Positions 1 through 64,000 of a stretch of DNA of 64,000 nucleotides are shown here, in pieces (the first letter of the stretch is position 1; each line of letters begins with the position of its first letter). Under the pieces are notes generated by a model that was not told the origin of the DNA, did no database searches, and saw nothing but the letters and a program-made list of their open reading frames with translations. Position numbers and translations under genes: made by a program. Origin of the DNA: Halopseudomonas sabulinigri (GTDB lineage Bacteria; Pseudomonadota; Gammaproteobacteria; Pseudomonadales; Pseudomonadaceae). The DNA lies in the NCBI GenBank assembly GCA_011053055.1, contig DRHT01000049.1, positions 62,001 through 126,000 of the forward strand, in the 5' to 3' direction.

Positions 1-1052
1 TCGATGACGACTTTATGATGTATCTGCGCGATCAACAGATAGATGCCACAGGTTGTTACGCCTTTACCGATATAGGCTTGGTAGATGAAAGTGGGAAATT
101 CACGCCCTCACCTTCCATGCTCAAGCTACGCGATTACGCAGTGCCCAATACGCTACACGAAATCTATTTGAGCAAGGACGGCATGGCCGGTCAGTACGAT
201 CTGGCTACCTTGCTGCGCAGCCTGCCCGCCAGCATTCAATGGCTGCAGGAAAACGTGCGCGGCGATCACGGCGGCGCACCGCGCATCCTGATCAACGTAG
301 TGGATGGCTGCGACGCCTTGGCTGAAGATCCTGAGACCGCGTGTGAGGTCTTTGCCATGCTTGCTCAGCAACCTATTGAGGGCATCAGCATTGAGGATGA
401 CCGTGGCACCTACCTGCCCTTTCAGGTTGGCGCCTTTGTGGCGGCCATTCGCTGTGTACTCCCGCGGCCGCTAAAGCTATTGGTACACATGCACGCCGGC
501 GGCGGCTTTGAGAATGCTTCGGTACTGGAAGCTCTGATCAGCGGTGCCGATGGTGCCTGGGGAGGCCTACCCAAGCGCGCAGCTATTATTGGTCATGCCT
601 CGCTCGGTGAGTTAATCGCCAACCTGGTGCGGGTCGGTAATCCACATATGCAGAACACCTATCAGCTGAATCAGCTGATGCCGCTGGCGACTAACTTGCA
701 GATCATGGATGAGGAGCAGGCCGTGCCGGATGATCTGCCTATCCTCGGGCATAACGCCTATCGCCTGACGCTGAGTTTTTTTCGTCAGCGGGCAGATCGT
801 TTCATGGACTTGGTGCCGGAAGCTATTGGCGGCCGTTACGGTTTTCGAATTTGTCCGGTGGTCAGTGATCCCGCCGTCATTGCCGGTCGCCTGAGCGAGG
901 TAACTGGTCTGCCTGCAAGCAGCTTTCCCTCAGCCGTACTGGAGCAAATGGTCCGCCTGATGCGCCGCGATCTGCGCGCGGGCGAGCGCATTGTTTACGA
1001 CGAGCCCGCACAATTGATGGCGCTGTATCAGCGCGCCGGTGGCAATAGCTGA
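1..1052 (+). CDS. HMGL-like (DRE-TIM) lyase-type protein, 5' end cut off by the window
   Basis: The reading frame is open to the first base of the window (first complete codon at base 3), so the true start lies outside; the first ATG inside is at 15. The visible ~349 residues look like a TIM-barrel enzyme of the HMG-CoA lyase / isopropylmalate synthase superfamily. The best support is an HMHAGGG stretch followed by AISGADG-like and PKRAAIIGHASLGELI-like segments, in the place where this superfamily has its metal-binding HxH and GxG region. The helix-rich C-terminal third resembles no acceptor domain I recognise. It ends 175 bp before the diguanylate cyclase gene and does not look co-transcribed with it. 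Substrate unknown; the family assignment is by pattern and only moderately sure. Confidence 0.5.
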   Translation, partial: DDDFMMYLRDQQIDATGCYAFTDIGLVDESGKFTPSPSMLKLRDYAVPNTLHEIYLSKDGMAGQYDLATLLRSLPASIQWLQENVRGDHGGAPRILINVVDGCDALAEDPETACEVFAMLAQQPIEGISIEDDRGTYLPFQVGAFVAAIRCVLPRPLKLLVHMHAGGGFENASVLEALISGADGAWGGLPKRAAIIGHASLGELIANLVRVGNPHMQNTYQLNQLMPLATNLQIMDEEQAVPDDLPILGHNAYRLTLSFFRQRADRFMDLVPEAIGGRYGFRICPVVSDPAVIAGRLSEVTGLPASSFPSAVLEQMVRLMRRDLRAGERIVYDEPAQLMALYQRAGGNS

Positions 1053-1227
1053 GCAACCACTCGGCGGCTGATGCTTTACAACCGCCCCAAGGTAGGGCTA
1101 AAACAAGGAGCTGCGGACTTTTTCACGGTTCAACATGACGCTTTTACTCGCAACGGATCAGCGCCCCTATGCCATGGAACTGGCTGAGCCTTGCACTCTG
1201 CACTCACACACACAGAGTTGAAGGACG

Positions 1228-2172
1228 ATGACAGACATAGCCCGAGAGATAGAAGAAGACAGCGCGGTCTACAAGACCCTGCTCGAATCCACCAAGGCCA
1301 TCCCCTGGAAAATCGATTGGGCAAGCATGCAGTTTGCTTATATCGGCCCTCAGATTGAAGCTCTACTGGGCTGGACACCGGGCAGCTGGCTCACCGTCAA
1401 CGACTGGTCAGACCGCATGCACCCCGAAGATCGAGAGTGGGTGGTCAACTTCTGCGTCTCCCAATCCCAAGCCGGTATCGACCATGAGGCCGACTATCGC
1501 GCACTTACCAGCGATGGCAACTATGTGTGGATTCGTGATGTGGTGCACGTGGTGCGTAACGACGACGGCGACGTAGAAGCGCTGGTTGGCTTTATGTTCG
1601 ATATCAGTGAGCGTAAAAAAACCGAAGAGAAGCTACTGAGTCTGCAAAAGGAGCTGGAGGAGTTGTCGTTCAAGGACGGTCTGACTGGCGTCGCCAATCG
1701 CCGCATGTTCGACTCCATACTGCAACTGGAATGGACCAACGCCCGACGCACCGGCCAACCCCTGTCGGTCATCATGATCGATATTGACTACTTCAAGCAG
1801 TACAACGACCACTACGGCCACGTTAAGGGTGACGATTGCCTCAAGCGTGTTGCCAAGGCACTGGATACCGCCGCCGCTCGCTCACGCGACTTCTTCGCCC
1901 GCTTTGGCGGCGAGGAGTTTGTGTTGGTATTGCCTGAAACCGACGCGGCCTCCGCCGAACGCGTTGCCGAGCGTTGCCGCAACCTGGTTTTCAAAGAGCA
2001 GATTACGCACGGTTCATCCCAAGTCGCTCAAATACTCACGATCAGCATGGGTTTGGGCACCATAGTGCCCACCCAGAAAGACGAAACCCGCAGCTTTATC
2101 GACGCGGTAGACCGCAATCTCTATTTGGCAAAGCAGCGTGGCCGCAACCAGCTGGTCAGCGGCCTCGACTAA
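1228..2172 (+). CDS. PAS-GGDEF diguanylate cyclase
   Basis: A 314-residue cytoplasmic sensor enzyme that should make cyclic di-GMP from two GTP. Residues ~20-128 form a PAS domain of the PAS_3 type (MHPEDR near 64-69 and a WIRD strand at 101-104, ending in DISERK). A short coiled-coil-like linker (KLLSLQKELEELSF) joins it to a GGDEF domain beginning with DGLTGVANRR at 150-159. The active-site motif is GGEEF (227-231), which is a functional variant, and an RxxD inhibitory site (RSRD, 218-221) sits five residues before it, so product inhibition is expected. There is no transmembrane segment or EAL domain. An AAGGA lies just before the ATG, although the spacing is short. The ligand sensed by the PAS domain cannot be told. 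The gene converges on the Mn exporter gene 20 bp away. Confidence 0.93.
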   Translation: MTDIAREIEEDSAVYKTLLESTKAIPWKIDWASMQFAYIGPQIEALLGWTPGSWLTVNDWSDRMHPEDREWVVNFCVSQSQAGIDHEADYRALTSDGNYVWIRDVVHVVRNDDGDVEALVGFMFDISERKKTEEKLLSLQKELEELSFKDGLTGVANRRMFDSILQLEWTNARRTGQPLSVIMIDIDYFKQYNDHYGHVKGDDCLKRVAKALDTAAARSRDFFARFGGEEFVLVLPETDAASAERVAERCRNLVFKEQITHGSSQVAQILTISMGLGTIVPTQKDETRSFIDAVDRNLYLAKQRGRNQLVSGLD

Positions 2173-2192
2173 GCTGTACCGGGCTAGGCAAC

Positions 2193-2765
2193 TCAGGTTG
2201 ACTGAAATACCAGCCAGCCTGAGTATAGCCCCAGCAGCAGAAACATCAGCGCGGTAAACCGACGAATCCAGGTCAGCGGCAACTTGTCGGCGGCGGCGTT
2301 ACCCAGCAACACTACAGGTACATTGGCCAGCAGCATGCCCAGTGTCGTACCCATCACCACCCAGACGTAGGCATCAAACTGCGCCGCCAGTACCACGGTA
2401 GCAATCTGGGTTTTGTCGCCCATTTCCGCCAGAAAGAACGCCACCAGCGTCGCCATGAAAGCCCCATAGCGGCCGATCGGTGGGGTGTCTTCTTCGTCGA
2501 GTTTGTCCGGCACCAGCGTCCATGCTGCCACGGCCAGAAAAGACACCGCAAGCAAGCCATGTTGCCACTGGTAACTGAGCATATCGGCGGCTATCTGCCC
2601 AACCGCACCCGCGAGGGCGTGATTGACTATGGTCGCGACAAGAATGCCCCAGATAATCGGCCAAGGCCGACGGAAACGCGCGGCTAGCAGCAAGGCCAGC
2701 AGTTGGGTTTTGTCGCCGATCTCTGCCAGCGAGACAATCCCGGTTGATACAAAAAAAGCTTCCAC
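2193..2765 (-). CDS. TMEM165/GDT1 (UPF0016) family manganese exporter
   Basis: A 190-residue inner-membrane protein with two homologous halves. Each half carries the family signature E-x-G-D-K-T: EIGDKT at 15-20 and EMGDKT at 114-119. This is the cation-binding motif of the GDT1/TMEM165/MneA family, which exports Mn2+ (Ca2+ in some members). I chose a GTG start at 2765: a TTG at 2795 is also in frame, but the family's N-terminus begins about at VEAFFVSTG and a GGA lies seven bases before the GTG. The upstream leader contains a yybP-ykoY Mn riboswitch (separate entry), which independently supports a role in Mn tolerance. The gene has its own promoter and is convergent with the diguanylate cyclase. 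Confidence 0.92.
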   Translation of the reverse strand: MEAFFVSTGIVSLAEIGDKTQLLALLLAARFRRPWPIIWGILVATIVNHALAGAVGQIAADMLSYQWQHGLLAVSFLAVAAWTLVPDKLDEEDTPPIGRYGAFMATLVAFFLAEMGDKTQIATVVLAAQFDAYVWVVMGTTLGMLLANVPVVLLGNAAADKLPLTWIRRFTALMFLLLGLYSGWLVFQST

Positions 2766-2799
2766 GGAGGTTCCAACGGAGGGCGGGTCAGACAAACCA

Positions 2800-2844
2800 A
2801 TGACATACAGACACCCCCGCCCTCGGCTGGTGTTCGTATGTCAT
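2800..2844 (-). promoter_or_regulatory. Expression-platform hairpin of the Mn riboswitch
   Basis: On the minus strand ATGACATAC (2844-2836) is perfectly complementary to GTATGTCAT (2808-2800), and an inner ACACC/GGTGT pair (2833-2829 with 2815-2811) extends the stem. The 5' arm overlaps the 3' strand of the aptamer P1 helix (2847-2840), so this hairpin and P1 exclude each other. That arrangement is expected for a switch in which Mn-bound P1 melts the hairpin. The hairpin is followed by only a broken U-rich stretch (TTGGTTTGT), so it may be a weak terminator or may act on translation. The mechanism is inference. Confidence 0.65.
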
Positions 2845-2967
2845 AGGTCTCGTCAAACCCGTGCCGCGCAGAGCGGCTGAGGTTTGCGAACGCCATGATC
2901 TGCGGATCAATTGTGTTGACGTTCGCCAATGGAAGGCAAGCTTCCGGAGAGACTACTCCCCTAAGAC
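2840..2967 (-). promoter_or_regulatory. yybP-ykoY manganese riboswitch aptamer
   Basis: Reading the minus strand, the leader of the Mn exporter gene contains GGGGAGTAG (2961-2953) and, about 100 bases later, ACGAGACC (2854-2847). These are the two invariant internal-loop sequences of the yybP-ykoY Mn2+ riboswitch. They are closed by a P1 helix, GTCTTAGG (2967-2960) with CCTATGAC (2847-2840), having a single U-U mismatch. Between them lie further helices, including GCGAACG (2930-2924) with CGTTCGC (2894-2888). The RNA class is known to bind Mn2+ and to turn on Mn exporters such as the gene just downstream. Recognition is from conserved sequence and pairing, not from a covariance search. Confidence 0.88.
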
Positions 2968-3010
2968 GGGAGCAAATTTACCAGTATCGTTATGACCAGG
3001 CAACTGAAAA

Positions 3011-4030
3011 TCAACCCGGTGCAACGGCGGAGTAAACCTTGAAGCGATTGTTCTCTCGCAACACCACGCAGGGACCAATGTGCTGTTCTATCAAGGGCGG
3101 ATAACGCAGAAAGCCGTTGGCCACGATGCGCAATTCACCGCGTGGCAGCAAGTTGCGCGTCACCTGATTGAAAAAACGCTCAGCGATGCTGGTGTCCTGG
3201 CGAATGCCGGTATGAAACGGTGGATTACTGATCACCGACCCATAGCGGCCATGAACTTCGCTGAGACCATCGGAGGCGTAAACCTGCGCTTCAACCCCAT
3301 TCAGTTGCAGCGACTGCTGAGCGCAGTAAACCGCCAGCGCATCCACATCTACCAGTTCAAACTGACAATCCGGGTTACGTCGCGCCAGCGCAATGGAAAG
3401 CACACCTGAGCCGCAGCCAAAATCCAGCACTTTTCCGCGAGGCAGCAATTTGCCTTCGGCCAACAGTAACTCGCTGCCCTCGTCCAATCGACCATGGCTA
3501 AATACGCCCGGCAAACTCAGCAATTCAACGTGCTGATCGGCCAACGCCAGGCTGTAGCGCTCCTGCCAGCCTTCCAACTTGAACGGCGCCGCGACACGGT
3601 CAGTGACCACTCGCCACAGCTGGCAATGCCGCGCTGAGTCAAGTTTCTCAGGCGTCGTGCCATATTGACTCAACAGGCGCTCGGCACGGGTAATACCGCC
3701 CTTCTTCTCACCTACGAGATAGATTGGCTTGCCCACCGCCAACAGTGGCGCTATCTGCGCCAGCGCGTACTCAGCACGCTCAATAGCTTTAGGCATCACC
3801 AGAATCACAGCGTCTAGCGCTTCCACCGCAGGGCACAGATGGGAAAACACCAATTGCTGCTCGGATACCTGCCCAGACAAGCCATTTGTTACAGCAAAAT
3901 CCCAGCTCCACAAGGTCCAGTCCGCCGGCAAGCTGCGGGTAAGGCCGTCTGCGGTGGGATTGACCAGCAGCAGGCGCTGGCCGCTGAACAACTCGGCGCT
4001 GCGTTCAAGAATCTGGCTGGTGTTGTCCAT
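3011..4030 (-). CDS. rsmC: 16S rRNA m2G1207 methyltransferase RsmC
   Basis: A 339-residue SAM-dependent methyltransferase that should methylate N2 of G1207 in 16S rRNA of the 30S subunit. The N-terminal half (1-~160) is the degenerate methyltransferase-like domain typical of RsmC. The catalytic half has the SAM-binding motif VLDFGCGSG (201-209), an acidic residue after FELVDVD (~230) and the amino-methyltransferase motif NPPF (269-272). The start was placed at the ATG at 4030 because AGGAG stands six bases before it. A longer in-frame reading from 4084 only adds a low-complexity RTLRTL stretch encoded by a tandem repeat. It is transcribed alone, 85 bp beyond the end of the siderophore operon's last gene. 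Confidence 0.93.
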   Translation of the reverse strand: MDNTSQILERSAELFSGQRLLLVNPTADGLTRSLPADWTLWSWDFAVTNGLSGQVSEQQLVFSHLCPAVEALDAVILVMPKAIERAEYALAQIAPLLAVGKPIYLVGEKKGGITRAERLLSQYGTTPEKLDSARHCQLWRVVTDRVAAPFKLEGWQERYSLALADQHVELLSLPGVFSHGRLDEGSELLLAEGKLLPRGKVLDFGCGSGVLSIALARRNPDCQFELVDVDALAVYCAQQSLQLNGVEAQVYASDGLSEVHGRYGSVISNPPFHTGIRQDTSIAERFFNQVTRNLLPRGELRIVANGFLRYPPLIEQHIGPCVVLRENNRFKVYSAVAPG

Positions 4031-4058
4031 CGGTTGCTCCTGGCGATCTACTGGCGGC

Positions 4059-4083
4059 GTGCGCAAAGTGCGCAAAGTGCGCA
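4059..4083. repeat. Short tandem repeat, 9-bp unit GTGCGCAAA
   Basis: The unit GTGCGCAAA occurs twice in full and a third time in part (GTGCGCA) immediately upstream of rsmC. Each unit contains the palindrome TGCGCA. It could be replication slippage or a small multi-copy protein-binding site in the rsmC promoter; the sequence does not decide. Confidence 0.7.
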
Positions 4084-4114
4084 TTGTAAGCGCAGTTGCG
4101 AGCGGATCAACTAT

Positions 4115-4909
4115 TCAGGTGCTGCGAAGTGCATTCAGCTTCTTTGGCCGCAACAGCGGGCAAGCAGCGCAGTACTCAACCGGATTGCTGGCCTGATAAT
4201 AAAAACAACAGGTGCGACGAAAGCGAATACTCTTGCCATCGGGCAGCAAGGTGGGATCTCTGCGAAAGTGCGCCAGCGGGTTATAGCTCAAACCGAAAAG
4301 TGCCGGATCGGCTTCATGCATCAGCCAATGAAAGTCTGCCTCCGCGCGTTGGCGGACCTGCGGGTCTTCGAGCTTAGCCATGCGCTTTTCATACAGCGAA
4401 TACACGCGCACCGCGGTGTTGTCCCAGAGGATACGCCGGGAAACACCGCTAACCTGATGAAATACTTCCCAAAGCGGCGCAAGAAGCCCGGCAAATAGCG
4501 ACCGCACAATGGCTTCGCGCCACGCTTCCCTTTCGCCCGCCCTGTAACCGTAAAGATTATCATCCGCCAGCGGCATCGATGACGTCCAGAGTCCGTCGTC
4601 GTGGGCATATTCCACCACCACGTTATCCAGCGACAGCAACAGCCCTTTATCACAGGCGGACATGGCGTACAGGCAAGCGCCGGTGGCAAGAAACGAAAAA
4701 CGCTTGGCCAAAAGTGACGCCGTAATCGCGCTAGTGGGTGAACCTATTACCGGGCCCAACTGCTCTAGCACCTGAGCGCAAACCTGCCCATCCAGCAACG
4801 CACGCGCCCTCACAGAACGCTGCGTGTCGCGCAAATCCATACTGGTTAAACGCAATGGCCCGGATAACACGGCCCAAGCCTCTGGGCTGAAAGCCTCACT
4901 CAAACTCAC
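4115..4909 (-). CDS. fhuF: FhuF-type siderophore-iron reductase
   Basis: A 264-residue cytoplasmic protein of the FhuF family, which reduces Fe3+ in imported ferric siderophores so that iron is released. The C-terminal [2Fe-2S] cysteine cluster reads CC-x11-C-x2-C (C234, C235, C247, C250) followed by PL. As I recall, E. coli FhuF has the same four cysteines with ten residues in the gap. The start is taken as the GTG at 4909, which overlaps the ATPase stop codon as GTGA and has GGGAG eight bases upstream, indicating translational coupling. Another in-frame GTG at 4939 lacks a ribosome-binding site. It is the last gene of the iron locus, which supports a role in intracellular iron release. Confidence 0.88.
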
Positions 4910-5700
4910 TGTGGCAGCTCCCTGCCAAATGGGATGCACAGCGGCGTACCGAAGAACGGATCGGCAATGATGCGGCAGTTAAGATCAAACACCTGCTTCA
5001 CCAACGCTTCGGTAAGAATGTCGGCGGGCCGCCCTTGAGCAAAGGCTGTGCGTTGATGCACCGCAACCATATGATCGGCGTAGCGGCAGGCCAAATTGAG
5101 GTCATGCAGCACCATAACGATCGTCTTACCCTCTTGGCGATTGAGGGCACGCAGCAGGTCCAACACTTCTATCTGGTGCGCCAGATCAAGGTAGGTAGTG
5201 GGCTCATCCAGTAAAACAATATCGGTATCCTGGGCCAGCGTCATAGCAATCCAGACGCGCTGGCGCTGGCCGCCGGAGAGATCGTCGACAGGCCTGTCGG
5301 CCAGGCCCTGAACGCCGGTTTGCCGCAGCGCCCGTTCGACCATGACTTCATCATCCGCCGACCATTGCTGCATCCAGCTCTGATAAGGGTAGCGACCCAG
5401 TGCTACCAGCTGGCGCACCGTGATGCCTTCGGGCGCGCTGGGCGTCTGTGGCAGGATCGCCAATTCACGGGCCACCGCAGCGGTAGACCGCCGCTGAATA
5501 TCCATCCCATTGAGAATCACCGAGCCTTGCTGTGGCTTAAGCAAGCGCGCCAAGGATTTGAGCAAGGTGCTTTTGCCGCAACCATTGCTACCAATCAGCA
5601 CCGAGATTTTGCCCGCCGGCAACTGCAGATCCAAGGCGTCGATAATGACCTGACGCTGATAACCGAGGGTCAATTGCTGGGTCTCCATCGAGGTCATCAT
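4906..5700 (-). CDS. Iron-siderophore ABC transporter ATP-binding protein (FecE/FhuC type)
   Basis: A 264-residue ATPase subunit that powers ferric-siderophore import across the inner membrane. It has Walker [10 protein letters not shown] (37-45), Q-loop near ILPQT (82-86), the ABC signature LSGGQRQR (141-148), Walker B IVLLDEPT (161-168) and the switch histidine in VLHDLN. These match the FecE/FhuC/BtuD cluster of the superfamily. AAGGA precedes a pair of adjacent ATGs at 5700 and 5697; the second has the better spacing. It sits 7 bp after the permease gene and overlaps fhuF, so it is clearly part of the operon. Confidence 0.93.
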
Positions 5701-5707
5701 GGATCCT

Positions 5708-6739
5708 TTAATGTGGCTGATTGATCAAGAGATACAGGAAATACGGCGTGCCCAGCACGGCAACAAAAATACCAGCGGGCAAGTCCAGCGGCAGAAACAG
5801 GGTACGCCCGATCAAGTCGGCGAGCATCACCACATTAGCGCCAACCAACGCCGCCATCACCGCCTGCCCCGCGAAACCGGGCGCCACCAAACGCTTGGCA
5901 ATATGCGGTGCGATCAGCCCAACAAAGGCAATCGCGCCGCCCCAAGCCACCGCCGCGCCGGCCAAGGCGGCACTCACTAATAGCAGGGCCGCCCGCAACC
6001 ATTGAACTTGCACGCCAATGCCCTGCGCCAAAGCGTCATCCAACTGCTGCACGCGCACCTGACGGGCCAGTAATACCAGCAACGGAATGATGATCAACAA
6101 GCATCCGGCCAACGCCCGAGGCTCAGACCAGTTAGCGCCATAGACACTGCCGGTCAACCAAACATACGCCGACAGGGTAGTGGTCAGCGGGCTGAATACC
6201 AGCGTAAAAGTCGTCACGGCCATAAGCAATGCCGAGACGCCAACACCGATCAACACCAGCCGCAGCGGTGATGCTCCCCGCTGCCAAGCCAGCAGGTAAA
6301 TGGCCAGCGCTGCCAGCCCGGCGCCGAGCATGGCCGCCAGCGGCAAAAATTGCGAGCCGAACAGCATCGAGAAGAACGAAAGGTAAATTACCGCTGCTGC
6401 GCTGGCGCCGCTGGTAATACCCAGCAGGTCAGGCGACGCCAGCGGATTGCGAATGATGCTCTGTAAAATCAACCCCGATATCGACAGCGCTGCGCCTACC
6501 AACGCCGCCAGCACCAGACGCGGCAAACGCAATTGCTCAACGATAAAAACCAGCTGCTCATCGCCTCCATGCCAAAGCAGCTCCAGCACCTTGAGTGGCG
6601 ATAGATTGACCTTGCCGAGTGACAAGGCACCCAGCATCACCAGCAACGTTAGTACCAGGGCCAACAGCAGACGCCACAAGATTGCCAGATCGATACGCCG
6701 GGAAAAGCCGCCGCTGCGCAGCGTCAGGCTCTTATGCAT
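5708..6739 (-). CDS. Iron-siderophore ABC transporter permease (FecD type)
   Basis: A polytopic FecCD-family permease of 343 residues from the ATG at 6739, which overlaps the end of the preceding permease gene; a GTG at 6751 is possible. About nine to ten hydrophobic segments are visible. Family landmarks are RLPRLV near the first cytoplasmic turn, the [16 protein letters not shown] motif, and the ATPase-contact loop ending in [18 protein letters not shown]. With the neighbouring permease it should form the heterodimeric channel that passes the ferric siderophore from the binding protein to the cytoplasm. The arrangement of two different permeases follows the fecCD pattern. Confidence 0.92.
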
Positions 6740-7724
6740 AGCGACCGCCACGGCGGATCAGCGCAATAAAGAACGGCGCACCGAACAGCGCCGTCATCAC
6801 GCCAACGGGCACTTCCTGGGGCAGAATCACCACCCGCGCCAGCGTGTCTGCCAACAACAGCAAGCTGGCACCGGCCAACGCGCAGCCCGGCAACAACCAG
6901 CGATGATCAACTGACACTCCTTTGCGCACCATATGCGGCACCAACAGCCCAATAAAGCCAATACTGCCCGCTAGCGCCACGGCACTGCCCGCCAAACAAA
7001 TCACCAGAATGCCCATCAACAAACGAATCAGCCCGGTGCGCTGCCCCAAACCGACAGCGATAGACTCGCCCGCACTCAGCACATTGACGTGCCCAGCCAG
7101 CAGCAACGAACCCATCAGCGCCAGTAGCACACAGAGCAGCAAAGGCGCGGCCACGGCTAAATCGCGTTCAGACAGCGAGCCAGCCAACCAGAAAAGCACG
7201 GTATCCAGCCCTTCCTGATTGACCACCAACAGCGCCTGACTGAACGCCGAAAACAGCGCCGTAATGGCGGCACCTGCCAGTACAATACGCAGCGGATTGA
7301 GGCTGCCCTGCCCGCTGTTGCCGATGATCCAGACGAGGCTGCCGGCCAAGGCAGCGCCGACAAACGCGCACCATAACCAGTGCTGCTGCGCGGTCAAGCC
7401 GAAAACCGTGATGCCCAGAATAATCGCAAAGGTCGCTCCGGCATTCACACCAAACAAGCCGGGTGAAGCTAGCGGGTTTCGCGTCAGCGCCTGCATCAGC
7501 GCGCCTGCCACGGCGAGGCTGGCACCCACGGCCATGCCCATCAGGGTGCGCGACAGACGCGTGGTTAACACCAGATCATGCACCTGACCCAGGTCGTCGG
7601 CGTGCCCAAGCAAAGCACGTATCAATTGCCCCGGCGCAATCCAGGTGACCCCGGAGGCCAGGCTCAGCAACGCACTCAGCACCAGCAGTGCCAACAAGCT
7701 CAGCAGCTTCAGGGAATGACTCAT
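6732..7724 (-). CDS. Iron-siderophore ABC transporter permease (FecC type)
   Basis: A 330-residue FecCD-family membrane permease, partner of the adjacent FecD-type subunit. It shows [12 protein letters not shown], the conserved [17 protein letters not shown] segment and the coupling region [16 protein letters not shown]. Nine or ten membrane spans are evident. The ATG at 7724 overlaps the stop of the binding-protein gene as ATGA, so the two are translated together. Nothing is unusual apart from the very hydrophobic leucine-rich N-terminus, which is the first membrane span rather than a cleaved signal. Confidence 0.92.
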
Positions 7725-8626
7725 CGTAGCGCCTTGGCGTTTGCCATGCGGGCGATGTCATCGAGCATCAAGTTTGCGCCAAGAATGCCGCCCGACAGGC
7801 TCCAGGCCACGCTGTCGACATCCCAAACCAGCCCCTGCTGCGGCGCTCGCAATTGCTGCCACAGCGGGTGGTCCAGCACCTGCTGATAGTTACGTTGTGA
7901 TGCTTCACTGTTGGAGCGCTGGAAAATAAAGAACAGGTCTGCGTCCACTACCGGCAGGCTTTCTTTACTGGTGAGCTTCAGAGAAACTCCTGCAGCGTCC
8001 TGGGCAGCGGGGCTCCATACAAAGCCCAACTCAGTTAGCACCGAACCAGCAAAACTGGCCGGCAGATAACTGCGAATATGGTCCTCGCGGATATCGAGTA
8101 CTGAGATCGTCATGGGCCAGCGCTCGGCGAACGCCACCTGCAACTGCTGACGCAACTGCGCTACCCGCTGCTGCCATTGCGCCAACAACAGGCTGGCCTG
8201 TTGTTGGCGTTGCAAGGCTTCGCCCATCACCACCAGGGTCTGTTTGAACTCGAATACTTCATCGAGCATCACCACCCTGCCCATCTGCGCCAGCAAGGGT
8301 GCGATGCGCTCATGCCGAAAGCGCGACGCGATGATCACATCAGGCCTGAGCAGCACGATGTCTTCGAGGCTTGGCTGAGTTTCCAACCCCACATGCGGCA
8401 CGCCCGCTAAGGCCTGACGCAGATAGCGGTACATGGGTTTCTCGCTCCAGGAGTCCACCACGCCACAGGGCAGCACACCCAGCGCCACGGCGCTATCCGT
8501 CGCCCCCTGAAACAGGGTAACCACCCGCAGCGACTCGCCCCACACTGGCAAGGGCAAAATCAGTAACCCCAGCGACAAACGCAGTAGCGTACGCCGGGAA
8601 AGTCGCGGGTAGAACTCAGACGTCAC
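7721..8626 (-). CDS. Periplasmic iron-siderophore binding protein, Tat-type signal
   Basis: A 301-residue solute-binding protein of the FhuD/FecB (helical-backbone, periplasmic binding protein type III) family. It should receive the ferric siderophore from the outer-membrane receptor and hand it to the two permeases. The N-terminus carries a twin-arginine pattern, SRRTLLRL, before a hydrophobic stretch ending about residue 31, so export by the Tat pathway is likely. The [15 protein letters not shown] segment is typical of the family's first lobe. There is no lipobox. It lies 65 bp after the receptor gene and overlaps the next permease gene by four bases. Confidence 0.9.
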
Positions 8627-8691
8627 GGTGTACTCACAGAGCTGAACACGCTCCCTTTTTATGCGATGCCAAGCGAACCGGCTCTTTCAAG

Positions 8692-11124
8692 TCAAAAGCC
8701 AATAGTGGCTGACAACAGGTAAGTTCTAGGCGTAGAGAGTGTCAGACCACCCGCGCTGTCGTCCGATGCACCGGCGGAGGTCCATGAGCGGTCATCCATC
8801 ACGTTCTCGACGCTCGCGCGCAGCGTGATGTCTTTCTCCGCTGCCTTGAACGCAAAGCGTGCGCCTACGTCGTAACGCTCCCAACCATCGATTTTCTTGC
8901 TGTTTTGCTGATCCAGATACTGTGAGCTGGAATGAATGCCACGCGCGCTCAGGGTCAAGCCCGAGACTGCTGGCACATCCCATTCCGCGCCCAGGTTTAC
9001 GCTGTACTCCGGCGTGGCCGGAGCACTGTTGCCGTCAGAGACGCCGCCCACGGTATCGGTCAGCTCACTGTCGATAAACATAATGCCGCCCAGCAAACGA
9101 AAGCCCTTGAGCGGCTCGCCGAAAGTGCTCAGCTCTATACCCTGATTCTCACGCTTGCCGTTCTGGTCAAAACGGCCGGTGATATCGTTGGTCTCGTAGG
9201 CCGGTTGCTTGATGCGGAAGGCGGCAGCGGTCAGGCCAAAGGTGCCCTGATCGTATTTGGCACCGACCTCAACCTGGCGACTGGTGAAGGGTGGGAATAT
9301 CTCATCTGAGTTAATCGAGGTTGAAGGCGCGATTTTGCCTTGGCTCAGGCCTTCCATGTAGTTGGCGTAAAGCGACAACTGCGGATTCAGCTTGAACAGA
9401 ATACCCGCCGAGGGCGACACCTTCTCCTCATCATAATTGGTTTTACCTTTGACGCCACTGGTCCAATCGTCAACCTTGACCCGCTGCCAGCGCGCACCCA
9501 GCGTCACCAGCAGGCGATCATCCATAAAGCCGAGGGTGTCTGCCAGCGCGACGCCGCTAAAGCGGTTTTCGGTATACACCTCATTATCAAAACGGGTCGG
9601 TGTGGTGGGTGTTGGCGTTGCAACCGGGTTGTAAAGGTTGCTGGAGCCGTTGGCGTAGCGCGCACCACCATTGGTGAAGTCCATGTAGAAGTAGCTGGCA
9701 GCCAGGTTCAGCTCATGGCTTACGGAGCCGGTGTCAAACCAGTTGCGTGCACCGGCCGTAACAGTTCTTACGCTCTCATCACGGGTGAAATCACGCGGCT
9801 GCACGGTGAAGTCGCCAGCGTCGTTGATAACAGACACGTTGTGCCGTAGGAATTCGTGCTCACTTTCACGGGCGCCAGCAGCGCCGTAGACCATGATTGA
9901 GTCGTTAACGTCAAACTCGCCATTCAAAGTGGCAAAGGTATCTTTGGTACGCGCCTTGCTCCAGGCCTGTGCATAGTTGTCACGCACTTTATCTGCGTCC
10001 GGCACCTTGGCGCCGGCGCCAATTAGCACCCGCTCTTGCGGCGCATCGGTGTCACGTTCGGTGTGACCTATATCGGTCGACACGCGCAGCCGCTCACCAC
10101 GAAAGTCCAGCCCCAGCACGGCCATCTCGCGATCGACACTTTGGTGATCCCACTCGGTATCGCCGGTCTGCTTCACACCATTGAAGCGCAGGCCGAACTT
10201 GTTGTCTTCACCAAAACGGCGGCCAACGTCCAACGCCCCGCCCACCTGACTGTCCGAGGCGTAGCTACCAGTGAACTCGGTAAGCGGCTTATCATCTGCT
10301 CGCTTGGGCACCACATTGATACCACCGCCCACGGCGCCGCGCGGGGAGATGCCATTGATCAACTGGCTCGGCCCGCGAATCACATCCACGCGGTCGGCCA
10401 TTTCCATATCAATCGAGTAGGTCGGCAACACACCATAGAGACCGTTGTAGGCCACATCGGTGTTGAACAGGCTGAAGCCGCGAATGGTGAACTGCTCAAA
10501 GCGCCCGCCGGCTGGGTTAGTCGCACGCACCGAAGGGTCGCTGGCAATCAGATCACCCAAGGTGCGCGCGTTCTGATTTTTCACCGTTTCGCTGGTGTAG
10601 GTGGTCATGCTGAAGGGCGTTTCCATGAAATCACGCGAGCCAAGCAGACCCTGCGAGCCACGGCGTGCCACCTGGCCACCGGCATAACGCTCGCCATCGG
10701 CGCGGCTCCCCGGCTGCACGCCGATCACCGTGATAGGCGCAATTTGCATCGCCTCGGTGCCTTCGGGCATCGGCACCAGCGTATAGGCGCCCGCCCCCAC
10801 CGTTTGAAGTTGCAAGCCACTGCCCTGCAACAACTGCGCGAAACCTTCATCCACGCTGTAATCACCGGACAGCCCGTTGCTGCGGCGACCACTCATCAAC
10901 GCTGGATCAACCGACAGGCTAACGCCAGCCTGACCGGCAAAGCGCGTCAAAGCGGCTCCCAGATTACCCGCGGGCACTTCATAGCTGCGCCGGCTGGCGT
11001 CTTGCGCCCAGCTAGGCGAAGCCAACAGCGGACTGATGCTCAGGCCAATCACAAAACCGAAACGTGCCAAGGAGCGCAGACTGAAAGGCGCCGGGCGGAT
11101 ACCGCCAGGAGATAGTGCAGACAT
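8692..11124 (-). CDS. TonB-dependent siderophore receptor with signalling (STN) domain
   Basis: An 810-residue outer-membrane transducer of the FpvA/FoxA/FiuA type. The signal peptide ends near SWAQ-D (about residue 41). A Secretin/TonB N-terminal (STN) signalling domain follows (about RSYEVPAG to AYTLV), then a TonB-box-like ITVIG, a plug domain (QFTIRGF, DVIRGPSQLINGISPRGAVGG) and a 22-strand barrel ending in the terminal phenylalanine of SATIGF. The STN domain, together with adjacent sigma and anti-sigma genes, means that ligand binding should be signalled inward. I chose the ATG at 11124 because GAGGA lies eight bases upstream; in-frame starts at 11139 and 11187 are weaker. One predicted outer loop is Thr/Pro rich (ATPTPTTPT). 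The cognate siderophore cannot be read from the sequence. Confidence 0.94.
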   Translation of the reverse strand: MSALSPGGIRPAPFSLRSLARFGFVIGLSISPLLASPSWAQDASRRSYEVPAGNLGAALTRFAGQAGVSLSVDPALMSGRRSNGLSGDYSVDEGFAQLLQGSGLQLQTVGAGAYTLVPMPEGTEAMQIAPITVIGVQPGSRADGERYAGGQVARRGSQGLLGSRDFMETPFSMTTYTSETVKNQNARTLGDLIASDPSVRATNPAGGRFEQFTIRGFSLFNTDVAYNGLYGVLPTYSIDMEMADRVDVIRGPSQLINGISPRGAVGGGINVVPKRADDKPLTEFTGSYASDSQVGGALDVGRRFGEDNKFGLRFNGVKQTGDTEWDHQSVDREMAVLGLDFRGERLRVSTDIGHTERDTDAPQERVLIGAGAKVPDADKVRDNYAQAWSKARTKDTFATLNGEFDVNDSIMVYGAAGARESEHEFLRHNVSVINDAGDFTVQPRDFTRDESVRTVTAGARNWFDTGSVSHELNLAASYFYMDFTNGGARYANGSSNLYNPVATPTPTTPTRFDNEVYTENRFSGVALADTLGFMDDRLLVTLGARWQRVKVDDWTSGVKGKTNYDEEKVSPSAGILFKLNPQLSLYANYMEGLSQGKIAPSTSINSDEIFPPFTSRQVEVGAKYDQGTFGLTAAAFRIKQPAYETNDITGRFDQNGKRENQGIELSTFGEPLKGFRLLGGIMFIDSELTDTVGGVSDGNSAPATPEYSVNLGAEWDVPAVSGLTLSARGIHSSSQYLDQQNSKKIDGWERYDVGARFAFKAAEKDITLRASVENVMDDRSWTSAGASDDSAGGLTLSTPRTYLLSATIGF

Positions 11125-11188
11125 ATATAAAGTCCTCATTTTTTTACTTACCTGTACTGACTGGCGAGACAAAAAAAGGGGACACACT

Positions 11189-12142
11189 TCAGGCAGTTTT
11201 TTTGCGGGGCACCAAAGTGACCCAATAACGGGTGCGCGATTGCACCTCCAGCGGCAAGCTGGCGGCCAACAAGGAAAGTACGCGATCAGTATCTTCCAAG
11301 CGAAAGCTGCCGGTGACTCGCAGCCTTTCCAACGCCGGGTCCCAACGCAAAATGCCCGGACGATAACGGCTTAGCTCGCGCAGAAAATTGCCGAGCAATT
11401 GATCCTCGGCCATCAACACGCCCTCGCGCCAGCCAGGTAGCAAAGCATCGAACGCCTCGACAAGCCCAAGTCCGGAGCGCTGCAATGTCGCCTGCTGGTC
11501 TTGATTTACGACCAGCGCAGTTGCAGCCTGAGCAACTTGCAACTGCGCCGACCCACTAATTACTGAGACGCGGCAGTCCTGCTCATTCAAGCGCACACAG
11601 ACTTCGCCATGACTAACCGCAATACCGCCATAGGGCACTTCAATTGTCAGCGGTGAACTAGCAGATACCTTGAGCGCCATCTCACCGCGCACCAGTGTCA
11701 GTCGACCCGCGAGTAGATCAAGATTGACCGCGCTATCGGTATTCAGCAATAACGAGCTACCGTCGGCCAGCGTCAATTGCTGCTGTTCGCCGGTAGCAGT
11801 ATGCAGGTCAGCACGCCATACATCGACTGGCATCTGTCTACCCACCAACCAGGCTGCGGGCAACAGCGCCGCTACCCCAAGCGCACGTTTGACCGCGGCA
11901 CGTCGAGCCATGTCCGGGCGATCCAGAGCAGCCATGGCCAGGTCTGTCGGCAAGCCAGAAAAGCGCTGGCGTAATAGCAGCGCCCTTTGCCAGGCATTCT
12001 CGTGGTGAGCGCTACTGCTACGCCAGTCCTGCAGACGCGCGTGATCGGCTTCGCTGGCGTGACCAGACTCTACCAACGCCAGCCACTTTGCGGCAGCGCG
12101 CAGCATATCGCGGACCTCCCCGGTTGCCGGGGCTGCTCTCAT
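11189..12142 (-). CDS. fecR: FecR-type anti-sigma / sigma-regulator
   Basis: A 317-residue single-pass inner-membrane regulator. The cytoplasmic N-terminal part (about 1-85, with AAKWLALVESG and ENAWQRA) is the DUF4880 sigma-binding region, one membrane span follows (VAALLPAAWLVG) and the rest is the periplasmic FecR domain (TGEQQQLTLADGSSLLLNTDSAV). It should bind the STN domain of the neighbouring receptor and control the sigma factor. The ATG at 12142 overlaps the sigma gene's stop as ATGA; an upstream TTG at 12163 is in frame but less likely. A 64-bp gap separates it from the receptor gene. Confidence 0.93.
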   Translation of the reverse strand: MRAAPATGEVRDMLRAAAKWLALVESGHASEADHARLQDWRSSSAHHENAWQRALLLRQRFSGLPTDLAMAALDRPDMARRAAVKRALGVAALLPAAWLVGRQMPVDVWRADLHTATGEQQQLTLADGSSLLLNTDSAVNLDLLAGRLTLVRGEMALKVSASSPLTIEVPYGGIAVSHGEVCVRLNEQDCRVSVISGSAQLQVAQAATALVVNQDQQATLQRSGLGLVEAFDALLPGWREGVLMAEDQLLGNFLRELSRYRPGILRWDPALERLRVTGSFRLEDTDRVLSLLAASLPLEVQSRTRYWVTLVPRKKTA

Positions 12143-12651
12143 GCCAGGTCCATCAGCAGACAATGCTCGTAAGCCTGAGACATATAGCGTTTAACTGTGC
12201 GCTCTGAAACCTCCAAGCGCTCAGCGATTTCGCGATACCCGAGCCCTTCCAATTGACTCCAGAGAAACGCCCGACGCACCAGCACCGGCAGGCCATCAAG
12301 TAACTCGTCAAGCGCTTGAAGGGTTTCCAGCAGTGCCCAGCGATGCTCCGGCGATGGCACGCACTGCTCAGGCAATTGCAACAACGCATCCAGGTAGGCT
12401 TGCTCAAGATTTCGACGACTGTAAAAGGTGTTCAGCAGGCGCTTGCCAATGGTTAGCAGGTATGCCCGTGGCTCTTGAATATCAGCGATTTTCTGCGAGC
12501 TGGTAGCCACTCGTACGAACGTATCCTGACTCAGGTCGGCCGCATCCCAAGCATTACCCATCCGCCGCCCCAACCAGCCCTCCAGCCAGCTTCGGTGGTC
12601 ACGGTACAGGGCGTGCAAGCTCTGCTCCTGCGGCGAGGCTAATTCAGTCAT
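12139..12651 (-). CDS. fecI: FecI-type ECF sigma factor
   Basis: A 170-residue extracytoplasmic-function sigma factor of the iron-starvation (FecI/PvdS/FpvI) group. Region 2 is visible as DAADLSQDTFVRVATS with PRAYLLTIGKRL. Region 4 is visible as GYREIAERLEVSERTVKRYMSQA. It should direct transcription of the receptor and transport genes when the receptor binds its ligand. It is the first gene of the locus, and a Fur-box candidate stands about 50 bp upstream, which fits repression under iron-replete conditions. No strong ribosome-binding site is seen before the ATG. Confidence 0.93.
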   Translation of the reverse strand: MTELASPQEQSLHALYRDHRSWLEGWLGRRMGNAWDAADLSQDTFVRVATSSQKIADIQEPRAYLLTIGKRLLNTFYSRRNLEQAYLDALLQLPEQCVPSPEHRWALLETLQALDELLDGLPVLVRRAFLWSQLEGLGYREIAERLEVSERTVKRYMSQAYEHCLLMDLA

Positions 12652-12699
12652 ATCAAGAGGCCTGAACGGAAGAGGTTAAAGAGGCTCGCTAAATGCGAT

Positions 12700-12714
12700 T
12701 GATTGTATTTAACA
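12700..12714. promoter_or_regulatory. Candidate Fur box upstream of the fecI-like gene
   Basis: TGATTGTATTTAACA matches the 7-1-7 Fur consensus TGATAATnATTATCA at ten of fourteen positions and lies in an AT-rich island about 50 bp before the sigma-factor ATG. Fur control of FecI-type sigma genes is the rule in pseudomonads. The match is imperfect and was judged by eye. Confidence 0.5.
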
Positions 12715-12827
12715 ATACCCCGCTATAGCAAGGTGAATTGCCATCACTTCGCTACATACTCAACAACTCCGGCCCGGCATATCCTCTGCTGGCTGAGTTC
12801 AACCGCATTCTCGCGCTGCTGGAAAAG

Positions 12828-15362
12828 CTATTTACGAGGCTTGGCACGCCGTGTGGGTTCTGCTTGCAACGGATCGTCCGGCCAGTAGTGTTTGGGATAA
12901 CGGCCCTTCATATCCTTTTTCACCTCGGCATAACTGCCCTGCCAGAAGCCGACCAGATCCTGAGTCACCTGTACCGGGCGTTGCGCAGGTGACAGCAACT
13001 GCAGTTTCAGTGCTTGCCGACCACGGGCAACACGTGGGTTATCTGCGCTGCCGAACAACTCCTGCAAGCGTACCGAGATACTCGGCGGTGTTTCGCTGTA
13101 ATCAATGCGAATACGCGAGCCGGTCGGCACCGTCCAGTGGGTGGGCGCCTGCTCTTCCAATTGCTGCGGCAAAGGCCAGGGCAGCAGCCCTCCGAGAATG
13201 CCGGGCAACTCAAGGTTAGCGAAATGTGCCAGCCGGGTGACCTTATCCAGATAGGGCGCGAGCCAGTTTTCCAGACCATCAAGCAGCGCCTGATCCGACA
13301 GGTCGGGCCATTCGCTTTCAACCTTGTCGGCAAAATCCAGTGCGCGCAACAAACCTACTCGCGCCTGCCATTGGCGTAATACCGGGGTCCACGGCAGCAG
13401 CGCCAAGCCTTGTTTACGCACCACATCGCAGAGCGCACGCTGGCGCTGTTCAGGGTCAATTTGCGGTAAGGCTGTGCGCTGCCAGGTCAGTTCGCCAATG
13501 CGCTGTTGCCGCTCAGCCAGCAGGGTTTCAGTGCGCGTATCCCAAGCGAGTGTGTCGCGCTGATTGAGCAAGCCGGGCTGCACCTCCAGCAGCGCGGGCA
13601 TATCCAACTCTGCCGCCATAAAGATACGCGCGTTGCGCTGGCTGGCCTGACCGCCCAGCGCGGCAATCGCCAACCAGTCGCACTGCTGTAGAGAATCAGG
13701 TTCAACAAAAGCGGCGGCCCGGCCATTGGCCAAGCGGTAGTCGCTGCCCGCCTCGCCCCGGCGCTGCGCAATGCGGTCCGGATACGCCAGCGCCAGCAGC
13801 ACACCTATCCATTTTTCATCCTGCGGATCGCTGACCGGCGCATTGGCGGGCAGCTTCTTGAGCAGGCCTTGCCATTGCGTCGCCAACTTTCGCGCTCGCT
13901 GCAGGGCATTGCGATCGGCATCCGCGCCACGAGGATCGTCAAACAACGCCAGACGCCGGCTGATATCGGCACTCTGGGCACGTCGCAACACATCACGCTC
14001 ATCCACTATCGCCGCCAGACGTGCAGCCAACTGGCCCAAACCAAGCCGTTGCCCCTCGACTAACATGTGCGCCAGACGTGGATGCATTGGCAGGCGAGTC
14101 AGAGTTTCGCCATGTGGCGTGAGTTGCCAGCCTTGCTCGGAAGACAACAGTGCGCCCAAGCGTTGCAGTAACTCGCGGCCCTGCTGTAATGCAGCCGCGG
14201 GCGGCGGGTCAAGCCAGACCAGTTCGCTTGTCTCTTGCACGCCCCAGTGCGCCAACTGCAGCGCCAATGGTGCTAAATCGGCTTGGCGAATTTCTGGCTC
14301 GCGTTGCGCCGCCAATTGATCGTGCTGTTGCACCGACCACAGTCGATAACAGATACCCGGTTCCAGGCGACCGGCGCGGCCAGCGCGCTGCTCAGCGGCG
14401 GCACGCGATACCCGCCGCGTTTGTAATCGCGTCATACCTGACTGCGGATCAAAGGCGGCTTCGCGCGACAACCCAGCATCCACCACCACGCGAATACCCT
14501 CAATAGTCAAACTGGTTTCTGCGATGGCAGTGGCCAACACCACTTTGCGTTGCCCGGCAGGAGCAGGCTGAATCGCTTGCCGCTGGGTAGCAAAATCCAG
14601 CTCGCCATAGAGCGGCGTCAACAGCACATCAGGGCTATTACTCAGGCTCTGCTCAAGCTGCGCTTGCACTCGTCGAATCTCAGCGGTGCCCGGCAGAAAC
14701 ACCAGCACACTGCCCCCTTCTTCATCCAGCGCCTGCAGTACCGCCTGACAGACCAATGGTTCTATGAATTGGCGTGGCTCCCAAGGCGCGCCGTACTTCA
14801 CTGTTACGGGATACTGCCGGCCCATACTGGTAAGCACTGGTGCGTCATCCAGCAGTTGACTGACGCCCTCCGCATCCAAAGTGGCAGACATCACCAGCAG
14901 TCGCAGCGGCAATTCATCGCGCAGGTATTGTTGGGTCTGCACGCAAAGCGCCAGGCCTAGATCAGCATCCAGGCTGCGCTCATGAAACTCATCAAAAATC
15001 ACTAGGCCGATACCCGGCAATTCGGGGTCTGTCTGCAATAGTCGTTGCAGAATACCCTCGGTCACTACCTCGATACGGGTGGCCGCACTCACCTTGCTGT
15101 CGAGCCGAATCCGATAGCCCACCGTCTGCCCGACCGGCTCACCCAACAATTCCGCTAACCGCTCAGCCGCTGCCCGCGCCGCCAGCCGCCGCGGCTCCAG
15201 CAGGATGATTTTCTGCCCAGCCAGCCAATCCGCACGCAACAACGCCAGCGGCACCAGCGTGGTTTTACCGGCGCCGGGCGGCGCTTGTAGTACTGCGGAA
15301 GGGTTATGTTCAAGTGCCTGCAACAATTGCGGCAAAATGTGCGTGACGGGTAATTCGCTCAT
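12828..15362 (-). CDS. hrpB: ATP-dependent helicase HrpB
   Basis: An 844-residue DExH-box RNA helicase-like protein of the HrpB family, close to the usual length. It has Walker A APPGAGKTT (27-35), the DExH motif DEFHERS and motif III SATLD. Motif VI appears as AAAEQRAGRAGRLEPG. The winged-helix / HA2 region follows, and then the HrpB C-terminal domain (LELPGILGGLLPWPLPQQLEE and the basic end). The function of HrpB is poorly defined; roles in RNA metabolism and stress are proposed. It starts 151 bp from the divergent lipoprotein gene and precedes the fecI-like gene on the same strand, with no terminator seen between them. Confidence 0.95.
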   Translation of the reverse strand: MSELPVTHILPQLLQALEHNPSAVLQAPPGAGKTTLVPLALLRADWLAGQKIILLEPRRLAARAAAERLAELLGEPVGQTVGYRIRLDSKVSAATRIEVVTEGILQRLLQTDPELPGIGLVIFDEFHERSLDADLGLALCVQTQQYLRDELPLRLLVMSATLDAEGVSQLLDDAPVLTSMGRQYPVTVKYGAPWEPRQFIEPLVCQAVLQALDEEGGSVLVFLPGTAEIRRVQAQLEQSLSNSPDVLLTPLYGELDFATQRQAIQPAPAGQRKVVLATAIAETSLTIEGIRVVVDAGLSREAAFDPQSGMTRLQTRRVSRAAAEQRAGRAGRLEPGICYRLWSVQQHDQLAAQREPEIRQADLAPLALQLAHWGVQETSELVWLDPPPAAALQQGRELLQRLGALLSSEQGWQLTPHGETLTRLPMHPRLAHMLVEGQRLGLGQLAARLAAIVDERDVLRRAQSADISRRLALFDDPRGADADRNALQRARKLATQWQGLLKKLPANAPVSDPQDEKWIGVLLALAYPDRIAQRRGEAGSDYRLANGRAAAFVEPDSLQQCDWLAIAALGGQASQRNARIFMAAELDMPALLEVQPGLLNQRDTLAWDTRTETLLAERQQRIGELTWQRTALPQIDPEQRQRALCDVVRKQGLALLPWTPVLRQWQARVGLLRALDFADKVESEWPDLSDQALLDGLENWLAPYLDKVTRLAHFANLELPGILGGLLPWPLPQQLEEQAPTHWTVPTGSRIRIDYSETPPSISVRLQELFGSADNPRVARGRQALKLQLLSPAQRPVQVTQDLVGFWQGSYAEVKKDMKGRYPKHYWPDDPLQAEPTRRAKPRK

Positions 15363-15513
15363 GGGCCAACCGTACAGAAGAGAAGAGCCGCATTATACGG
15401 GTTGCGGGCTTTCAGTCAGCCCGGCTCGGGGATATGCTATGCGCAGCGCACACCTCACGGTGTTGCAACCATTACCTACGCTACCGTCCACTTGCATCAG
15501 GAGTCCCGCCGTC

Positions 15514-15924
15514 ATGCGTCTGAAGCCCCTCGCCAGCATTTTGCTAGCCACTACTCTGACCACTCAACTGACCGCCTGCGGTACCGTGTTCTATCCTGAA
15601 CGTCGCGGCCAAATTACGGGCGAGATTGATTCCGGCGTAGCCATCCTCAACGGCATTGGTTTGCTGTTTTACATCCTCCCTGGCGTCATCGCCTTCGCCG
15701 TCGATTTCGCTACCGGTGCCATCTACCTACCGGACGCGCGTTACAGCATCAATCCTGAGCAATTGCAGCCAGCCATCCGTGCCGACGGTAAGATCGACAA
15801 GAGCAAGCTGCAGGCGATTCTGCACCGCGAGCTGAACCTTGATCTGCCGGTTGAGCAGGCCGAGGAAAGTAACCAGCCACTACCCAGTCACTATGCCCTG
15901 CTGCAGGGTACGCCCCGCGCCTGA
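15514..15924 (+). CDS. Small predicted lipoprotein of unknown function
   Basis: A 136-residue protein with a lipoprotein signal peptide: MRLKPLASILLAT followed by the lipobox LTAC (acylated Cys at 22). After it comes a conserved-looking TVFYPERRGQITGEID segment, a hydrophobic stretch (GIGLLFYILPGVIAFAVDF) and a polar tail. I know such proteins only as uncharacterised Pseudomonas lipoproteins. The ATG at 15514 has CAGGAG ten bases upstream; longer in-frame readings run back through the hrpB promoter and are rejected. Its TGA shares a base with the ATG of the metal exporter gene, so the two form an operon, which hints at an envelope role linked to metal or stress. Confidence 0.8.
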   Translation: MRLKPLASILLATTLTTQLTACGTVFYPERRGQITGEIDSGVAILNGIGLLFYILPGVIAFAVDFATGAIYLPDARYSINPEQLQPAIRADGKIDKSKLQAILHRELNLDLPVEQAEESNQPLPSHYALLQGTPRA

Positions 15925-16805
15925 TGACCCAGCAGACCTTTGATGCTACCGAGCGCGCACGCCTGCTTAAACTGGCGACGCGTGCTTCGGTGGCCGTAGC
16001 GCTGCTGTTGATCGCTCTAAAGGGCGGGGTTTGGCTTGCTTCGGGCTCGGTCAGCCTGCTGGCCGGCCTGATTGACTCAGTGATGGACGCGGGCGCGTCT
16101 ATCATCAATCTGTTTGCCGTCGCCTATGCCCTCAAGCCAGCAGACAAGGAACATCGCTTTGGTCATGGCAAGGCTGAAGCGTTGGCCGGCCTGGCGCAAG
16201 CCGCCTTTATTACTGGTTCGGCGTTATTGGTGCTGCTGCAAGGGGTCGACCGATTATTGCATCCGCAGCCGCTGGAAACAGCATGGGCCGGCATCGCCGT
16301 CATGCTGTTTTCCATCGTCGCCACGCTGGGCCTGCTGGCCATCCAGCGGCATGTAATCCAGCGCACGGGTTCGACTGCAATCGGCGCAGATGCACTGCAT
16401 TATCGTTCTGACTTGCTGCTTAATTTGAGCATCATCGCCGCGCTTCTACTCGCGCAGCTAGGCCTGCAGCGAGCTGATGCTGTATTCGGCCTGGGCATCG
16501 CGCTGTTCATCGGTTTTGGCGCCGTGCAGATTGGCCGCCAGGCGGTGCAAATTCTGATGGACCGCGAGCTGCCCGACACGGTGCGCGCTCACGCTCTGCA
16601 AATTGCGCGCTCTATCCCCGGCGTGTTGGATATTCACGATCTGCGCACCCGCGAATCCGGTCAGCACTGGTTTATGCAGCTACATTTGGAGCTACCAGCA
16701 GACCTTACGCTAGCTGAAGCCCATGCCCGTGGTGAGCAAGTACGCTTGGCGATAGTCGAGCATTACCCGCAAGCCGAGGTGCTGGTACATAAAGATCCGG
16801 GCTGA
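15924..16805 (+). CDS. fieF: Cation diffusion facilitator FieF/YiiP-like
   Basis: A 293-residue CDF-family divalent-cation/proton antiporter of the inner membrane, exporting Zn2+ or Fe2+. Six membrane spans are visible. The transport-site residues appear as D-S-V-M-D in span 2 (GLIDSVMDAGAS) and H-Y-R-S-D in span 5 (DALHYRSDLLLN), matching the DD-HD site of E. coli YiiP. A HRFGHGKAE loop and a cytoplasmic C-terminal domain with HDLRTRESGQHWFMQLHL follow. The start overlaps the preceding lipoprotein's stop by one base. A strong terminator lies 35 bp after the stop. Confidence 0.93.
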   Translation: MTQQTFDATERARLLKLATRASVAVALLLIALKGGVWLASGSVSLLAGLIDSVMDAGASIINLFAVAYALKPADKEHRFGHGKAEALAGLAQAAFITGSALLVLLQGVDRLLHPQPLETAWAGIAVMLFSIVATLGLLAIQRHVIQRTGSTAIGADALHYRSDLLLNLSIIAALLLAQLGLQRADAVFGLGIALFIGFGAVQIGRQAVQILMDRELPDTVRAHALQIARSIPGVLDIHDLRTRESGQHWFMQLHLELPADLTLAEAHARGEQVRLAIVEHYPQAEVLVHKDPG

Positions 16806-16840
16806 CTGGCAACTGCGCTCCTTTGATCACTACAGACAGC

Positions 16841-16878
16841 AAAAAGGCGAGCCACCCAATGAGTAGCTCGCCTTTTTT
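16841..16878. terminator. Intrinsic terminator after the CDF exporter gene
   Basis: AAAAAGGCGAGC (16841-16852), a 13-base loop, then GCTCGCC (16866-16872) and six T. The A-run on the other side makes it usable in both directions. Confidence 0.9.
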
Positions 16879-17138
16879 ATGTCCTCTGTCATCCTTTTGG
16901 GATCTTGCCTTGCTCCCGTGCCTTGTGGGCTGGGTAACCGATTGGCAGCACACCTGGTAGGTGGTCTTGCCCCAGCTCGCCGGATAAGCGAGCTGGCTGG
17001 ACGATCGGTTCTGGCTGAAACTGTTGACTATAGTAGGCAGATCAAAGCGAAATAACTTACCTAATATTGCACATCCTATTGCGCAGTTAGCAATAAATAG
17101 CTAAAAATCTAATAAATTGCGCAATCAGGACGAAAAAC
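16879..17138. other. Non-coding gap before the Lrp-type regulator
   Basis: No convincing gene on either strand. It contains a 9-bp perfect hairpin, CCAGCTCGC / GCGAGCTGG (16972-16996, 7-base loop), without a T-run. Its last 80 bases are AT-rich with repeated ATTGC(GCA) words that look like regulator-binding sites (separate entry). Confidence 0.6.
17066..17125. promoter_or_regulatory. Candidate operators of the Lrp/AsnC-type regulator
   Basis: ATTGC words recur at 17066, 17078 (ATTGCGCA) and 17116 (ATTGCGCAAT), and an inverted copy, GCAAT, lies at 17090-17094. TTGCGCAA is a perfect palindrome. They occupy the AT-rich promoter stretch just before the regulator gene, where Lrp-family autoregulatory sites are usually found. 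Function is inferred. Confidence 0.4.
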
Positions 17139-17627
17139 ATGAGTTCCCTCAATCTCGACCGTTACGATCTAAAGATTCTCGCCGCCCTGCAACACGATGC
17201 ACGCATCAGCAATCAGGAGCTGGCTGAGCGCATAGGCCTCTCCCCTTCGCCCTGCTCACGGCGCGTCAAACAGCTGGAAGACAGCGGCTTGATCAAACGG
17301 CAGGTCGCGCTGCTTGACCCAGCCATGCTCGGACTCAAGCTGACCGCGTTCGTGATGATCGGCATGGATCGTCATACCCCAGAACGTTTCGCCGGTTTTG
17401 AAGCAGTCATCCGCGAATGCCCTGAGGTGCTCGACTGCTGCCTGGTTACCGGCATGGATGCGGACTACCACCTGCGCGTAGTGGTGCCTGATATGGAGCA
17501 TTATCAGCAATTACTGCTCGGCACCCTGACCCGAATTGAAGGGGTCTCCAGCGTACGTTCCAGCTTCGTACTCAGCCAGGTGCTGGCCAGCACAGAACTG
17601 CCATTGAAACATCTGGGGCTGAACTGA
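17139..17627 (+). CDS. Lrp/AsnC family transcriptional regulator
   Basis: A 162-residue feast/famine regulator. The N-terminal winged helix-turn-helix is LDRYDLKILAAL... with recognition helix LSPSPCSRRVKQLE (residues ~4-60). The C-terminal RAM/AsnC ligand domain has the GMDADYHLRVVVPDME strand-loop that usually carries amino-acid binding. The sequence resembles the Lrp subgroup that regulates amino-acid catabolism or export, but no target gene is adjacent. AGGAC precedes the ATG at a suitable distance. The effector is unknown. Confidence 0.9.
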   Translation: MSSLNLDRYDLKILAALQHDARISNQELAERIGLSPSPCSRRVKQLEDSGLIKRQVALLDPAMLGLKLTAFVMIGMDRHTPERFAGFEAVIRECPEVLDCCLVTGMDADYHLRVVVPDMEHYQQLLLGTLTRIEGVSSVRSSFVLSQVLASTELPLKHLGLN

Positions 17628-17697
17628 ACAGAAGCAGCGCGCGTCTAGCATAGACGTTATACTGACGCCCCTTTTTCACCGTCTGGAGCACGCCCCC

Positions 17698-17895
17698 ATG
17701 ACTTACCAACAATTTGAAGCCCTCGCCATGCCGCTGATGATTTTCGGCCTGGTTGCCTTTATGGGCTTTATCGTTTGGGACCTAGCCAAAAAATCCAAAG
17801 CAGGTCGTTACGGTACTCTGATGTTATTTTTGGTGCTTGGCCTCGGCGTCGCTGCTTTTGTTATCAAAGAAGTGGTCATCGTAGTTGTCGGCTGA
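17698..17895 (+). CDS. DUF2788 small membrane protein
   Basis: A 65-residue protein with two membrane spans (MPLMIFGLVAFMGFIVWDLA and LMLFLVLGLGVAAFVIKEVV) separated by the short basic loop KKSKAGRYG. It matches my recollection of the DUF2788 family found in pseudomonads. Function unknown. It has its own short upstream region and no obvious operon partner; the next gene is 147 bp away. Confidence 0.82.
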   Translation: MTYQQFEALAMPLMIFGLVAFMGFIVWDLAKKSKAGRYGTLMLFLVLGLGVAAFVIKEVVIVVVG

Positions 17896-18024
17896 GTTCT
17901 TGCGGCGGCGGCGATAGCTGCCGCTGCAACTGAGCAACGTCATTCCACGGCCAAATCATCCCTACATCTGGCCGATTTCCCACCTGCATCAAAGTCTGAA
18001 CCCTGATTCACTGTCATCAAATAA

Positions 18025-18038
18025 TGAATATGGATTCA
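18025..18038. promoter_or_regulatory. Inverted repeat at the tetR promoter (candidate operator)
   Basis: TGAAT-ATGG-ATTCA is a perfect 5-bp inverted repeat that ends five bases before the regulator's start codon. A further GATTCA half-site lies at 18005-18010. The position suggests autorepression by the TetR-type protein. Confidence 0.45.
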
Positions 18039-18042
18039 GATC

Positions 18043-18684
18043 ATGGCTTACCGCACCACCGCCAGCCGCTTGGAACGCGATCAGGTTCTGCGCGAACATG
18101 TCCTCGACTGCGCATTGCAGCAGGTTGCCGAACGAGGCTTCAGCGCGCTAACCATGAGCGGACTCGCCCGCAACGCGGGTATCGCCACCGGTAGTTTGTA
18201 TCGCCATTTTCCAGGCAAGGGAGCGCTGGCCGCCGACGTGTTCGTTAAGGCGACGCGCATCGAATTGAACACTCTGAAAGAGCAATTCCTGGCGCCGGGC
18301 GTGGCCAGCGATCGCCTGCGCAATGGCATTGCCCAATTTGCTGCCCGCGCGTGGCACAGCCGCCAACTCGCCTACGCGTTGATCGCCGAACCCGCCGAAG
18401 AAGAGGTAGAAACTCAGCGCCTGTACTACCGTCAGGCATACGCCACCATCTATGGAGAACTACTGGCTGACGGCGTGCGCGATGGCAGTTTCTTGGTTGA
18501 GAATATTCCGCTTACCGCCGCGTGCTTAGTTGGCGCTATCGCAGAATCGCTGGTGGGCCCGCTCTCTCCGCAGGCCCGAGTCGACCGGGAAAGTGGCCTG
18601 CCCAGCGAGACACTCGAAGCCGTCACGCACACCATCACCCGTTTCTGCCTGCGCGCCCTGGGCGCCAAGGAGCTGCCACAATGA
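18043..18684 (+). CDS. TetR family transcriptional regulator
   Basis: A 213-residue one-component repressor. The N-terminal helix-turn-helix spans roughly 18-65 with the hallmark LARNAGIATGSLYRHFPGKGAL. The C-terminal helical ligand domain is not diagnostic. Its stop overlaps the ATG of the AidB-like acyl-CoA dehydrogenase gene (ATGA), so it leads a three-gene operon whose products act on acyl-CoA. By analogy with PsrA/FadR/LiuR-type regulators it probably senses an acyl-CoA or a related lipid; this is inferred from context only. Confidence 0.9.
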   Translation: MAYRTTASRLERDQVLREHVLDCALQQVAERGFSALTMSGLARNAGIATGSLYRHFPGKGALAADVFVKATRIELNTLKEQFLAPGVASDRLRNGIAQFAARAWHSRQLAYALIAEPAEEEVETQRLYYRQAYATIYGELLADGVRDGSFLVENIPLTAACLVGAIAESLVGPLSPQARVDRESGLPSETLEAVTHTITRFCLRALGAKELPQ

Positions 18685-20342
18685 ACCTGCATGATTACGC
18701 CCAAACCTGTGCTGAAACCCACGACGTCACCAATCAGGTACCGCCGCTCAATAACATCAACCTGTATCGGGATGATCTGCCGCTGCAAGAGTGGGTTAAA
18801 CGTTATCAGGGCGACTGGGCAGACGAAGCGTTAAATGCCTATGGTCAACTGGCTGGCAGCAAACTCATGGAAGCCGGCTTCCTCGCCAACGAGAACAAGC
18901 CGACATTCAAGAGTCACGACCGTTACGGTCACCGAATTGATCTGATTGAATTTCACCCGGCGTACCATGAGCTAATGTCGGCGGGCATCGCGGCGGGCAT
19001 CACCAGCGCCCCTTGGACCGACCCGCGCCCCGGTGCACAGGTTGCCCGCGCAGCCACCATGTATCTGCACAACCAGGCTGAGGCCGGCACCAGCTGCCCC
19101 ATGACCATGACTTACGCCTGCGTCCCGGCACTCAAGCTGCAGCCCGATTTGGCCGAACACTGGCTGCCAAAGATACTCTCGCGCCAGTACGACCCACGCA
19201 ACCTACCGATTGAGCAGAAAACCGGCGCCACCATCGGCATGGCCATGACCGAGAAACAGGGCGGCACCGATGTGCGCGCCAACACCACTCACGCGCACCC
19301 GGTAGGTATCGGCGGGCCGGGACAGGCCTACGATTTGGTTGGCCACAAATGGTTCTGCTCCGCGCCCATGTGCGATGCCTTCCTCACCCTAGCGCAGACC
19401 GACAAAGGCTTGAGCTGCTTTCTGTTGCCGCGGCACCGGCCCGACGGCTCGCGCAATCAGTTCTACATCCAGCGTTTAAAGAACAAGCTGGGTAACTGCG
19501 CCAATGCCTCCAGCGAGGTTGAATTCCGGGGAGCCCTGGCCTGGATGGTCGGGGCGGAAGGTCGTGGTGTACCCACCATTATCGAAATGGTCTCGCTGAC
19601 CCGCTTTGACTGCATGATCGGCTCCAGCTCTCTGATGCGTCAGGCACTGACCCAGGCGGCGCATCACTGCGCGCATCGCACAGTCGGTACCCGCGTGCTC
19701 AGTGAACAGCCGCTGATGCAAAACGTGCTTGCCGATCTGGCACTGGAAAGTGAAGCGGCCTTGGCGCTGACCATGCGCATGGGCAAGTCGCTGGATAACG
19801 CCCACAACGAGCATGAAGAAAAGTTCGCCCGGCTGGTTACCGCCATCGGCAAATACTGGATCTGCAAACGCGCGCCGGGAATGATCAACGAAGCGCAGGA
19901 ATGCCTTGGCGGCGCTGGCTATGTAGAAGACAGCATACTTCCACGCCTCTACCGCGAAGCACCGGTTAACTCAATTTGGGAAGGCTCGGGCAACGTTCAG
20001 TGCCTGGATGTACTGCGCGCGCTATCCAAGGAGCCGGGGGTGCTTGATGTACTCTTTGCCGAACTGGGCGATGGCCACGGCTCCGCTCTGCTCAAGCAGC
20101 GTATCGAACAGCTCAAACAGCAGTTCAGCGACACTGATGAGATTCAGTACCGCGCGCGCCAGCTAACTGAAGATGTGGCCGTTGCGCTGCAAGCCAGGTT
20201 ATTGCTGGAGGCAGGCAACGCAACGGTATCAGACGCTTTTATCGCTAGCCGTTTAGGCCAGCATGGTCAGGCCTACGGAACTTTGCCACGCGGCCTGGAT
20301 CTTGCGGCGCTGGTTGCTCGCTCCTCACCCGCCAGTTTCTGA
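18681..20342 (+). CDS. AidB-like acyl-CoA dehydrogenase
   Basis: A 553-residue flavoprotein of the acyl-CoA dehydrogenase superfamily in the AidB subgroup (about 540 residues, longer than the usual ~390). Landmarks are AGTSCPMTMTYA, the FAD-contacting segment MAMTEKQGGTDVRAN, YDLVGHKWFCSAPMCD, RFDCMIGSSSLMRQAL and, near the catalytic base, PVNSIWEGSGNVQCLDVLRAL. E. coli AidB binds FAD and DNA and is induced by alkylation, while many homologues annotated from it may be ordinary acyl-CoA dehydrogenases. The start is the ATG at 18681 overlapping tetR; an upstream in-frame start at 18522 lies inside tetR and is rejected. The neighbouring thioesterase suggests an acyl-CoA substrate. Confidence 0.9.
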   Translation: MNLHDYAQTCAETHDVTNQVPPLNNINLYRDDLPLQEWVKRYQGDWADEALNAYGQLAGSKLMEAGFLANENKPTFKSHDRYGHRIDLIEFHPAYHELMSAGIAAGITSAPWTDPRPGAQVARAATMYLHNQAEAGTSCPMTMTYACVPALKLQPDLAEHWLPKILSRQYDPRNLPIEQKTGATIGMAMTEKQGGTDVRANTTHAHPVGIGGPGQAYDLVGHKWFCSAPMCDAFLTLAQTDKGLSCFLLPRHRPDGSRNQFYIQRLKNKLGNCANASSEVEFRGALAWMVGAEGRGVPTIIEMVSLTRFDCMIGSSSLMRQALTQAAHHCAHRTVGTRVLSEQPLMQNVLADLALESEAALALTMRMGKSLDNAHNEHEEKFARLVTAIGKYWICKRAPGMINEAQECLGGAGYVEDSILPRLYREAPVNSIWEGSGNVQCLDVLRALSKEPGVLDVLFAELGDGHGSALLKQRIEQLKQQFSDTDEIQYRARQLTEDVAVALQARLLLEAGNATVSDAFIASRLGQHGQAYGTLPRGLDLAALVARSSPASF

Positions 20343-20351
20343 GGATAAACC

Positions 20352-20798
20352 ATGAGTATGAATCAGCAACAACTCGAAGCCTTTGTGCAATCCGGCTTTG
20401 CCCAAGCCGCCTTTTGTGGTGACTTGGGTATTCGCCCCACCGCGTGCGGGCCGGGCTGGGTAGAAACCGAACTGGCAATCCTACCGCGCCACAGTCAGCA
20501 AAATGGCTTTGTGCATGCCGGCGTGCAAAGCACCATTGCTGACCACACGGCGGGCGTTGCAGCCGCTACAACGGTCGCAGAAGGCTTCAGCGTGCTGAGC
20601 GTGGAATTCAAGGTCAATCTGCTGCGTCCTGCATTGTGCGATATCCTGCTGTGCCGGGCTGAGGTGCTCAAAGCCGGCAAACATATATGTGTGGTTGAGG
20701 CAGAGGTTTTTGCCTTGAAGGACGGCGCCAAGCGTTTGTTCAGCAAGGCAACCGTGACCGTCGCCGTCATGCCGATCGCAGACACCCAGCCTCGCTGA
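20352..20798 (+). CDS. PaaI-like hotdog-fold thioesterase
   Basis: A 148-residue hotdog-fold protein of the PaaI/YbdB acyl-CoA thioesterase group. The motif NGFVHAGVQSTIADHTAGVAA carries the usual HAG turn and the catalytic acidic residue on the central helix, followed by the strand VEFKVNLLRP. It should hydrolyse an acyl- or aryl-CoA. It starts 9 bp after the acyl-CoA dehydrogenase with GAGGA upstream, so it is the third gene of the tetR operon. Confidence 0.88.
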   Translation: MSMNQQQLEAFVQSGFAQAAFCGDLGIRPTACGPGWVETELAILPRHSQQNGFVHAGVQSTIADHTAGVAAATTVAEGFSVLSVEFKVNLLRPALCDILLCRAEVLKAGKHICVVEAEVFALKDGAKRLFSKATVTVAVMPIADTQPR

Positions 20799-20819
20799 TT
20801 TTATTTTAAGGTTAGATTA

Positions 20820-21443
20820 ATGGCTCAACGCCCTCGCCCGCCGCAACGCCCACGCCAGCAGCCAACTGGGAAACCGCGCCGCCAGCCCGCACCGCCGCCG
20901 GCTAATCCACAGTTGATCGCGCTAAATAAGCCGTTCGATGTACTGACCCAATTCACCGATGGGCAGGGCCGCGCCACGCTCAAGGACTTCATCGACGTAC
21001 CCGGCATCTACCCCGCCGGACGCCTGGACCGTGACAGTGAAGGTCTGTTACTGCTGACCAATGACGGCCAACTACAGGCACGCATTACCGACCCCAAACA
21101 CAAGCTAGCCAAAACCTACTGGGCGCAAGTAGAGGGCGAACCCAGCGAGCAGCAGCTCAAGCAATTGCGCGACGGACCCATATTAAATGACGGCCCAACT
21201 CGACCCGCCGAAGTAGAGACGATCGCAGAACCCGACCTGTGGCCGCGCAACCCACCCGTGCGTTTTCGCCAGAACAAACCGACCAGTTGGCTGGCCATCA
21301 CCATCCGTGAGGGCCGTAACCGCCAGGTCAGGCGCATGACGGCCGCAGTCGGCTTACCTACCCTGCGGCTTGTGCGAGTGCGTATTGGCGACTGGCAATT
21401 GGCTGAGTTGCAACCCGGGCAGTGGCGTGAGCTGCCGCTATAA
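20820..21443 (+). CDS. rluE: 23S rRNA pseudouridine synthase RluE
   Basis: A 207-residue pseudouridine synthase of the RsuA/RluB/E/F group. The catalytic motif is [17 protein letters not shown] (active-site Asp in GRLDRD), with KTYWAQVEG and [20 protein letters not shown]. There is no N-terminal S4 domain, and the length fits RluE (U2457 of 23S rRNA) rather than RluB/F. The first ~30 residues are an Arg/Pro/Gln-rich extension, a common basic tail of these enzymes. It converges on the Mpo1-like gene, with a strong hairpin between them. Confidence 0.9.
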
Positions 21444-21446
21444 CGC

Positions 21447-21474
21447 AATCGGGGCGCCAAACGACGCCCCGATT
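21447..21474. terminator. Terminator-like hairpin between convergent genes
   Basis: AATCGGGGCG (21447-21456) pairs perfectly with CGCCCCGATT (21465-21474) around an eight-base loop. It lies between the 3' ends of rluE and the Mpo1-like gene. There is no clear T-run, so termination is inferred from position and stability. Confidence 0.55.
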
Positions 21475-21490
21475 CACCCTGCAATACGGC

Positions 21491-21913
21491 CTAGTAACGC
21501 AGCCCAAACATCCGAAACAAAAAACCCATCAGCCAAATCGGGCCAATCAACAGAAACTGCAGATCTTTAAAGAAAGAAGGCTTCTTGCCCTCCAGGTGGT
21601 GGCCGATAAACTGACCAATCCAGGCCAGCACGAAGATCGCCACGCAGGGCCAAAACACATAAGTCATCAAGCTTAGGATTAGCAACATCAAGAGCGACAA
21701 CACCAGCATCACTGCCGCAATCCGCCAAGACAGCATCACGTAGAACAGCAGCGCCGCGGCCACCGCGATCATCGATACCCAAGGGTGAATGGCCCAGAGA
21801 ATACCTAACACACTGAACGTGATCAGCGGCACACAAATCCAGTGCAGGAGTTTGTTGATAGGGTTGAGATGGCTTTCGCCATATTCGTCGAACCATTGGT
21901 CAATCGCTTTCAT
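21491..21913 (-). CDS. DUF962 / Mpo1-like membrane protein
   Basis: A 140-residue integral membrane protein of the DUF962 family (yeast Mpo1, a dioxygenase in the alpha-oxidation of 2-hydroxy fatty acids). Family marks are HLNPINKLLHWICVP near the N-terminus and GHHLEGKKPSFFKDLQFLLIGPIWL-type residues near the C-terminus (GHHLEGKKPSFF shown at about 104-115), including the conserved histidines that bind iron in Mpo1. Four membrane spans are visible. The bacterial substrate is unknown. It is transcribed alone. Confidence 0.88.
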   Translation of the reverse strand: MKAIDQWFDEYGESHLNPINKLLHWICVPLITFSVLGILWAIHPWVSMIAVAAALLFYVMLSWRIAAVMLVLSLLMLLILSLMTYVFWPCVAIFVLAWIGQFIGHHLEGKKPSFFKDLQFLLIGPIWLMGFLFRMFGLRY

Positions 21914-22165
21914 ACAGCACCTTTGTTATCGGTTTAATCAGGCGTCGATCGTTGACGCCCAGTTTAGCCAATCACTGCTCCAGCACCAGTGTCACAAAGC
22001 GCCAGAGAGGGTGTCATTGACAACTTTCGAGCAAGCGGCGATGCTCTGACTCGCGCCGATTGGCGTCCCCGTTCGCGGAAAGGGCTGCGCCCACTGTACC
22101 CACAATGTGTTTATCCATACGACACCCAGCCTGCCAGGCGGACACAGGCCCGATAAGGGGATCGT

Positions 22166-23434
22166 ATGTCCACGAGCAAAGTACCACACAGCCCGATCAG
22201 CCACGGCCGTATCAACCTTGAGCAACAGCGCAAACGCGCTAAAGAGTTACTCAAAGCGATCAAGGCTGGCGATAGCGACGCATTGCTACGCATCAGTCGC
22301 TGGCTGGCGCCGCGCAGTGAGCCATTGCGCCTGGCCGAAGCCCAGTTAGTTATCGCTCGCGAGGCCGGTTTTAGCAGCTGGCCAGCGCTCAAGCAGCATA
22401 CCGACAGCCTTGACCACGCCAGCCGCCAGTTGCTGCGCCATGGTGATCATGAACTGCGTACTTTGCATATTCGCTGCGGTAGCGATATTCAGCACAGCCT
22501 GAAGACCGCCGGTTTCAGCGGCGACTTTCTTGAGTTCTCCGACCCCTTTTGCATAGGCCCGCTGAGCGCCGCAGAGCCGGAAGTCTTGTTGCGTCAACGC
22601 GCTGATTTTCTTGCCAAGGCGTTCGATATAGCACCAGCCGACGCCTTGGCCCGTCAGCAGCAAAGTTACCGAAAGCTGCAACAGCTGGATGATTACCAAC
22701 GCATCGTGCTCTGGTTTGAACATGACAGTTATGATCAGCTGATTCTTGCTTATCTATTGCACCGGCTGCACGAGATCCGCCCGACAGCACGGGTAGAGTT
22801 GATCGCCGTAGATCAAATCCCCGGAGTGCAGCGATTTATCGGCATAGGCCAGCTGGCTCCAGAACTGCTTGGTTGGTTGTGGCCCCGCCGTAAGCTGGTC
22901 AAAGAAGCACTGCTCGAGCTAGGCACACAAGCCTGGCGCGCGTTGAGCGAGCCAAGCCCAGAGCATTTATTGGCATTAATCAAAAGCGGCACGCCCGCGC
23001 TTCCTATGCTGGGCAAAGCACTAGATCGTCATTTACAGCAGCTCCCAGGCCAGCAAGATGGTTTAGGGCTGACCGAGCGGCTGAGCCTGCAAGTTCTGCA
23101 ACAACAGGGGCCGCTGACCGCCGGGCAAGTATTTCGCGCATTGATGATGGAGCGTGAACCTCTGCCCTACCTTGGCGATATGATGTTTTGGTGGCTATTG
23201 CAACCGCTACTGACTGGCGAAGCGCCGCTACTGCAGATAGAGGACCAACAGCCGGATTGGCCGCAACGCATACTGCAGCTAACTGCGCGAGGCGAAGCGG
23301 TGCTGCGCGGCGATGCCGACGGTTTTAGCGCTCGCGCCACGCCCTATTGGGTGGGTGGTGTCAAACTGACACCCACCAAGGCGCATTGGCGTTACCACGC
23401 TGAGCACCAGCAACTGCATTACCACAGCACCTGA
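22166..23434 (+). CDS. DUF1835 domain-containing protein
   Basis: A 422-residue cytoplasmic protein. After an N-terminal ~80-residue helical segment (with WPALKQHTDSL), residues ~97-220 match DUF1835: LHIRCGSDIQ, a DFLEFSDPFCIGPL segment and IVLWFEHDSYDQLIL. The C-terminal part is helical and ends in an RATPYWVGGVKL strand region typical of DUF3658/DUF1835 proteins. Its function is unknown to me. GGGG lies five bases before the ATG. The 252-bp upstream gap holds only a 6-bp inverted repeat, GGCGTC/GACGCC, near 21942-21960. Confidence 0.78.
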   Translation: MSTSKVPHSPISHGRINLEQQRKRAKELLKAIKAGDSDALLRISRWLAPRSEPLRLAEAQLVIAREAGFSSWPALKQHTDSLDHASRQLLRHGDHELRTLHIRCGSDIQHSLKTAGFSGDFLEFSDPFCIGPLSAAEPEVLLRQRADFLAKAFDIAPADALARQQQSYRKLQQLDDYQRIVLWFEHDSYDQLILAYLLHRLHEIRPTARVELIAVDQIPGVQRFIGIGQLAPELLGWLWPRRKLVKEALLELGTQAWRALSEPSPEHLLALIKSGTPALPMLGKALDRHLQQLPGQQDGLGLTERLSLQVLQQQGPLTAGQVFRALMMEREPLPYLGDMMFWWLLQPLLTGEAPLLQIEDQQPDWPQRILQLTARGEAVLRGDADGFSARATPYWVGGVKLTPTKAHWRYHAEHQQLHYHST

Positions 23435-23560
23435 GACGTCGCGCCGCTGCCCGCCAGCGGCCTGAGATGTTAAGCTAGCGCACTGTTTCGCAGCGCTTCT
23501 GCCGCACCCCATGCCGGAAGCCCTGCCCACCGCATAGCCAACGAGCCGGAACCCACACCG

Positions 23561-24361
23561 ATGCCACAACCAAATCCTTTCAAGCCGGTCGTCCTCTGTC
23601 TGTCCGGTCACGACCCCAGCGGCGGCGCAGGTTTGCAAGCCGACATCGAAGCGCTGCTAGCGCAAGGCTGTCACGCCGCTCCAGCGGTTACCGCGCTCAC
23701 CGTACAGGACACCGTGGATGTGAAAGACTTCCGCGTACTGGACAAAGAATGGGTACTAGCCCAGGCCAACGCCGTACTCAACGACATGCCGGTATCGGCG
23801 GTTAAGCTAGGCATGCTGGGTAGCGTAGAAATGGTCGATACCGTCATCGAGCTGATGCGCGCCAACCCCGGCTTGCCATTGGTCTGCGATCCGGTGTTAC
23901 GCGCCGGCGGCGGCGGCTCGCTGGGTAAAGAGGATGTCGGCTTTGCTATGCGTGAGCGCCTGCTGGCTGTTGCCTTAATCGCCACGCCGAACCTGCCAGA
24001 AGCGCGCATCCTCGCCGAACTGCCCGAGGGTAGCGCTGACGAATGTGCTGCCAAGCTGATGCCGTTCTGCCAAAATTTATTGATCACAGGTGGGCACGGC
24101 GACGAAGCCGAGATACACAACCGCCTGTATTGCAAAGACGGCAGCCAGCATGATTTCACCTGTGCTCGCCTCCCCGGCAGCTACCACGGCTCCGGCTGCA
24201 CATTGGCCAGCGCCCTCAGTGGCCGTTTGGCACTGGGCGAAGAGTTGGTCAGCGCCGTTCGCTCAGCACTCGATTACACCTGGCGCACCCTGCGCGACGC
24301 CGAGCAGCCCGGCCACGGCCAGTACGTGCCGCGCCGCCTGCCGCTGGATTTCTGTTCGTGA
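23561..24361 (+). CDS. thiD: Hydroxymethylpyrimidine / phosphomethylpyrimidine kinase
   Basis: A 266-residue ribokinase-fold kinase that phosphorylates HMP and HMP-P for thiamine synthesis. Visible motifs are [14 protein letters not shown] near the N-terminus, [25 protein letters not shown] and the anion-hole and catalytic [12 protein letters not shown] near the C-terminus. The stop overlaps the GTG start of thiE as GTGA. No TPP riboswitch is recognisable upstream. Confidence 0.95.
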
Positions 24362-24987
24362 GCCAGCGCGGCCTCTATGCGATTACCGATAGCGCGTTGC
24401 TGGCGGATGGCAAACTGCTGCCTTACGTGGAAGCTGCAATAACGGGCGGCGCACGTTGGCTGCAATACCGTGACAAGAGCAAAGACCCAAGCCGGCGGCT
24501 CGACGAAGCCAGCCATTTGGCGCAACTGTGCAAAGGTTATGACTGCCAGTTGATCATCAATGATGACCTGGCATTGGCGAGCCGCCTGGGCGTTGGCCTG
24601 CATCTGGGACAGGAAGATGGCTCGCTGCGTGAGGCGCGTCAACAACTTGGTTCACAAGCGCTGATCGGCGCTACCTGCCATGCGAGTCTGGAATTAGCTG
24701 AGCAAGCGGTCACTGACGGCGCCAGCTATATCGCCTTCGGCCGTTTCTTCCAGTCGGTCACCAAGCCCGGCGCGCCGGCAGCCACGCCTGTACTGCTGCA
24801 ACAAGCACGCAAACGCTTCACACTGCCGATCATCGCCATCGGCGGCATCACCCTGCACAACGCACCGCAATTACTCGGTGCCGGCGCCGACTACCTGGCC
24901 GTAATCAACGGCCTGTTCGGTGCCCCTGACGCTGACGCAGTAAAAGCACGCGCCAGTAGCTTCAGCCAACTCATTAACGCCTGTTGA
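24358..24987 (+). CDS. thiE: Thiamine-phosphate synthase
   Basis: A 209-residue TIM-barrel enzyme that joins HMP-PP and thiazole phosphate to form thiamine phosphate. It shows GLYAITD, the diphosphate-binding [37 protein letters not shown] and IIAIGGI. It begins at a GTG overlapping the thiD stop and ends just before hemL, the gene order I recall from P. aeruginosa (thiD-thiE-hemL). Confidence 0.95.
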
Positions 24988-24998
24988 GAGGATATTCC

Positions 24999-26285
24999 AT
25001 GTCTCAGTCCCGCTCCGAAACTCTGTTCGCCAACGCCCAAAAGCACATTCCCGGGGGCGTAAACTCGCCAGTGCGTGCTTTCAAGAGCGTCGGCGGCACG
25101 CCACTATTTTTCAAGCATGCCGAAGGCGCCTACGTTATCGATGAGGACGACAAGCGCTATGTCGATTACGTTGGCTCCTGGGGGCCAATGATTCTTGGTC
25201 ACGGCCATCCGGAAGTACTGGAGGCTGTACGCAACCAATTGCAGCACGGTTTATCTTTCGGCGCGCCAACCGCGATGGAAACCGAGATGGCCGACCTGGT
25301 CTGCGCTCTGGTGCCATCGATGGACATGGTGCGCATGGTCAGCTCCGGCACCGAAGCCACCATGAGCGCCATCCGTCTGGCCCGTGGTTACACTGGTCGC
25401 GACAGCATCATCAAGTTCGAGGGCTGCTACCACGGCCACTCCGACAGCCTGCTGGTCAAGGCCGGCTCGGGCGCACTCACCCAAGGCGTACCGAACTCCG
25501 GTGGCGTACCTGCTGCCTTCGCCAAACACACGCTTACATTGCCCTTCAACGACATTGACGCAGTCAAGCAACTGCTGGCCGACGTTGGCCAGGAAGTAGC
25601 CTGCATCATCGTCGAGCCAGTCGCCGGCAACATGAACTGCGTACCGCCAGCACCCGGCTTTCTGCAAGGCCTGCGCGATGCTTGCGACGAGCACGGCGTG
25701 GTACTGATTTTTGACGAGGTAATGACCGGTTTCCGGGTTGCCCTCGGCGGCGCCCAAGCGCTCTATGGCGTTAAGCCGGACCTGACCACCTTCGGCAAAA
25801 TCATCGGCGGCGGTATGCCGGTCGGCTGCTTTGGCGGCAAGCGTGAAGTCATGGAGCAGATTGCGCCACTTGGCCCTGTCTACCAGGCAGGCACCCTGTC
25901 CGGGAATCCATTGGCCATGGCCGCAGGCCTCACTACGCTCAAGCTGATCAGCCGCGACGGCTTCCACAGCGAGCTGACCGACTACACCAGCCGCCTGCTT
26001 GCGGGTCTGCAGCAACGTGCCGACGCCGCGGGCGTGCCCTTTGTGACTACTCAGGCAGGTGGCATGTTTGGTCTGTACTTTTCCGGGGCAGACGACATCG
26101 TCACCTTCGACGACGTCATGGGCAGCGACTCGGACCGTTTCAAACGCTTCTTCCACCTGATGCTGGAGGGCGGTGTCTATCTGGCACCAAGTGCCTTTGA
26201 AGCTGGCTTCACATCCATAGCTCACGGCGATACCGAACTCCAGCTGACACTGGACGCCGCCGAGAAGGCGTTCGCCGCATTATGA
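24999..26285 (+). CDS. hemL: Glutamate-1-semialdehyde 2,1-aminomutase
   Basis: A 428-residue class-III PLP aminotransferase-fold enzyme forming 5-aminolevulinate, the tetrapyrrole precursor, from glutamate semialdehyde in the C5 pathway. Landmarks are [45 protein letters not shown] and the PLP-lysine segment [14 protein letters not shown]. The ATG at 24999 has GAGGAT upstream, and the resulting length fits the ~426 residues of E. coli HemL; an in-frame start 15 bases earlier lies inside thiE. Confidence 0.96.
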
Positions 26286-26941
26286 TGAGTCTGATTTATG
26301 GGCTGCTCAGTGCAGCCCTGTTTGGCATCAGCGCATGGTTATGGCGCCGTCGCGGCGGTCTAAACGAGAACGCTCGCGGCGCGATCACTGCAGCCCTGCT
26401 GGCACTGCTGCTGCCCGCGGCCAGCAGTCTGCTGCTCACACTGGACAGCTTTGCATTGAGCGAAACCCTGACCCATATACAGCGCATGCTTGGCTTGGCG
26501 GCGCAAAATATCAGCCTGCCACTGCTCGGGTTAACTGCGTTCTATATGGCTTTTGGTCTGCGTTGGCAGCCAGCCAACTGGGGCCGCATTTTGCTCGGTT
26601 TGATGGCTGCCTTCGAGCTGACCCGGCGCATGGACATGCAGCAAAGCTACCAGTGGAGCATTAATCTGCTGAGCCTTGCCTTGCTGTTGCTTGCCGGCGC
26701 GCTGATCCTACGTCGCGACTTGCGCCCCATGTTATTCGGCAGCCTTGCTGCAATCGGCATCGGCGCCCCGCTATTCAGCCCTGGTGCTGCCGCGCTAGCG
26801 GGCCTGCTTAGCAGCTCACCGTTGGCACTCTGGTTATTCCCCACTTTGCTGGGCGCTGGACTGGCAGTTGGCCTGCTCAGCGAACAGGCGCACAATAGCC
26901 ATAATGAAAGTGTCGAAGCACCGAACGCCGAGAGGACCTGA
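26282..26941 (+). CDS. Uncharacterised multi-span membrane protein
   Basis: A 219-residue inner-membrane protein with about six hydrophobic segments, short loops and a polar tail ([16 protein letters not shown]). I do not recognise the family. The ATG overlaps the hemL stop (ATGA), and the Sel1 gene follows 7 bp later, so it is in the hemL operon. As I recall, an uncharacterised protein sits in the same place in P. aeruginosa. No catalytic motif is apparent. Confidence 0.7.
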
Positions 26942-26948
26942 ACACACC

Positions 26949-27554
26949 ATGTATCGCCTGCTGCCAAGGCTTACCCTGATCAGCCTGCTGCTGTTGCCTG
27001 CCACCCAGGCCAACGCCGAGACTGAAAATCCGCTGCTGATCAGCGCAGACGACCGCTGCGCTTTTGAGCGTGTGGACAACGAAAGCCTGCCATTGGCAAT
27101 CGACACCTGTCTTGGCGCAGCAGCTGACGGCGATATGAAAGCGCAATACGAGCTAGGCCAGCTCTATTACAGTGGTGATCGGGTGGAGCAAAACTACGAC
27201 ACCGCCCTGCAATGGTTGGAACAAGCCTCAATTCAAGGCGAGCCCCGCGCGCAGTATCGCCTCGGTATGATGCACTTCAAAGGCGAAGGCGTGCGGCGCA
27301 ACCTACCCCAGGCCTACATCATTTTGAAAATGGCCTCCATCAACGGCCACGACGCCGCTATGGACAGCGCCGATCTCGTCGCCCTACAGATGAATCAACA
27401 AGAAATGAACGCCGCCACGCATGTGCTGGGCACGCTGTTTCGGGATTATTTGGCGCAGATTCGCGAAGAGCAGTTGAATGGGACGCTGAAGATGGAAGAA
27501 CCGCCAGAGCGGCCTGATTCGAATGCGCAAGAGATTGAGGAGCTGTTGGAGTAA
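26949..27554 (+). CDS. Periplasmic Sel1-repeat protein
   Basis: A 201-residue secreted protein: signal peptide MYRLLPRLTLISLLLLPATQ ending near ANA-ETE (about residue 23), then two to three Sel1-like TPR repeats (DMKAQYELGQLYYSGDRV, EPRAQYRLGMMHFKGEGV, QAYIILKMASINGHD), then an acidic tail. Sel1 repeats mediate protein contacts; the partner is unknown. The ATG at 26949 gives the clear signal peptide, with GAGAGGA upstream at a long spacing; an in-frame ATG at 26904 would hide the signal. Last gene of the hemL run. Confidence 0.8.
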   Translation: MYRLLPRLTLISLLLLPATQANAETENPLLISADDRCAFERVDNESLPLAIDTCLGAAADGDMKAQYELGQLYYSGDRVEQNYDTALQWLEQASIQGEPRAQYRLGMMHFKGEGVRRNLPQAYIILKMASINGHDAAMDSADLVALQMNQQEMNAATHVLGTLFRDYLAQIREEQLNGTLKMEEPPERPDSNAQEIEELLE

Positions 27555-27593
27555 ACGCTGTTATTTTCCTCTATCTACAACCCGAGCATGTTG

Positions 27594-28637
27594 TCATGTC
27601 GTCGCTCGCGAGCTTGCGTGCTGAGAATGTCGTTTTATAGCCTCGCGCGCTTTGCGCCAGTCACGGGGACTTTGTCGATACCACTCATGAAATGCACGAC
27701 TGAATGCGGATTGGCTGGCGTAACCCAGCAGATCAGCCATCTGCGCGATACTGATAGTCGAGTCTTGCAGGTAATAGCACGCCATATTCTGCCGAACCTC
27801 CGTTAGCAGCTTTTGGAAGTTAGTGCCCTCCCTGGCCAATTGTCTCTGCAACTTGCGTGTACTAACCTTCATATACTCGGCGACCTGCTCAATATTCGCT
27901 CTTGCATCCGGCAGAAAACGGCGAATCAGTTGCTGAATCAATCTCGGCAGCTCTTGCTCAGACATGTGCTCCAGATTATCCAAGTGCCCTTGAATCAAGC
28001 GATGCAACACCGGGTCTGCCGTGTCCAAGGTCACATCCAGCAAAGCAGCGTCGAACATCCATCCGTTATAGACCGAATTAAAGCTCGGCAAGATACCTAC
28101 CACTTGCCGGTAATGGCGTGGCTCAACTACTGCGGCATGTTGGAACAACAAGGCCTGAGGTCGCCAGCGGCTGCCAAGCAACGTGCTTAACATTTGCATG
28201 CCTACGCCCAACGCCCTTTCCACGGCATGGCGCGAACCAAATACAGCAGTATCCGTAATCGCATAGGAAAGAATCGCGTGGCTGCCATGCTCCTCCAGCG
28301 TTACCGCTGCAGCACCGCTGTGTACGTAAAACTGACGCGTCAGTTCATTCAAGGCCGTTCGCACATCCTTGGCATTACGCATCAGGTAAAACAGGGGCCC
28401 AAACAAGCTGACATCCTGCGATACCCCATATTGCAGGGCGAATAAGCGATTGCCGCTATGCAGATCGCAATTATTCAGCAACGCAACCAACTTGCGAAAT
28501 GGAATCAGGTTATCGCCGTGTTGCTCTACGTCGCTGGGCAAACCGACTTTCGCCAACATTTCCATCGGCTGGAGACCTTGGCTGATAGCAAATGCGGAGA
28601 AATCAGAAAGCACTGAAGCGCGAGCGAATACTGCCAT
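27594..28637 (-). CDS. AraC-family regulator (arabinose-binding-like N-terminal domain)
   Basis: A 347-residue transcription factor. The N-terminal ~190 residues fit the 'Arabinose_bd' sensor domain of OruR/ArgR-like AraC proteins (FRKLVALLNN, NRLFALQYG, LFYLMRNAKDVRTALNEL). The C-terminal ~100 residues are a double helix-turn-helix: ANIEQVAEYMKVSTRKLQRQL and then SIAQMADLLGYASQSAFSRAFHEWYRQSPRDWR. The ATG at 28637 is preceded by GGAGGGG with six-base spacing; an ATG at 28652 is in frame but poorer. It is divergent from the sulfatase-like gene and is likely its activator; two near-identical boxes 21 bp apart lie in the shared region. Confidence 0.9.
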   Translation of the reverse strand: MAVFARASVLSDFSAFAISQGLQPMEMLAKVGLPSDVEQHGDNLIPFRKLVALLNNCDLHSGNRLFALQYGVSQDVSLFGPLFYLMRNAKDVRTALNELTRQFYVHSGAAAVTLEEHGSHAILSYAITDTAVFGSRHAVERALGVGMQMLSTLLGSRWRPQALLFQHAAVVEPRHYRQVVGILPSFNSVYNGWMFDAALLDVTLDTADPVLHRLIQGHLDNLEHMSEQELPRLIQQLIRRFLPDARANIEQVAEYMKVSTRKLQRQLAREGTNFQKLLTEVRQNMACYYLQDSTISIAQMADLLGYASQSAFSRAFHEWYRQSPRDWRKAREAIKRHSQHASSRATT

Positions 28638-28870
28638 GCCGGGCCCCTCCATGGTTAAAAAGCGGCGTTAATTTGTCGCCAATTGGAATATTCGTGACGC
28701 CAATTATCAAATTTTTATTGATCAATTAGAGCAGCATAGCCTCAGATTCACAGTCCGAAAACAGCGGATGGTAGAGAAGTAAGTAGCTTTATGTGATCCA
28801 GCCGGGATATTCGCAGCGCGTATTAATCCGACAGGTGAATTACGCCAGATAACAACAATGAGGATTCAAC
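28638..28870. promoter_or_regulatory. Divergent promoter region with 21-bp-spaced direct repeats
   Basis: TGTCGCCAATT (28674-28684) and TGACGCCAATT (28695-28705) differ at one base and are exactly 21 bp apart, two helical turns, as expected for half-sites of an AraC-family regulator. Downstream is an AT-rich stretch with the palindrome ATTGATCAAT (28717-28726) that could serve as a promoter element. GAGGA stands before the ATG of the sulfatase-like gene. Confidence 0.6.
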
Positions 28871-30685
28871 ATGGCTTTCTCCAACACCTCCAAACTCCTT
28901 TGTGCGCTGATTGCGCTCAATAGCGCACCGCTTTACGCAGCGGATTGGACACATTACGACCGCAACCCTGACTTCCAACCCACGACGTTACCCACCGGGG
29001 CAATTTCCAATATAGAAGAATTGCTCAAAGTAAAACCTATGCTGCGTATAGGCCCGATGGCTGATGCCAAAGCGCTTCCAGTAAACGAAAACACGTGGGT
29101 GATAAACGGCTACTTCTATGGCCCGGTGATTATCGAGACCGAAAACGGTCTACTGGTATTCTCTTCAGGCGAAAACACAGAAGACGGCAGTAACTTCCGC
29201 CGAATTATTCGCGAACAAATCAGCACGAAGCCAATCATCGCGCTGTTTTACGACCATGCCCACTATGCCAAAGGCGCCTCCACCCTGCTGGACGGCGACA
29301 AAGCCATGATCGTAGCCCACCCGGATTCCAATAAAATTTTGCGCGAGTCTGGCTCGCTCACTAACCCGCTGATTCCGGAGCTACTACCCTCGCTCGACGG
29401 CCGCGCGGAAATACATTTCGGCAGCAAACATCCAACCACCGGGCCCGACGCACGTATGGATGGCACAAACCTTGAGCTAGGCCGTGAGAGCGGTTGGATG
29501 CCAGCTACCAAGACCCTGACCGATGGCGAAACCATGACCGTTGATGGCGTCACCATTCAAGCCTTTCACGCCAAAACAGATACCGAGGATTCGCTGACAT
29601 TCTGGCTGCCAGAAAGCAAAATGGTCATCGATAATGTCTTGTGGCCAATCGTACCTAACCTCTACACGTTGCGAGGCGACCGCTACCGTGACCCGCAAGA
29701 ATGGATGAAGGCACTGCGCAAAATTCGTGAGCTTGAACCCGAAATCGAAATTAGCGTTGGCGGAGGCTCGCTACCGTTGCGAGGCAAAGAGAACATCGCC
29801 GAAGCGGGCAATGCCCTGCACGATTCTGTGGCCTACATCTACGACCAGTCGATCCGCCTTACCAACCTCGGCGTGCCAATGGATCAATTGGGCAACAACA
29901 TCCACTTGCCCGACTCGCTGCGCAAGCACCCGTACGTGAACGAGCTATACGGCCAGTTTGAAACCTGGCCGGAAGCTATTGCCGAACGCAGTCAAGGTTG
30001 GTTCTCAGGCTATGCCGAAGACCTGCACCGCCTGCCACGCGAAGTATATGCAAACAACCTGATCAAGCTCGGGGGCGGCGCTGGCAAAGTGCTGCAGGCA
30101 TATAAAGACGCGATGGCCAAAGGTGAATATCTCTGGGCCAAAGATCTTGCCACCGAGCTGTATTACAGCGACCGCGACAATGCTGAATACCGCCAGGCAC
30201 TGGCCAACGTATTCCGGACGCTGGCGCAGTACAGCCCAGGCTCAATTGTGCGTAACTTTTACACCGCTGCCGCGCTTAGCCTCGAAGGCAACCAAGACTT
30301 CAGCCTTGGGGTAGTGCAGCCAGCAGCCTGGGTCAAAGAGGACACCAATCGAGCAGTCAACTCGATGCGCACCCGTTTAAACCCGGAGCTAGCAACGGGG
30401 GCTGAGGGTGTCTTGAGCTTTAACATTGATGGCAACGTATCGGCCTTGCACGTCCGCAACTCGGTGGCTGAGTACGTACCAAACCCAGGCAGCCACTACC
30501 GCCCAGTCGATGCCACGATAAAAGTCGACAGCGACATCTTCACCGATTATTTCCGCGGCGAACTGTCCACCAAAGATTTTTTGTCCAAATCGACTATTAC
30601 GGGCGAAAGCGCAAAGCTGATGGGGCTTTTTGACGAATACCACCGACTGCCGATGTACCCAACTGAAGCGTTGTTAAATAACTGA
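28871..30685 (+). CDS. Secreted alkyl-sulfatase-like MBL-fold protein with an altered metal site
   Basis: A 604-residue protein with a signal peptide (1-23, cleavage near LYA-ADW) and the three-part layout of SdsA1-type alkylsulfatases. These parts are a metallo-beta-lactamase-like domain (~70-305), the alkylsulfatase dimerisation domain (~370-480, with GWFSGYAEDLHRLPRE and RNFYTAAALSLEG), and an SCP2-like C-terminal domain (~490-604). NLYTLRGDRYRDP (263-275) matches the SdsA1 NLYTLRGA region. However, the zinc motif HxHxDH is replaced by H129-A-H131-Y-A133-K134. The ENATHT region reads DNVLWP (254-259), and the later HHWP histidine is replaced by GGGSLP (297-302). So it is a close structural relative with several metal ligands absent: either a subfamily with other chemistry or a non-catalytic binder. 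It is divergent from the AraC-type gene and ends at a strong terminator. Confidence 0.8.
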   Translation: MAFSNTSKLLCALIALNSAPLYAADWTHYDRNPDFQPTTLPTGAISNIEELLKVKPMLRIGPMADAKALPVNENTWVINGYFYGPVIIETENGLLVFSSGENTEDGSNFRRIIREQISTKPIIALFYDHAHYAKGASTLLDGDKAMIVAHPDSNKILRESGSLTNPLIPELLPSLDGRAEIHFGSKHPTTGPDARMDGTNLELGRESGWMPATKTLTDGETMTVDGVTIQAFHAKTDTEDSLTFWLPESKMVIDNVLWPIVPNLYTLRGDRYRDPQEWMKALRKIRELEPEIEISVGGGSLPLRGKENIAEAGNALHDSVAYIYDQSIRLTNLGVPMDQLGNNIHLPDSLRKHPYVNELYGQFETWPEAIAERSQGWFSGYAEDLHRLPREVYANNLIKLGGGAGKVLQAYKDAMAKGEYLWAKDLATELYYSDRDNAEYRQALANVFRTLAQYSPGSIVRNFYTAAALSLEGNQDFSLGVVQPAAWVKEDTNRAVNSMRTRLNPELATGAEGVLSFNIDGNVSALHVRNSVAEYVPNPGSHYRPVDATIKVDSDIFTDYFRGELSTKDFLSKSTITGESAKLMGLFDEYHRLPMYPTEALLNN

Positions 30686-30705
30686 TATTTAGTACTACCA
30701 AAACT

Positions 30706-30742
30706 AAAAAAGCCCTATAGCGAAACGGCTATAGGGCTTTTT
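30706..30742 (+). terminator. Intrinsic terminator after the sulfatase-like gene
   Basis: A-rich run, then GCCCTATAGC (30712-30721), a six-base loop, GCTATAGGGC (30728-30737) and TTTTT. Perfect 10-bp stem. The A-run makes it usable from the DUF1820 side as well. Confidence 0.92.
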
Positions 30743-30818
30743 GGCATCTGATTCGCAGATGAGCAGGTAAAAAACTGGCTGCAGATGTTCTCTTGGCCGT
30801 CGGTACACGCCAGCCTGA

Positions 30819-31154
30819 TCAGCTATCCGACCGCGGCGGCATCGGAAAATGCATCACGTTACTACCACTATCACCCTTAGCCTCGCTGATCTTGGCCGTA
30901 CCTACCCGCTCAACTTCGTCGATGCGAATAATCGAGTGCACAGGGATGAAGCTGCGTTTGACGCCATCAAACTGGTTCTTCAGCTTCTCTTCGCCCGGAT
31001 CAACGAGCAGCTGAGAGCGTTCACCGAAGATCAGCTCTTCGATTTCCATAAAGCCCCACAGCTCGCTCTGGAAAATCTGCTGCGCGTAGAGTTCAAACAC
31101 CTGTCCCTGGTTGTTGAAGATAATCCGAAAGACCGGCTGACTTTCTTTACTCAT
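30819..31154 (-). CDS. DUF1820 family protein
   Basis: A 111-residue cytoplasmic protein of the DUF1820 family: PVFRIIFNNQGQVFELYAQ, WGFMEIEELIFGE and VHSIIRIDEVE. Function unknown; the fold is probably a small beta-barrel. The start is the ATG at 31154; the longer in-frame reading to 31241 runs into the miaB promoter. It is divergent from miaB, an arrangement I recall from other pseudomonads. Confidence 0.87.
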   Translation of the reverse strand: MSKESQPVFRIIFNNQGQVFELYAQQIFQSELWGFMEIEELIFGERSQLLVDPGEEKLKNQFDGVKRSFIPVHSIIRIDEVERVGTAKISEAKGDSGSNVMHFPMPPRSDS

Positions 31155-31263
31155 AGCGGGATAACCAACACCTTGAAAAACGCGTGAACGCCGCGGCGGC
31201 TGCCGTTCGGCGGGCGCGCATGATAGCACAGCGCAGGGCATAACAAAGGCCCCCGCTTGTGTG

Positions 31264-31269
31264 TATAAT
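31264..31269 (+). promoter_or_regulatory. -10 element (TATAAT) of the miaB promoter
   Basis: An exact TATAAT stands 36 bp before the miaB ATG in the divergent DUF1820/miaB gap. No good -35 hexamer is found at 17 bp, so it may need an activator or an extended -10 (TGTG precedes it). Confidence 0.5.
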
Positions 31270-31305
31270 CGCCCCTTTTCTCAAGTGATGCCCAGCGTAT
31301 ATCCC

Positions 31306-32646
31306 ATGGCCAAGAAACTCTTTATCCAGACCCACGGTTGCCAGATGAACGAGTACGACAGTTCTCGTATGGCAGACCTGCTCGGCGAGCACCAGGCAAT
31401 GGAGCTAACCGACCGCGCAGAAGACGCAGACGTCATTCTGCTCAACACCTGCTCGATCCGCGAGAAGGCACAGGAAAAGGTGTTTTCCCAATTGGGTCGC
31501 TGGCGTCCGCTGAAAGAGAAAAACCCTGATTTGATCATCGGCGTGGGCGGCTGTGTGGCTAGCCAGGAAGGCGATGCCATCCGCAAGCGCGCGTCTTACG
31601 TGGATGTGGTTTTCGGCCCACAAACGCTGCACCGCCTGCCTGAGATGATCAACGCCGCTCGGACCACACACAAACCTCAGGTTGACGTGAGCTTTCCGGA
31701 AATCGAGAAGTTTGACCGCTTGCCAGAGCCCCGCGTGGATGGCCCAACGGCCTTCGTCTCCATCATGGAAGGCTGCAGCAAGTACTGCAGCTTCTGTGTG
31801 GTTCCCTATACCCGCGGGGAAGAAGTCAGCCGACCCTTTGACGACGTCCTGGCCGAGGTAATTCACCTGGCTGAGAACGGCGTGCGTGAGGTTACTCTGC
31901 TGGGCCAGAACGTGAATGGCTTCCGTGGCGCAACCCATGACGGCAGTGTGGCCGACCTGGCAGACCTGATCCGTGTGGTAGCCGCAATTGATGGCATCGA
32001 CCGCATTCGTTACACCACCTCGCACCCGTTGGAATTCTCGGACAGCCTGATTCAGGCCCACGCCGAAGTGCCGGAATTGGTGAAGTACCTGCACCTTCCA
32101 GTGCAATCTGGCTCTGACCGGGTATTGGCCGGCATGAAGCGCAACCACACCGCGCTGGAGTACAAGTCACGAATTCGCAAGCTAAGAGCGGCAGTACCAG
32201 ACATCATTCTAAGCTCGGATTTCATCATCGGTTTTCCCGGTGAGACTGACCGTGACTTCGAGCAGACCATGAAATTGGTGGAAGATATTGGCTTCGACTT
32301 CTCCTATTCCTTTATCTACAGCTCACGCCCGGGCACCCCGGCTGCCGATCTGCCGGACACCACCCCGGATGAAGTCAAGAAGCAGCGCCTGCAGATCTTG
32401 CAGACCCGGCTGAACCAGCAGGGCTTTGAGAATAGCCGCCGCATGGCCGGTACCACCCAGCGCATTCTCGTGACCGACTACTCGAAGAAGGACCCTGGCA
32501 TGCTGCAGGGCCGTACCGAGCACAACCGTATTGTTAATTTCCGCAGCAATAACCCGCAGCTGATTGGCCGGTTTGTCGACGTGCTTATCGATGAAGCACT
32601 GCCCCACTCGCTGCGCGGCACACTGATCAGCGAGACGCTGCATTAA
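31306..32646 (+). CDS. miaB: tRNA-2-methylthio-N6-dimethylallyladenosine synthase MiaB
   Basis: A 446-residue radical-SAM methylthiotransferase that modifies i6A37 of tRNAs. The N-terminal UPF0004 domain supplies three cysteines for the auxiliary [4Fe-4S] cluster ([28 protein letters not shown]). The radical-SAM motif CxxxCxxC is [16 protein letters not shown], and a TRAM domain ends the protein. The ATG at 31306 gives the conserved N-terminus [19 protein letters not shown]; an ATG at 31261 would lie on the -10 element. It begins the miaB-phoH-ybeY-corC-lnt run. Confidence 0.96.
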
Positions 32647-32790
32647 CGCCATTTATCCTGCACACTGCAGTGATCTGTCTGACTCCGGCGCTCGGCTTCC
32701 GACCGCCGGAAAATGGCAGTGCTTTGCAGGGTTAAATTTGCGCGCTATTCTGTCGTTTCATCCATGCCATCTGGCGACCTACGGACTATT

Positions 32791-33804
32791 TTGAACGCAC
32801 CTCTACATATCCATCGTTTCAGTATCGAACCCGTTGACCCCCGGCGCTTTGCCGCCCTTTGCGGTCAGTTCGACGACAATCTCCGTCTTATTGAACAGCG
32901 CCTCGGCATTGAAGTACGCAATCGCGGAAACCACTTTGAGCTGATTGGTGAGGAAACCCTCACCCGCTCCGCCGAGGCCGTGCTGCGTCAGCTGTACCGC
33001 GAAACGCGCGACAGCAAAGACCTCAGCCCCGATACCGTGCATCTATTTCTGCAGGAATCCGGCCTCGAGAACCTGAGCGAAGCGCTAAACAGCAGTAGTG
33101 ACCACAAACCGGTGATTCTGCGTACGCGGCGCATGACTATTCAGCCGCGTGGGCCAAACCAGCAAAGCTATGTGCGCTCGATTCAGCAACACGACATCAA
33201 TTTTGGCGTTGGTCCTGCCGGCACTGGCAAGACATATTTAGCGGTAGCCTGCGCGGTAGATGCGCTGGAGCGTGAGCAGATCAGCCGAATCCTGCTGGTA
33301 CGCCCAGCGGTAGAAGCTGGCGAAAAACTGGGTTTTCTACCTGGCGATCTAGCGCAGAAAATCGACCCCTATCTGCGCCCGCTGTACGACGCGCTCTACG
33401 AGATGCTCGGGTTTGAGCAGGTCACCAAGCTGCTTGAAAAGCAAGTTATTGAAGTCGCGCCACTGGCCTACATGCGCGGCCGCACGTTAAATAATTGTTT
33501 TATCATTCTGGATGAAAGCCAGAACACCACGCTGGAACAGATGAAAATGTTCCTCACGCGTATTGGTTTTGGCTCTACCGCAGTGATCACCGGCGACATC
33601 ACCCAGGTGGATCTACCGCGCGGTACCAAATCCGGTCTGAGCCACGTTATTGACGTACTCAAAGATGTACCCGGTATCGGCTTCACCCACTTCCTGTCCA
33701 AGGACGTAGTGCGCCACCCACTGGTGCAGCGCATTGTAGAAGCCTACGACCGTTTTGAAACGCAGCAGGAAATCGAGCGCCAGGAGCGCAAAAATGAGCA
33801 TTGA
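32791..33804 (+). CDS. ybeZ: PhoH-like ATPase YbeZ
   Basis: A ~337-residue cytoplasmic PhoH-family ATPase with Walker [27 protein letters not shown], Walker [12 protein letters not shown] and [11 protein letters not shown]. YbeZ works with the endoribonuclease YbeY in rRNA processing. The start is uncertain: a TTG at 32791 ([10 protein letters not shown], as I recall for pseudomonad homologues, with CGGA upstream), an ATG at 32764, or an ATG at 32713. The stop overlaps the ybeY start, so the two are coupled. Confidence 0.93.
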
Positions 33805-34252
33805 GCTCGATATTCAGCGCGCCTCCGATGCGCCCGATCAACCAGACGACGACAGTTTTTTACGCTGGGTCGGGCTGGCATTGGGTGCCGGTACCGACCG
33901 TGAACTGACGATTCGCTTGGTAGATATAGACGAAGGCCAGAGTCTCAACCATACCTATCGCGGCAAAGACTACGCCACCAACGTACTGTCCTTTCCCGCC
34001 GACCTGCCCCCTGAACTTGACCTACCGCTACTCGGCGACCTGGTGGTTTGCGCTCCAGTGGTTGCCCGCGAGGCAACCGAACAGCACAAGCAGCTAAACG
34101 CCCACTGGGCACATATGGTCATACACGGTTGCTTGCATTTACTGGGTTACGACCATATTGACGACGCCGAAGCAGACGAAATGGAAGCCCTGGAGCGCGA
34201 ACTGCTTGCGCAACTTGGCATTGCTGACCCCTATCTAGACGATGATGAGTAA
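33794..34252 (+). CDS. ybeY: Endoribonuclease YbeY
   Basis: A 152-residue zinc-dependent single-strand endoribonuclease acting in 16S rRNA 3' maturation and 70S quality control. The zinc motif HxxxHxxxxxH is [11 protein letters not shown], preceded by [10 protein letters not shown] and HMVIHG. The ATG at 33794 lies inside the end of ybeZ with AGGAG eight bases before it, showing translational coupling. It is followed six bases later by corC. Confidence 0.95.
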
Positions 34253-34258
34253 GGATCA

Positions 34259-35098
34259 ATGAGCGAAGATCGATCGACCAATGGACACAAGTCCTGGCTG
34301 GACAAGCTAGTCCAGGCTTTTGTCCATGAACCCAAGAACCGCCAGGAACTGCTTGAGCTGCTGCGCGAAGCGCACGCCAACGAAGTTCTGGATATCGAAG
34401 CCCTGTCGATTATCGAAGGTGCCCTGCAGGTCAGTGACATGCAGGTACGGGACATCATGGTTCCGCGCTCCCAGATGACCACCATCAAAGCCAGCCAAAG
34501 CCCGCGTGAGTTCTTGCCTGAAGTCATTGAAGCAGCGCACTCGCGCTTCCCAGTGACCGGCGAGAGCATTGACGACGTGCTCGGCATTTTGTTGGCCAAA
34601 GACTTGCTGCCACTGTTGCTTGAAGACCACATGGAACGCTTTAACATCAAGGATATTCTGCGCCCAGCTACCTTTGTGCCGGAGTCCAAGCGCCTGAATG
34701 TGCTGCTCAAGGAATTTCGCGCTACGCGCAATCACATGGCGGTGGTGATTGATGAGTACGGCGGCGTATCCGGACTGGTGACGATTGAAGACGTGCTCGA
34801 ACAAATCGTCGGCGACATCGAAGATGAGCACGATGTGGACGAAGACAGTCAGATCAAGCCGTTGCCCAGTGGCGATTACCTGGTCAAGGGGCTGACGCCA
34901 ATCGAAGAGTTCAATGAGCATTTTGAAACCAGTTTCCCGGATGAAGAGTTCGATACCGTCGGAGGTCTGGTAATGAACGCGTTCGGCCACCTGCCCAAGC
35001 GCAATGAAGTGGTCGAGCTGGATGGCTTCCGCGTGCGCGTGTTGAACGCTGATAGCCGCCGCGTGCATCTGCTGCGGGTCACGCTGGTCAACACCTAA
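34259..35098 (+). CDS. corC: CorC/YbeX family CBS-domain protein
   Basis: A 279-residue cytoplasmic protein with an acidic N-terminus. It has two CBS domains (about 68-125, starting VRDIMVPRSQM; and 132-190, containing AVVIDEYGGVSGLVTIEDVLEQIVG-like residues) and a C-terminal CorC/HlyC transporter-associated domain (FDTVGGLVMNAFGHLPKR). It has been linked to Mg/Co efflux and, as YbeX, to ribosome metabolism. AAGGA precedes the ATG. It lies between ybeY and lnt as in E. coli. Confidence 0.95.
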   Translation: MSEDRSTNGHKSWLDKLVQAFVHEPKNRQELLELLREAHANEVLDIEALSIIEGALQVSDMQVRDIMVPRSQMTTIKASQSPREFLPEVIEAAHSRFPVTGESIDDVLGILLAKDLLPLLLEDHMERFNIKDILRPATFVPESKRLNVLLKEFRATRNHMAVVIDEYGGVSGLVTIEDVLEQIVGDIEDEHDVDEDSQIKPLPSGDYLVKGLTPIEEFNEHFETSFPDEEFDTVGGLVMNAFGHLPKRNEVVELDGFRVRVLNADSRRVHLLRVTLVNT

Positions 35099-35116
35099 GT
35101 ACACCTAAGGAACGGC

Positions 35117-36652
35117 ATGTCTCTGCCTACTGCTTTGCTGGCCCGGCTACGCGGCCCCGGCCTGATCGGTCACGTGATCGCTCTGCTGGCCGGTGCGCTC
35201 AGCACGCTGTCATTTGCGCCCTACAATCTCTGGCCGCTTGGCATGCTTTCAGCGGCTTTACTGTACCAAGGGTTACAGCAGGTCAATGGCAAACAGGCCG
35301 CCTTGCGTGGCGGCGCCTGGGGCTTGGGCCTATTCGTCTCGGGCGTGTCCTGGATCTACATCAGCATTCACCTGCACGGCAACGCATCACCGCTACTCGC
35401 AGGCATTCTGACAGGCGGGTTGGAGCTCATTCTATCGCTGTTTTTCGCGCTAATGGCATGGGTGTGGGTACGCTTTTTTCGCAGCCACAGCCCCTGGTTT
35501 GGCAGCCTAGGTTTCGCCGCTATTTGGGTCGCACAAGAAGTATTCCGCAGCTGGTTTTTGACGGGATTTCCTTGGCTGTACCACGGTTACGCGCATACCC
35601 ACACTTGGCTTAGTGGGTGGGCACCGATTGGCGGTGTGTGGCTGCTGGGCGGTATTTCGGTATTTATCGCCTGCCTGCTCAGCGAGTGGCGGCTGGTGGG
35701 CCGCCCCTTACAGGCCAGCTTGGCTCTGGCACTGGTGGCCACACTCTGGCTTTCCGGTTACGGCCTCAAGCAAGTGGACTGGACGCACTCCAAAGGCAAG
35801 CCACTGAGCGTGAATTTGGTGCAGGCCAATATCGAGCAATCCCGCAAATGGGATCCGGATTACATCACCCATACTCTTTCGCTTTATCGCGACCTGACCT
35901 ACGCACAACCGGCTACCGACCTGGTGGTTTGGCCGGAAACCGCGGTTCCCGTACTGCAGAGCCAGGGCCAGTATTTCGTCGATGGCATTGCCGCCAATTT
36001 GGCAGAGCGCGGCAGCACTCTGATCACCGGGATTCCCGTTGATGATATGCAGCCTGACGGCATGAAAATCTATAACGGCATCATGGTCGGCGGCAGCGAC
36101 CCGCAGAGCGAATACCTGAAACAGAAGCTGGTGCCCTTCGGTGAATATGTACCACTGGAAGATCTGTTGCGCGGCTTGATCGATTTCTTCAACCTGCCGA
36201 TGTCGAGCTTCAGCCGAGGCCCGGCAGATCAACAACCGCTACGCGCGGCTGGTTATAACCTCGCGCCGCTGATTTGTTATGAAGCCGTCTACCCCGACTT
36301 TGCCGCCAAACTGGCAGCCAAGAGCGATCTGCTGATCACCATCAGTAACGACAGCTGGTTTGGCAGCTCCATCGGCCCATTGCAACACTTACAAATGGCG
36401 CAGATGCGCGCTATTGAAAGCCAGCGCTGGATGATCCGCGCGACCAACAATGGTGTTACTGCACTGATCGATCAATATGGCCAGATTCGCACCCGGATAC
36501 CACAGTTCCAGCAAGAGGTGCTGATCGGCGAAGTACAGCCCATGCAAGGGCTTACGCCCTACCTACGCTGGCGCAGCGCGCCTCTCGGCGTGCTGGTCGT
36601 GTTAGCGTTGCTGGTTTGTGTGCTGCAGCGCAGGCGGCAGCACACCCGGTAA
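35117..36652 (+). CDS. lnt: Apolipoprotein N-acyltransferase
   Basis: A 511-residue inner-membrane enzyme adding the third acyl chain to the N-terminal cysteine of lipoproteins. The N-terminal half has about six to seven membrane spans. The periplasmic nitrilase-like domain carries the triad Glu in VVWPETAVP, Lys in QKLVPFGEYVP and Cys in LICYEAVYPD, and a last span precedes the basic tail. AAGGAACGGC precedes the ATG. The last 51 bases overlap, on the opposite strand, the end of a possible small gene. Confidence 0.96.
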   Translation: MSLPTALLARLRGPGLIGHVIALLAGALSTLSFAPYNLWPLGMLSAALLYQGLQQVNGKQAALRGGAWGLGLFVSGVSWIYISIHLHGNASPLLAGILTGGLELILSLFFALMAWVWVRFFRSHSPWFGSLGFAAIWVAQEVFRSWFLTGFPWLYHGYAHTHTWLSGWAPIGGVWLLGGISVFIACLLSEWRLVGRPLQASLALALVATLWLSGYGLKQVDWTHSKGKPLSVNLVQANIEQSRKWDPDYITHTLSLYRDLTYAQPATDLVVWPETAVPVLQSQGQYFVDGIAANLAERGSTLITGIPVDDMQPDGMKIYNGIMVGGSDPQSEYLKQKLVPFGEYVPLEDLLRGLIDFFNLPMSSFSRGPADQQPLRAAGYNLAPLICYEAVYPDFAAKLAAKSDLLITISNDSWFGSSIGPLQHLQMAQMRAIESQRWMIRATNNGVTALIDQYGQIRTRIPQFQQEVLIGEVQPMQGLTPYLRWRSAPLGVLVVLALLVCVLQRRRQHTR

Positions 36653-36874
36653 AGAAACGTGGGAATCCAGAGTTATGAGTATCTGCCAGAGCAACGTCAG
36701 ATCCTCCTGACTCAAACCCTGCAACTCCAGCTCGGTAACGCCTCCACCTTGGTAGTCAGCGAGCCATTGTCTCGTATATGCCATGTCCAACGCCTGATCA
36801 AGGCGGCGCAGAATGCGACCGTATGCACAGTCCCTCTGTCGGGTTGCCAATGTCTCAGGTGTTCTCCAGCTCAT
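36602..36874 (-). CDS. Possible small protein convergent with lnt
   Basis: A 90-residue open frame beginning at an ATG at 36874 that has a strong GGAGGT four bases upstream. The product (MSWRTPETLATRQ..., with AYGRILRRLDQALDMAYTRQWLADY and LQGLSQEDLTLLWQILITLD) is helical and reads like a real, water-soluble protein, but I do not recognise it. It fills the lnt-leuS gap and overlaps the lnt 3' end by 51 bp. The longer in-frame extension to 37132 crosses the leuS start and is not believed. It could still be a chance frame. Confidence 0.45.
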   Translation of the reverse strand: MSWRTPETLATRQRDCAYGRILRRLDQALDMAYTRQWLADYQGGGVTELELQGLSQEDLTLLWQILITLDSHVSLPGVLPPALQHTNQQR

Positions 36875-39699
<2,825 letters not shown>

Positions 39700-39720
39700 T
39701 TCATGCAACGGAGAGCTAAG

Positions 39721-40269
39721 ATGTCCCTGAACACACCTCGCCTGCTGCTGAGCTGCGCCTTATTGGGCGCGGCTCTGCTCGCCTCCGGCTGCGGCTTTCA
39801 ACTGCGCGGCACTGGCGTTGACAACGTCGACCTGAACGAGCTGGATGTGACTGCCCGCAATCGCTACGGCCAGACCTATCAGCAAGTGCTCGAAGCACTG
39901 GAAATTGACGGCGTGCGCGTTAGCTCGACTGCGCCCTATCAGTTGCAATTACTGGAAGAGTCTACTGGGCGCCGCGCTGTCAGCTACACCAGCCGGGCAA
40001 CTCCCGCAGAGTATGAGCTGACCAGCGACCTGACCTTTCAAATTGCCGACCGCCAAGGTCGCTCACTGATTGGCCCGGAAACCTTGAATACGCGTCGCAC
40101 CTACGTCAACGACAAAGACAACATCATCGGCACCACCGAAGAAGAGGAGCTGTTGCGTAGCGAGATGCGCGGTGACCTGACGCGGCAACTGCTGTTCCGT
40201 CTGTCTAGCCTGACTGAGAGCGAACTGTCTGCTCGCGAGCAGACCCTCGACGAACAGCAGACGCCATAA
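39721..40269 (+). CDS. lptE: LPS-assembly lipoprotein LptE
   Basis: A 182-residue outer-membrane lipoprotein that plugs LptD in the lipopolysaccharide translocon. The signal peptide ends in the lipobox LASGC (Cys about 23), followed by the conserved GFQLRGTG. GGAG lies seven bases before the ATG at 39721. It sits between leuS and holA, the conserved gammaproteobacterial position. Confidence 0.95.
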   Translation: MSLNTPRLLLSCALLGAALLASGCGFQLRGTGVDNVDLNELDVTARNRYGQTYQQVLEALEIDGVRVSSTAPYQLQLLEESTGRRAVSYTSRATPAEYELTSDLTFQIADRQGRSLIGPETLNTRRTYVNDKDNIIGTTEEEELLRSEMRGDLTRQLLFRLSSLTESELSAREQTLDEQQTP

Positions 40270-40273
40270 CCCT

Positions 40274-41302
40274 ATGAAGCTGAACGCGGCACAACTGCCA
40301 CGCCAGCTCAAGGAAGGCTTGGCACCGGTATACGTGGTGAGCGGCGACGATCCGCTGCTCACCGGCGAGGCTGAAGATCTGATCCGCAAGGCCTGCCGCG
40401 CCGCCGGTGCCGAAGAGCGACAGGTATTTCACGTCGACCGTAGCTTCGACTGGTCCCAGCTATACGAAGCTAGTCACAGCCTGTCACTGTTCGCACAGCA
40501 ACGCTTGCTGGAACTGCGCCTACCCTCAGGTAAACCTGGCGATACGGGCGCCAAAGCCTTGCTCGGCTATCTAGAGCAGCCACCCGACGACACCACACTG
40601 CTGGTCAGCCTGCCCAAACTCGATGGTACGAGTATGCGCAGTAAGTGGGCCAAGGCACTGGTCGAGCATACAGACAGCCGTTTTGTGCAGATCTGGCCTA
40701 TAGAGGCCCACCAATTACCCAGCTGGATGCGCGATCGACTCGCGGCCGCCGGCATTCAAGCCAGCCCGGACGCATTGGAACTGCTGTCTGCGCGGGTGGA
40801 AGGCAACCTATTGGCTGCTGCGCAAGAGATAGAGAAGCTTAAACTATTTAGCTCCAGCGGCACCCTGGAGCTAGACACCGTGCAACAGGTCGTCGCCGAC
40901 AGCGCCCGTTTTGACGTATTTAACCTCTCTGATGCCATGCTGCTGGGCAAGCCGCAGCAGGCGCTGCGGATTTTACAGGGGCTCAAGGGCGAAGGTGTAG
41001 AGGCACCCGTGGTGCTTTGGGCGCTGACCCGCGAGCTGCGCACCTTAGCTAGCATGGCGCAGGACACTGCGCGTGGCATACCGCTTGAAAAAGTGTTTTC
41101 CAGCCAACGCCCACCGGTCTGGGATAAACGCAAGTCGGTAATGAAAGGTGCGCTGGAGCGCCATCCCGCGAGCGCTTGGGAGCGCTGGCTTGGCGAAGCG
41201 CAGACAGTGGATGAACAGATTAAAGGGCAAGCGCTCGGCTCACCCTGGGACGGCTTAGCGCGCATTCTGGTAGAAGCAGCAGGTGTACGTCTAGCGCTCT
41301 GA
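40274..41302 (+). CDS. holA: DNA polymerase III delta subunit
   Basis: A 342-residue clamp-loader subunit that opens the beta clamp; E. coli HolA has about the same length. Visible landmarks are the N-terminal LKEGLAPVYVVSGDDPLLTGEA, the degenerate AAA+ core with QRLLELRLPSGKPG, LEGNLLAAAQEIEKL-type residues (VEGNLLAAAQEIEKL) and the C-terminal collar domain. It starts 4 bp after lptE and converges on the universal stress protein gene. Confidence 0.95.
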   Translation: MKLNAAQLPRQLKEGLAPVYVVSGDDPLLTGEAEDLIRKACRAAGAEERQVFHVDRSFDWSQLYEASHSLSLFAQQRLLELRLPSGKPGDTGAKALLGYLEQPPDDTTLLVSLPKLDGTSMRSKWAKALVEHTDSRFVQIWPIEAHQLPSWMRDRLAAAGIQASPDALELLSARVEGNLLAAAQEIEKLKLFSSSGTLELDTVQQVVADSARFDVFNLSDAMLLGKPQQALRILQGLKGEGVEAPVVLWALTRELRTLASMAQDTARGIPLEKVFSSQRPPVWDKRKSVMKGALERHPASAWERWLGEAQTVDEQIKGQALGSPWDGLARILVEAAGVRLAL

Positions 41303-41330
41303 GGCTAGGCCTCGGTGAGTTATCGATCTC

Positions 41331-42191
41331 TCAGCGAAGCAGCAACAGCGGACACTGCGTATTGCGTAACATGCCAGTGGTCGTGCTGCCGACGAGAAAC
41401 TGACGAATGCGTGAGTGCCCGTAAGCCCCCATCACTATCAAGTCGATATTTTCGTCGCGCTGATATGCCAATAACACTGACTCAACTTCACCATCACGCA
41501 GTGCCGTGGTCACTTGCAAGCCTGCCTGTTGCAGGTGCTGCTGCGCCGCGTTAAGCGCGTTTCTGGCATCCTCGTTATCGCTGCCGACCATCAGTAGATG
41601 AATCGACAATCCGGCAAATAGCGGACTCTCCGCCAACAGTTCCAGCCCTTTGCGAGTACTAGGGCTGTTATCGAAAGCCAGCATCAGGCTGCGTGGCAAG
41701 CTGAACTCACCCGTAGTGACCAAAATAGGCCGGTGCAAGGTGCGGATCACATTTTCCAGATGACTGCCGACATGCCGCGCCAGCGAATCGCTGACCTCAC
41801 CCTGCCGTCCCATCACCAGTAGCCGAATTTCGCCTTCCAGCTCGCGCAGAGTGTCCACCAATTCGCCATGCCGCTGACGCGTTAACGGCGACTCAACACC
41901 GTCGGTTCGAACCCGTCGCGCCGCCGCCTCAAGCAAAGACTTACCCTGCTCGCGCAACAGTCGCCCGCGCTTCTCATCCAGCTCAGCCAGCTCGACCAAC
42001 AGATGCTCCCGGCTGCCCAACCCGATATTTCCGGAGAGATCAGAGTGCGCAGGAGACTGGCTGTGATCTAGCACATGCAGCAACTCCAGCGGTGCCTGTA
42101 GACGCTGGCTAGCCCAGGCGGCGTAATCACACACTGTGACCGCAGCGCCCGAGCCGTCAATACAAGCCACTACTTTGGGTTGATCGCTCAT
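41331..42191 (-). CDS. Tandem universal stress protein
   Basis: A 286-residue cytoplasmic protein of two UspA domains (about 1-150 and 160-286). The second keeps the ATP-binding signature G-x2-G-x9-G-S (MGAYGHSRIRQFLVGSTT). The first has MGRQG and a diverged glycine loop, so only the second half may bind nucleotide. It lies 37 bp after the SulP transporter gene on the same strand; SulP and USP genes are commonly paired, which suggests regulation of anion uptake. AAGGAG precedes the ATG. Confidence 0.9.
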   Translation of the reverse strand: MSDQPKVVACIDGSGAAVTVCDYAAWASQRLQAPLELLHVLDHSQSPAHSDLSGNIGLGSREHLLVELAELDEKRGRLLREQGKSLLEAAARRVRTDGVESPLTRQRHGELVDTLRELEGEIRLLVMGRQGEVSDSLARHVGSHLENVIRTLHRPILVTTGEFSLPRSLMLAFDNSPSTRKGLELLAESPLFAGLSIHLLMVGSDNEDARNALNAAQQHLQQAGLQVTTALRDGEVESVLLAYQRDENIDLIVMGAYGHSRIRQFLVGSTTTGMLRNTQCPLLLLR

Positions 42192-42228
42192 CTGCTACAT
42201 CTCCTTACTGTTATCGGGGTAGCGCGGA

Positions 42229-43722
42229 TCAATGCCCTATCAACTGATCAACGGCGTCCGGCTTGTCGTGCACGCCAAAGCGGTCAACGATAGTAGCGCT
42301 GGCTTCATTCAAACCAATCACCACCACCTCAGTACCTTCACGACGGAACTTGAGCACTACTTTGTCCAGCGCGCCAACCGCCGTGATGTCCCAGAAGTGC
42401 GCGCGGCTAAGATCAATAGTCACCTTATCAAGCACTTCCTTGAAATCAAAGCCGGCGGTGAATTTGTCGGCGGAGCTGAAAAACACCTGCCCGATCACCT
42501 GATAACGCCGCTCTAAACCGTCTGAGCTGGCTTCGCTGGAGATATACATAAAGTGGCCAATTTTATTGGCAAAAAACAGCGCAGCCAGCAACACTCCGGC
42601 CAGCACACCATAGGCAAGGTTATGCGTGGCGACCACCACCGCCACCGTGGTGACCATGACGATATTGGTCGATAGCGGATGCTTGCGCAGGTTGCGCAGC
42701 GAATCCCAGCTAAAGGTACCGATGGACACCATGATCATCACCGCCACCAGCGCGGCCATAGGTATCTGGCCAACCCAGTCGCTCGCGAAAACCACCATTA
42801 ACAACAGCACTACGCCAGCCACGAAGCAAGACAGGCGCGTGCGGCCACCTGACTTAACGTTGATCACCGACTGACCAATCATGGCGCAACCCGCCATACC
42901 GCCAAGCAGACCAGAGCCGATATTGGCAATCCCCTGCCCTTTACACTCACGATTTTTATCGCTGCTGGTATCGGTCAAGTCATCAACAATGGTCGCGGTC
43001 ATCATCGACTCGAGCAGGCCGACCACAGCCAAGGCTGCCGAGTAAGGCAGTATGATCAACAACGTATCCAGGTTCAGCGGCACATCAGGCCAAAGGAAGA
43101 TAGGCAGCGTGTCGGGCAGCGCACCCATGTCCGAAACAGTGCGAATATCCAGCCCAAGGTAGATAGCGACGGCCGTCAGCGACAGGATGCAGACCAGTGG
43201 TGAAGGGATCACCTTGCCGATCTTGGGTACATAAGGAAACAGGTAAATCACGCCCAAACCCGCAGCAGTCATGGCGTACACATGCCATGTCACATCAGTT
43301 AGCTCCGGCAATTGCGCCATAAAAATCAAAATAGCCAAGGCATTAACGAAACCGGTGACCACTGAACGCGATACAAAGCGCATCAACGACCCCAAACGCA
43401 GATAACCTGCGCCTATCTGCAATACCCCGCACAGAATGGAGGCTGCCAACAAATATTCCAGACCGTGATCCCGCACCAGAGTGACCATTAACAGCGCCAT
43501 GGCCCCGGTCGCCGCGGAAATCATGCCAGGACGGCCGCCAGTGAAAGAAATCACGACGGCAATACAGAAGGACGCGTAAAGACCCACTTTGGGGTCCACA
43601 CCAGCGATGATGGAGAAAGCGATAGCTTCAGGGATCAGCGCCAGCGCAACTACCAGGCCAGACAGCAGGTCGCCGCGCACATTGGAAAACCACTGCTGGC
43701 GAACGGATTCGATCAAAGTCAT
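42229..43722 (-). CDS. SulP family inorganic anion transporter with STAS domain
   Basis: A 497-residue inner-membrane transporter. Family marks include [31 protein letters not shown] in the first spans (short motif: [10 protein letters not shown]), [25 protein letters not shown]-type residues (motif [11 protein letters not shown]) in the middle, and a C-terminal STAS domain (~400-497, with [19 protein letters not shown]). SulP proteins carry sulfate, bicarbonate, molybdate or dicarboxylates; the substrate cannot be told here. No carbonic anhydrase or sulfur gene is adjacent, only the USP gene downstream. Confidence 0.92.
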
Positions 43723-44104
43723 AGATTATTTCTGCCGGTTCTATATAGCTAATTAACTGCCCTGTGCGGGCGACTGCCGCCGTGCTCTACGCGCAAGCCA
43801 ATAGGTCTGCGTAGCCTAGCGGTAATATTGACGTGCTGTTTGTCCGCAAACAAAAGTACGGATTACGCAAACAACGAACCTAAGGTGGCGTAACGCCGCT
43901 GGGGCACAACATCGATTGTCCGTTATTCAACTGGGGGAGAAGGCCGCAAACTCTAGCACAATGCCGCTATGCGGGCCACCGCACAGCCCTGCTACGCTTT
44001 ATTGCATAGGGCTAGCAGGAACCTTCGCGCGCCAGTATCCTCAAAGGCAGATAACAAGAATGCGCCACCGCATTCGGTGCCAGACCGCTTCCAGGAATTA
44101 ACGC
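43723..44104. promoter_or_regulatory. Divergent gap between SulP and transglycosylase genes with 21-bp-spaced repeats
   Basis: No gene is supported in these 382 bp. CGCAAACAA occurs at 43845-43853 and again at 43866-43874, exactly 21 bp apart. The first copy also forms a small hairpin, TGTTTG-tccg-CAAACA. The repeats lie about 125 bp upstream of the SulP start and may be regulator sites for it. The remainder shows no clear feature. Confidence 0.45.
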
Positions 44105-45400
44105 ATGCGCCATCCGTTTCACCGCCGCACCGGTATTCATTTGCTCGCCTCCGCCAGCCTGTTCTGTCTGACTGCTTGCGCAGACACGCCAGCCATTGCT
44201 GAAGCAGAGCCTGCCAAACCCACCACTCTTCAAACTGCTGCACAGGTGATGGTAGATCCTGTCGTCATGGTGCGTAGCTTTGATGACTGGCGCGCCGATT
44301 TTCGCGCCGAGGCGTTAGCGCAGGGGATTGATCCACAACTATTTGACCGGGCGTTCGCTGGTGTCACACCGGATCCTGACGTGATCAAGGCCGACCGCAG
44401 CCAACCGGAGTTTTCCCGTCCGGTATGGACGTATTTGGAAGGCGCTTTATCCAACCAGCGTGTCTCCAGCGGCCAACGTAAGCTCGACGAACAGCGCACG
44501 CAGCTGGACCGTATCGAGCAGCGTTACGGCGTGGATAAACACATTCTGGCCGCGATCTGGGGTCTGGAGAGCAACTTTGGTCAGAACATGGGTAACCGTC
44601 AGGTAATTCGTTCGCTGGCCACCTTGGCCCATGAAGGTCGTCGCCCGACTTTTGCTCACGATCAATTGCTCGGCGCCATGGATATCCTCCAGCACCGCGA
44701 CATCGAGCCCGAGCGAATGCTGGGCTCTTGGGCAGGCGCCATGGGGCAGACCCAGTTTATTCCCACCACTTATAACCAGTACGCGGTGGATTTCGATCAG
44801 GATGGTCGTCGTGATATTTGGTACAGCGCGCCCGATGCCTTAGCCTCCGCCGCACACTACTTGCAGCAATCTGGCTGGCAAACTGGCCAACCGTGGGGCC
44901 AAGAGGTCAAGTTACCCAAAGACTTTGACTACGCCTTGGCTGACAGCAGTATCCGCAAGCCGATGCAGCAGTGGGCAGAGCTTGGCATTACCGACGCCAA
45001 GGGATCATCATTGCCCGCCAGCTTGAGCGAGCAGTCAGCCGCGCTACTATTGCCTGCAGGCCATCGTGGCCCGGCCTTTCTAGTGCTGAATAACTTCCGT
45101 TCGATCATGCGCTACAACAATTCAACCAGTTACGCCTTGGCTATTGGGTTGCTGTCTGAGCGCTTCCAGCGCGGCGGCCAAGTGCTCGGCAGCTGGCCTA
45201 CCGAAGATCGACCCTTGTCGCGCAGTGAGCGCACCGAGCTGCAAACGCTATTGAGCGAGCAAGGTTTTGAACCCGGTGGTATCGACGGCATCATTGGTGC
45301 CAATACTCGCAGCGCCATACGGCGCATACAACAGCAGCTGAACTGGCCGGCTGATGGCTACCCCACACCTGAACTGCTGGAGCAGCTTCGACGCCTGTAG
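44105..45400 (+). CDS. MltB-family lytic transglycosylase lipoprotein with peptidoglycan-binding domain
   Basis: A 431-residue envelope enzyme that should cleave peptidoglycan to 1,6-anhydromuropeptides. The lipobox LTAC (Cys about 25) predicts a lipoprotein. The SLT_2 catalytic domain has the active-site Glu in WGLESNFGQ, the GAMGQTQFIPTTY motif and YNNSTSYALAIGLL. The last ~65 residues are a peptidoglycan-binding (PGBD-1) domain (GFEPGGIDGIIGANTRSAIRRIQ-like; core GIIGANTRSAIR). The architecture suggests the Pseudomonas SltB3/SltB2 type rather than classical MltB. AGGAA lies eight bases before the ATG. Confidence 0.92.
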   Translation: MRHPFHRRTGIHLLASASLFCLTACADTPAIAEAEPAKPTTLQTAAQVMVDPVVMVRSFDDWRADFRAEALAQGIDPQLFDRAFAGVTPDPDVIKADRSQPEFSRPVWTYLEGALSNQRVSSGQRKLDEQRTQLDRIEQRYGVDKHILAAIWGLESNFGQNMGNRQVIRSLATLAHEGRRPTFAHDQLLGAMDILQHRDIEPERMLGSWAGAMGQTQFIPTTYNQYAVDFDQDGRRDIWYSAPDALASAAHYLQQSGWQTGQPWGQEVKLPKDFDYALADSSIRKPMQQWAELGITDAKGSSLPASLSEQSAALLLPAGHRGPAFLVLNNFRSIMRYNNSTSYALAIGLLSERFQRGGQVLGSWPTEDRPLSRSERTELQTLLSEQGFEPGGIDGIIGANTRSAIRRIQQQLNWPADGYPTPELLEQLRRL

Positions 45401-45455
45401 GTAACTCTGCAGGCGCACCAAAGCCAGCTTACTGTCACTCTCTCGTTACCCCTGA

Positions 45456-45488
45456 TAGCGCACCGAGCCATCCTTGGTCGGTGCGCTA
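45456..45488. repeat. Long perfect hairpin upstream of lipA
   Basis: TAGCGCACCGA (45456-45466) and TCGGTGCGCTA (45478-45488) form an 11-bp stem with an inner CCA/TGG pair. It lies between the transglycosylase stop and lipA. There is no T-run directly after it, so it may be a terminator of unusual form or a regulatory/REP-like element. Confidence 0.6.
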
Positions 45489-45571
45489 GTGGCTTTCTGT
45501 GATAAACTTCGCCGTGGCCACAAGCCGCATATTCCCCCGTGGAGCCGCTACCCGCAGGAGCCCTGACCCAG

Positions 45572-46621
45572 ATGTCCGACAGCCCGCAAAAAACCGTTTC
45601 AAGTGGCGAGAAGTTTCGTAATGCCCAAGGCATTCCCGCTATTAAAGATGGCCAAAAACGCCGCAACTCAAATGAACCCCAAGTGTTTACTCCCAAGCCT
45701 AAATGGCTGCGAGTCAAGGCACCCAGCGGCGATCGTTTTGAAGCGGTGAAGCGTAACGTCAGCGAGCATCGCCTCAGCACGGTATGCCAGGAATCACACT
45801 GCCCGAATATGGGCGAGTGCTGGTCTAATGGCACGGCCACTATCATGGTGATGGGCTCAGTATGCACGCGCGCCTGTCGCTTCTGCGCGGTGGATACCGG
45901 CAATCCGAATGGCTGGCTGGACCTTGAGGAACCGGAGAACACCGCAAAGTCGGTCGAACTCATGGCGCTGCGTTACATCGTACTCACCTCGGTTGATCGT
46001 GATGACCTGCCCGATGGCGGCGCAGCGCACTATGCCGCCTGTGTCAGCGCTATCAAACAGCGCACGCCACACGTCGTCGTAGAAGCGCTAACACCGGATT
46101 TTGATGGCGATCTGGCGGCTATTGAGCGGGTTGTCGATTCTGGCTTACAAGTCTTTGCGCAAAACGTTGAGACAGTAAAGCGCCTGACCCACGTGGTCCG
46201 CGATCCGCGTGCCGGCTACGAAAAGACCTTGAAAGTACTGGCCCACGCCAAGCGTCATCGCCCTGACGTGCTGACCAAGACCAGTCTGATGCTTGGCTTG
46301 GGCGAGACTGACGAAGAGGTGCTACAGACCTTTGATGACCTCTACGCGATAGGCGTGGATATCGTCACTCTGGGCCAATACCTACAACCCACGCGCAATC
46401 ACCTAGCAGTGCAACGCTGGGTCAGCCCGGAAGAGTTCAATCGTTATCGCGACCTTGGTTTGGCCAAGGGCTTCATGGAAGTAGCCGCAGGCCCGCTGGT
46501 GCGCTCAAGCTATCGAGCAGACCGGGTGTTCGAGAAGAACAATCTAGGCTTGGCAGCCCCTGTCGCGGTGCCTGGACAAGGTATAGATCAGAGTCTGATT
46601 CCAACGCTGAATCTGAACTGA
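45572..46621 (+). CDS. lipA: Lipoyl synthase
   Basis: A 349-residue radical-SAM enzyme that inserts two sulfurs into octanoyl groups on lipoyl domains. Both iron-sulfur motifs are present: the auxiliary C-x4-C-x5-C ([12 protein letters not shown]) and the radical-SAM CxxxCxxC (CTRACRFC). The SSYRAD near the C-terminus supplies the serine ligand. The ATG at 45572 (MSDSPQK) is preferred; a GTG at 45539 is in frame. Its stop is only two bases from the end of the convergent lipB. Confidence 0.96.
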
Positions 46622-46623
46622 TA

Positions 46624-47259
46624 TCAGCCTGCGTTGAAGCCCAGGCGCTGACGCAGCGCTTGGGCTAATTGCCGCTCTACTTTCAACAATGAAACAGGCT
46701 CGGCAACCAGATCGCGTAACTGCACCATGCGCAAACCCGCATAGCCACATGGATTGATGCGCTGAAAAGGCTCCATATCCATATCCACGTTCAGTGCCAA
46801 CCCGTGAAAAGAACAACCTCGCCTCACCCTCAGACCTAACGAGGCGATCTTGTTACCCTCAACGTAGACGCCTGGGGCATCAGGTTTGGGGGCTGCATCC
46901 AGAGCGTACTCTTTGAGCACATCCACCAACGCCTGCTCCATTGCAGTCACCAAATCACGCACGCCCAGTTTCAGCCGCTTGAGATCCAATAGCACGTAGG
47001 CCACCAGCTGACCCGGTCCATGGTAGGTCACCTGGCCACCGCGTTCAGCCTGAATAACCGGAATATCGCCTGCCGCCAACACATGCTCGGCCTTGCCCGC
47101 CTGCCCTTGAGTAAATACGGCAGGATGTTGCAATAACCAGATTTCATCAGGGGTTGCAGCATCACGTTCGTCGGTGAAACGCCGCATAGCATCCAGTGTA
47201 GGCTGGTATTCAACCAGCCCCAACTCGCGCACTAGAAGCTCAGGCACAGAAGCCATCAC
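46624..47259 (-). CDS. lipB: Octanoyl-[ACP]:protein N-octanoyltransferase
   Basis: A 211-residue enzyme transferring octanoate from ACP to lipoyl domains, the step before LipA. Motifs are [16 protein letters not shown] and the active-site Cys in [13 protein letters not shown], with the catalytic lysine in [11 protein letters not shown]. The first codon is a GTG overlapping the ybeD stop (GTGA), directly followed by an ATG at 47256. Last gene of the cell-envelope cluster. Confidence 0.95.
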
Positions 47260-47534
47260 AGCACCATTTGCACGCGACCCGTCGCCTTCAAATCCTTGTG
47301 CAGGGCATCCAATTGCTCAGGACCGGTAGCGGTGATGACGATACGCAAAGAGAGAAAGCGACCGTTCTTGCTGTCCTTTATCTCGATGCTGGTGGTATCT
47401 ACCCCAGGCGCGTGCTTCTCTACCACGGTACAGACTACCTCGGCAAAGTCGTCCCCCGCCGCACCGATGATCTTGATCGGGTACTGGCAGGGAAACTCAA
47501 TTTTTGGCGCCTGCGGTTCGCTACGGTCAGCCAT
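47256..47534 (-). CDS. ybeD: YbeD (DUF493) family protein
   Basis: A 92-residue ferredoxin-like-fold protein of the DUF493/YbeD family, with [24 protein letters not shown] and [18 protein letters not shown]. Its function is unresolved; the conserved position between dacA and lipB has suggested a link to lipoate metabolism or allosteric regulation. Translationally coupled to lipB. Confidence 0.93.
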
Positions 47535-47551
47535 TTCAAGCTCTCCCAGGA

Positions 47552-48757
47552 TCAGTTAAACAAACCGTAGAAAAATAGACGGATGCTATCCCACAGACGG
47601 CCAACGAAACCGGCTTCTTCAACATCAGCCAGTGCCACCAGCGGAGCAGAATGCACTACCTTATCGCCCAGCTTAACCTCAACCTGGCCCAGCACGTCGC
47701 CCGCCTTGATCGGCGCCTGGATAGGCGTTTGCATAGTGATGCCAGCTTCCAACTTATCCAATTGGCCTTTTGGCAGGGTCAGTTGCAAGCCGTTCTGCAA
47801 GCCCAGATCGACCTTGTCCTGCGCACCCTTCCAGACTCGTGCAGTGGAGATCACCTGGCCCGGCTGATAAAAGCTCTTGGTTTCGTAAAAACGGAAGCCC
47901 CAGGTCAGCAACTTCTGGGTTTCTGCAGCGCGTGCTTCCTCGCTGCTGGTGCCCATGACCACGGAGATCAAACGCATGTCTTCACGTTTGGCCGAGGCAA
48001 CCAGACAGTAACCCGCTTCTTCGGTGTGGCCGGTTTTCAAACCATCCACAGTGCTATCGCGCCACAGCATCAGGTTGCGGTTCGGCTGGCGAATTTCGTT
48101 CCAAACGAACTCTTTTTCGCCATAGATTTTGTAATGCTCTTCCGGATCATCATCAATGATCGCGCGGGCCAAAATTGCCAGGTCACGCGCTGAAGAGTAA
48201 TGCCCTTCAGCCGGCCAGCCGGTAGCGTTGACGAAGTGGCTGTTGTTCATACCCAGACGTTTGGCCTGGCCATTCATCATATCGGCGAAGGCGTCTTCGC
48301 TGCCGGCGATATGTTCGGCCAGAGCGATACTGGCATCATTGCCGGACTGGATGATGATGCCACGCATCAGATCAATCACCGGAACCTGATTGCCGACCTT
48401 AATGAACATCTTGGAGCCACCCATGCGCCAAGCCTTTTCACTGACCAGCACCAGGTCATCTACGCCAATTTGCCCGCGCTTAATCTCCTGACTGCCTATA
48501 TAGCTGGTCATCATTTTGGTCAGACTGGCCGGTGGCAGCGCCTCATCAGAGTTGTGTTCCACCAGCACCGCGCCCGAATTGGCGTCGATCAAAAGATAAC
48601 TGGTAGAGGCCAATTCCGGTGCCGCCGGCACTATCTGGGCGGCGGATACTGAATCCAGCGTGGGTGCGGAATTCAGTGTGGGCGTTTGCGCCAGCGCGCT
48701 GACGGAAAGCAGGGTAGCGCCGGTGACAAACAAGGTGGAAATCAGATTTTTCAGCAT
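47552..48757 (-). CDS. dacA: D-alanyl-D-alanine carboxypeptidase (PBP5/6 type)
   Basis: A 401-residue periplasmic penicillin-binding protein that trims pentapeptide stems. The signal peptide ends near ALA-QTP. Active-site motifs are SxxK in PPASLTKMM, SxN in IQSGNDAS and KTG in VDGLKTGHTEEAG. A PBP5 C-terminal beta domain follows, then an amphipathic membrane anchor (LWDSIRLFFYGLFN). The ATG at 48757 gives a proper signal peptide; an ATG at 48793 is in frame. The Pseudomonas counterpart is often called dacC. Confidence 0.95.
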   Translation of the reverse strand: MLKNLISTLFVTGATLLSVSALAQTPTLNSAPTLDSVSAAQIVPAAPELASTSYLLIDANSGAVLVEHNSDEALPPASLTKMMTSYIGSQEIKRGQIGVDDLVLVSEKAWRMGGSKMFIKVGNQVPVIDLMRGIIIQSGNDASIALAEHIAGSEDAFADMMNGQAKRLGMNNSHFVNATGWPAEGHYSSARDLAILARAIIDDDPEEHYKIYGEKEFVWNEIRQPNRNLMLWRDSTVDGLKTGHTEEAGYCLVASAKREDMRLISVVMGTSSEEARAAETQKLLTWGFRFYETKSFYQPGQVISTARVWKGAQDKVDLGLQNGLQLTLPKGQLDKLEAGITMQTPIQAPIKAGDVLGQVEVKLGDKVVHSAPLVALADVEEAGFVGRLWDSIRLFFYGLFN

Positions 48758-48802
48758 GTTACTCACAATCAATGGTGGAGTGCGTTTGTTCAAACAGATG
48801 AA

Positions 48803-49726
48803 TCAATTAATCGTAACCAGCGTGGGCGTACCCATATTGGCCAACCGTAAGGTCTCCATCAGGCGTCTAGCTTCATCCTGACTGGTAACCGGCCCAAGCC
48901 GCACACGGTGTAGCGTACGCGCATTTTGCTGGGTTTGGCTGACAAATACATTGGCTGAGACCACGCCACGCAAGCGCTGACGCAATTGCTCTGCCGATTG
49001 CGCGTTAGAAAACGCGCCTACCTGAAGATAATAGCCAGTATGACCTGTCTCGATTGGCTCCGCCGGTAAGATTTCTGCTGGCTGATTAGCGAGGGCAGGC
49101 TGGCTCTGTACCAGATAGCTGGGGTTGTTCTGCTGTTGCCAAGCAATCGGGTCAATGCCCTCGACCAACACGTGCGCCGTGCCGTTATCGGCATAGCCGA
49201 GCTTTTTAGCTGCCGCATAAGACAAGTCAATAATACGGTCGGAATAGAAAGGACCGCGATCGTTGACACGTACAATGATCTTGCGATTATTAGCCAGATT
49301 GGTGACCTGTACATAACTCGGCAGCGGTAACGTCTTGTGCGCAGCAGTCATGCCATAAAGGTCATACAGCTCGCCATTGGCCGTGTTCTGGCCATGGAAT
49401 TTAGTGCCATACCAGGAAGCCGTACCCTCTTCGCGATAATCGCGACCGTCTTGCATGGGGTTATAGTCGCGGCCCAATACATTATAGGGCGCAGCCTTAT
49501 AGCGGCCTGTGTGCGGCACTGGCACGGCGTCTGGAATCTGGGACACGTCCTGCATGTAGCTCGGCGGGCCGTCATGCACCGTGCGCACCGGCCCCGGCGC
49601 GCCAGCAGCTGGAGCACTAACAGTGCCGCTCGGACTGGTACTTGGGCTGGAAGAACAGGCCGTCAGCACTAGCAGCACAGCACAGCTCAAGGTTGTGCGC
49701 AAAATGGAGATTGATGCTGGCTTCAT
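48803..49726 (-). CDS. rlpA: Septal ring lytic transglycosylase RlpA
   Basis: A 307-residue outer-membrane lipoprotein (lipobox LTAC, Cys about 24). A Ser/Pro/Ala-rich linker follows. The double-psi beta-barrel domain has GTASWYGTKFHGQNTANGE and the catalytic-type region VRVNDRGPF, and a C-terminal SPOR domain (YYLQVGAFSNAQSAEQL) targets denuded glycans at the septum. In P. aeruginosa RlpA cleaves stem-less peptidoglycan. The ATG overlaps the mltB stop (ATGA). Confidence 0.95.
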   Translation of the reverse strand: MKPASISILRTTLSCAVLLVLTACSSSPSTSPSGTVSAPAAGAPGPVRTVHDGPPSYMQDVSQIPDAVPVPHTGRYKAAPYNVLGRDYNPMQDGRDYREEGTASWYGTKFHGQNTANGELYDLYGMTAAHKTLPLPSYVQVTNLANNRKIIVRVNDRGPFYSDRIIDLSYAAAKKLGYADNGTAHVLVEGIDPIAWQQQNNPSYLVQSQPALANQPAEILPAEPIETGHTGYYLQVGAFSNAQSAEQLRQRLRGVVSANVFVSQTQQNARTLHRVRLGPVTSQDEARRLMETLRLANMGTPTLVTIN

Positions 49727-50739
49727 TCCTGCCGGGCCTCGCGTAACAAATCGGCTAGTTGGTGCACAACCATGGCATACATCACGCTCCGGTTGTAGCG
49801 GGTGATAACGTGCAGGTTATCCAGACCCAACCAGTACTGCATTTGTTCCCCTGCATCGAACTCAAACGCCATGACTTCGCGGTCTTCATCCAACGTCTCT
49901 CTGGGTGTCCATCCCAACTTCCGCAGCTCGCCCACCATTTTGCGCGCTTCTAAACCCTGCTCCAGGGTAATACCTTCGGCAAACGTGTTACCTGTAACGT
50001 CAGCGGCGACGGCTACATCCGCGCCGTGTTGCCATTTGTGCTGATGAAAGTAATTGGCGACGCTACCGATGGCATCCACCGGGTTATTCCAGATATCCAC
50101 TACGCCATCACCGTCGAAATCGACGGCGAACGCCTGATAGCTGCTGGGAATGAACTGTCCGTAACCCATGGCACCGGCGTAAGAGCCTTTGAGCGCCAAC
50201 GGATCCATCTGCTGCTCACGGGTCAGTACCAGGTAGCTCTCTAGCTGACGGCGGAAGAAATCAGCCCGTGGTGGATAGTCAAAACCCAGCGTGGTCAGGG
50301 CATCTATCACTCGATAGGAGCCCATGTTGCCGCCATAGGACGTTTCTACACCCATGATGGCCAGAATAATTTCGGGTTCAACGCCATACTCTTTTTCTGC
50401 GCGCGCGAGTGTCTCGGCATGCTTATTCCAGAACGCCACGCCACCTTCGATGCGCTTATCGGTAATAAAAATGGCGCGGTATTCGTGCCAAGGCTTGACC
50501 CGCTCAGCCGGGCGCGCAATCGCCTTTAGGATCGCTTCCTGGCGTACCGCCTGGTCCAGCACCTGTTGCACATGCGCAGCATTAAAGCCGTGCTCAACCT
50601 GCATTTTTTCAACAAAGGCCGGCACATCCGCGTGCGCAGCACCATAATCTTGCGCCTGCGCGCCACCGGCTAACAGAGCAGAAACCAATACGGCACTTAT
50701 CCGAGTCGGCCAGCGACCGCTTGCGTTGCTTTTATACAT
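49723..50739 (-). CDS. mltB: Lytic murein transglycosylase B (MltB/SltB1 type)
   Basis: A 338-residue periplasmic transglycosylase. The signal peptide ends at AQA-QDY, with no lipobox, so this is the soluble SltB1-like form. Catalytic Glu in MGVETSYGGN, then GAMGYGQFIPSSY, then YNRSVMYAMVVHQL. There is no PGBD domain, unlike the paralogue at 44.1 kb. The ATG at 50739 is preferred over a TTG at 50751. It lies between rodA and rlpA. Confidence 0.94.
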   Translation of the reverse strand: MYKSNASGRWPTRISAVLVSALLAGGAQAQDYGAAHADVPAFVEKMQVEHGFNAAHVQQVLDQAVRQEAILKAIARPAERVKPWHEYRAIFITDKRIEGGVAFWNKHAETLARAEKEYGVEPEIILAIMGVETSYGGNMGSYRVIDALTTLGFDYPPRADFFRRQLESYLVLTREQQMDPLALKGSYAGAMGYGQFIPSSYQAFAVDFDGDGVVDIWNNPVDAIGSVANYFHQHKWQHGADVAVAADVTGNTFAEGITLEQGLEARKMVGELRKLGWTPRETLDEDREVMAFEFDAGEQMQYWLGLDNLHVITRYNRSVMYAMVVHQLADLLREARQE

Positions 50740-50764
50740 ATTTTGTTTCAATCCCGACCCGATA

Positions 50765-51907
50765 TCATGAACTTTTTGCCATCCATTTGCGGTGCGTATG
50801 GATGGACATGAGAATACCGAACCCCGACAACAGGGTAATCAGCGAAGTACCGCCGTAACTAATAAAGGGCAACGGCACCCCAACCACCGGCAGCAGGCCG
50901 CTAACCATGCCGATATTAACGAATACATAGACGAAAAACGTCAGCGTGATACTGCCTGCCAGCAGTTTGCAGAATGCGTCCTGCGCTTGCAACGTGATGA
51001 ATATACCGCGACTGATCAGCAGCATGTAGGCGCTCATCAACAAGCAAACACCAACCATGCCGAACTCCTCGGCCAGCACCGCAATAATGAAGTCGGTGTG
51101 ACCTTCTGGCAGAAAATCCAGATGCGATTGCGTACCTTGCAGCCAGCCTTTGCCGAACACCCCGCCGGAGCCGATCGCAGCCTTGGACTGGATGATGTTC
51201 CAGCCGGAGCCCAGCGGGTCGCTTTCGGGATTGAGGAAGGTCAGCACCCGCTGCTTCTGATAACCGTGCATCACGAAGAACCACATGCCCGCCGCCGCGG
51301 GTGCAAGCAGTAGCAGTGCGCCTATGATGTAACGCAATAGCAGGCCAGCCAACAGCAACGCGAAAATGCCGGACGCCGCGATCAACAAAGACGTACCAAG
51401 ATCAGGCTGTTTGAGAATCAACACCACGGGCACGAAGATGATCGCCATGGCAATCGCGACGTGCTTGAAGCGTGGCGGCAAGGTACGCGCACCCAAATAC
51501 CAGGCAACACTCATTGGCATCACCAGCTTGAGAATCTCAGAAGGTTGAAAGCGCATTACCCCCGGAATGGTGAGCCAGCGCTGCGCACCTTTGGCCTCAG
51601 TACCCACCACCAGCACCGCCACCAACAACAGGGTGCCGCCAACATAAGCAACCGGCACCCAGCGCTGCATAAAGCGCGGCTGGAACTGGGCAATCGTCAC
51701 CATCACCGCAATACCCACGGCAAAGTACGCCATTTGCCGATAGACCATACCCATACTCTTGCCGCTGGCAGAATAGAGTACAAAGGCATCGACCGCCGCC
51801 AGCCCAAGAATCAGCAGCAGCAACCAAGGATCAACATGAATACGCGTCCAAAATGAGTCGCGACTGCTCAGCCCTGCGGCAGCTGGCATTGGCGTCGGGC
51901 GCTTCAA
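50765..51907 (-). CDS. rodA: Peptidoglycan glycosyltransferase RodA
   Basis: A 380-residue SEDS-family glycan polymerase of the elongasome with about ten membrane spans. Conserved features are RWLTIPGVMRFQPSEILKL (motif FQPSE), FLPEGHTDFIIAVLAEEFG with the functional Asp and Glu, and VGVPLPFISYGGTSL. The start is a TTG at 51907 that overlaps the mrdA stop as TTGA and has AGGAGG seven bases upstream; the next ATG (51889) has no ribosome-binding site. It works with PBP2 encoded just before it. Confidence 0.95.
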   Translation of the reverse strand: MKRPTPMPAAAGLSSRDSFWTRIHVDPWLLLLILGLAAVDAFVLYSASGKSMGMVYRQMAYFAVGIAVMVTIAQFQPRFMQRWVPVAYVGGTLLLVAVLVVGTEAKGAQRWLTIPGVMRFQPSEILKLVMPMSVAWYLGARTLPPRFKHVAIAMAIIFVPVVLILKQPDLGTSLLIAASGIFALLLAGLLLRYIIGALLLLAPAAAGMWFFVMHGYQKQRVLTFLNPESDPLGSGWNIIQSKAAIGSGGVFGKGWLQGTQSHLDFLPEGHTDFIIAVLAEEFGMVGVCLLMSAYMLLISRGIFITLQAQDAFCKLLAGSITLTFFVYVFVNIGMVSGLLPVVGVPLPFISYGGTSLITLLSGFGILMSIHTHRKWMAKSS

Positions 51908-53796
51908 GGCGCAGCCTCCTGTTCCGGTTCGATGATTTCAACCTGGCCATCGTCGGGCTTAGGCAGGCGTGGCAAAACCCAAGCATCGAATACCGCACGA
52001 ACCACTGGGCCGGCTACCCGGCCACCTGACTCGCCGTTCTCAACTAATGCGGCAACCGCGATCAAGGGCTTTTCAGTCGGTGCAAAACCAACAAAGAGCG
52101 CATGATCACGATGCCGTTCGCGCAGGCTCTTGGAGTCATAGCGCTCACCCTGCGCTATAGCAACGACCTGCGCGGTACCGCTTTTGCCCGCCATGTTGTA
52201 CTCAGCGCCCTGCGCAGCCGCTCGCGCCGTACCATGCGGTGATTGCATCACGTCCTGCATAGCTTGGGTGATGAAATCCCAATCGGACTCGTTACGCAGT
52301 TTGATGTCGTCCGGCGTATCCGACTCATCGGGCGGCACGCCTTCGGCATCCATCAGCAGCCGAGGACGGTTCCATTTGCCATGGCTGGCGATCAGCGACA
52401 TGGTTTGTGCCAGCTGCAGCGGGGTCGCCAGCATATAGCCTTGACCAATTCCGGCGATCAGCGTTTCACCCGGATACCAAGGCTGTTTGTACTTAGTACG
52501 CTTCCAGTCGCTGGACGGCATCAATCCAGCCGCTTCCTCATACATGTCGATAGAAACCCGCTGACCAACACCAAAGCGAGTCATAAAGTCGTGCATCCTG
52601 TCGATGCCCATCTTGTTCGCCAAATCGTAAAAGTAGGTATCGTTGGAACGCGCGATGGCGTAAGACATGTTTACCCAACCATCCCCGCTTCGGTTCCAGT
52701 TGCGGTACTTGTGGCTGAAATTCGGCAGCTGGAAGAATCCCGGATCGTAAACCCGTGCGCTGCGCGTAGTAGCCCCCGTATCCAGCCCCGCCAAGGCCAC
52801 TACCGGCTTGATGGTCGAGCCCGGTGGGTATTGTCCGCGTAGCACACGATTGAACAACGGCTGATCCAGCGAATCACGCAATGCACCGTAATCGGCATAG
52901 CTGATGCCGGTTACGAATAAGTTGGGGTCAAAACCGGGCTTGCTGACAAAAGCCAGTACGCCGCCGGTTGACGGGTCAATGGCAACTACAGCGCCGCGTC
53001 GGTCACCCAACGCCTCTTCGGCAACCCGCTGCAAATCGGCATCCAGCTCCAGAGTTAAATCGGTGCCAGCAACCGGCTCAGTGCGCGACAAAACCCGCAA
53101 CACGCGGCCACGGGCGTTGGTTTCCACTTCCTCGTAGCCCACGGTGCCGTGCAACTGCTGCTCGTAAAATCGTTCAACACCGGTTTTACCGATGTAGTGG
53201 GTACCCGCATAGGCCACGGTATCGATCGACTTCAGCTCCTGCTCATTAATACGCCCCACGTAACCCAGCGCGTGCGCGAAATGATCCGAGAGTGGGTAAT
53301 AGCGAACGAAACTGGCCTGCACCTCGACCCCTGGCAGGCGGAACTGGTTGATTGCAATACGGGCAATCTGCTCCTGCGTTAGCTCCAGCATCACCGGTAC
53401 CGACTCAAAGGGGCGCCTTGCTTGCATAAGCCGGCGCTGGGCCTGCGTGACATCTTCATCGCTCAGCATCAGCAGCGATTTGAGCAGCTCGAAAGTGGCT
53501 GGCAGATCCTCTACCCGATCACGGGTAATGGTCAGGCTGTAACTCGGACGATTTTCCGCTAACACCTTGCCATTACGATCATAAATGCGCCCACGCGTCG
53601 GCGGAATCGGCTGTACGTGTACCCGATTATTTTCCGACAGAGTGGAGTGATGTTCGTACTGGATCACCTGCAGATAGTAAAGACGCGCCACCAGAGCACC
53701 GACCAATACCAGTACAAATATACCTGCCACAAGCAAACGGCGATGGACTATTCCGGCGTCTTTACTGTGGTCTTTCAGGTGGATGGGCTTGGCCAT
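51904..53796 (-). CDS. mrdA: Penicillin-binding protein 2 (elongation transpeptidase)
   Basis: A 630-residue class-B penicillin-binding protein anchored by one N-terminal span (LLVAGIFVLVLVGALVARLYY). The pedestal/dimerisation domain contains PPTRGRIYDRNGKVLAENRP. The transpeptidase motifs are SxxK in PPGSTIKPV, SxN in ARSNDTYF and KSG in MAGKSGTAQV. It cross-links peptidoglycan in the Rod complex. It begins 3 bp after rlmH and is coupled to rodA. Confidence 0.96.
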   Translation of the reverse strand: MAKPIHLKDHSKDAGIVHRRLLVAGIFVLVLVGALVARLYYLQVIQYEHHSTLSENNRVHVQPIPPTRGRIYDRNGKVLAENRPSYSLTITRDRVEDLPATFELLKSLLMLSDEDVTQAQRRLMQARRPFESVPVMLELTQEQIARIAINQFRLPGVEVQASFVRYYPLSDHFAHALGYVGRINEQELKSIDTVAYAGTHYIGKTGVERFYEQQLHGTVGYEEVETNARGRVLRVLSRTEPVAGTDLTLELDADLQRVAEEALGDRRGAVVAIDPSTGGVLAFVSKPGFDPNLFVTGISYADYGALRDSLDQPLFNRVLRGQYPPGSTIKPVVALAGLDTGATTRSARVYDPGFFQLPNFSHKYRNWNRSGDGWVNMSYAIARSNDTYFYDLANKMGIDRMHDFMTRFGVGQRVSIDMYEEAAGLMPSSDWKRTKYKQPWYPGETLIAGIGQGYMLATPLQLAQTMSLIASHGKWNRPRLLMDAEGVPPDESDTPDDIKLRNESDWDFITQAMQDVMQSPHGTARAAAQGAEYNMAGKSGTAQVVAIAQGERYDSKSLRERHRDHALFVGFAPTEKPLIAVAALVENGESGGRVAGPVVRAVFDAWVLPRLPKPDDGQVEIIEPEQEAAP

Positions 53797-53799
53797 GAA

Positions 53800-54267
53800 T
53801 CACTTGTGGTAGGGATGACGATTGAGAATGGTCCAGGCCCGGTAGAGCTGTTCCGCCAGCAGAATACGCACCAACGGATGCGGCAAGGTCAGTGCTGACA
53901 ACGACCAACGCTGGTCGCTCCGCGCACTCACTTCTTCGGCTAGGCCCTCGGGGCCGCCCACCATCAGGTTGACGTTACGCGCGTCCAGCCGCCACTGCTC
54001 GAGCTGTTCAGCTAGCGTTTCAGTTGACCAGACTCGACCTGTGACCTCCAGGGTCACAATGCGTTCCCCTGGCTGTACCGCTGCCAACATTTGCTCACCT
54101 TCGCGGCGCATCATCCGGCTGACGTCAGCATTCTTACCACGGGTAGCTAGCGGGATTTCCACCAGTTCCAGCGGTAGCTCAGGTGGCAAGCGCTTGGCGT
54201 ACTCCTGATAACCCTGTTCTACCCAGCGCGGCATCCGTGAAGCCACGCTGATCAGGCGAATACGCAA
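53800..54267 (-). CDS. rlmH: 23S rRNA m3-pseudouridine1915 methyltransferase RlmH
   Basis: A 155-residue SPOUT methyltransferase acting on 70S ribosomes. It shows the knot region [15 protein letters not shown] and the characteristic C-terminus [19 protein letters not shown]. The start is a TTG at 54267 ([15 protein letters not shown]) with GGAG nine bases upstream, inside the end of rsfS. No alternative ATG gives the conserved N-terminus. Confidence 0.95.
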
Positions 54268-54273
54268 CGAAGC

Positions 54274-54633
54274 TTACTCCGTAGGCCGCTGCTGCTGTTC
54301 GCGGCGCGATTCCGCGCTCTCCCAGAGACGCTCGAGGTCGTAAAATTCACGGGTGGCTGGCTGCATTACGTGCACCACCACATCTGCCAAGTCGACCAGC
54401 ACCCACTCGCCCGAGCCCTTACCTTCGACACCCAAAGGCTTGCAACCTGCTGCCTTGGCTTTTTCGACCACGTTATCGCTGAGCGCATTAACATGGCGAT
54501 TGGATGTACCGCTGGCAATGATCATGTAGTCAGTTACGCTGGTGTGCTCGCGCACATCAATGCACACCACATCCTTGGCCTTGAGTTCATCCAGCGCTTT
54601 CTCTACCAGTTGCGCGAGTTCTTCAATCTGCAT
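54274..54633 (-). CDS. rsfS: Ribosomal silencing factor RsfS
   Basis: A 119-residue protein that binds L14 of the 50S subunit and blocks subunit joining in starvation. Family motifs are [27 protein letters not shown]-type residues (core [13 protein letters not shown]), [16 protein letters not shown] and YDLERLW. It sits between nadD and rlmH as in most gammaproteobacteria. GAGGA is found upstream at rather long spacing. Confidence 0.95.
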
Positions 54634-54654
54634 AAGACGTTTAAATCCTCAATA

Positions 54655-55296
54655 TCAGGGCCGATACAGCCCTTCAGTTTCAATATAGTCAAGCACGGCG
54701 TCTGGCAACAGAAAACGCGGCGAAGCGCCGCTGCCCACCAGGCCGCGAATATGCGTCGCAGAGATCGCCAGGGGCGTCTGCGACAAACAAATAATGTATC
54801 CACAACTGGCCTGCGCCAGCCGCTCGGGATTGTCTACGCTGCGTGCGGCTAGTAAATCTTTGAGCACCTCGGGTACATCCAGATCGTAATCCGGACGTTG
54901 CAGCACCACGATGTGCGCCAGACTGAGTAGCTCTTCCCAGCGATGCCAGCTCGGCAACCCGCAGAAAGCATCCCAACCCAGCACCATAAACAGCACAACC
55001 TCGCTACCCAGCTCGGCGCGCAGTTTCTCCAGCGTGTCCACCGTATAGGATGGCTTTGTACGGCGTAGTTCGCAGTCATCAACCCGCAAACCACTGCTCT
55101 CGCCAACAGCTAACTGCACCATTGCCAAGCGCTGATCAGCATTGGCCCCCGGCACCTCACGGTGCGGTGGCCGAGCATTGGGGATAAGCCGCAATTCATC
55201 CAGCTGAAGCTGCTCACGCACCTCAACTGCGCTGCGCAAATGACCGAAATGAACAGGGTCAAAGGTGCCGCCCAGCAAACCTATTTTGCGCTTCAT
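54655..55296 (-). CDS. nadD: Nicotinate-nucleotide adenylyltransferase
   Basis: A 213-residue nucleotidyltransferase forming deamido-NAD. The N-terminus has [13 protein letters not shown] (HxGH motif), and the C-terminal substrate signature is [13 protein letters not shown]. It starts 7 bp after proA and is followed by rsfS. Nothing unusual. Confidence 0.95.
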
Positions 55297-55303
55297 CCGT
55301 GCA

Positions 55304-56569
55304 TCACTGACGAATATGGCCGTCGCCGAATACCACGTACTTTTCGCTGGTCAGACCATCCAGGCCCACCGGGCCACGGGCGTGGATCTTGTCCGTAGAA
55401 ATACCAATTTCCGCGCCCAGACCGTACTCGAAGCCATCGGCAAACCGCGTCGACGCATTAATCATCACCGAGCTCGAATCCACCTCGGCAAGAAAGCGGC
55501 GAGCGCGGGTAAAGTCTTCTGAAACCATGGCGTCAGTATGCTGCGAGCTGTAAGTGTTGATGTGCTCCATGGCTGCATCCATGCCAGCAACGACTTTGAC
55601 CGACAGAATCGGCGCCAAATATTCGGTAGACCAGTCTTCCTCAGTAGCCGCCAAGGCCTCCGGCAACAACTCACAAGTCGCCGGGCAACCGCGCAACTCG
55701 ACGCCTTTAGCAGCATATATTGCCGCTACGCGAGGCAGAAATTCTGCCGCCACTGCCTCATGTACCAGTAGAGTCTCCATCGCGTTACACACACCGTAAC
55801 GATGGGTTTTGGAATTGATGGCAATAGCCTCAGCTTTGTCCAAATCGGCACGATCATCCACGTACACGTGGCAAATACCATCCAAATGCTTGATCACCGG
55901 CACTCGTGCATCTTTACTGATGCGCTCAATCAGGCCCTTGCCGCCCCGAGGCACGATGACATCTACGTAATCCGACATGGTAATCAGCGCACCAACAGCA
56001 GCGCGATCAGTGGTTTCTACCACCTGCACTATCTCGTTTGGCAAGCCGGCCGCTGCCAAGCCAACGCGCAGACACTCGGCGATGGCGCGGTTGGAATGAA
56101 TCGATTCAGAACCACCACGCAAAATGCAGGCATTACCCGACTTCAGGCACAAACTAGCCGCTTCGACGGTCACATTAGGACGAGATTCGTAAATAATGCC
56201 AATTACGCCCAAGGGCACGCGCATTTTACCGACCTGAATACCCGACGGGAGGAACTTCATATCACGGATAGCCCCAACCGGGTCTGGCAGGGCAGCAACC
56301 TGACGCAGCCCTTCAACCATCGCCTGCAGACGCGACGGCGTAAGCGCCAGCCGATCAAGCATCGCATCGTCCAGGCCATTATCGCGAGCGGCCTGCAGAT
56401 CGAGCTCATTGGCTGCCACCAAAGTCTCACTGGCGGCCTCAATGGCATCGACTGTTGCCAGCAGGGCTGCGTTCTTGACCGCTGTCGTTGCGCGGGCGAT
56501 TACCCGCGATGCGCGCCTGGCGTTCTGCCCCAGCTCGGTCATGTAAACGACCACCTGTTCCGCACTCAT
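55304..56569 (-). CDS. proA: Gamma-glutamyl phosphate reductase
   Basis: A 421-residue NADPH-dependent enzyme of proline synthesis, aldehyde-dehydrogenase fold. It has [12 protein letters not shown]-like [17 protein letters not shown] (core [10 protein letters not shown]), [23 protein letters not shown] and the catalytic Cys in [13 protein letters not shown]. The ATG at 56569 ([10 protein letters not shown]) has AGGT six bases upstream; an in-frame start at 56626 is rejected. It heads the proA-to-lipB cluster and is divergent from the glycosylase gene. Confidence 0.95.
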
Positions 56570-56695
56570 GCTGTTACCTGTTACCTGTCTGCGCAAATGC
56601 GGCATTATAGCCGGGTCACCGGGCACTTGACAGGGCCGTTCCGCCGAATCCTGCAGCGTTGCGCCAATTCAATCTGCAATACCTAAGCTGATAAG

Positions 56696-57442
56696 ATGAC
56701 AGCCATGCCTAACCCCCAGCCAACCTCAACGCAAGACCGCCCACTGCCTGCGACTTTCTTTGATCAAGACGCCCGCAGCCTGGCCGTGGCATTGCTGGGC
56801 AAAGTCATCCGCAGACGCCTGGACGGCCTCTGGTTATCCGCACGCATCATCGAAACTGAAGCTTACTTGCTTGAAGAGCGAGGCAGTCACGCCTCGCTGG
56901 GATTTACCGAAGCACGGCGCGCGCTCTTTATGGAGGGCGGCATCATTTACATGTACTACGCGCGCGGTGGCGACTCGATGAATTGCAGCGCAGCAGGTGC
57001 GGGCAACGGCGTGCTATTGAAGTCTGCTTATCCGGTCATCGACAGCGTGAGCAGTTCGGCTAGCCTGCAACGCATGCAGCAACTCAATCCCAATCGCGAT
57101 GGCAGCCTGCGCAGCCAGCATCGTCTCTGCGCCGGACAAACCCTGCTGTGCCGCTCACTGGGCATCAAGGTGCCAGACTGGAACGCTCAAGCCTTTTGCT
57201 CCGAAACCCTTTTTATTGAGGACGATGACTACCAGCCAGTGCAGATTATTCAAGCTCCTCGGCTTGGCATTCCCAGCGGACGTGATGAAGCACTGCCCTA
57301 TCGCTTTGTCGACGCTGAATTTGCAGCTCACTGCACCCGCAACCCGCTAGGCCGAACGCGTGAACCGGGGCGCGATTACCGCCTGCTAACCTTGCAGCAG
57401 GCCCGTCTAAAAGCCACCTCTGGAGATCACCTTGCTGGTTGA
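56696..57442 (+). CDS. mpg: DNA-3-methyladenine glycosylase (AAG/MPG type)
   Basis: A 248-residue base-excision repair enzyme of the Pur_DNA_glyco family, removing alkylated purines. Visible are FFDQDARSLAVALLGK, IIETEAYL with the catalytic Glu, DSMNCSAAGAGNGVLLKSAYP (core MNCSAAGAG) and PRLGIPSGRDEALPYRF. The start may be the ATG at 56696 or at 56705. Its 3' end overlaps the dedA-like gene by 11 bp. In this organism it may pair functionally with the AidB-like gene 38 kb away, but there is no shared control visible. Confidence 0.93.
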   Translation: MTAMPNPQPTSTQDRPLPATFFDQDARSLAVALLGKVIRRRLDGLWLSARIIETEAYLLEERGSHASLGFTEARRALFMEGGIIYMYYARGGDSMNCSAAGAGNGVLLKSAYPVIDSVSSSASLQRMQQLNPNRDGSLRSQHRLCAGQTLLCRSLGIKVPDWNAQAFCSETLFIEDDDYQPVQIIQAPRLGIPSGRDEALPYRFVDAEFAAHCTRNPLGRTREPGRDYRLLTLQQARLKATSGDHLAG

Positions 57443-58634
57443 ATTGACCGACTGGCTAGCCACCCACCAACAATGGTTGGGGCTGGCCATCTTCCTGATT
57501 TCATTTACCGAGTCGCTGGCGGTCGCAGGCCTAGTGGTGCCTGGTGTGTTTATGCTGTTTGCCGTGTCAGCCTTGGCCGCAGGTGGCGGAATGCCGCTAA
57601 CAGTAGCCGTAGCTTGGGCTTTCAGCGGTGCGGTGCTAGGGGACTTGATCAGCTTTTTTCTGGGTCGGTACTTCCATCAGAATATCCGCAACTTTGGACC
57701 GTTCCGCCGCAATCCACAGTGGATCGACAGTGGCGAATTCTTTTTCCGTCGTTACGGCTGGCTTAGCATAGTACTAGGTCGCTTTATAGGCCCCATTCGT
57801 CCGATCATCCCTATGGTTGCAGGCATGTTCGACATGCCGGTGTGGCGCTTCGTTGTCATCAATTTGCTCTCGGCACTCGCCTGGGCGCCAGCCTATCTAA
57901 TTCCAGGCTACACCACCGGGCGCGCCGCGCAGTGGGCGGTACCGCCATTTTTCTGGAGCCAAACCCTGAGTCTGTTGATAGGTGCTGCGATCTTGATCGT
58001 CAGCTGTCTTTACGTGCTGAAACTACAGAAGCGCTGGAGCTGCCTGGTTGCCGCTGCATTCTGCTTGCTCTCGCTGCTAGCCCTAACCATGACCCAGCAC
58101 GCACTGGCTATTTTCGACAACACCCTGGTCAGCAGCGCGGACCACCTGCGCTTGCCCGGCGATAGTCACGCCGTGGTTCTAACTCCATCGGTAGTCCTGG
58201 TAGCAGTACCTATTATCGCAGCCTTGCTGCTAGCCCGACGTTGGAATCACGCCGTGATGCAAGTCAGCGCGCTGGCACTGGCACTGTTAATGGCATGGAC
58301 CATAAACCTGACTGACGGCGCCAGCATCAACGCCCTACTGACGGCGATTCTCTGTGCACTGGTGGTCAACTGCAGCCGCAGCCAACACTTCTGGGTACGC
58401 AGTACCTGGTTGCTGTATCTGCTGCCGTTATTACTGATGGTCGCCAGCAATGTGTTGGAGCACGCGTTGCTACTGCCACTGGAAATGTTGCGCAGCGTGC
58501 TGGTGGGCGTTAGCGCCTGTTTGTTAGCGTGCTGGCTAGTGGAACGGGTCAGCCCAATGACCCCACTGGCAAGGTATCAGCGCTGGTTGATCGCCAGCTG
58601 GCCATTCCTCGCAGCCGCCTGGATACTCTGGTAG
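57432..58634 (+). CDS. DedA family membrane protein with a C-terminal membrane extension
   Basis: A 400-residue inner-membrane protein. Residues 1-~200 are a DedA (SNARE_assoc/VTT) domain: FTESLAVAGLVVPGVFML, GAVLGDLISFFLGRYF, GRFIGPIRPIIPMVAGMFDM and the APAYLIPGYTTG end. The remaining ~200 residues add about six further hydrophobic spans that I do not recognise. Ordinary DedA proteins are about 200-220 residues. DedA proteins act as lipid scramblase-like undecaprenyl-phosphate or phospholipid transporters. The start is a TTG at 57432 with GGAG six bases upstream, overlapping the mpg end. Confidence 0.87.
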   Translation: MLVELTDWLATHQQWLGLAIFLISFTESLAVAGLVVPGVFMLFAVSALAAGGGMPLTVAVAWAFSGAVLGDLISFFLGRYFHQNIRNFGPFRRNPQWIDSGEFFFRRYGWLSIVLGRFIGPIRPIIPMVAGMFDMPVWRFVVINLLSALAWAPAYLIPGYTTGRAAQWAVPPFFWSQTLSLLIGAAILIVSCLYVLKLQKRWSCLVAAAFCLLSLLALTMTQHALAIFDNTLVSSADHLRLPGDSHAVVLTPSVVLVAVPIIAALLLARRWNHAVMQVSALALALLMAWTINLTDGASINALLTAILCALVVNCSRSQHFWVRSTWLLYLLPLLLMVASNVLEHALLLPLEMLRSVLVGVSACLLACWLVERVSPMTPLARYQRWLIASWPFLAAAWILW

Positions 58635-58654
58635 CGCCAATATGTACTACCTGC

Positions 58655-59239
58655 TCAGGCCTGTAGGACTTCCAACCACTCACTGATTTGCTGCAGCCGC
58701 TCGTCAGCATGGTCCAGCGCCAGCAAGTGGGTTTTCTGATCCAAACTGAACGGCAGCAGATAGGCCAATTGATAAGCCAGCGCCTGCTGACTATTACCTA
58801 TCGGCGGCAACCCCAAACCCGACGCCAAAGGGTGCTCAAGCAGCGTGGCGTGTAGACTTTCCAGCTCTTCATGCTCATGAGCCAGCGGTTGATCTGTCAA
58901 CTCAGGCCGCCATTCAACCTGCGCGTGCACCAGACCATCGACCGCCACCTCCACCTGACTGACCTGCGCCCGTCGCGCACCCAAGACGCGAATACCCAAC
59001 AGACCGTTATCGCGCTGCTGAAAGTCCACCACCTGCGCCTCGCAGCCCACCGCACTGAAACGCAGATCTCCTGCTCCTGCTTCAGGGCCCTTTTCCAGCG
59101 CCACCACCACAAAACCCTGACCCGACTTAAAGCAGCGGCTGACCATGTCCAGGTAACGCACTTCGAAAAGCTGCAGATCCAGGGTGCAACCGGGCAGTAA
59201 CACAGTTTTTAACGGAAATAATGCGGTCTTTTCGCCCAT
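58655..59239 (-). CDS. LON N-terminal substrate-binding domain protein
   Basis: A 194-residue protein consisting only of the Lon substrate-binding (LON/PUA-like) domain: TALFPLKTVLLPGCTLDLQLFEVRYLDMV-type N-terminus (core LFPLKTVLLPG), then the GIRVLGARRAQV strand region and a helical end. There is no ATPase or protease part. Such stand-alone proteins are widespread and uncharacterised. It is convergent with the DedA gene (20 bp) and transcribed alone. Confidence 0.92.
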   Translation of the reverse strand: MGEKTALFPLKTVLLPGCTLDLQLFEVRYLDMVSRCFKSGQGFVVVALEKGPEAGAGDLRFSAVGCEAQVVDFQQRDNGLLGIRVLGARRAQVSQVEVAVDGLVHAQVEWRPELTDQPLAHEHEELESLHATLLEHPLASGLGLPPIGNSQQALAYQLAYLLPFSLDQKTHLLALDHADERLQQISEWLEVLQA

Positions 59240-59448
59240 GCGATCCTCTTGTCATCTATCACTACCGAGCATAGCCTGCACAGGGAAGGTCAGATCATTC
59301 AGCAAACCAATATAAGGTCGCAGCTGATTGACCCCCACCCTCGAGCTTGCAACCATTCACCCGGAAACGCTTGCGCCGCAAGGTTAGCATTGCAGCGGGC
59401 AGCTACGCACACCCCCAGCGGGCCAAAATAAAAGTCACGGAGAACGCC

Positions 59449-59904
59449 ATGACAGCAATACCAGTTAGCGAACTTACTTCATTGATCGGCAAAGACATGG
59501 GCCATTCCGAATGGCTGCAAATCGATCAGGAGCGAGTAAACCAGTTTGCCGAATGCACCGGCGACCACCAGTTCATCCACCTGGATGAAGAAAAAGCCAA
59601 GCAGACTCCCTTTGGCGGCACCATCGCCCACGGCTTTTTGTCACTGTCTTTGCTGCCAGCACTGTCTGCCGGTCTGATGCCCCGCCCTGAAGGCTTGAAA
59701 ATGGCCGTAAACTACGGCATGGACAGTCTGCGTTTCATCCAGCCAGTGCGCGTCGGCTCACGCGTTCGCCTGCACACCACCATTCTGGATGTTACCGAAA
59801 AGAATCCGGGGCAGTGGTTGATGAAAGCGCGCAACACGCTGGAAATCGAAGGTGTGGAAAAACCCGCTTTCATCTCTGAAGGACTGTCTTTGTACTTCGT
59901 TTAA
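59449..59904 (+). CDS. MaoC-like (R)-specific enoyl-CoA hydratase
   Basis: A 151-residue hotdog-fold hydratase. The catalytic Asp/His motif is TGDHQFIHLDEEKA, followed by FGGTIAHGFLSLSLLPAL; this is the PhaJ/MaoC dehydratase pattern. It hydrates enoyl-CoA to (R)-3-hydroxyacyl-CoA. The ATG at 59449 has GGAG six bases upstream; a longer in-frame reading to 59347 is rejected. It is monocistronic and ends at a strong hairpin. Confidence 0.92.
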   Translation: MTAIPVSELTSLIGKDMGHSEWLQIDQERVNQFAECTGDHQFIHLDEEKAKQTPFGGTIAHGFLSLSLLPALSAGLMPRPEGLKMAVNYGMDSLRFIQPVRVGSRVRLHTTILDVTEKNPGQWLMKARNTLEIEGVEKPAFISEGLSLYFV

Positions 59905-59913
59905 AGTAAGCAG

Positions 59914-59950
59914 TGTCGGGCAGACCACGCACCTGCCCGACATCTTTCTA
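59914..59950. terminator. Terminator hairpin between MaoC-like gene and ubiX
   Basis: TGTCGGGCAG (59914-59923) pairs perfectly with CTGCCCGACA (59933-59942) around a nine-base loop, then a T-rich stretch TCTTTCTATTC. It ends the MaoC-like gene and lies at the 3' end of the convergent ubiX. Confidence 0.78.
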
Positions 59951-59953
59951 TTC

Positions 59954-60598
59954 TTATTCCTCTGTTCGCAACTCTTCACCCCAGCGCGGCAACATTGTCT
60001 GCTCAATACCCAGCTGATTGAGTATGCGCGCCACCACAAAATCCACTAGATCCGCCACCGTATCCGGCTTGTGATAAAAGCCAGGGCTAGCCGGCAAAAT
60101 CACCGCGCCCATCTGACTTAGCTTGAGCATGTGCTCCAGATGAATAGTCGAGAACGGCGCTTCGCGGGGCACCAGTATCAGCTTGCGCCTTTCCTTAAGC
60201 GCTACATCCGCGGCCCGTTCAATTAGATTATTACTAGCTCCGGTGGCAATCGCTGACAACGAGCCGGTAGAGCAAGGACATACCACCATAGAGCTCGGCG
60301 CACCTGACCCAGACGCAACCGGCGCCATCCAGTCCTGCTTGCCATAGACCTTGATCTGCCCAGGCTGGGCAGCAAACTGCTCCATCAAATAAGCTTGCAG
60401 TGCTTGCGGCTTAGCGGGTAGTTGCCAATCTGTCTCGGTTGCCACCACCAGTTGCGCGGCTTGCGAAATAAGGAATGAGACTTCCACGCCCGCCTGCACC
60501 AGACACTCCAACAAGCGCATCGCATACTGCGCACCTGAGGCGCCGGTGACCGCCAGGGTTACTCTCTGAGTTGCGGTCCCAGCTGCTTGCTCACCCAT
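59954..60598 (-). CDS. ubiX: Flavin prenyltransferase UbiX
   Basis: A 214-residue flavoprotein making prenyl-FMN, the cofactor of UbiD decarboxylases in ubiquinone synthesis. It has the N-terminal [45 protein letters not shown]-type residues (core [11 protein letters not shown]) and [19 protein letters not shown]. The ATG at 60598 overlaps the mpl stop; a longer in-frame reading lies within mpl and is rejected. Confidence 0.95.
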
Positions 60599-61952
60599 GA
60601 CGAGCCTCCAGCGCTTGCACCAATTTTTGATGAATACCACCAAAACCACCGTTACTCATGATGACCACCCGTGTCTGTGGCGTGGCGCGATCGACTACTT
60701 CCTGCACTATCGCATCCAGATCAGTCATCACCCGAGCAGGCACCGGGCTACCCTGCACCACGGGCTCAAGCGACCAATCCAGTCCAGCAGGCTGATACCA
60801 AATGACCTCGCTGGCATCGCGCACACTGTCCGGCAGTGCCTGCATGTGACTGCCCAGGCGCATGGTATTGGAGCGTGGCTCAATAATCGCGATCAGCTGC
60901 TGCTCACCGATCTGCGCACGCAAACCAGCCAGCGTAGTGGCGATAGCCGTGGGGTGGTGGGCAAAGTCGTCGTAGACAATGATCCCATTTATTTCTGCCA
61001 GTTTTTCCATGCGCCGTTTGGCATTGCGGAAACCAGCCAATGAAGCGATGCCCTGCGCCGGAGTCACCCCCACATGCCGAGCTGCGGCCAACGCAGAAAG
61101 TGCATTGGCCACGCTGTGTTGGCCGGTCTGCTGCCACTCTGCAACCCCTTGCAACTGACCGTCTAGCCATACCTCAAATTGCGAGCCATCCGCCTTGAGT
61201 AGTTTCGCCTGCCAGTTACCGCCTTCACCCGTCGTCTGACAGGGCGTCCAGCAACCCATATCAATAACCCGATCCAGCGCGGCAACGCCCTCTGGCCTGA
61301 TAATCAGGCCGGACGACGGCACAGTTCGCACCAAATGATGAAATTGCCGTTCAATGGCAGCCAGGTCAGGGAAGATATCCGCGTGATCAAATTCAAGGTT
61401 ATTCAGAATCGCCGTGCGCGGCCGGTAATGCACAAACTTGGAACGCTTGTCGAAGAAGGCGCTGTCGTATTCATCCGCTTCGACCACAAAAAACGGGGTA
61501 TCGCCAAGACGAGCAGAAAGGCCGAAATTCTGTGGCACACCGCCAATCAGAAAGCCTGGCGCCATGCCGGCATCTTCCAGTAGCCATGCCAGCAAACTAG
61601 AGGTAGACGTTTTGCCATGGGTACCCGCCACCGCCAGCACCCAGCGCTCCTGCAACACGTAACGCGCCAACCATTCCGGACCAGAGACATAAGACAGGCC
61701 CTGGTCCAGCATGTACTCGACTGCTGGATTGCCACGCGTCATCGCATTACCGACGATAACCAGATCCGGCGCCGGCTGCAGGTGGGCCGGATCATAGCCT
61801 TCCTGCAAAGCAATACCCTGCGCCTCCAGCTGGGTACTCATTGGCGGATAGACATTGGCATCCGAGCCGCTGACCTGATGCCCCAACTCGCGCGCCAGCA
61901 ACGCCAGCGAGCCCATGAACGTGCCGCAGATACCCAGAATGTGCAGATGCAT
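60591..61952 (-). CDS. mpl: UDP-MurNAc : L-Ala-gamma-D-Glu-meso-DAP ligase
   Basis: A 453-residue Mur-ligase-family enzyme that recycles cell-wall tripeptide onto UDP-MurNAc. Marks are [17 protein letters not shown], the ATP loop [36 protein letters not shown] and [10 protein letters not shown] with the C-terminal ligase domain. Coupled to ubiX by overlap. A perfect 9-bp inverted repeat lies about 60-80 bp upstream of its start. Confidence 0.95.
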
Positions 61953-62010
61953 TGATTAGGCCTTGTACCCTTTATTAGTCATTCGAAAACACGCAATACA
62001 GACACACGAA

Positions 62011-62031
62011 AGAACGCAAAAGTTGCGTTCT
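62011..62031. promoter_or_regulatory. Perfect 9-bp inverted repeat between mpl and the phosphofructokinase gene
   Basis: AGAACGCAA-AAG-TTGCGTTCT. The three-base spacer is too short for a good RNA loop and no T-run follows, so a dimeric regulator site is more likely than a terminator. It stands 59 bp upstream of mpl and 214 bp upstream of the phosphofructokinase gene. Confidence 0.5.
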
Positions 62032-62244
62032 CAAGCGTCGCGCGATCGCTGAGGCGATACTAGCACGACAGGCCAACCGGCAGGGGCTGCAGCCCGATTG
62101 TCATGCAACTGGCACCGCTTTCGGCTATTATGCGCGCATCTGTCTGCACCCGTTTAAGCAGTTGCCACGCCCGCGCCCTGAAGCGCTGCGGCAGCGACGG
62201 ACGTGCGGCAAACGCCTTTTTCAGTCTCAACACATGGAGTACGC

Positions 62245-63504
62245 ATGACCGTCAAGAACGCTTTTTATGCCCAGTCGGGCGGGGTCACCGCTGTTATCAA
62301 TGCATCTGCTGCCGGCGTGATCGAAACAGCCCGCCAGCATCCCGACCAGATCGGCACTGTGTATGCCGGTCGTAACGGCATTATCGGCGCCTTGACCGAA
62401 GAGCTGATTGATACCAGCCTGGAATCAGTTGACGACATCGCCGCTCTGCGGCACACCCCATCGGGTGCGTTTGGCTCGTGCCGCTACAAACTGAAAAGCC
62501 TGGAAAGCCACCGCGCCGAATACGAGCGACTGATTGAAGTGTTCAAGGCCCACAACATCGGCTACTTCTTCTATAACGGTGGCGGTGACTCCGCAGACAC
62601 TTGCCTCAAGGTCTCGCAACTCGCAGAAACCCTGGGCTACCCAATTCAAGCGATCCACGTTCCCAAGACCGTAGACAATGATCTGCCGATTACCGACTGT
62701 TGTCCGGGTTTTGGCTCGGTCGCTAAATACGTTGCCACTTCGATCCGTGAAGCTGGTTTTGATGTCGCGTCCATGGCTGCCACCTCTACTAAAGTATTCA
62801 TTCTTGAAGTCATGGGCCGTCACGCTGGCTGGATCACCGCAGCTTGCGGCCTGGCTAACGAAGGTGAAGGCCAGCCGCCGCATATTTTGCTTTTCCCTGA
62901 GATCGAATTCGATCAGCCTGCCTTCCTCGCGCGGGTTGATGAGTGCGTCAAAACTTACGGCTACTGCGTAATTGGCGTCTCTGAAGGCATCAAGAACAGT
63001 GAAGGCAAGTTTCTGTCCGAATCAGGCCTGACCGACGCCTTCGGCCATGCGCAGCTGGGCGGCGTCGCGCCGACCATCGCCAAGCTGGTTAAGGAAGAGC
63101 TGGGTTACAAATATCACTGGGCGGTCGCCGACTATCTGCAACGCTCTGCGCGGCACATTGCCTCCAAAGTAGACGTGGACCAAGCCTACGCTTTAGGCCA
63201 AGCGGCGGTAAAAATCGCACTGGAAGGCAAAAACTCGATCATGCCGGCTATCCGCCGCTTGAACGATGCCCCTTACGAGTGGGACATCATCGAAGCACCG
63301 CTGAAGGATGTAGCCAATGTCGAGAAGTTCATGCCGCGCGACTTCATTACTGAAGATGGCTTCCACATCACCGAAGCGTGCCGCCGTTATCTGTCACCGC
63401 TAATTCAGGGCGAAGACTTCCCGCCTTTCAAAAATGGCATGCCGGATTACGTTACTTTGAAGCGCCAAACCGTCGCAAAAAAACTGCCACCTTTCGCGGT
63501 TTAG
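62245..63504 (+). CDS. pfp: Pyrophosphate-type 6-phosphofructokinase
   Basis: A 419-residue phosphofructokinase. The N-terminus NAFYAQSGGVTAVINASAAGV and the phosphoryl-donor loop NGGGDSADT (rather than the GGDGS of ATP enzymes), with PKTVDNDL (Lys where ATP enzymes have GTIDND), point to pyrophosphate as donor. EVMGRHAGWITAA and GGVAPT are the substrate-site motifs. It interconverts fructose 6-phosphate and fructose 1,6-bisphosphate reversibly. GGAG is five bases before the ATG at 62245; the in-frame start at 62203 is less likely. It is single, with its own terminator. Confidence 0.92.
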   Translation: MTVKNAFYAQSGGVTAVINASAAGVIETARQHPDQIGTVYAGRNGIIGALTEELIDTSLESVDDIAALRHTPSGAFGSCRYKLKSLESHRAEYERLIEVFKAHNIGYFFYNGGGDSADTCLKVSQLAETLGYPIQAIHVPKTVDNDLPITDCCPGFGSVAKYVATSIREAGFDVASMAATSTKVFILEVMGRHAGWITAACGLANEGEGQPPHILLFPEIEFDQPAFLARVDECVKTYGYCVIGVSEGIKNSEGKFLSESGLTDAFGHAQLGGVAPTIAKLVKEELGYKYHWAVADYLQRSARHIASKVDVDQAYALGQAAVKIALEGKNSIMPAIRRLNDAPYEWDIIEAPLKDVANVEKFMPRDFITEDGFHITEACRRYLSPLIQGEDFPPFKNGMPDYVTLKRQTVAKKLPPFAV

Positions 63505-63519
63505 AGGCTTCTGGGTGCT

Positions 63520-63555
63520 AAAAACCGTCGTATCTTCGGGTGCGGCGGTTTTTTT
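63520..63555 (+). terminator. Intrinsic terminator of the phosphofructokinase gene
   Basis: A-run, CCGTCGTA (63525-63532), an eight-base loop with TTCG, TGCGGCGG (63541-63548), then seven T. Two G-U pairs in the stem. Confidence 0.88.
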
Positions 63556-63653
63556 GTGGCCGCTGATTGCAGATTGCCTCATGCTGATGCAGGATGAGGC
63601 AAATGACCAATTAAAACCTCCTAGCCACTTAATGACCAATCACGGGTAATCGT

Positions 63654-64000
63654 ATGCGCATAGTTCAGGCAGATGTAGCTCGCCTTGATGAAGTAACCCC
63701 CATGTTCATCAAGTATCGTGAGTTTTATGGGCAACTACCCAAACCCGAAGCTTCACGCCGGTTTCTGGAAGCACGTCTGGTGCAAGAGCAAGCCATTATT
63801 TTGATTGCTGAGGACGAAGACACTGGGAAAGCCATGGGCTTCTGCCAGTTCATTCCCAGCTTCTCTGCACTTACCCTGTCAGCCGCGTGGGTGCTTAAGG
63901 GCATTTATGTAACGGAGGACGCACGTCGCCAACTGGTCGCCGACCGACTGATCAATCACGCGAAAGAACTGGCTCGTGCTGCTGGCGTAGAACGCATGAC
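63654..64000 (+). CDS. GNAT family N-acetyltransferase, 3' end cut off by the window
   Basis: The open frame starts at the ATG at 63654 and runs off the end after 115 codons. The product begins MRIVQADVARLDEVTPMF, with FIKYREFYGQ, then the central strands IILIAEDEDTGKAMGFCQF, LSAAWVLKGIYVTEDARRQ and the helix ADRLINHAKELARAAGV. This is the acetyl-CoA-binding GNAT core, with the usual Q/RxxGxG/A loop in diverged form. The substrate is unknown. A weak GGG lies upstream. It is separated from the phosphofructokinase gene by a terminator. Confidence 0.82.
   Translation, partial: MRIVQADVARLDEVTPMFIKYREFYGQLPKPEASRRFLEARLVQEQAIILIAEDEDTGKAMGFCQFIPSFSALTLSAAWVLKGIYVTEDARRQLVADRLINHAKELARAAGVERM

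Follow-up and report, generated by a model that had tools for sequence, protein, structure and literature searches.

The closest described relatives of the protein considered here are the type III alkylsulfatases, and the HxHxDH zinc motif serves as a criterion for SulfAtlas family S3 in the accessible part of PMC5066984. One position that varies among described members is that of SdsA1 Glu280, where Pisa1 has an Asp, according to the available text of PMC5426288. For gene organisation, a point of comparison is the slf operon, which combines a divergent AraC gene of the Arabinose_bd type with genes for a GMC oxidoreductase, an ALDH, an acyl-CoA ligase and an SdsA1 homologue; in the accessible portion of PMC3346939, the slf organosulfate pathway is presented as a prediction by its authors. 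No described group of metal-poor alkylsulfatases was recognised in the literature searched, which consisted mostly of papers outside subscription and partly of extracts, and no link between DUF3604 and a sulfatase was found in the literature searched.

The window analysed is a stretch of 64,000 nucleotides from Halopseudomonas sabulinigri, in which a two-gene module lies between Sel1 and DUF1820/miaB, with the following features:

27554 to 30809, no strand assigned: the two-gene module, a segment absent from relatives (DNA comparison with genomes G012 and G032).
27594 to 28652, minus strand: P0002, a divergent AraC-family regulator with an Arabinose_bd N-terminal domain (Pfam).
28653 to 28870, no strand assigned: divergent promoter region, with a 17-nt exact match to Pseudomonas insulae.
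28674 to 28705, plus strand: direct repeat TGTCGCCAATT / TGACGCCAATT with 21-nt spacing, the proposed AraC operator (resampling).
28871 to 30685, plus strand: P0001, a 604-residue ORF of SdsA1 fold belonging to the HxHY clade (ORF, Pfam, PDB matches, fold, orthologues).
28871 to 28942, plus strand: probable Sec signal peptide, residues 1–24, MAFSNTSKLLCALIALNSAPLYAA (by eye: basic n-region, hydrophobic core, AxA-like end).
30707 to 30742, plus strand: hairpin resembling a Rho-independent terminator, 15 pairs, 6 GC, then a T run (the scan lists this almost symmetric stem on the minus strand).

The DNA match to G012 and G032 ends at 27553 and restarts at 30810, and the module was present in none of the 29 same-genus loci examined; no close copy of P0001 was found in 36 other genomes of the genus. 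The preliminary description had placed a divergent AraC-type gene and an enzyme gene as an insertion in the hemL–miaB neighbourhood. This holds, as the module is missing from the relatives' loci, the regulator ORF lies at 27594–28652 (minus strand), and hemL, miaB and DUF1820 fit their Pfam matches. The span it gave, 28638–30685, has its start within the AraC gene, the enzyme ORF being 28871–30685 on the plus strand. What it called a strong terminator does have the longest stem listed by the scan, but terminator-like sites numbered three, against 3.8 expected in shuffles. By Pfam, the ten ORFs at 22166–34249 include thiD/thiE-like, Aminotran_3 (hemL), Sel1, DUF1820, UPF0004/SAM/TRAM (miaB), PhoH, YbeY and DUF1835 proteins and one without a match; none of these ten is a pathway gene adjoining the module. 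The GC content of the module (0.51–0.56) falls below that of the hemL side (0.58–0.61) and is close to that of the miaB side (0.52–0.58).

AraC gene and enzyme gene genuinely belong together: the neighbouring regulator in P. insulae is 73% identical to P0002 and the two enzymes are 75% identical, with a conserved divergent-promoter block; the same regulator and enzyme stand side by side in P. insulae, which bears out the pairing described earlier. Within the shared promoter, 17 nt (28700–28716) exactly match the P. insulae intergenic region, the longest match in 300 shuffles being 11. The repeat, with 10 of 11 matches at a spacing of 21, arises in 8 of 2000 Markov resamples, and the block around it is identical to P. 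insulae at 35 of 47 positions; in P. insulae the two copies agree in only 6 of 11 positions (counted by eye), and that species has its best 21-spaced repeat at another place. A sigma-70 scan returned three promoter-like sites, where 2.2 would be expected, and all of them lie outside the intergenic region. P. insulae also carries regulator paralogues (47–48% identity), one tail-to-tail with a PF00884 sulfatase and the other near DUF1302, DUF1329, DUF1254/DUF1214 and FMO-like genes; these neighbourhoods were set aside as evidence, being too loose.

P0001 is a real SdsA1/YjcS-type protein. It matches Alkyl_sulf_dimr at 6e-28 (98 bits, cut-off 26), its best PDB matches are YjcS-type, SdsA1, SdsAP and Pisa1 chains (E 1e-34 to 7e-23), and its AF2 model aligns with SdsA1 and YjcS at Z ~19, the model being of modest quality (pLDDT 61) with residues 236–239 and 259–274 at pLDDT <50. 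The SdsA1-like layout noted previously is thereby confirmed, through the dimerisation domain above its cut-off and the MBL fold by structure. Alkyl_sulf_C, an SCP2-like domain, scores 20.1 bits, under its cut-off of 27, and Lactamase_B gave no Pfam match at E up to 1. SCP2-like regions are taken as lipid-binding. Identity to SdsA1 is 22% over 337 structurally aligned residues (21–22% by Foldseek), against the S3 threshold of at least 30% over about 600 residues. A Sec signal peptide combines a basic n-region, a hydrophobic core and an AxA-like end, and P0001 is probably exported, judging by its first residues.

The residues around the presumed active site fall into four segments:

29252 to 29275, plus strand: DHAHYAKG, residues 128–135, with two metal His present, Asp/His gone and Tyr132 there.
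29579 to 29590, plus strand: Asp237-Thr-Glu-Asp240, the acidic site at the SdsA1 Glu280 position (alignment; roles from the accessible part of PMC5426288).
29630 to 29689, plus strand: DNVLWP...NLYTLRGDRYR, residues 254–273, the bridging-ligand position and sulfate-binding loop (S3 loop pattern, from the published text available).
29759 to 29767, plus strand: GGG, residues 297–299, standing where the late metal His has been lost (5/5 close members have G299).

The ligand columns of P0001 were compared one by one with those of ten relatives with intact HxHxDH, ligand positions and roles being those given in the available text of PMC5426288. His129 and His131 correspond to both His of HxH and are kept, whereas the Asp and His of HxHxDH are missing: in the multiple alignment, a two-residue deletion leaves Tyr132, so that P0001 reads HAH--YAKG, and the full motif is absent from all nine clade members. 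SdsA1 Glu280 becomes Asp237, the bridging Glu299 becomes Asp254 or Asn255 (a choice that hangs on a one-residue gap), and the late metal His becomes Gly299. On these assignments the seven SdsA1 ligands resolve into two identical His, Glu280 replaced by Asp, Glu299 replaced by Asp or Asn, and three lost. The preliminary description was correct in its motif positions (HAHYAK 129–134, DNVLWP 254–259, GGGSLP 297–302), but its statement that most zinc ligands had been lost does not stand, as three of seven are gone, all from one metal site. Its picture of a conserved scaffold with ligand loss survives in part: the scaffold is kept and the loss is selective, but in P0001 it is confined to one site. 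General ligand loss was ruled out by the column-wise comparison. The retained site is the one said to shed zinc more readily in SdsA1 and SdsAP, according to the accessible part of PMC5426288.

A branch supported at 100/100 separates the nine HxHY sequences from the others, P0001 sharing 75% (P. insulae), 58–59%, 56% and 48% identity with its orthologues. The Asp/His of HxHxDH are gone in all nine and the late His in five, so the HAHYAK change, whose presence in homologues had been raised as a check, is clade-wide; a lone oddity or sequencing error was rejected, since four close orthologues carry the same loss. H129, H131, D237, N263, Y265, R268 and R273 are identical in 9/9, as are D240, Y132 and H150, with H233 shared by the close five. 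These last four residues raise the idea of a two-metal alkylsulfatase whose second site is completed by replacement ligands such as Tyr132, His150, His233 and Asp240. Tyr is able to bind metals, and Tyr132 is clade-specific. H150, H233 and D240, however, were discarded as compensating ligands, since some relatives with HxHxDH intact have them too; that argument leaves Tyr132 untouched, but the two-residue deletion shortens the very loop that bears second-site ligands, and the reading is very unlikely.

Between P0001 and its P. insulae orthologue, dN is 0.161 and dS 1.44 (NG86), giving dN/dS ~0.11. P0001 is not decayed, as this ratio and its place in the 100/100 HxHY clade indicate. A decaying gene brought in by transfer would fit the lack of a close copy in the 36 genomes and 29 loci, and a GC content below that of the hemL side, yet near that of the miaB side; with an intact ORF, the low dN/dS, a motif fixed across genera, and a conserved regulator and promoter block, it is extremely unlikely. 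Viral and plasmid origins were also rejected. P0001 had no match to viral contigs and a clade relative used as query found no relative there; an alignment scan gave 41 loci at 23–26% identity, of which 21 were examined and collapsed to 8 below 90% identity (seven keep HxHxDH, one is a fragment without that region), and two further alignment scans found no relative. All 167 plasmid matches were below 60% identity, the best among 15 of the 167 being 33%.

Within the five close members, identity is 41% across MBL residues 70–330, 35% in the dimerisation domain and 26% in the C-terminal region. The most conserved segments examined are the loops at 122–140 (53%) and 251–275 (60%), while the Asp237 segment (39%) and GGG loop (36%) do not exceed the average for the domain. 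Since those two loops are among the four ligand-bearing segments, a pure binding role appears less likely on the sequence evidence. A catalytically dead protein, such as one that carries or senses amphiphilic anions in the periplasm as part of an AraC circuit, would account for the three lost ligands, the weak Alkyl_sulf_C (SCP2-like) match, the unremarkable GGG and Asp237 segments and a module that stands alone in the window; metal-less MBL relatives exist in the class-C type-2 flavodiiron proteins (PMC7785958, accessible part). It is nevertheless unlikely, given a His/His/Asp set invariant in 9/9, the conservation of the two pocket loops, and relatives that lie within alcohol-oxidation gene groups.

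A single-metal enzyme reads better than general ligand loss, because the loss affects one site, the sulfate loop is near-intact and the change is clade-wide. The preferred reading, tentative and short of an even chance, is that P0001 is an AraC-regulated exported enzyme with a single-metal MBL site acting on an organosulfate-like ester. The protein, probably dimeric and of type III alkylsulfatase fold, would hold one metal ion in the retained 'histidine' half (His129, His131 and Asp237, with Asp254 or Asn255 near), Tyr132 and Gly299 occupying the places of the lost second metal's ligands. The NLYTLRGxxxR loop may bind an anionic head group, either sulfate or one similar to it, and ester cleavage would release an alcohol to be taken up and oxidised. 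The divergent regulator would sense substrate or product and bind the repeat in the shared promoter, switching on the enzyme gene and perhaps its own. Export, dimerisation, the number and identity of the metal, reaction, substrate, inducer and operator are all proposals of this reading. Counting against it are the readier zinc loss described for the retained site, the replaced bridging Glu, the average conservation of the Asp237 and GGG segments, the modest confidence of the model, the lack of pathway genes next to the module and of PF00884 genes on its contig, and the degenerate repeat in P. insulae. A more radical proposal makes the HxHY clade a separate family, created by the two-residue deletion, with a mononuclear 2-His-1-carboxylate centre, an invariant Tyr and possibly Fe(II) or Mn(II), catalysing a non-two-zinc reaction such as the cleavage of an anionic amphiphile by oxidation or elimination; this is distinctly unlikely.

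Of the 20 positions in the S3 loop pattern, as it stands in the accessible part of PMC5066984, P0001 fits 19, the exception being the first, with Asp instead of A/G/S/I/T; two of ten HxHxDH relatives also deviate (18/20), and none of the nine HxHY proteins matches perfectly. Gene context varies among relatives. An acyl-CoA ligase lies 22 bp upstream of the G472 relative, which also has a GMC oxidoreductase; two GMC oxidoreductases and an MFS gene are near the G1421 relative; ALDH and AraC genes near that of Variovorax; SDR, zinc alcohol dehydrogenase, AraC and FadL genes near the P. insulae orthologue; radical SAM/SPASM and FadL genes near a Vibrio relative; and an alpha/beta hydrolase and MarR regulator beside the V. 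fortis copy. A PF00884 sulfatase gene occurs 2.7–5.9 kb from the relative in three of seven genomes examined, a proximity noticed post hoc; none of the six PF00884 genes of the module's own genome is on its contig. Taken together, GMC, ALDH, acyl-CoA ligase, AraC, PF00884 and FadL genes resemble, by analogy, the predicted slf operon as far as the available text describes it. The same single-metal site could instead serve a hydrolase for another ester (carboxylate, phosphate, lactone or sulfonate-like), with the sulfate loop kept as scaffold. The differing contexts, such as that of V. fortis, and the lack of a perfect loop match in the clade favour this, as does the range of substrates handled by MBL folds (PMC7785958, accessible part); it is rather doubtful, however, because all nine proteins carry the same Asn, Tyr and two Arg in the anion loop and some relatives have slf-like and sulfatase neighbours.

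By their sequences, the HxHY proteins look like a small conserved bacterial group resembling working enzymes with altered chemistry. The clade offers a natural test of whether MBL-fold sulfate-ester chemistry needs two metals: the deletion has stripped one site of two of its three private ligands in all nine, and the third is gone as well (late His to Gly) in the five of P0001 type, while the His/His/Asp of the other site and the Asn, Tyr and Arg of the anion loop stayed invariant. Since S3 is defined with HxHxDH, such proteins would fall outside it, or receive a sulfatase annotation via the dimerisation domain. The V. fortis protein is annotated through that domain.

Compared with known systems, P0001 shares with SdsA1 (Pseudomonas aeruginosa, type III alkylsulfatase, SulfAtlas S3, PDB 2CFU) the MBL fold, dimerisation domain, HxH, an acidic residue at Glu280, the NLYTLRGxxxR loop and a signal-peptide-like start; it differs in being 21–22% identical, in lacking the Asp/His of HxHxDH and the late His, in having Asp for Glu280, and in a weakly matched C-terminal domain. 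The sec-alkylsulfatase Pisa1 (PDB 2YHE) has the same fold and the same Asp, but is described as having the conserved zinc-binding sites (PMC5426288, available text), where P0001 has lost one of two. P0002 is similar to QhpR (NCBIfam NF049968) over the whole model, although its 229 bits lie under the curated cut-off of 250. With the slf operon of Psychrobacter plasmid pP62BP1 (PMC3346939, accessible portion), the locus shares a divergent Arabinose_bd/HTH AraC regulator beside an SdsA1-fold enzyme, and HxHY relatives have GMC, ALDH and acyl-CoA ligase genes dispersed in their vicinity; however, SlfS has the full zinc motif, and the module here is regulator and enzyme only, with GMC, ALDH and acyl-CoA ligase absent from the ten neighbouring ORFs scanned. 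WP_261905484.1 ('Alkyl sulfatase dimerization domain-containing protein', Vibrio fortis plasmid pLMG21557) is only 33% identical to P0001, keeps the late His, has Asn at 254 and lies among MarR and alpha/beta hydrolase neighbours, yet it shares the HxHY deletion, D237, D240 and the Asn/Tyr/Arg of the sulfate loop.

The module consists of two divergent genes:

27594-28652, minus strand: P0002, an AraC-family regulator, divergent from P0001
28871-30685, plus strand: P0001, a protein of 604 aa with the SdsA1/YjcS fold

In P0001, Alkyl_sulf_dimr passes its Pfam threshold (98 bits, cut-off 26) and Alkyl_sulf_C does not (20.1 bits, cut-off 27); Lactamase_B is absent from the Pfam matches with E up to 1. 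The PDB chains matched by phmmer are of YjcS-type, SdsA1, SdsAP and Pisa1 (E 1.3e-34 to 6.6e-23). An AlphaFold2 model from ten input sequences is of moderate confidence only (mean pLDDT 61.4, pTM 0.58); searched with Foldseek, it ranks SdsA1 and YjcS top. VIA-align places modelled residues 60-476 on YjcS/SdsA1 with Z 19-20 and an rmsd near 12 Å, a high value probably caused by misplaced domains in the model, and modelled residues 65-321 on a B1 metallo-beta-lactamase with Z about 19 and an rmsd of 2.8 Å.

According to PMC5426288, one zinc of SdsAP is bound by Asp196, His197, His367 and Glu322, and the other by His192, His194, Glu303 and Glu322, with Asp replacing Glu303 in Pisa1. Ligands were compared across nine members of the HxHY clade, in which HxH--Y replaces HxHxDH, and ten HxHxDH relatives. 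All 19 sequences have both histidines of HxH, and the Glu303 position is Asp237 in every HxHY member. The Asp and His of HxHxDH are absent from all nine, best explained, on this alignment, by a two-residue deletion; pairwise phmmer alignments of P0001 differ in whether they show the gap, and none supplies the missing residues. The late metal His has become Gly299 in the five closest members and is retained in the other four. The bridging Glu corresponds to Asp254 by the DN motif, or to Asn255 by the preserved spacing to NLYTLRG; the Vibrio orthologue (L049) is one residue shorter here, and spacing alone places Asp at the bridging position. In the four more distant proteins, residues 254 and 255 are both Asn. 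The preliminary description located HAHYAK (129-134), DNVLWP (254-259) and GGGSLP (297-302) correctly, but this column-wise comparison means that its statement that most zinc ligands are lost was too strong, since the HxH histidines and Asp237 remain and the losses concern the other metal site. In P0001 one metal site is thus chemically plausible and the other is gone, which makes the two-metal requirement of the fold directly testable. That P0001 is a binding protein, set against this retained site, is a serious rival, and one we consider improbable.

A sequence pattern for the SdsA1 sulfate-binding loop is given in PMC5066984, and P0001 agrees at 19 of 20 positions, missing only the first. 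All nine HxHY members miss that position, and with further misses in some of them the scores range from 16 to 19 of 20. Among the ten HxHxDH relatives, L048 and L006 also fail, each at 18/20. The loop Asn, Tyr and both Arg are invariant throughout the nine.

These four residues include what we take to be the sulfate contacts. Our tentative preference, held at somewhat less than even confidence, is that P0001 would be an exported enzyme using a single metal to cleave an organosulfate-like amphiphile, its gene being activated by P0002. Action on another ester is a serious rival, somewhat less improbable than binding but still unlikely.

A scan of genome contigs, requiring exact 8-residue stretches, recovered a 75%-identical relative in Pseudomonas insulae (L034) and a 59%-identical one in Variovorax sp. 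J22R24 (L033). Genome searches added G472 (56%), G1419 (48%), V. fortis (G1181, 34%; same genus code as G1419) and, in G1421, a tandem pair (34% and 32%); the alignment step contributed a second HxHY gene in the G472 stretch (31%). The G472 orthologue (L052:7320-9065) has a TGA reported within the match near the N-terminus, and its clean ORF begins downstream of the region encoding the equivalent of the P0001 signal peptide. Two HxHY genes of different subclades overlap by 4 bp in G1421 (L051:7722-11212), and two lie near each other and convergent in G472 (L052:4869-9065), suggesting heteromers or consecutive enzymes.

At the thresholds applied, the P0001-type gene is rare. Among 58 genomes, including 36 others from the genus, only the window's genome carries a close copy, the next-best identities being 28% (G043) and 30% (G034). 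Matches occur at E 1e-70 in 1/298 genomes of the P. insulae genus (P. insulae itself) and 2/399 of the Variovorax family (one being Variovorax itself); counting the window's own genome, they occur at E 1e-60 in 1/390 of the order and 4/398 of the phylum, and at E 1e-50 in 1/369 of the class. In an unrooted 30-row tree, the nine HxHY rows form one side of a branch (support 100/100), and the five close members, P0001 included, sit on a long stem (length 1.33, support 100/100). Identical positions among these five amount to 41% in the MBL domain, 35% in the dimerisation domain and 26% in the C-terminal domain, rising to 53% in loop 122-140 and 60% in loop 251-275; the Asp237 and GGG segments reach 39% and 36%, against 41% for the MBL domain. 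Between P0001 and its P. insulae orthologue, dN is 0.161 and dS 1.44 (NG86).

In the window the gene order is hemL-like Aminotran_3, an ORF without match, Sel1, the module, DUF1820, miaB-like, PhoH and YbeY. Sel1 is present in 37/37 same-genus genomes (the window's own included); of 30 loci fetched, 29 come from elsewhere, and Sel1 and DUF1820 share a locus in 26 of these and not in three. Neither P0001 nor P0002 has a match in any of the 29 at E 1e-4. DNA similarity to G012 and G032 ends at 27553 and restarts at 30810, and in those two the place is taken by a spacer without relation to the module, roughly 0.6-0.75 kb long. The absence and this break therefore support the earlier view of a self-contained module, present solely in the window's genome among those examined. 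The Sel1-DUF1820 spacers of two close relatives (L099, L100) look alike by eye, show no significant match to the window there, and could represent a repeat or the remains of a mobile element.

P0002 comprises Arabinose_bd and HTH_18 domains. Its identity with the divergent regulator of the P. insulae orthologue is 73%, against 30% with a second nearby P. insulae regulator and 26% with that of Variovorax. On whether homologues share both motif and AraC gene, HxH--Y is present in all nine; near the Vibrio orthologue (G1419) the regulators are of the LysR type instead. An exact match of 17 nt (maximum 11 in 300 shuffles) is common to the 218-bp intergenic regions in the window and in P. insulae and falls within a 47-nt block of 35 identities. 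The window block starts with TGTCGCCAATT, repeated as TGACGCCAATT at a spacing of 21 nt; such a repeat arose in 8/2000 Markov resamples at exactly 21 nt and 37/2000 at 18-25. The P. insulae counterparts, TGTCGTCTATT and CGGCACCAATT, agree at 6/11 positions, and the best 21-spaced repeat of that region lies elsewhere. We propose the window repeat as a candidate P0002 operator. Elsewhere in P. insulae, a 47%-identical P0002 paralogue lies tail-to-tail with a PF00884 sulfatase gene, 31 bp apart (L132:6096-8793), and a 48%-identical one lies near a DUF1254/DUF1214 protein (L133:9502-10896).

Neighbours of the HxHY genes:
P. insulae: FadL/TodX, alpha/beta hydrolase, second AraC, SDR, cupin, PF00884 sulfatase, zinc alcohol dehydrogenase
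Variovorax: GntR/aminotransferase regulator, AraC, ALDH, class II aldolase, PF00884 sulfatase, two DUF3604 genes
Vibrio G1419: LysR, radical SAM/SPASM protein (read here as a sulfatase maturase), PF00884 sulfatase, DUF1254/1214, FadL
G472: acyl-CoA ligase (co-directional, 22 bp upstream), GMC oxidoreductase, second HxHY gene
G1421: two GMC oxidoreductases, MFS, two HxHY genes

In 3/7 genomes (G1419, G059, G058) a PF00884 match occurs 2.7-5.9 kb from the HxHY gene (Fisher p about 8e-4 for these three, a rough, post hoc value leaving out the other genomes). There is none nearby in the window's genome, V. fortis or G1421, and the G472 contig (10.7 kb) is too short to judge. The two DUF3604 genes of Variovorax are successive, the second short, downstream of the sulfatase gene (L053:15799-18990), and the Vibrio DUF1254/DUF1214 gene (L049:13607-14983), beside sulfatase and FadL genes, encodes the same protein type as at P. 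insulae L133.

Because P0001 falls short of the S3 alkylsulfatases in HxHxDH, identity and full ligand set, its sequence would place it outside that family, and it may still work like an S3 enzyme. Gene kinds found near the HxHY relatives recur in the slf operon of plasmid pP62BP1, which includes a reversed Arabinose_bd AraC gene and for which PMC3346939 predicts conversion of alkyl sulfates to acyl-CoA.
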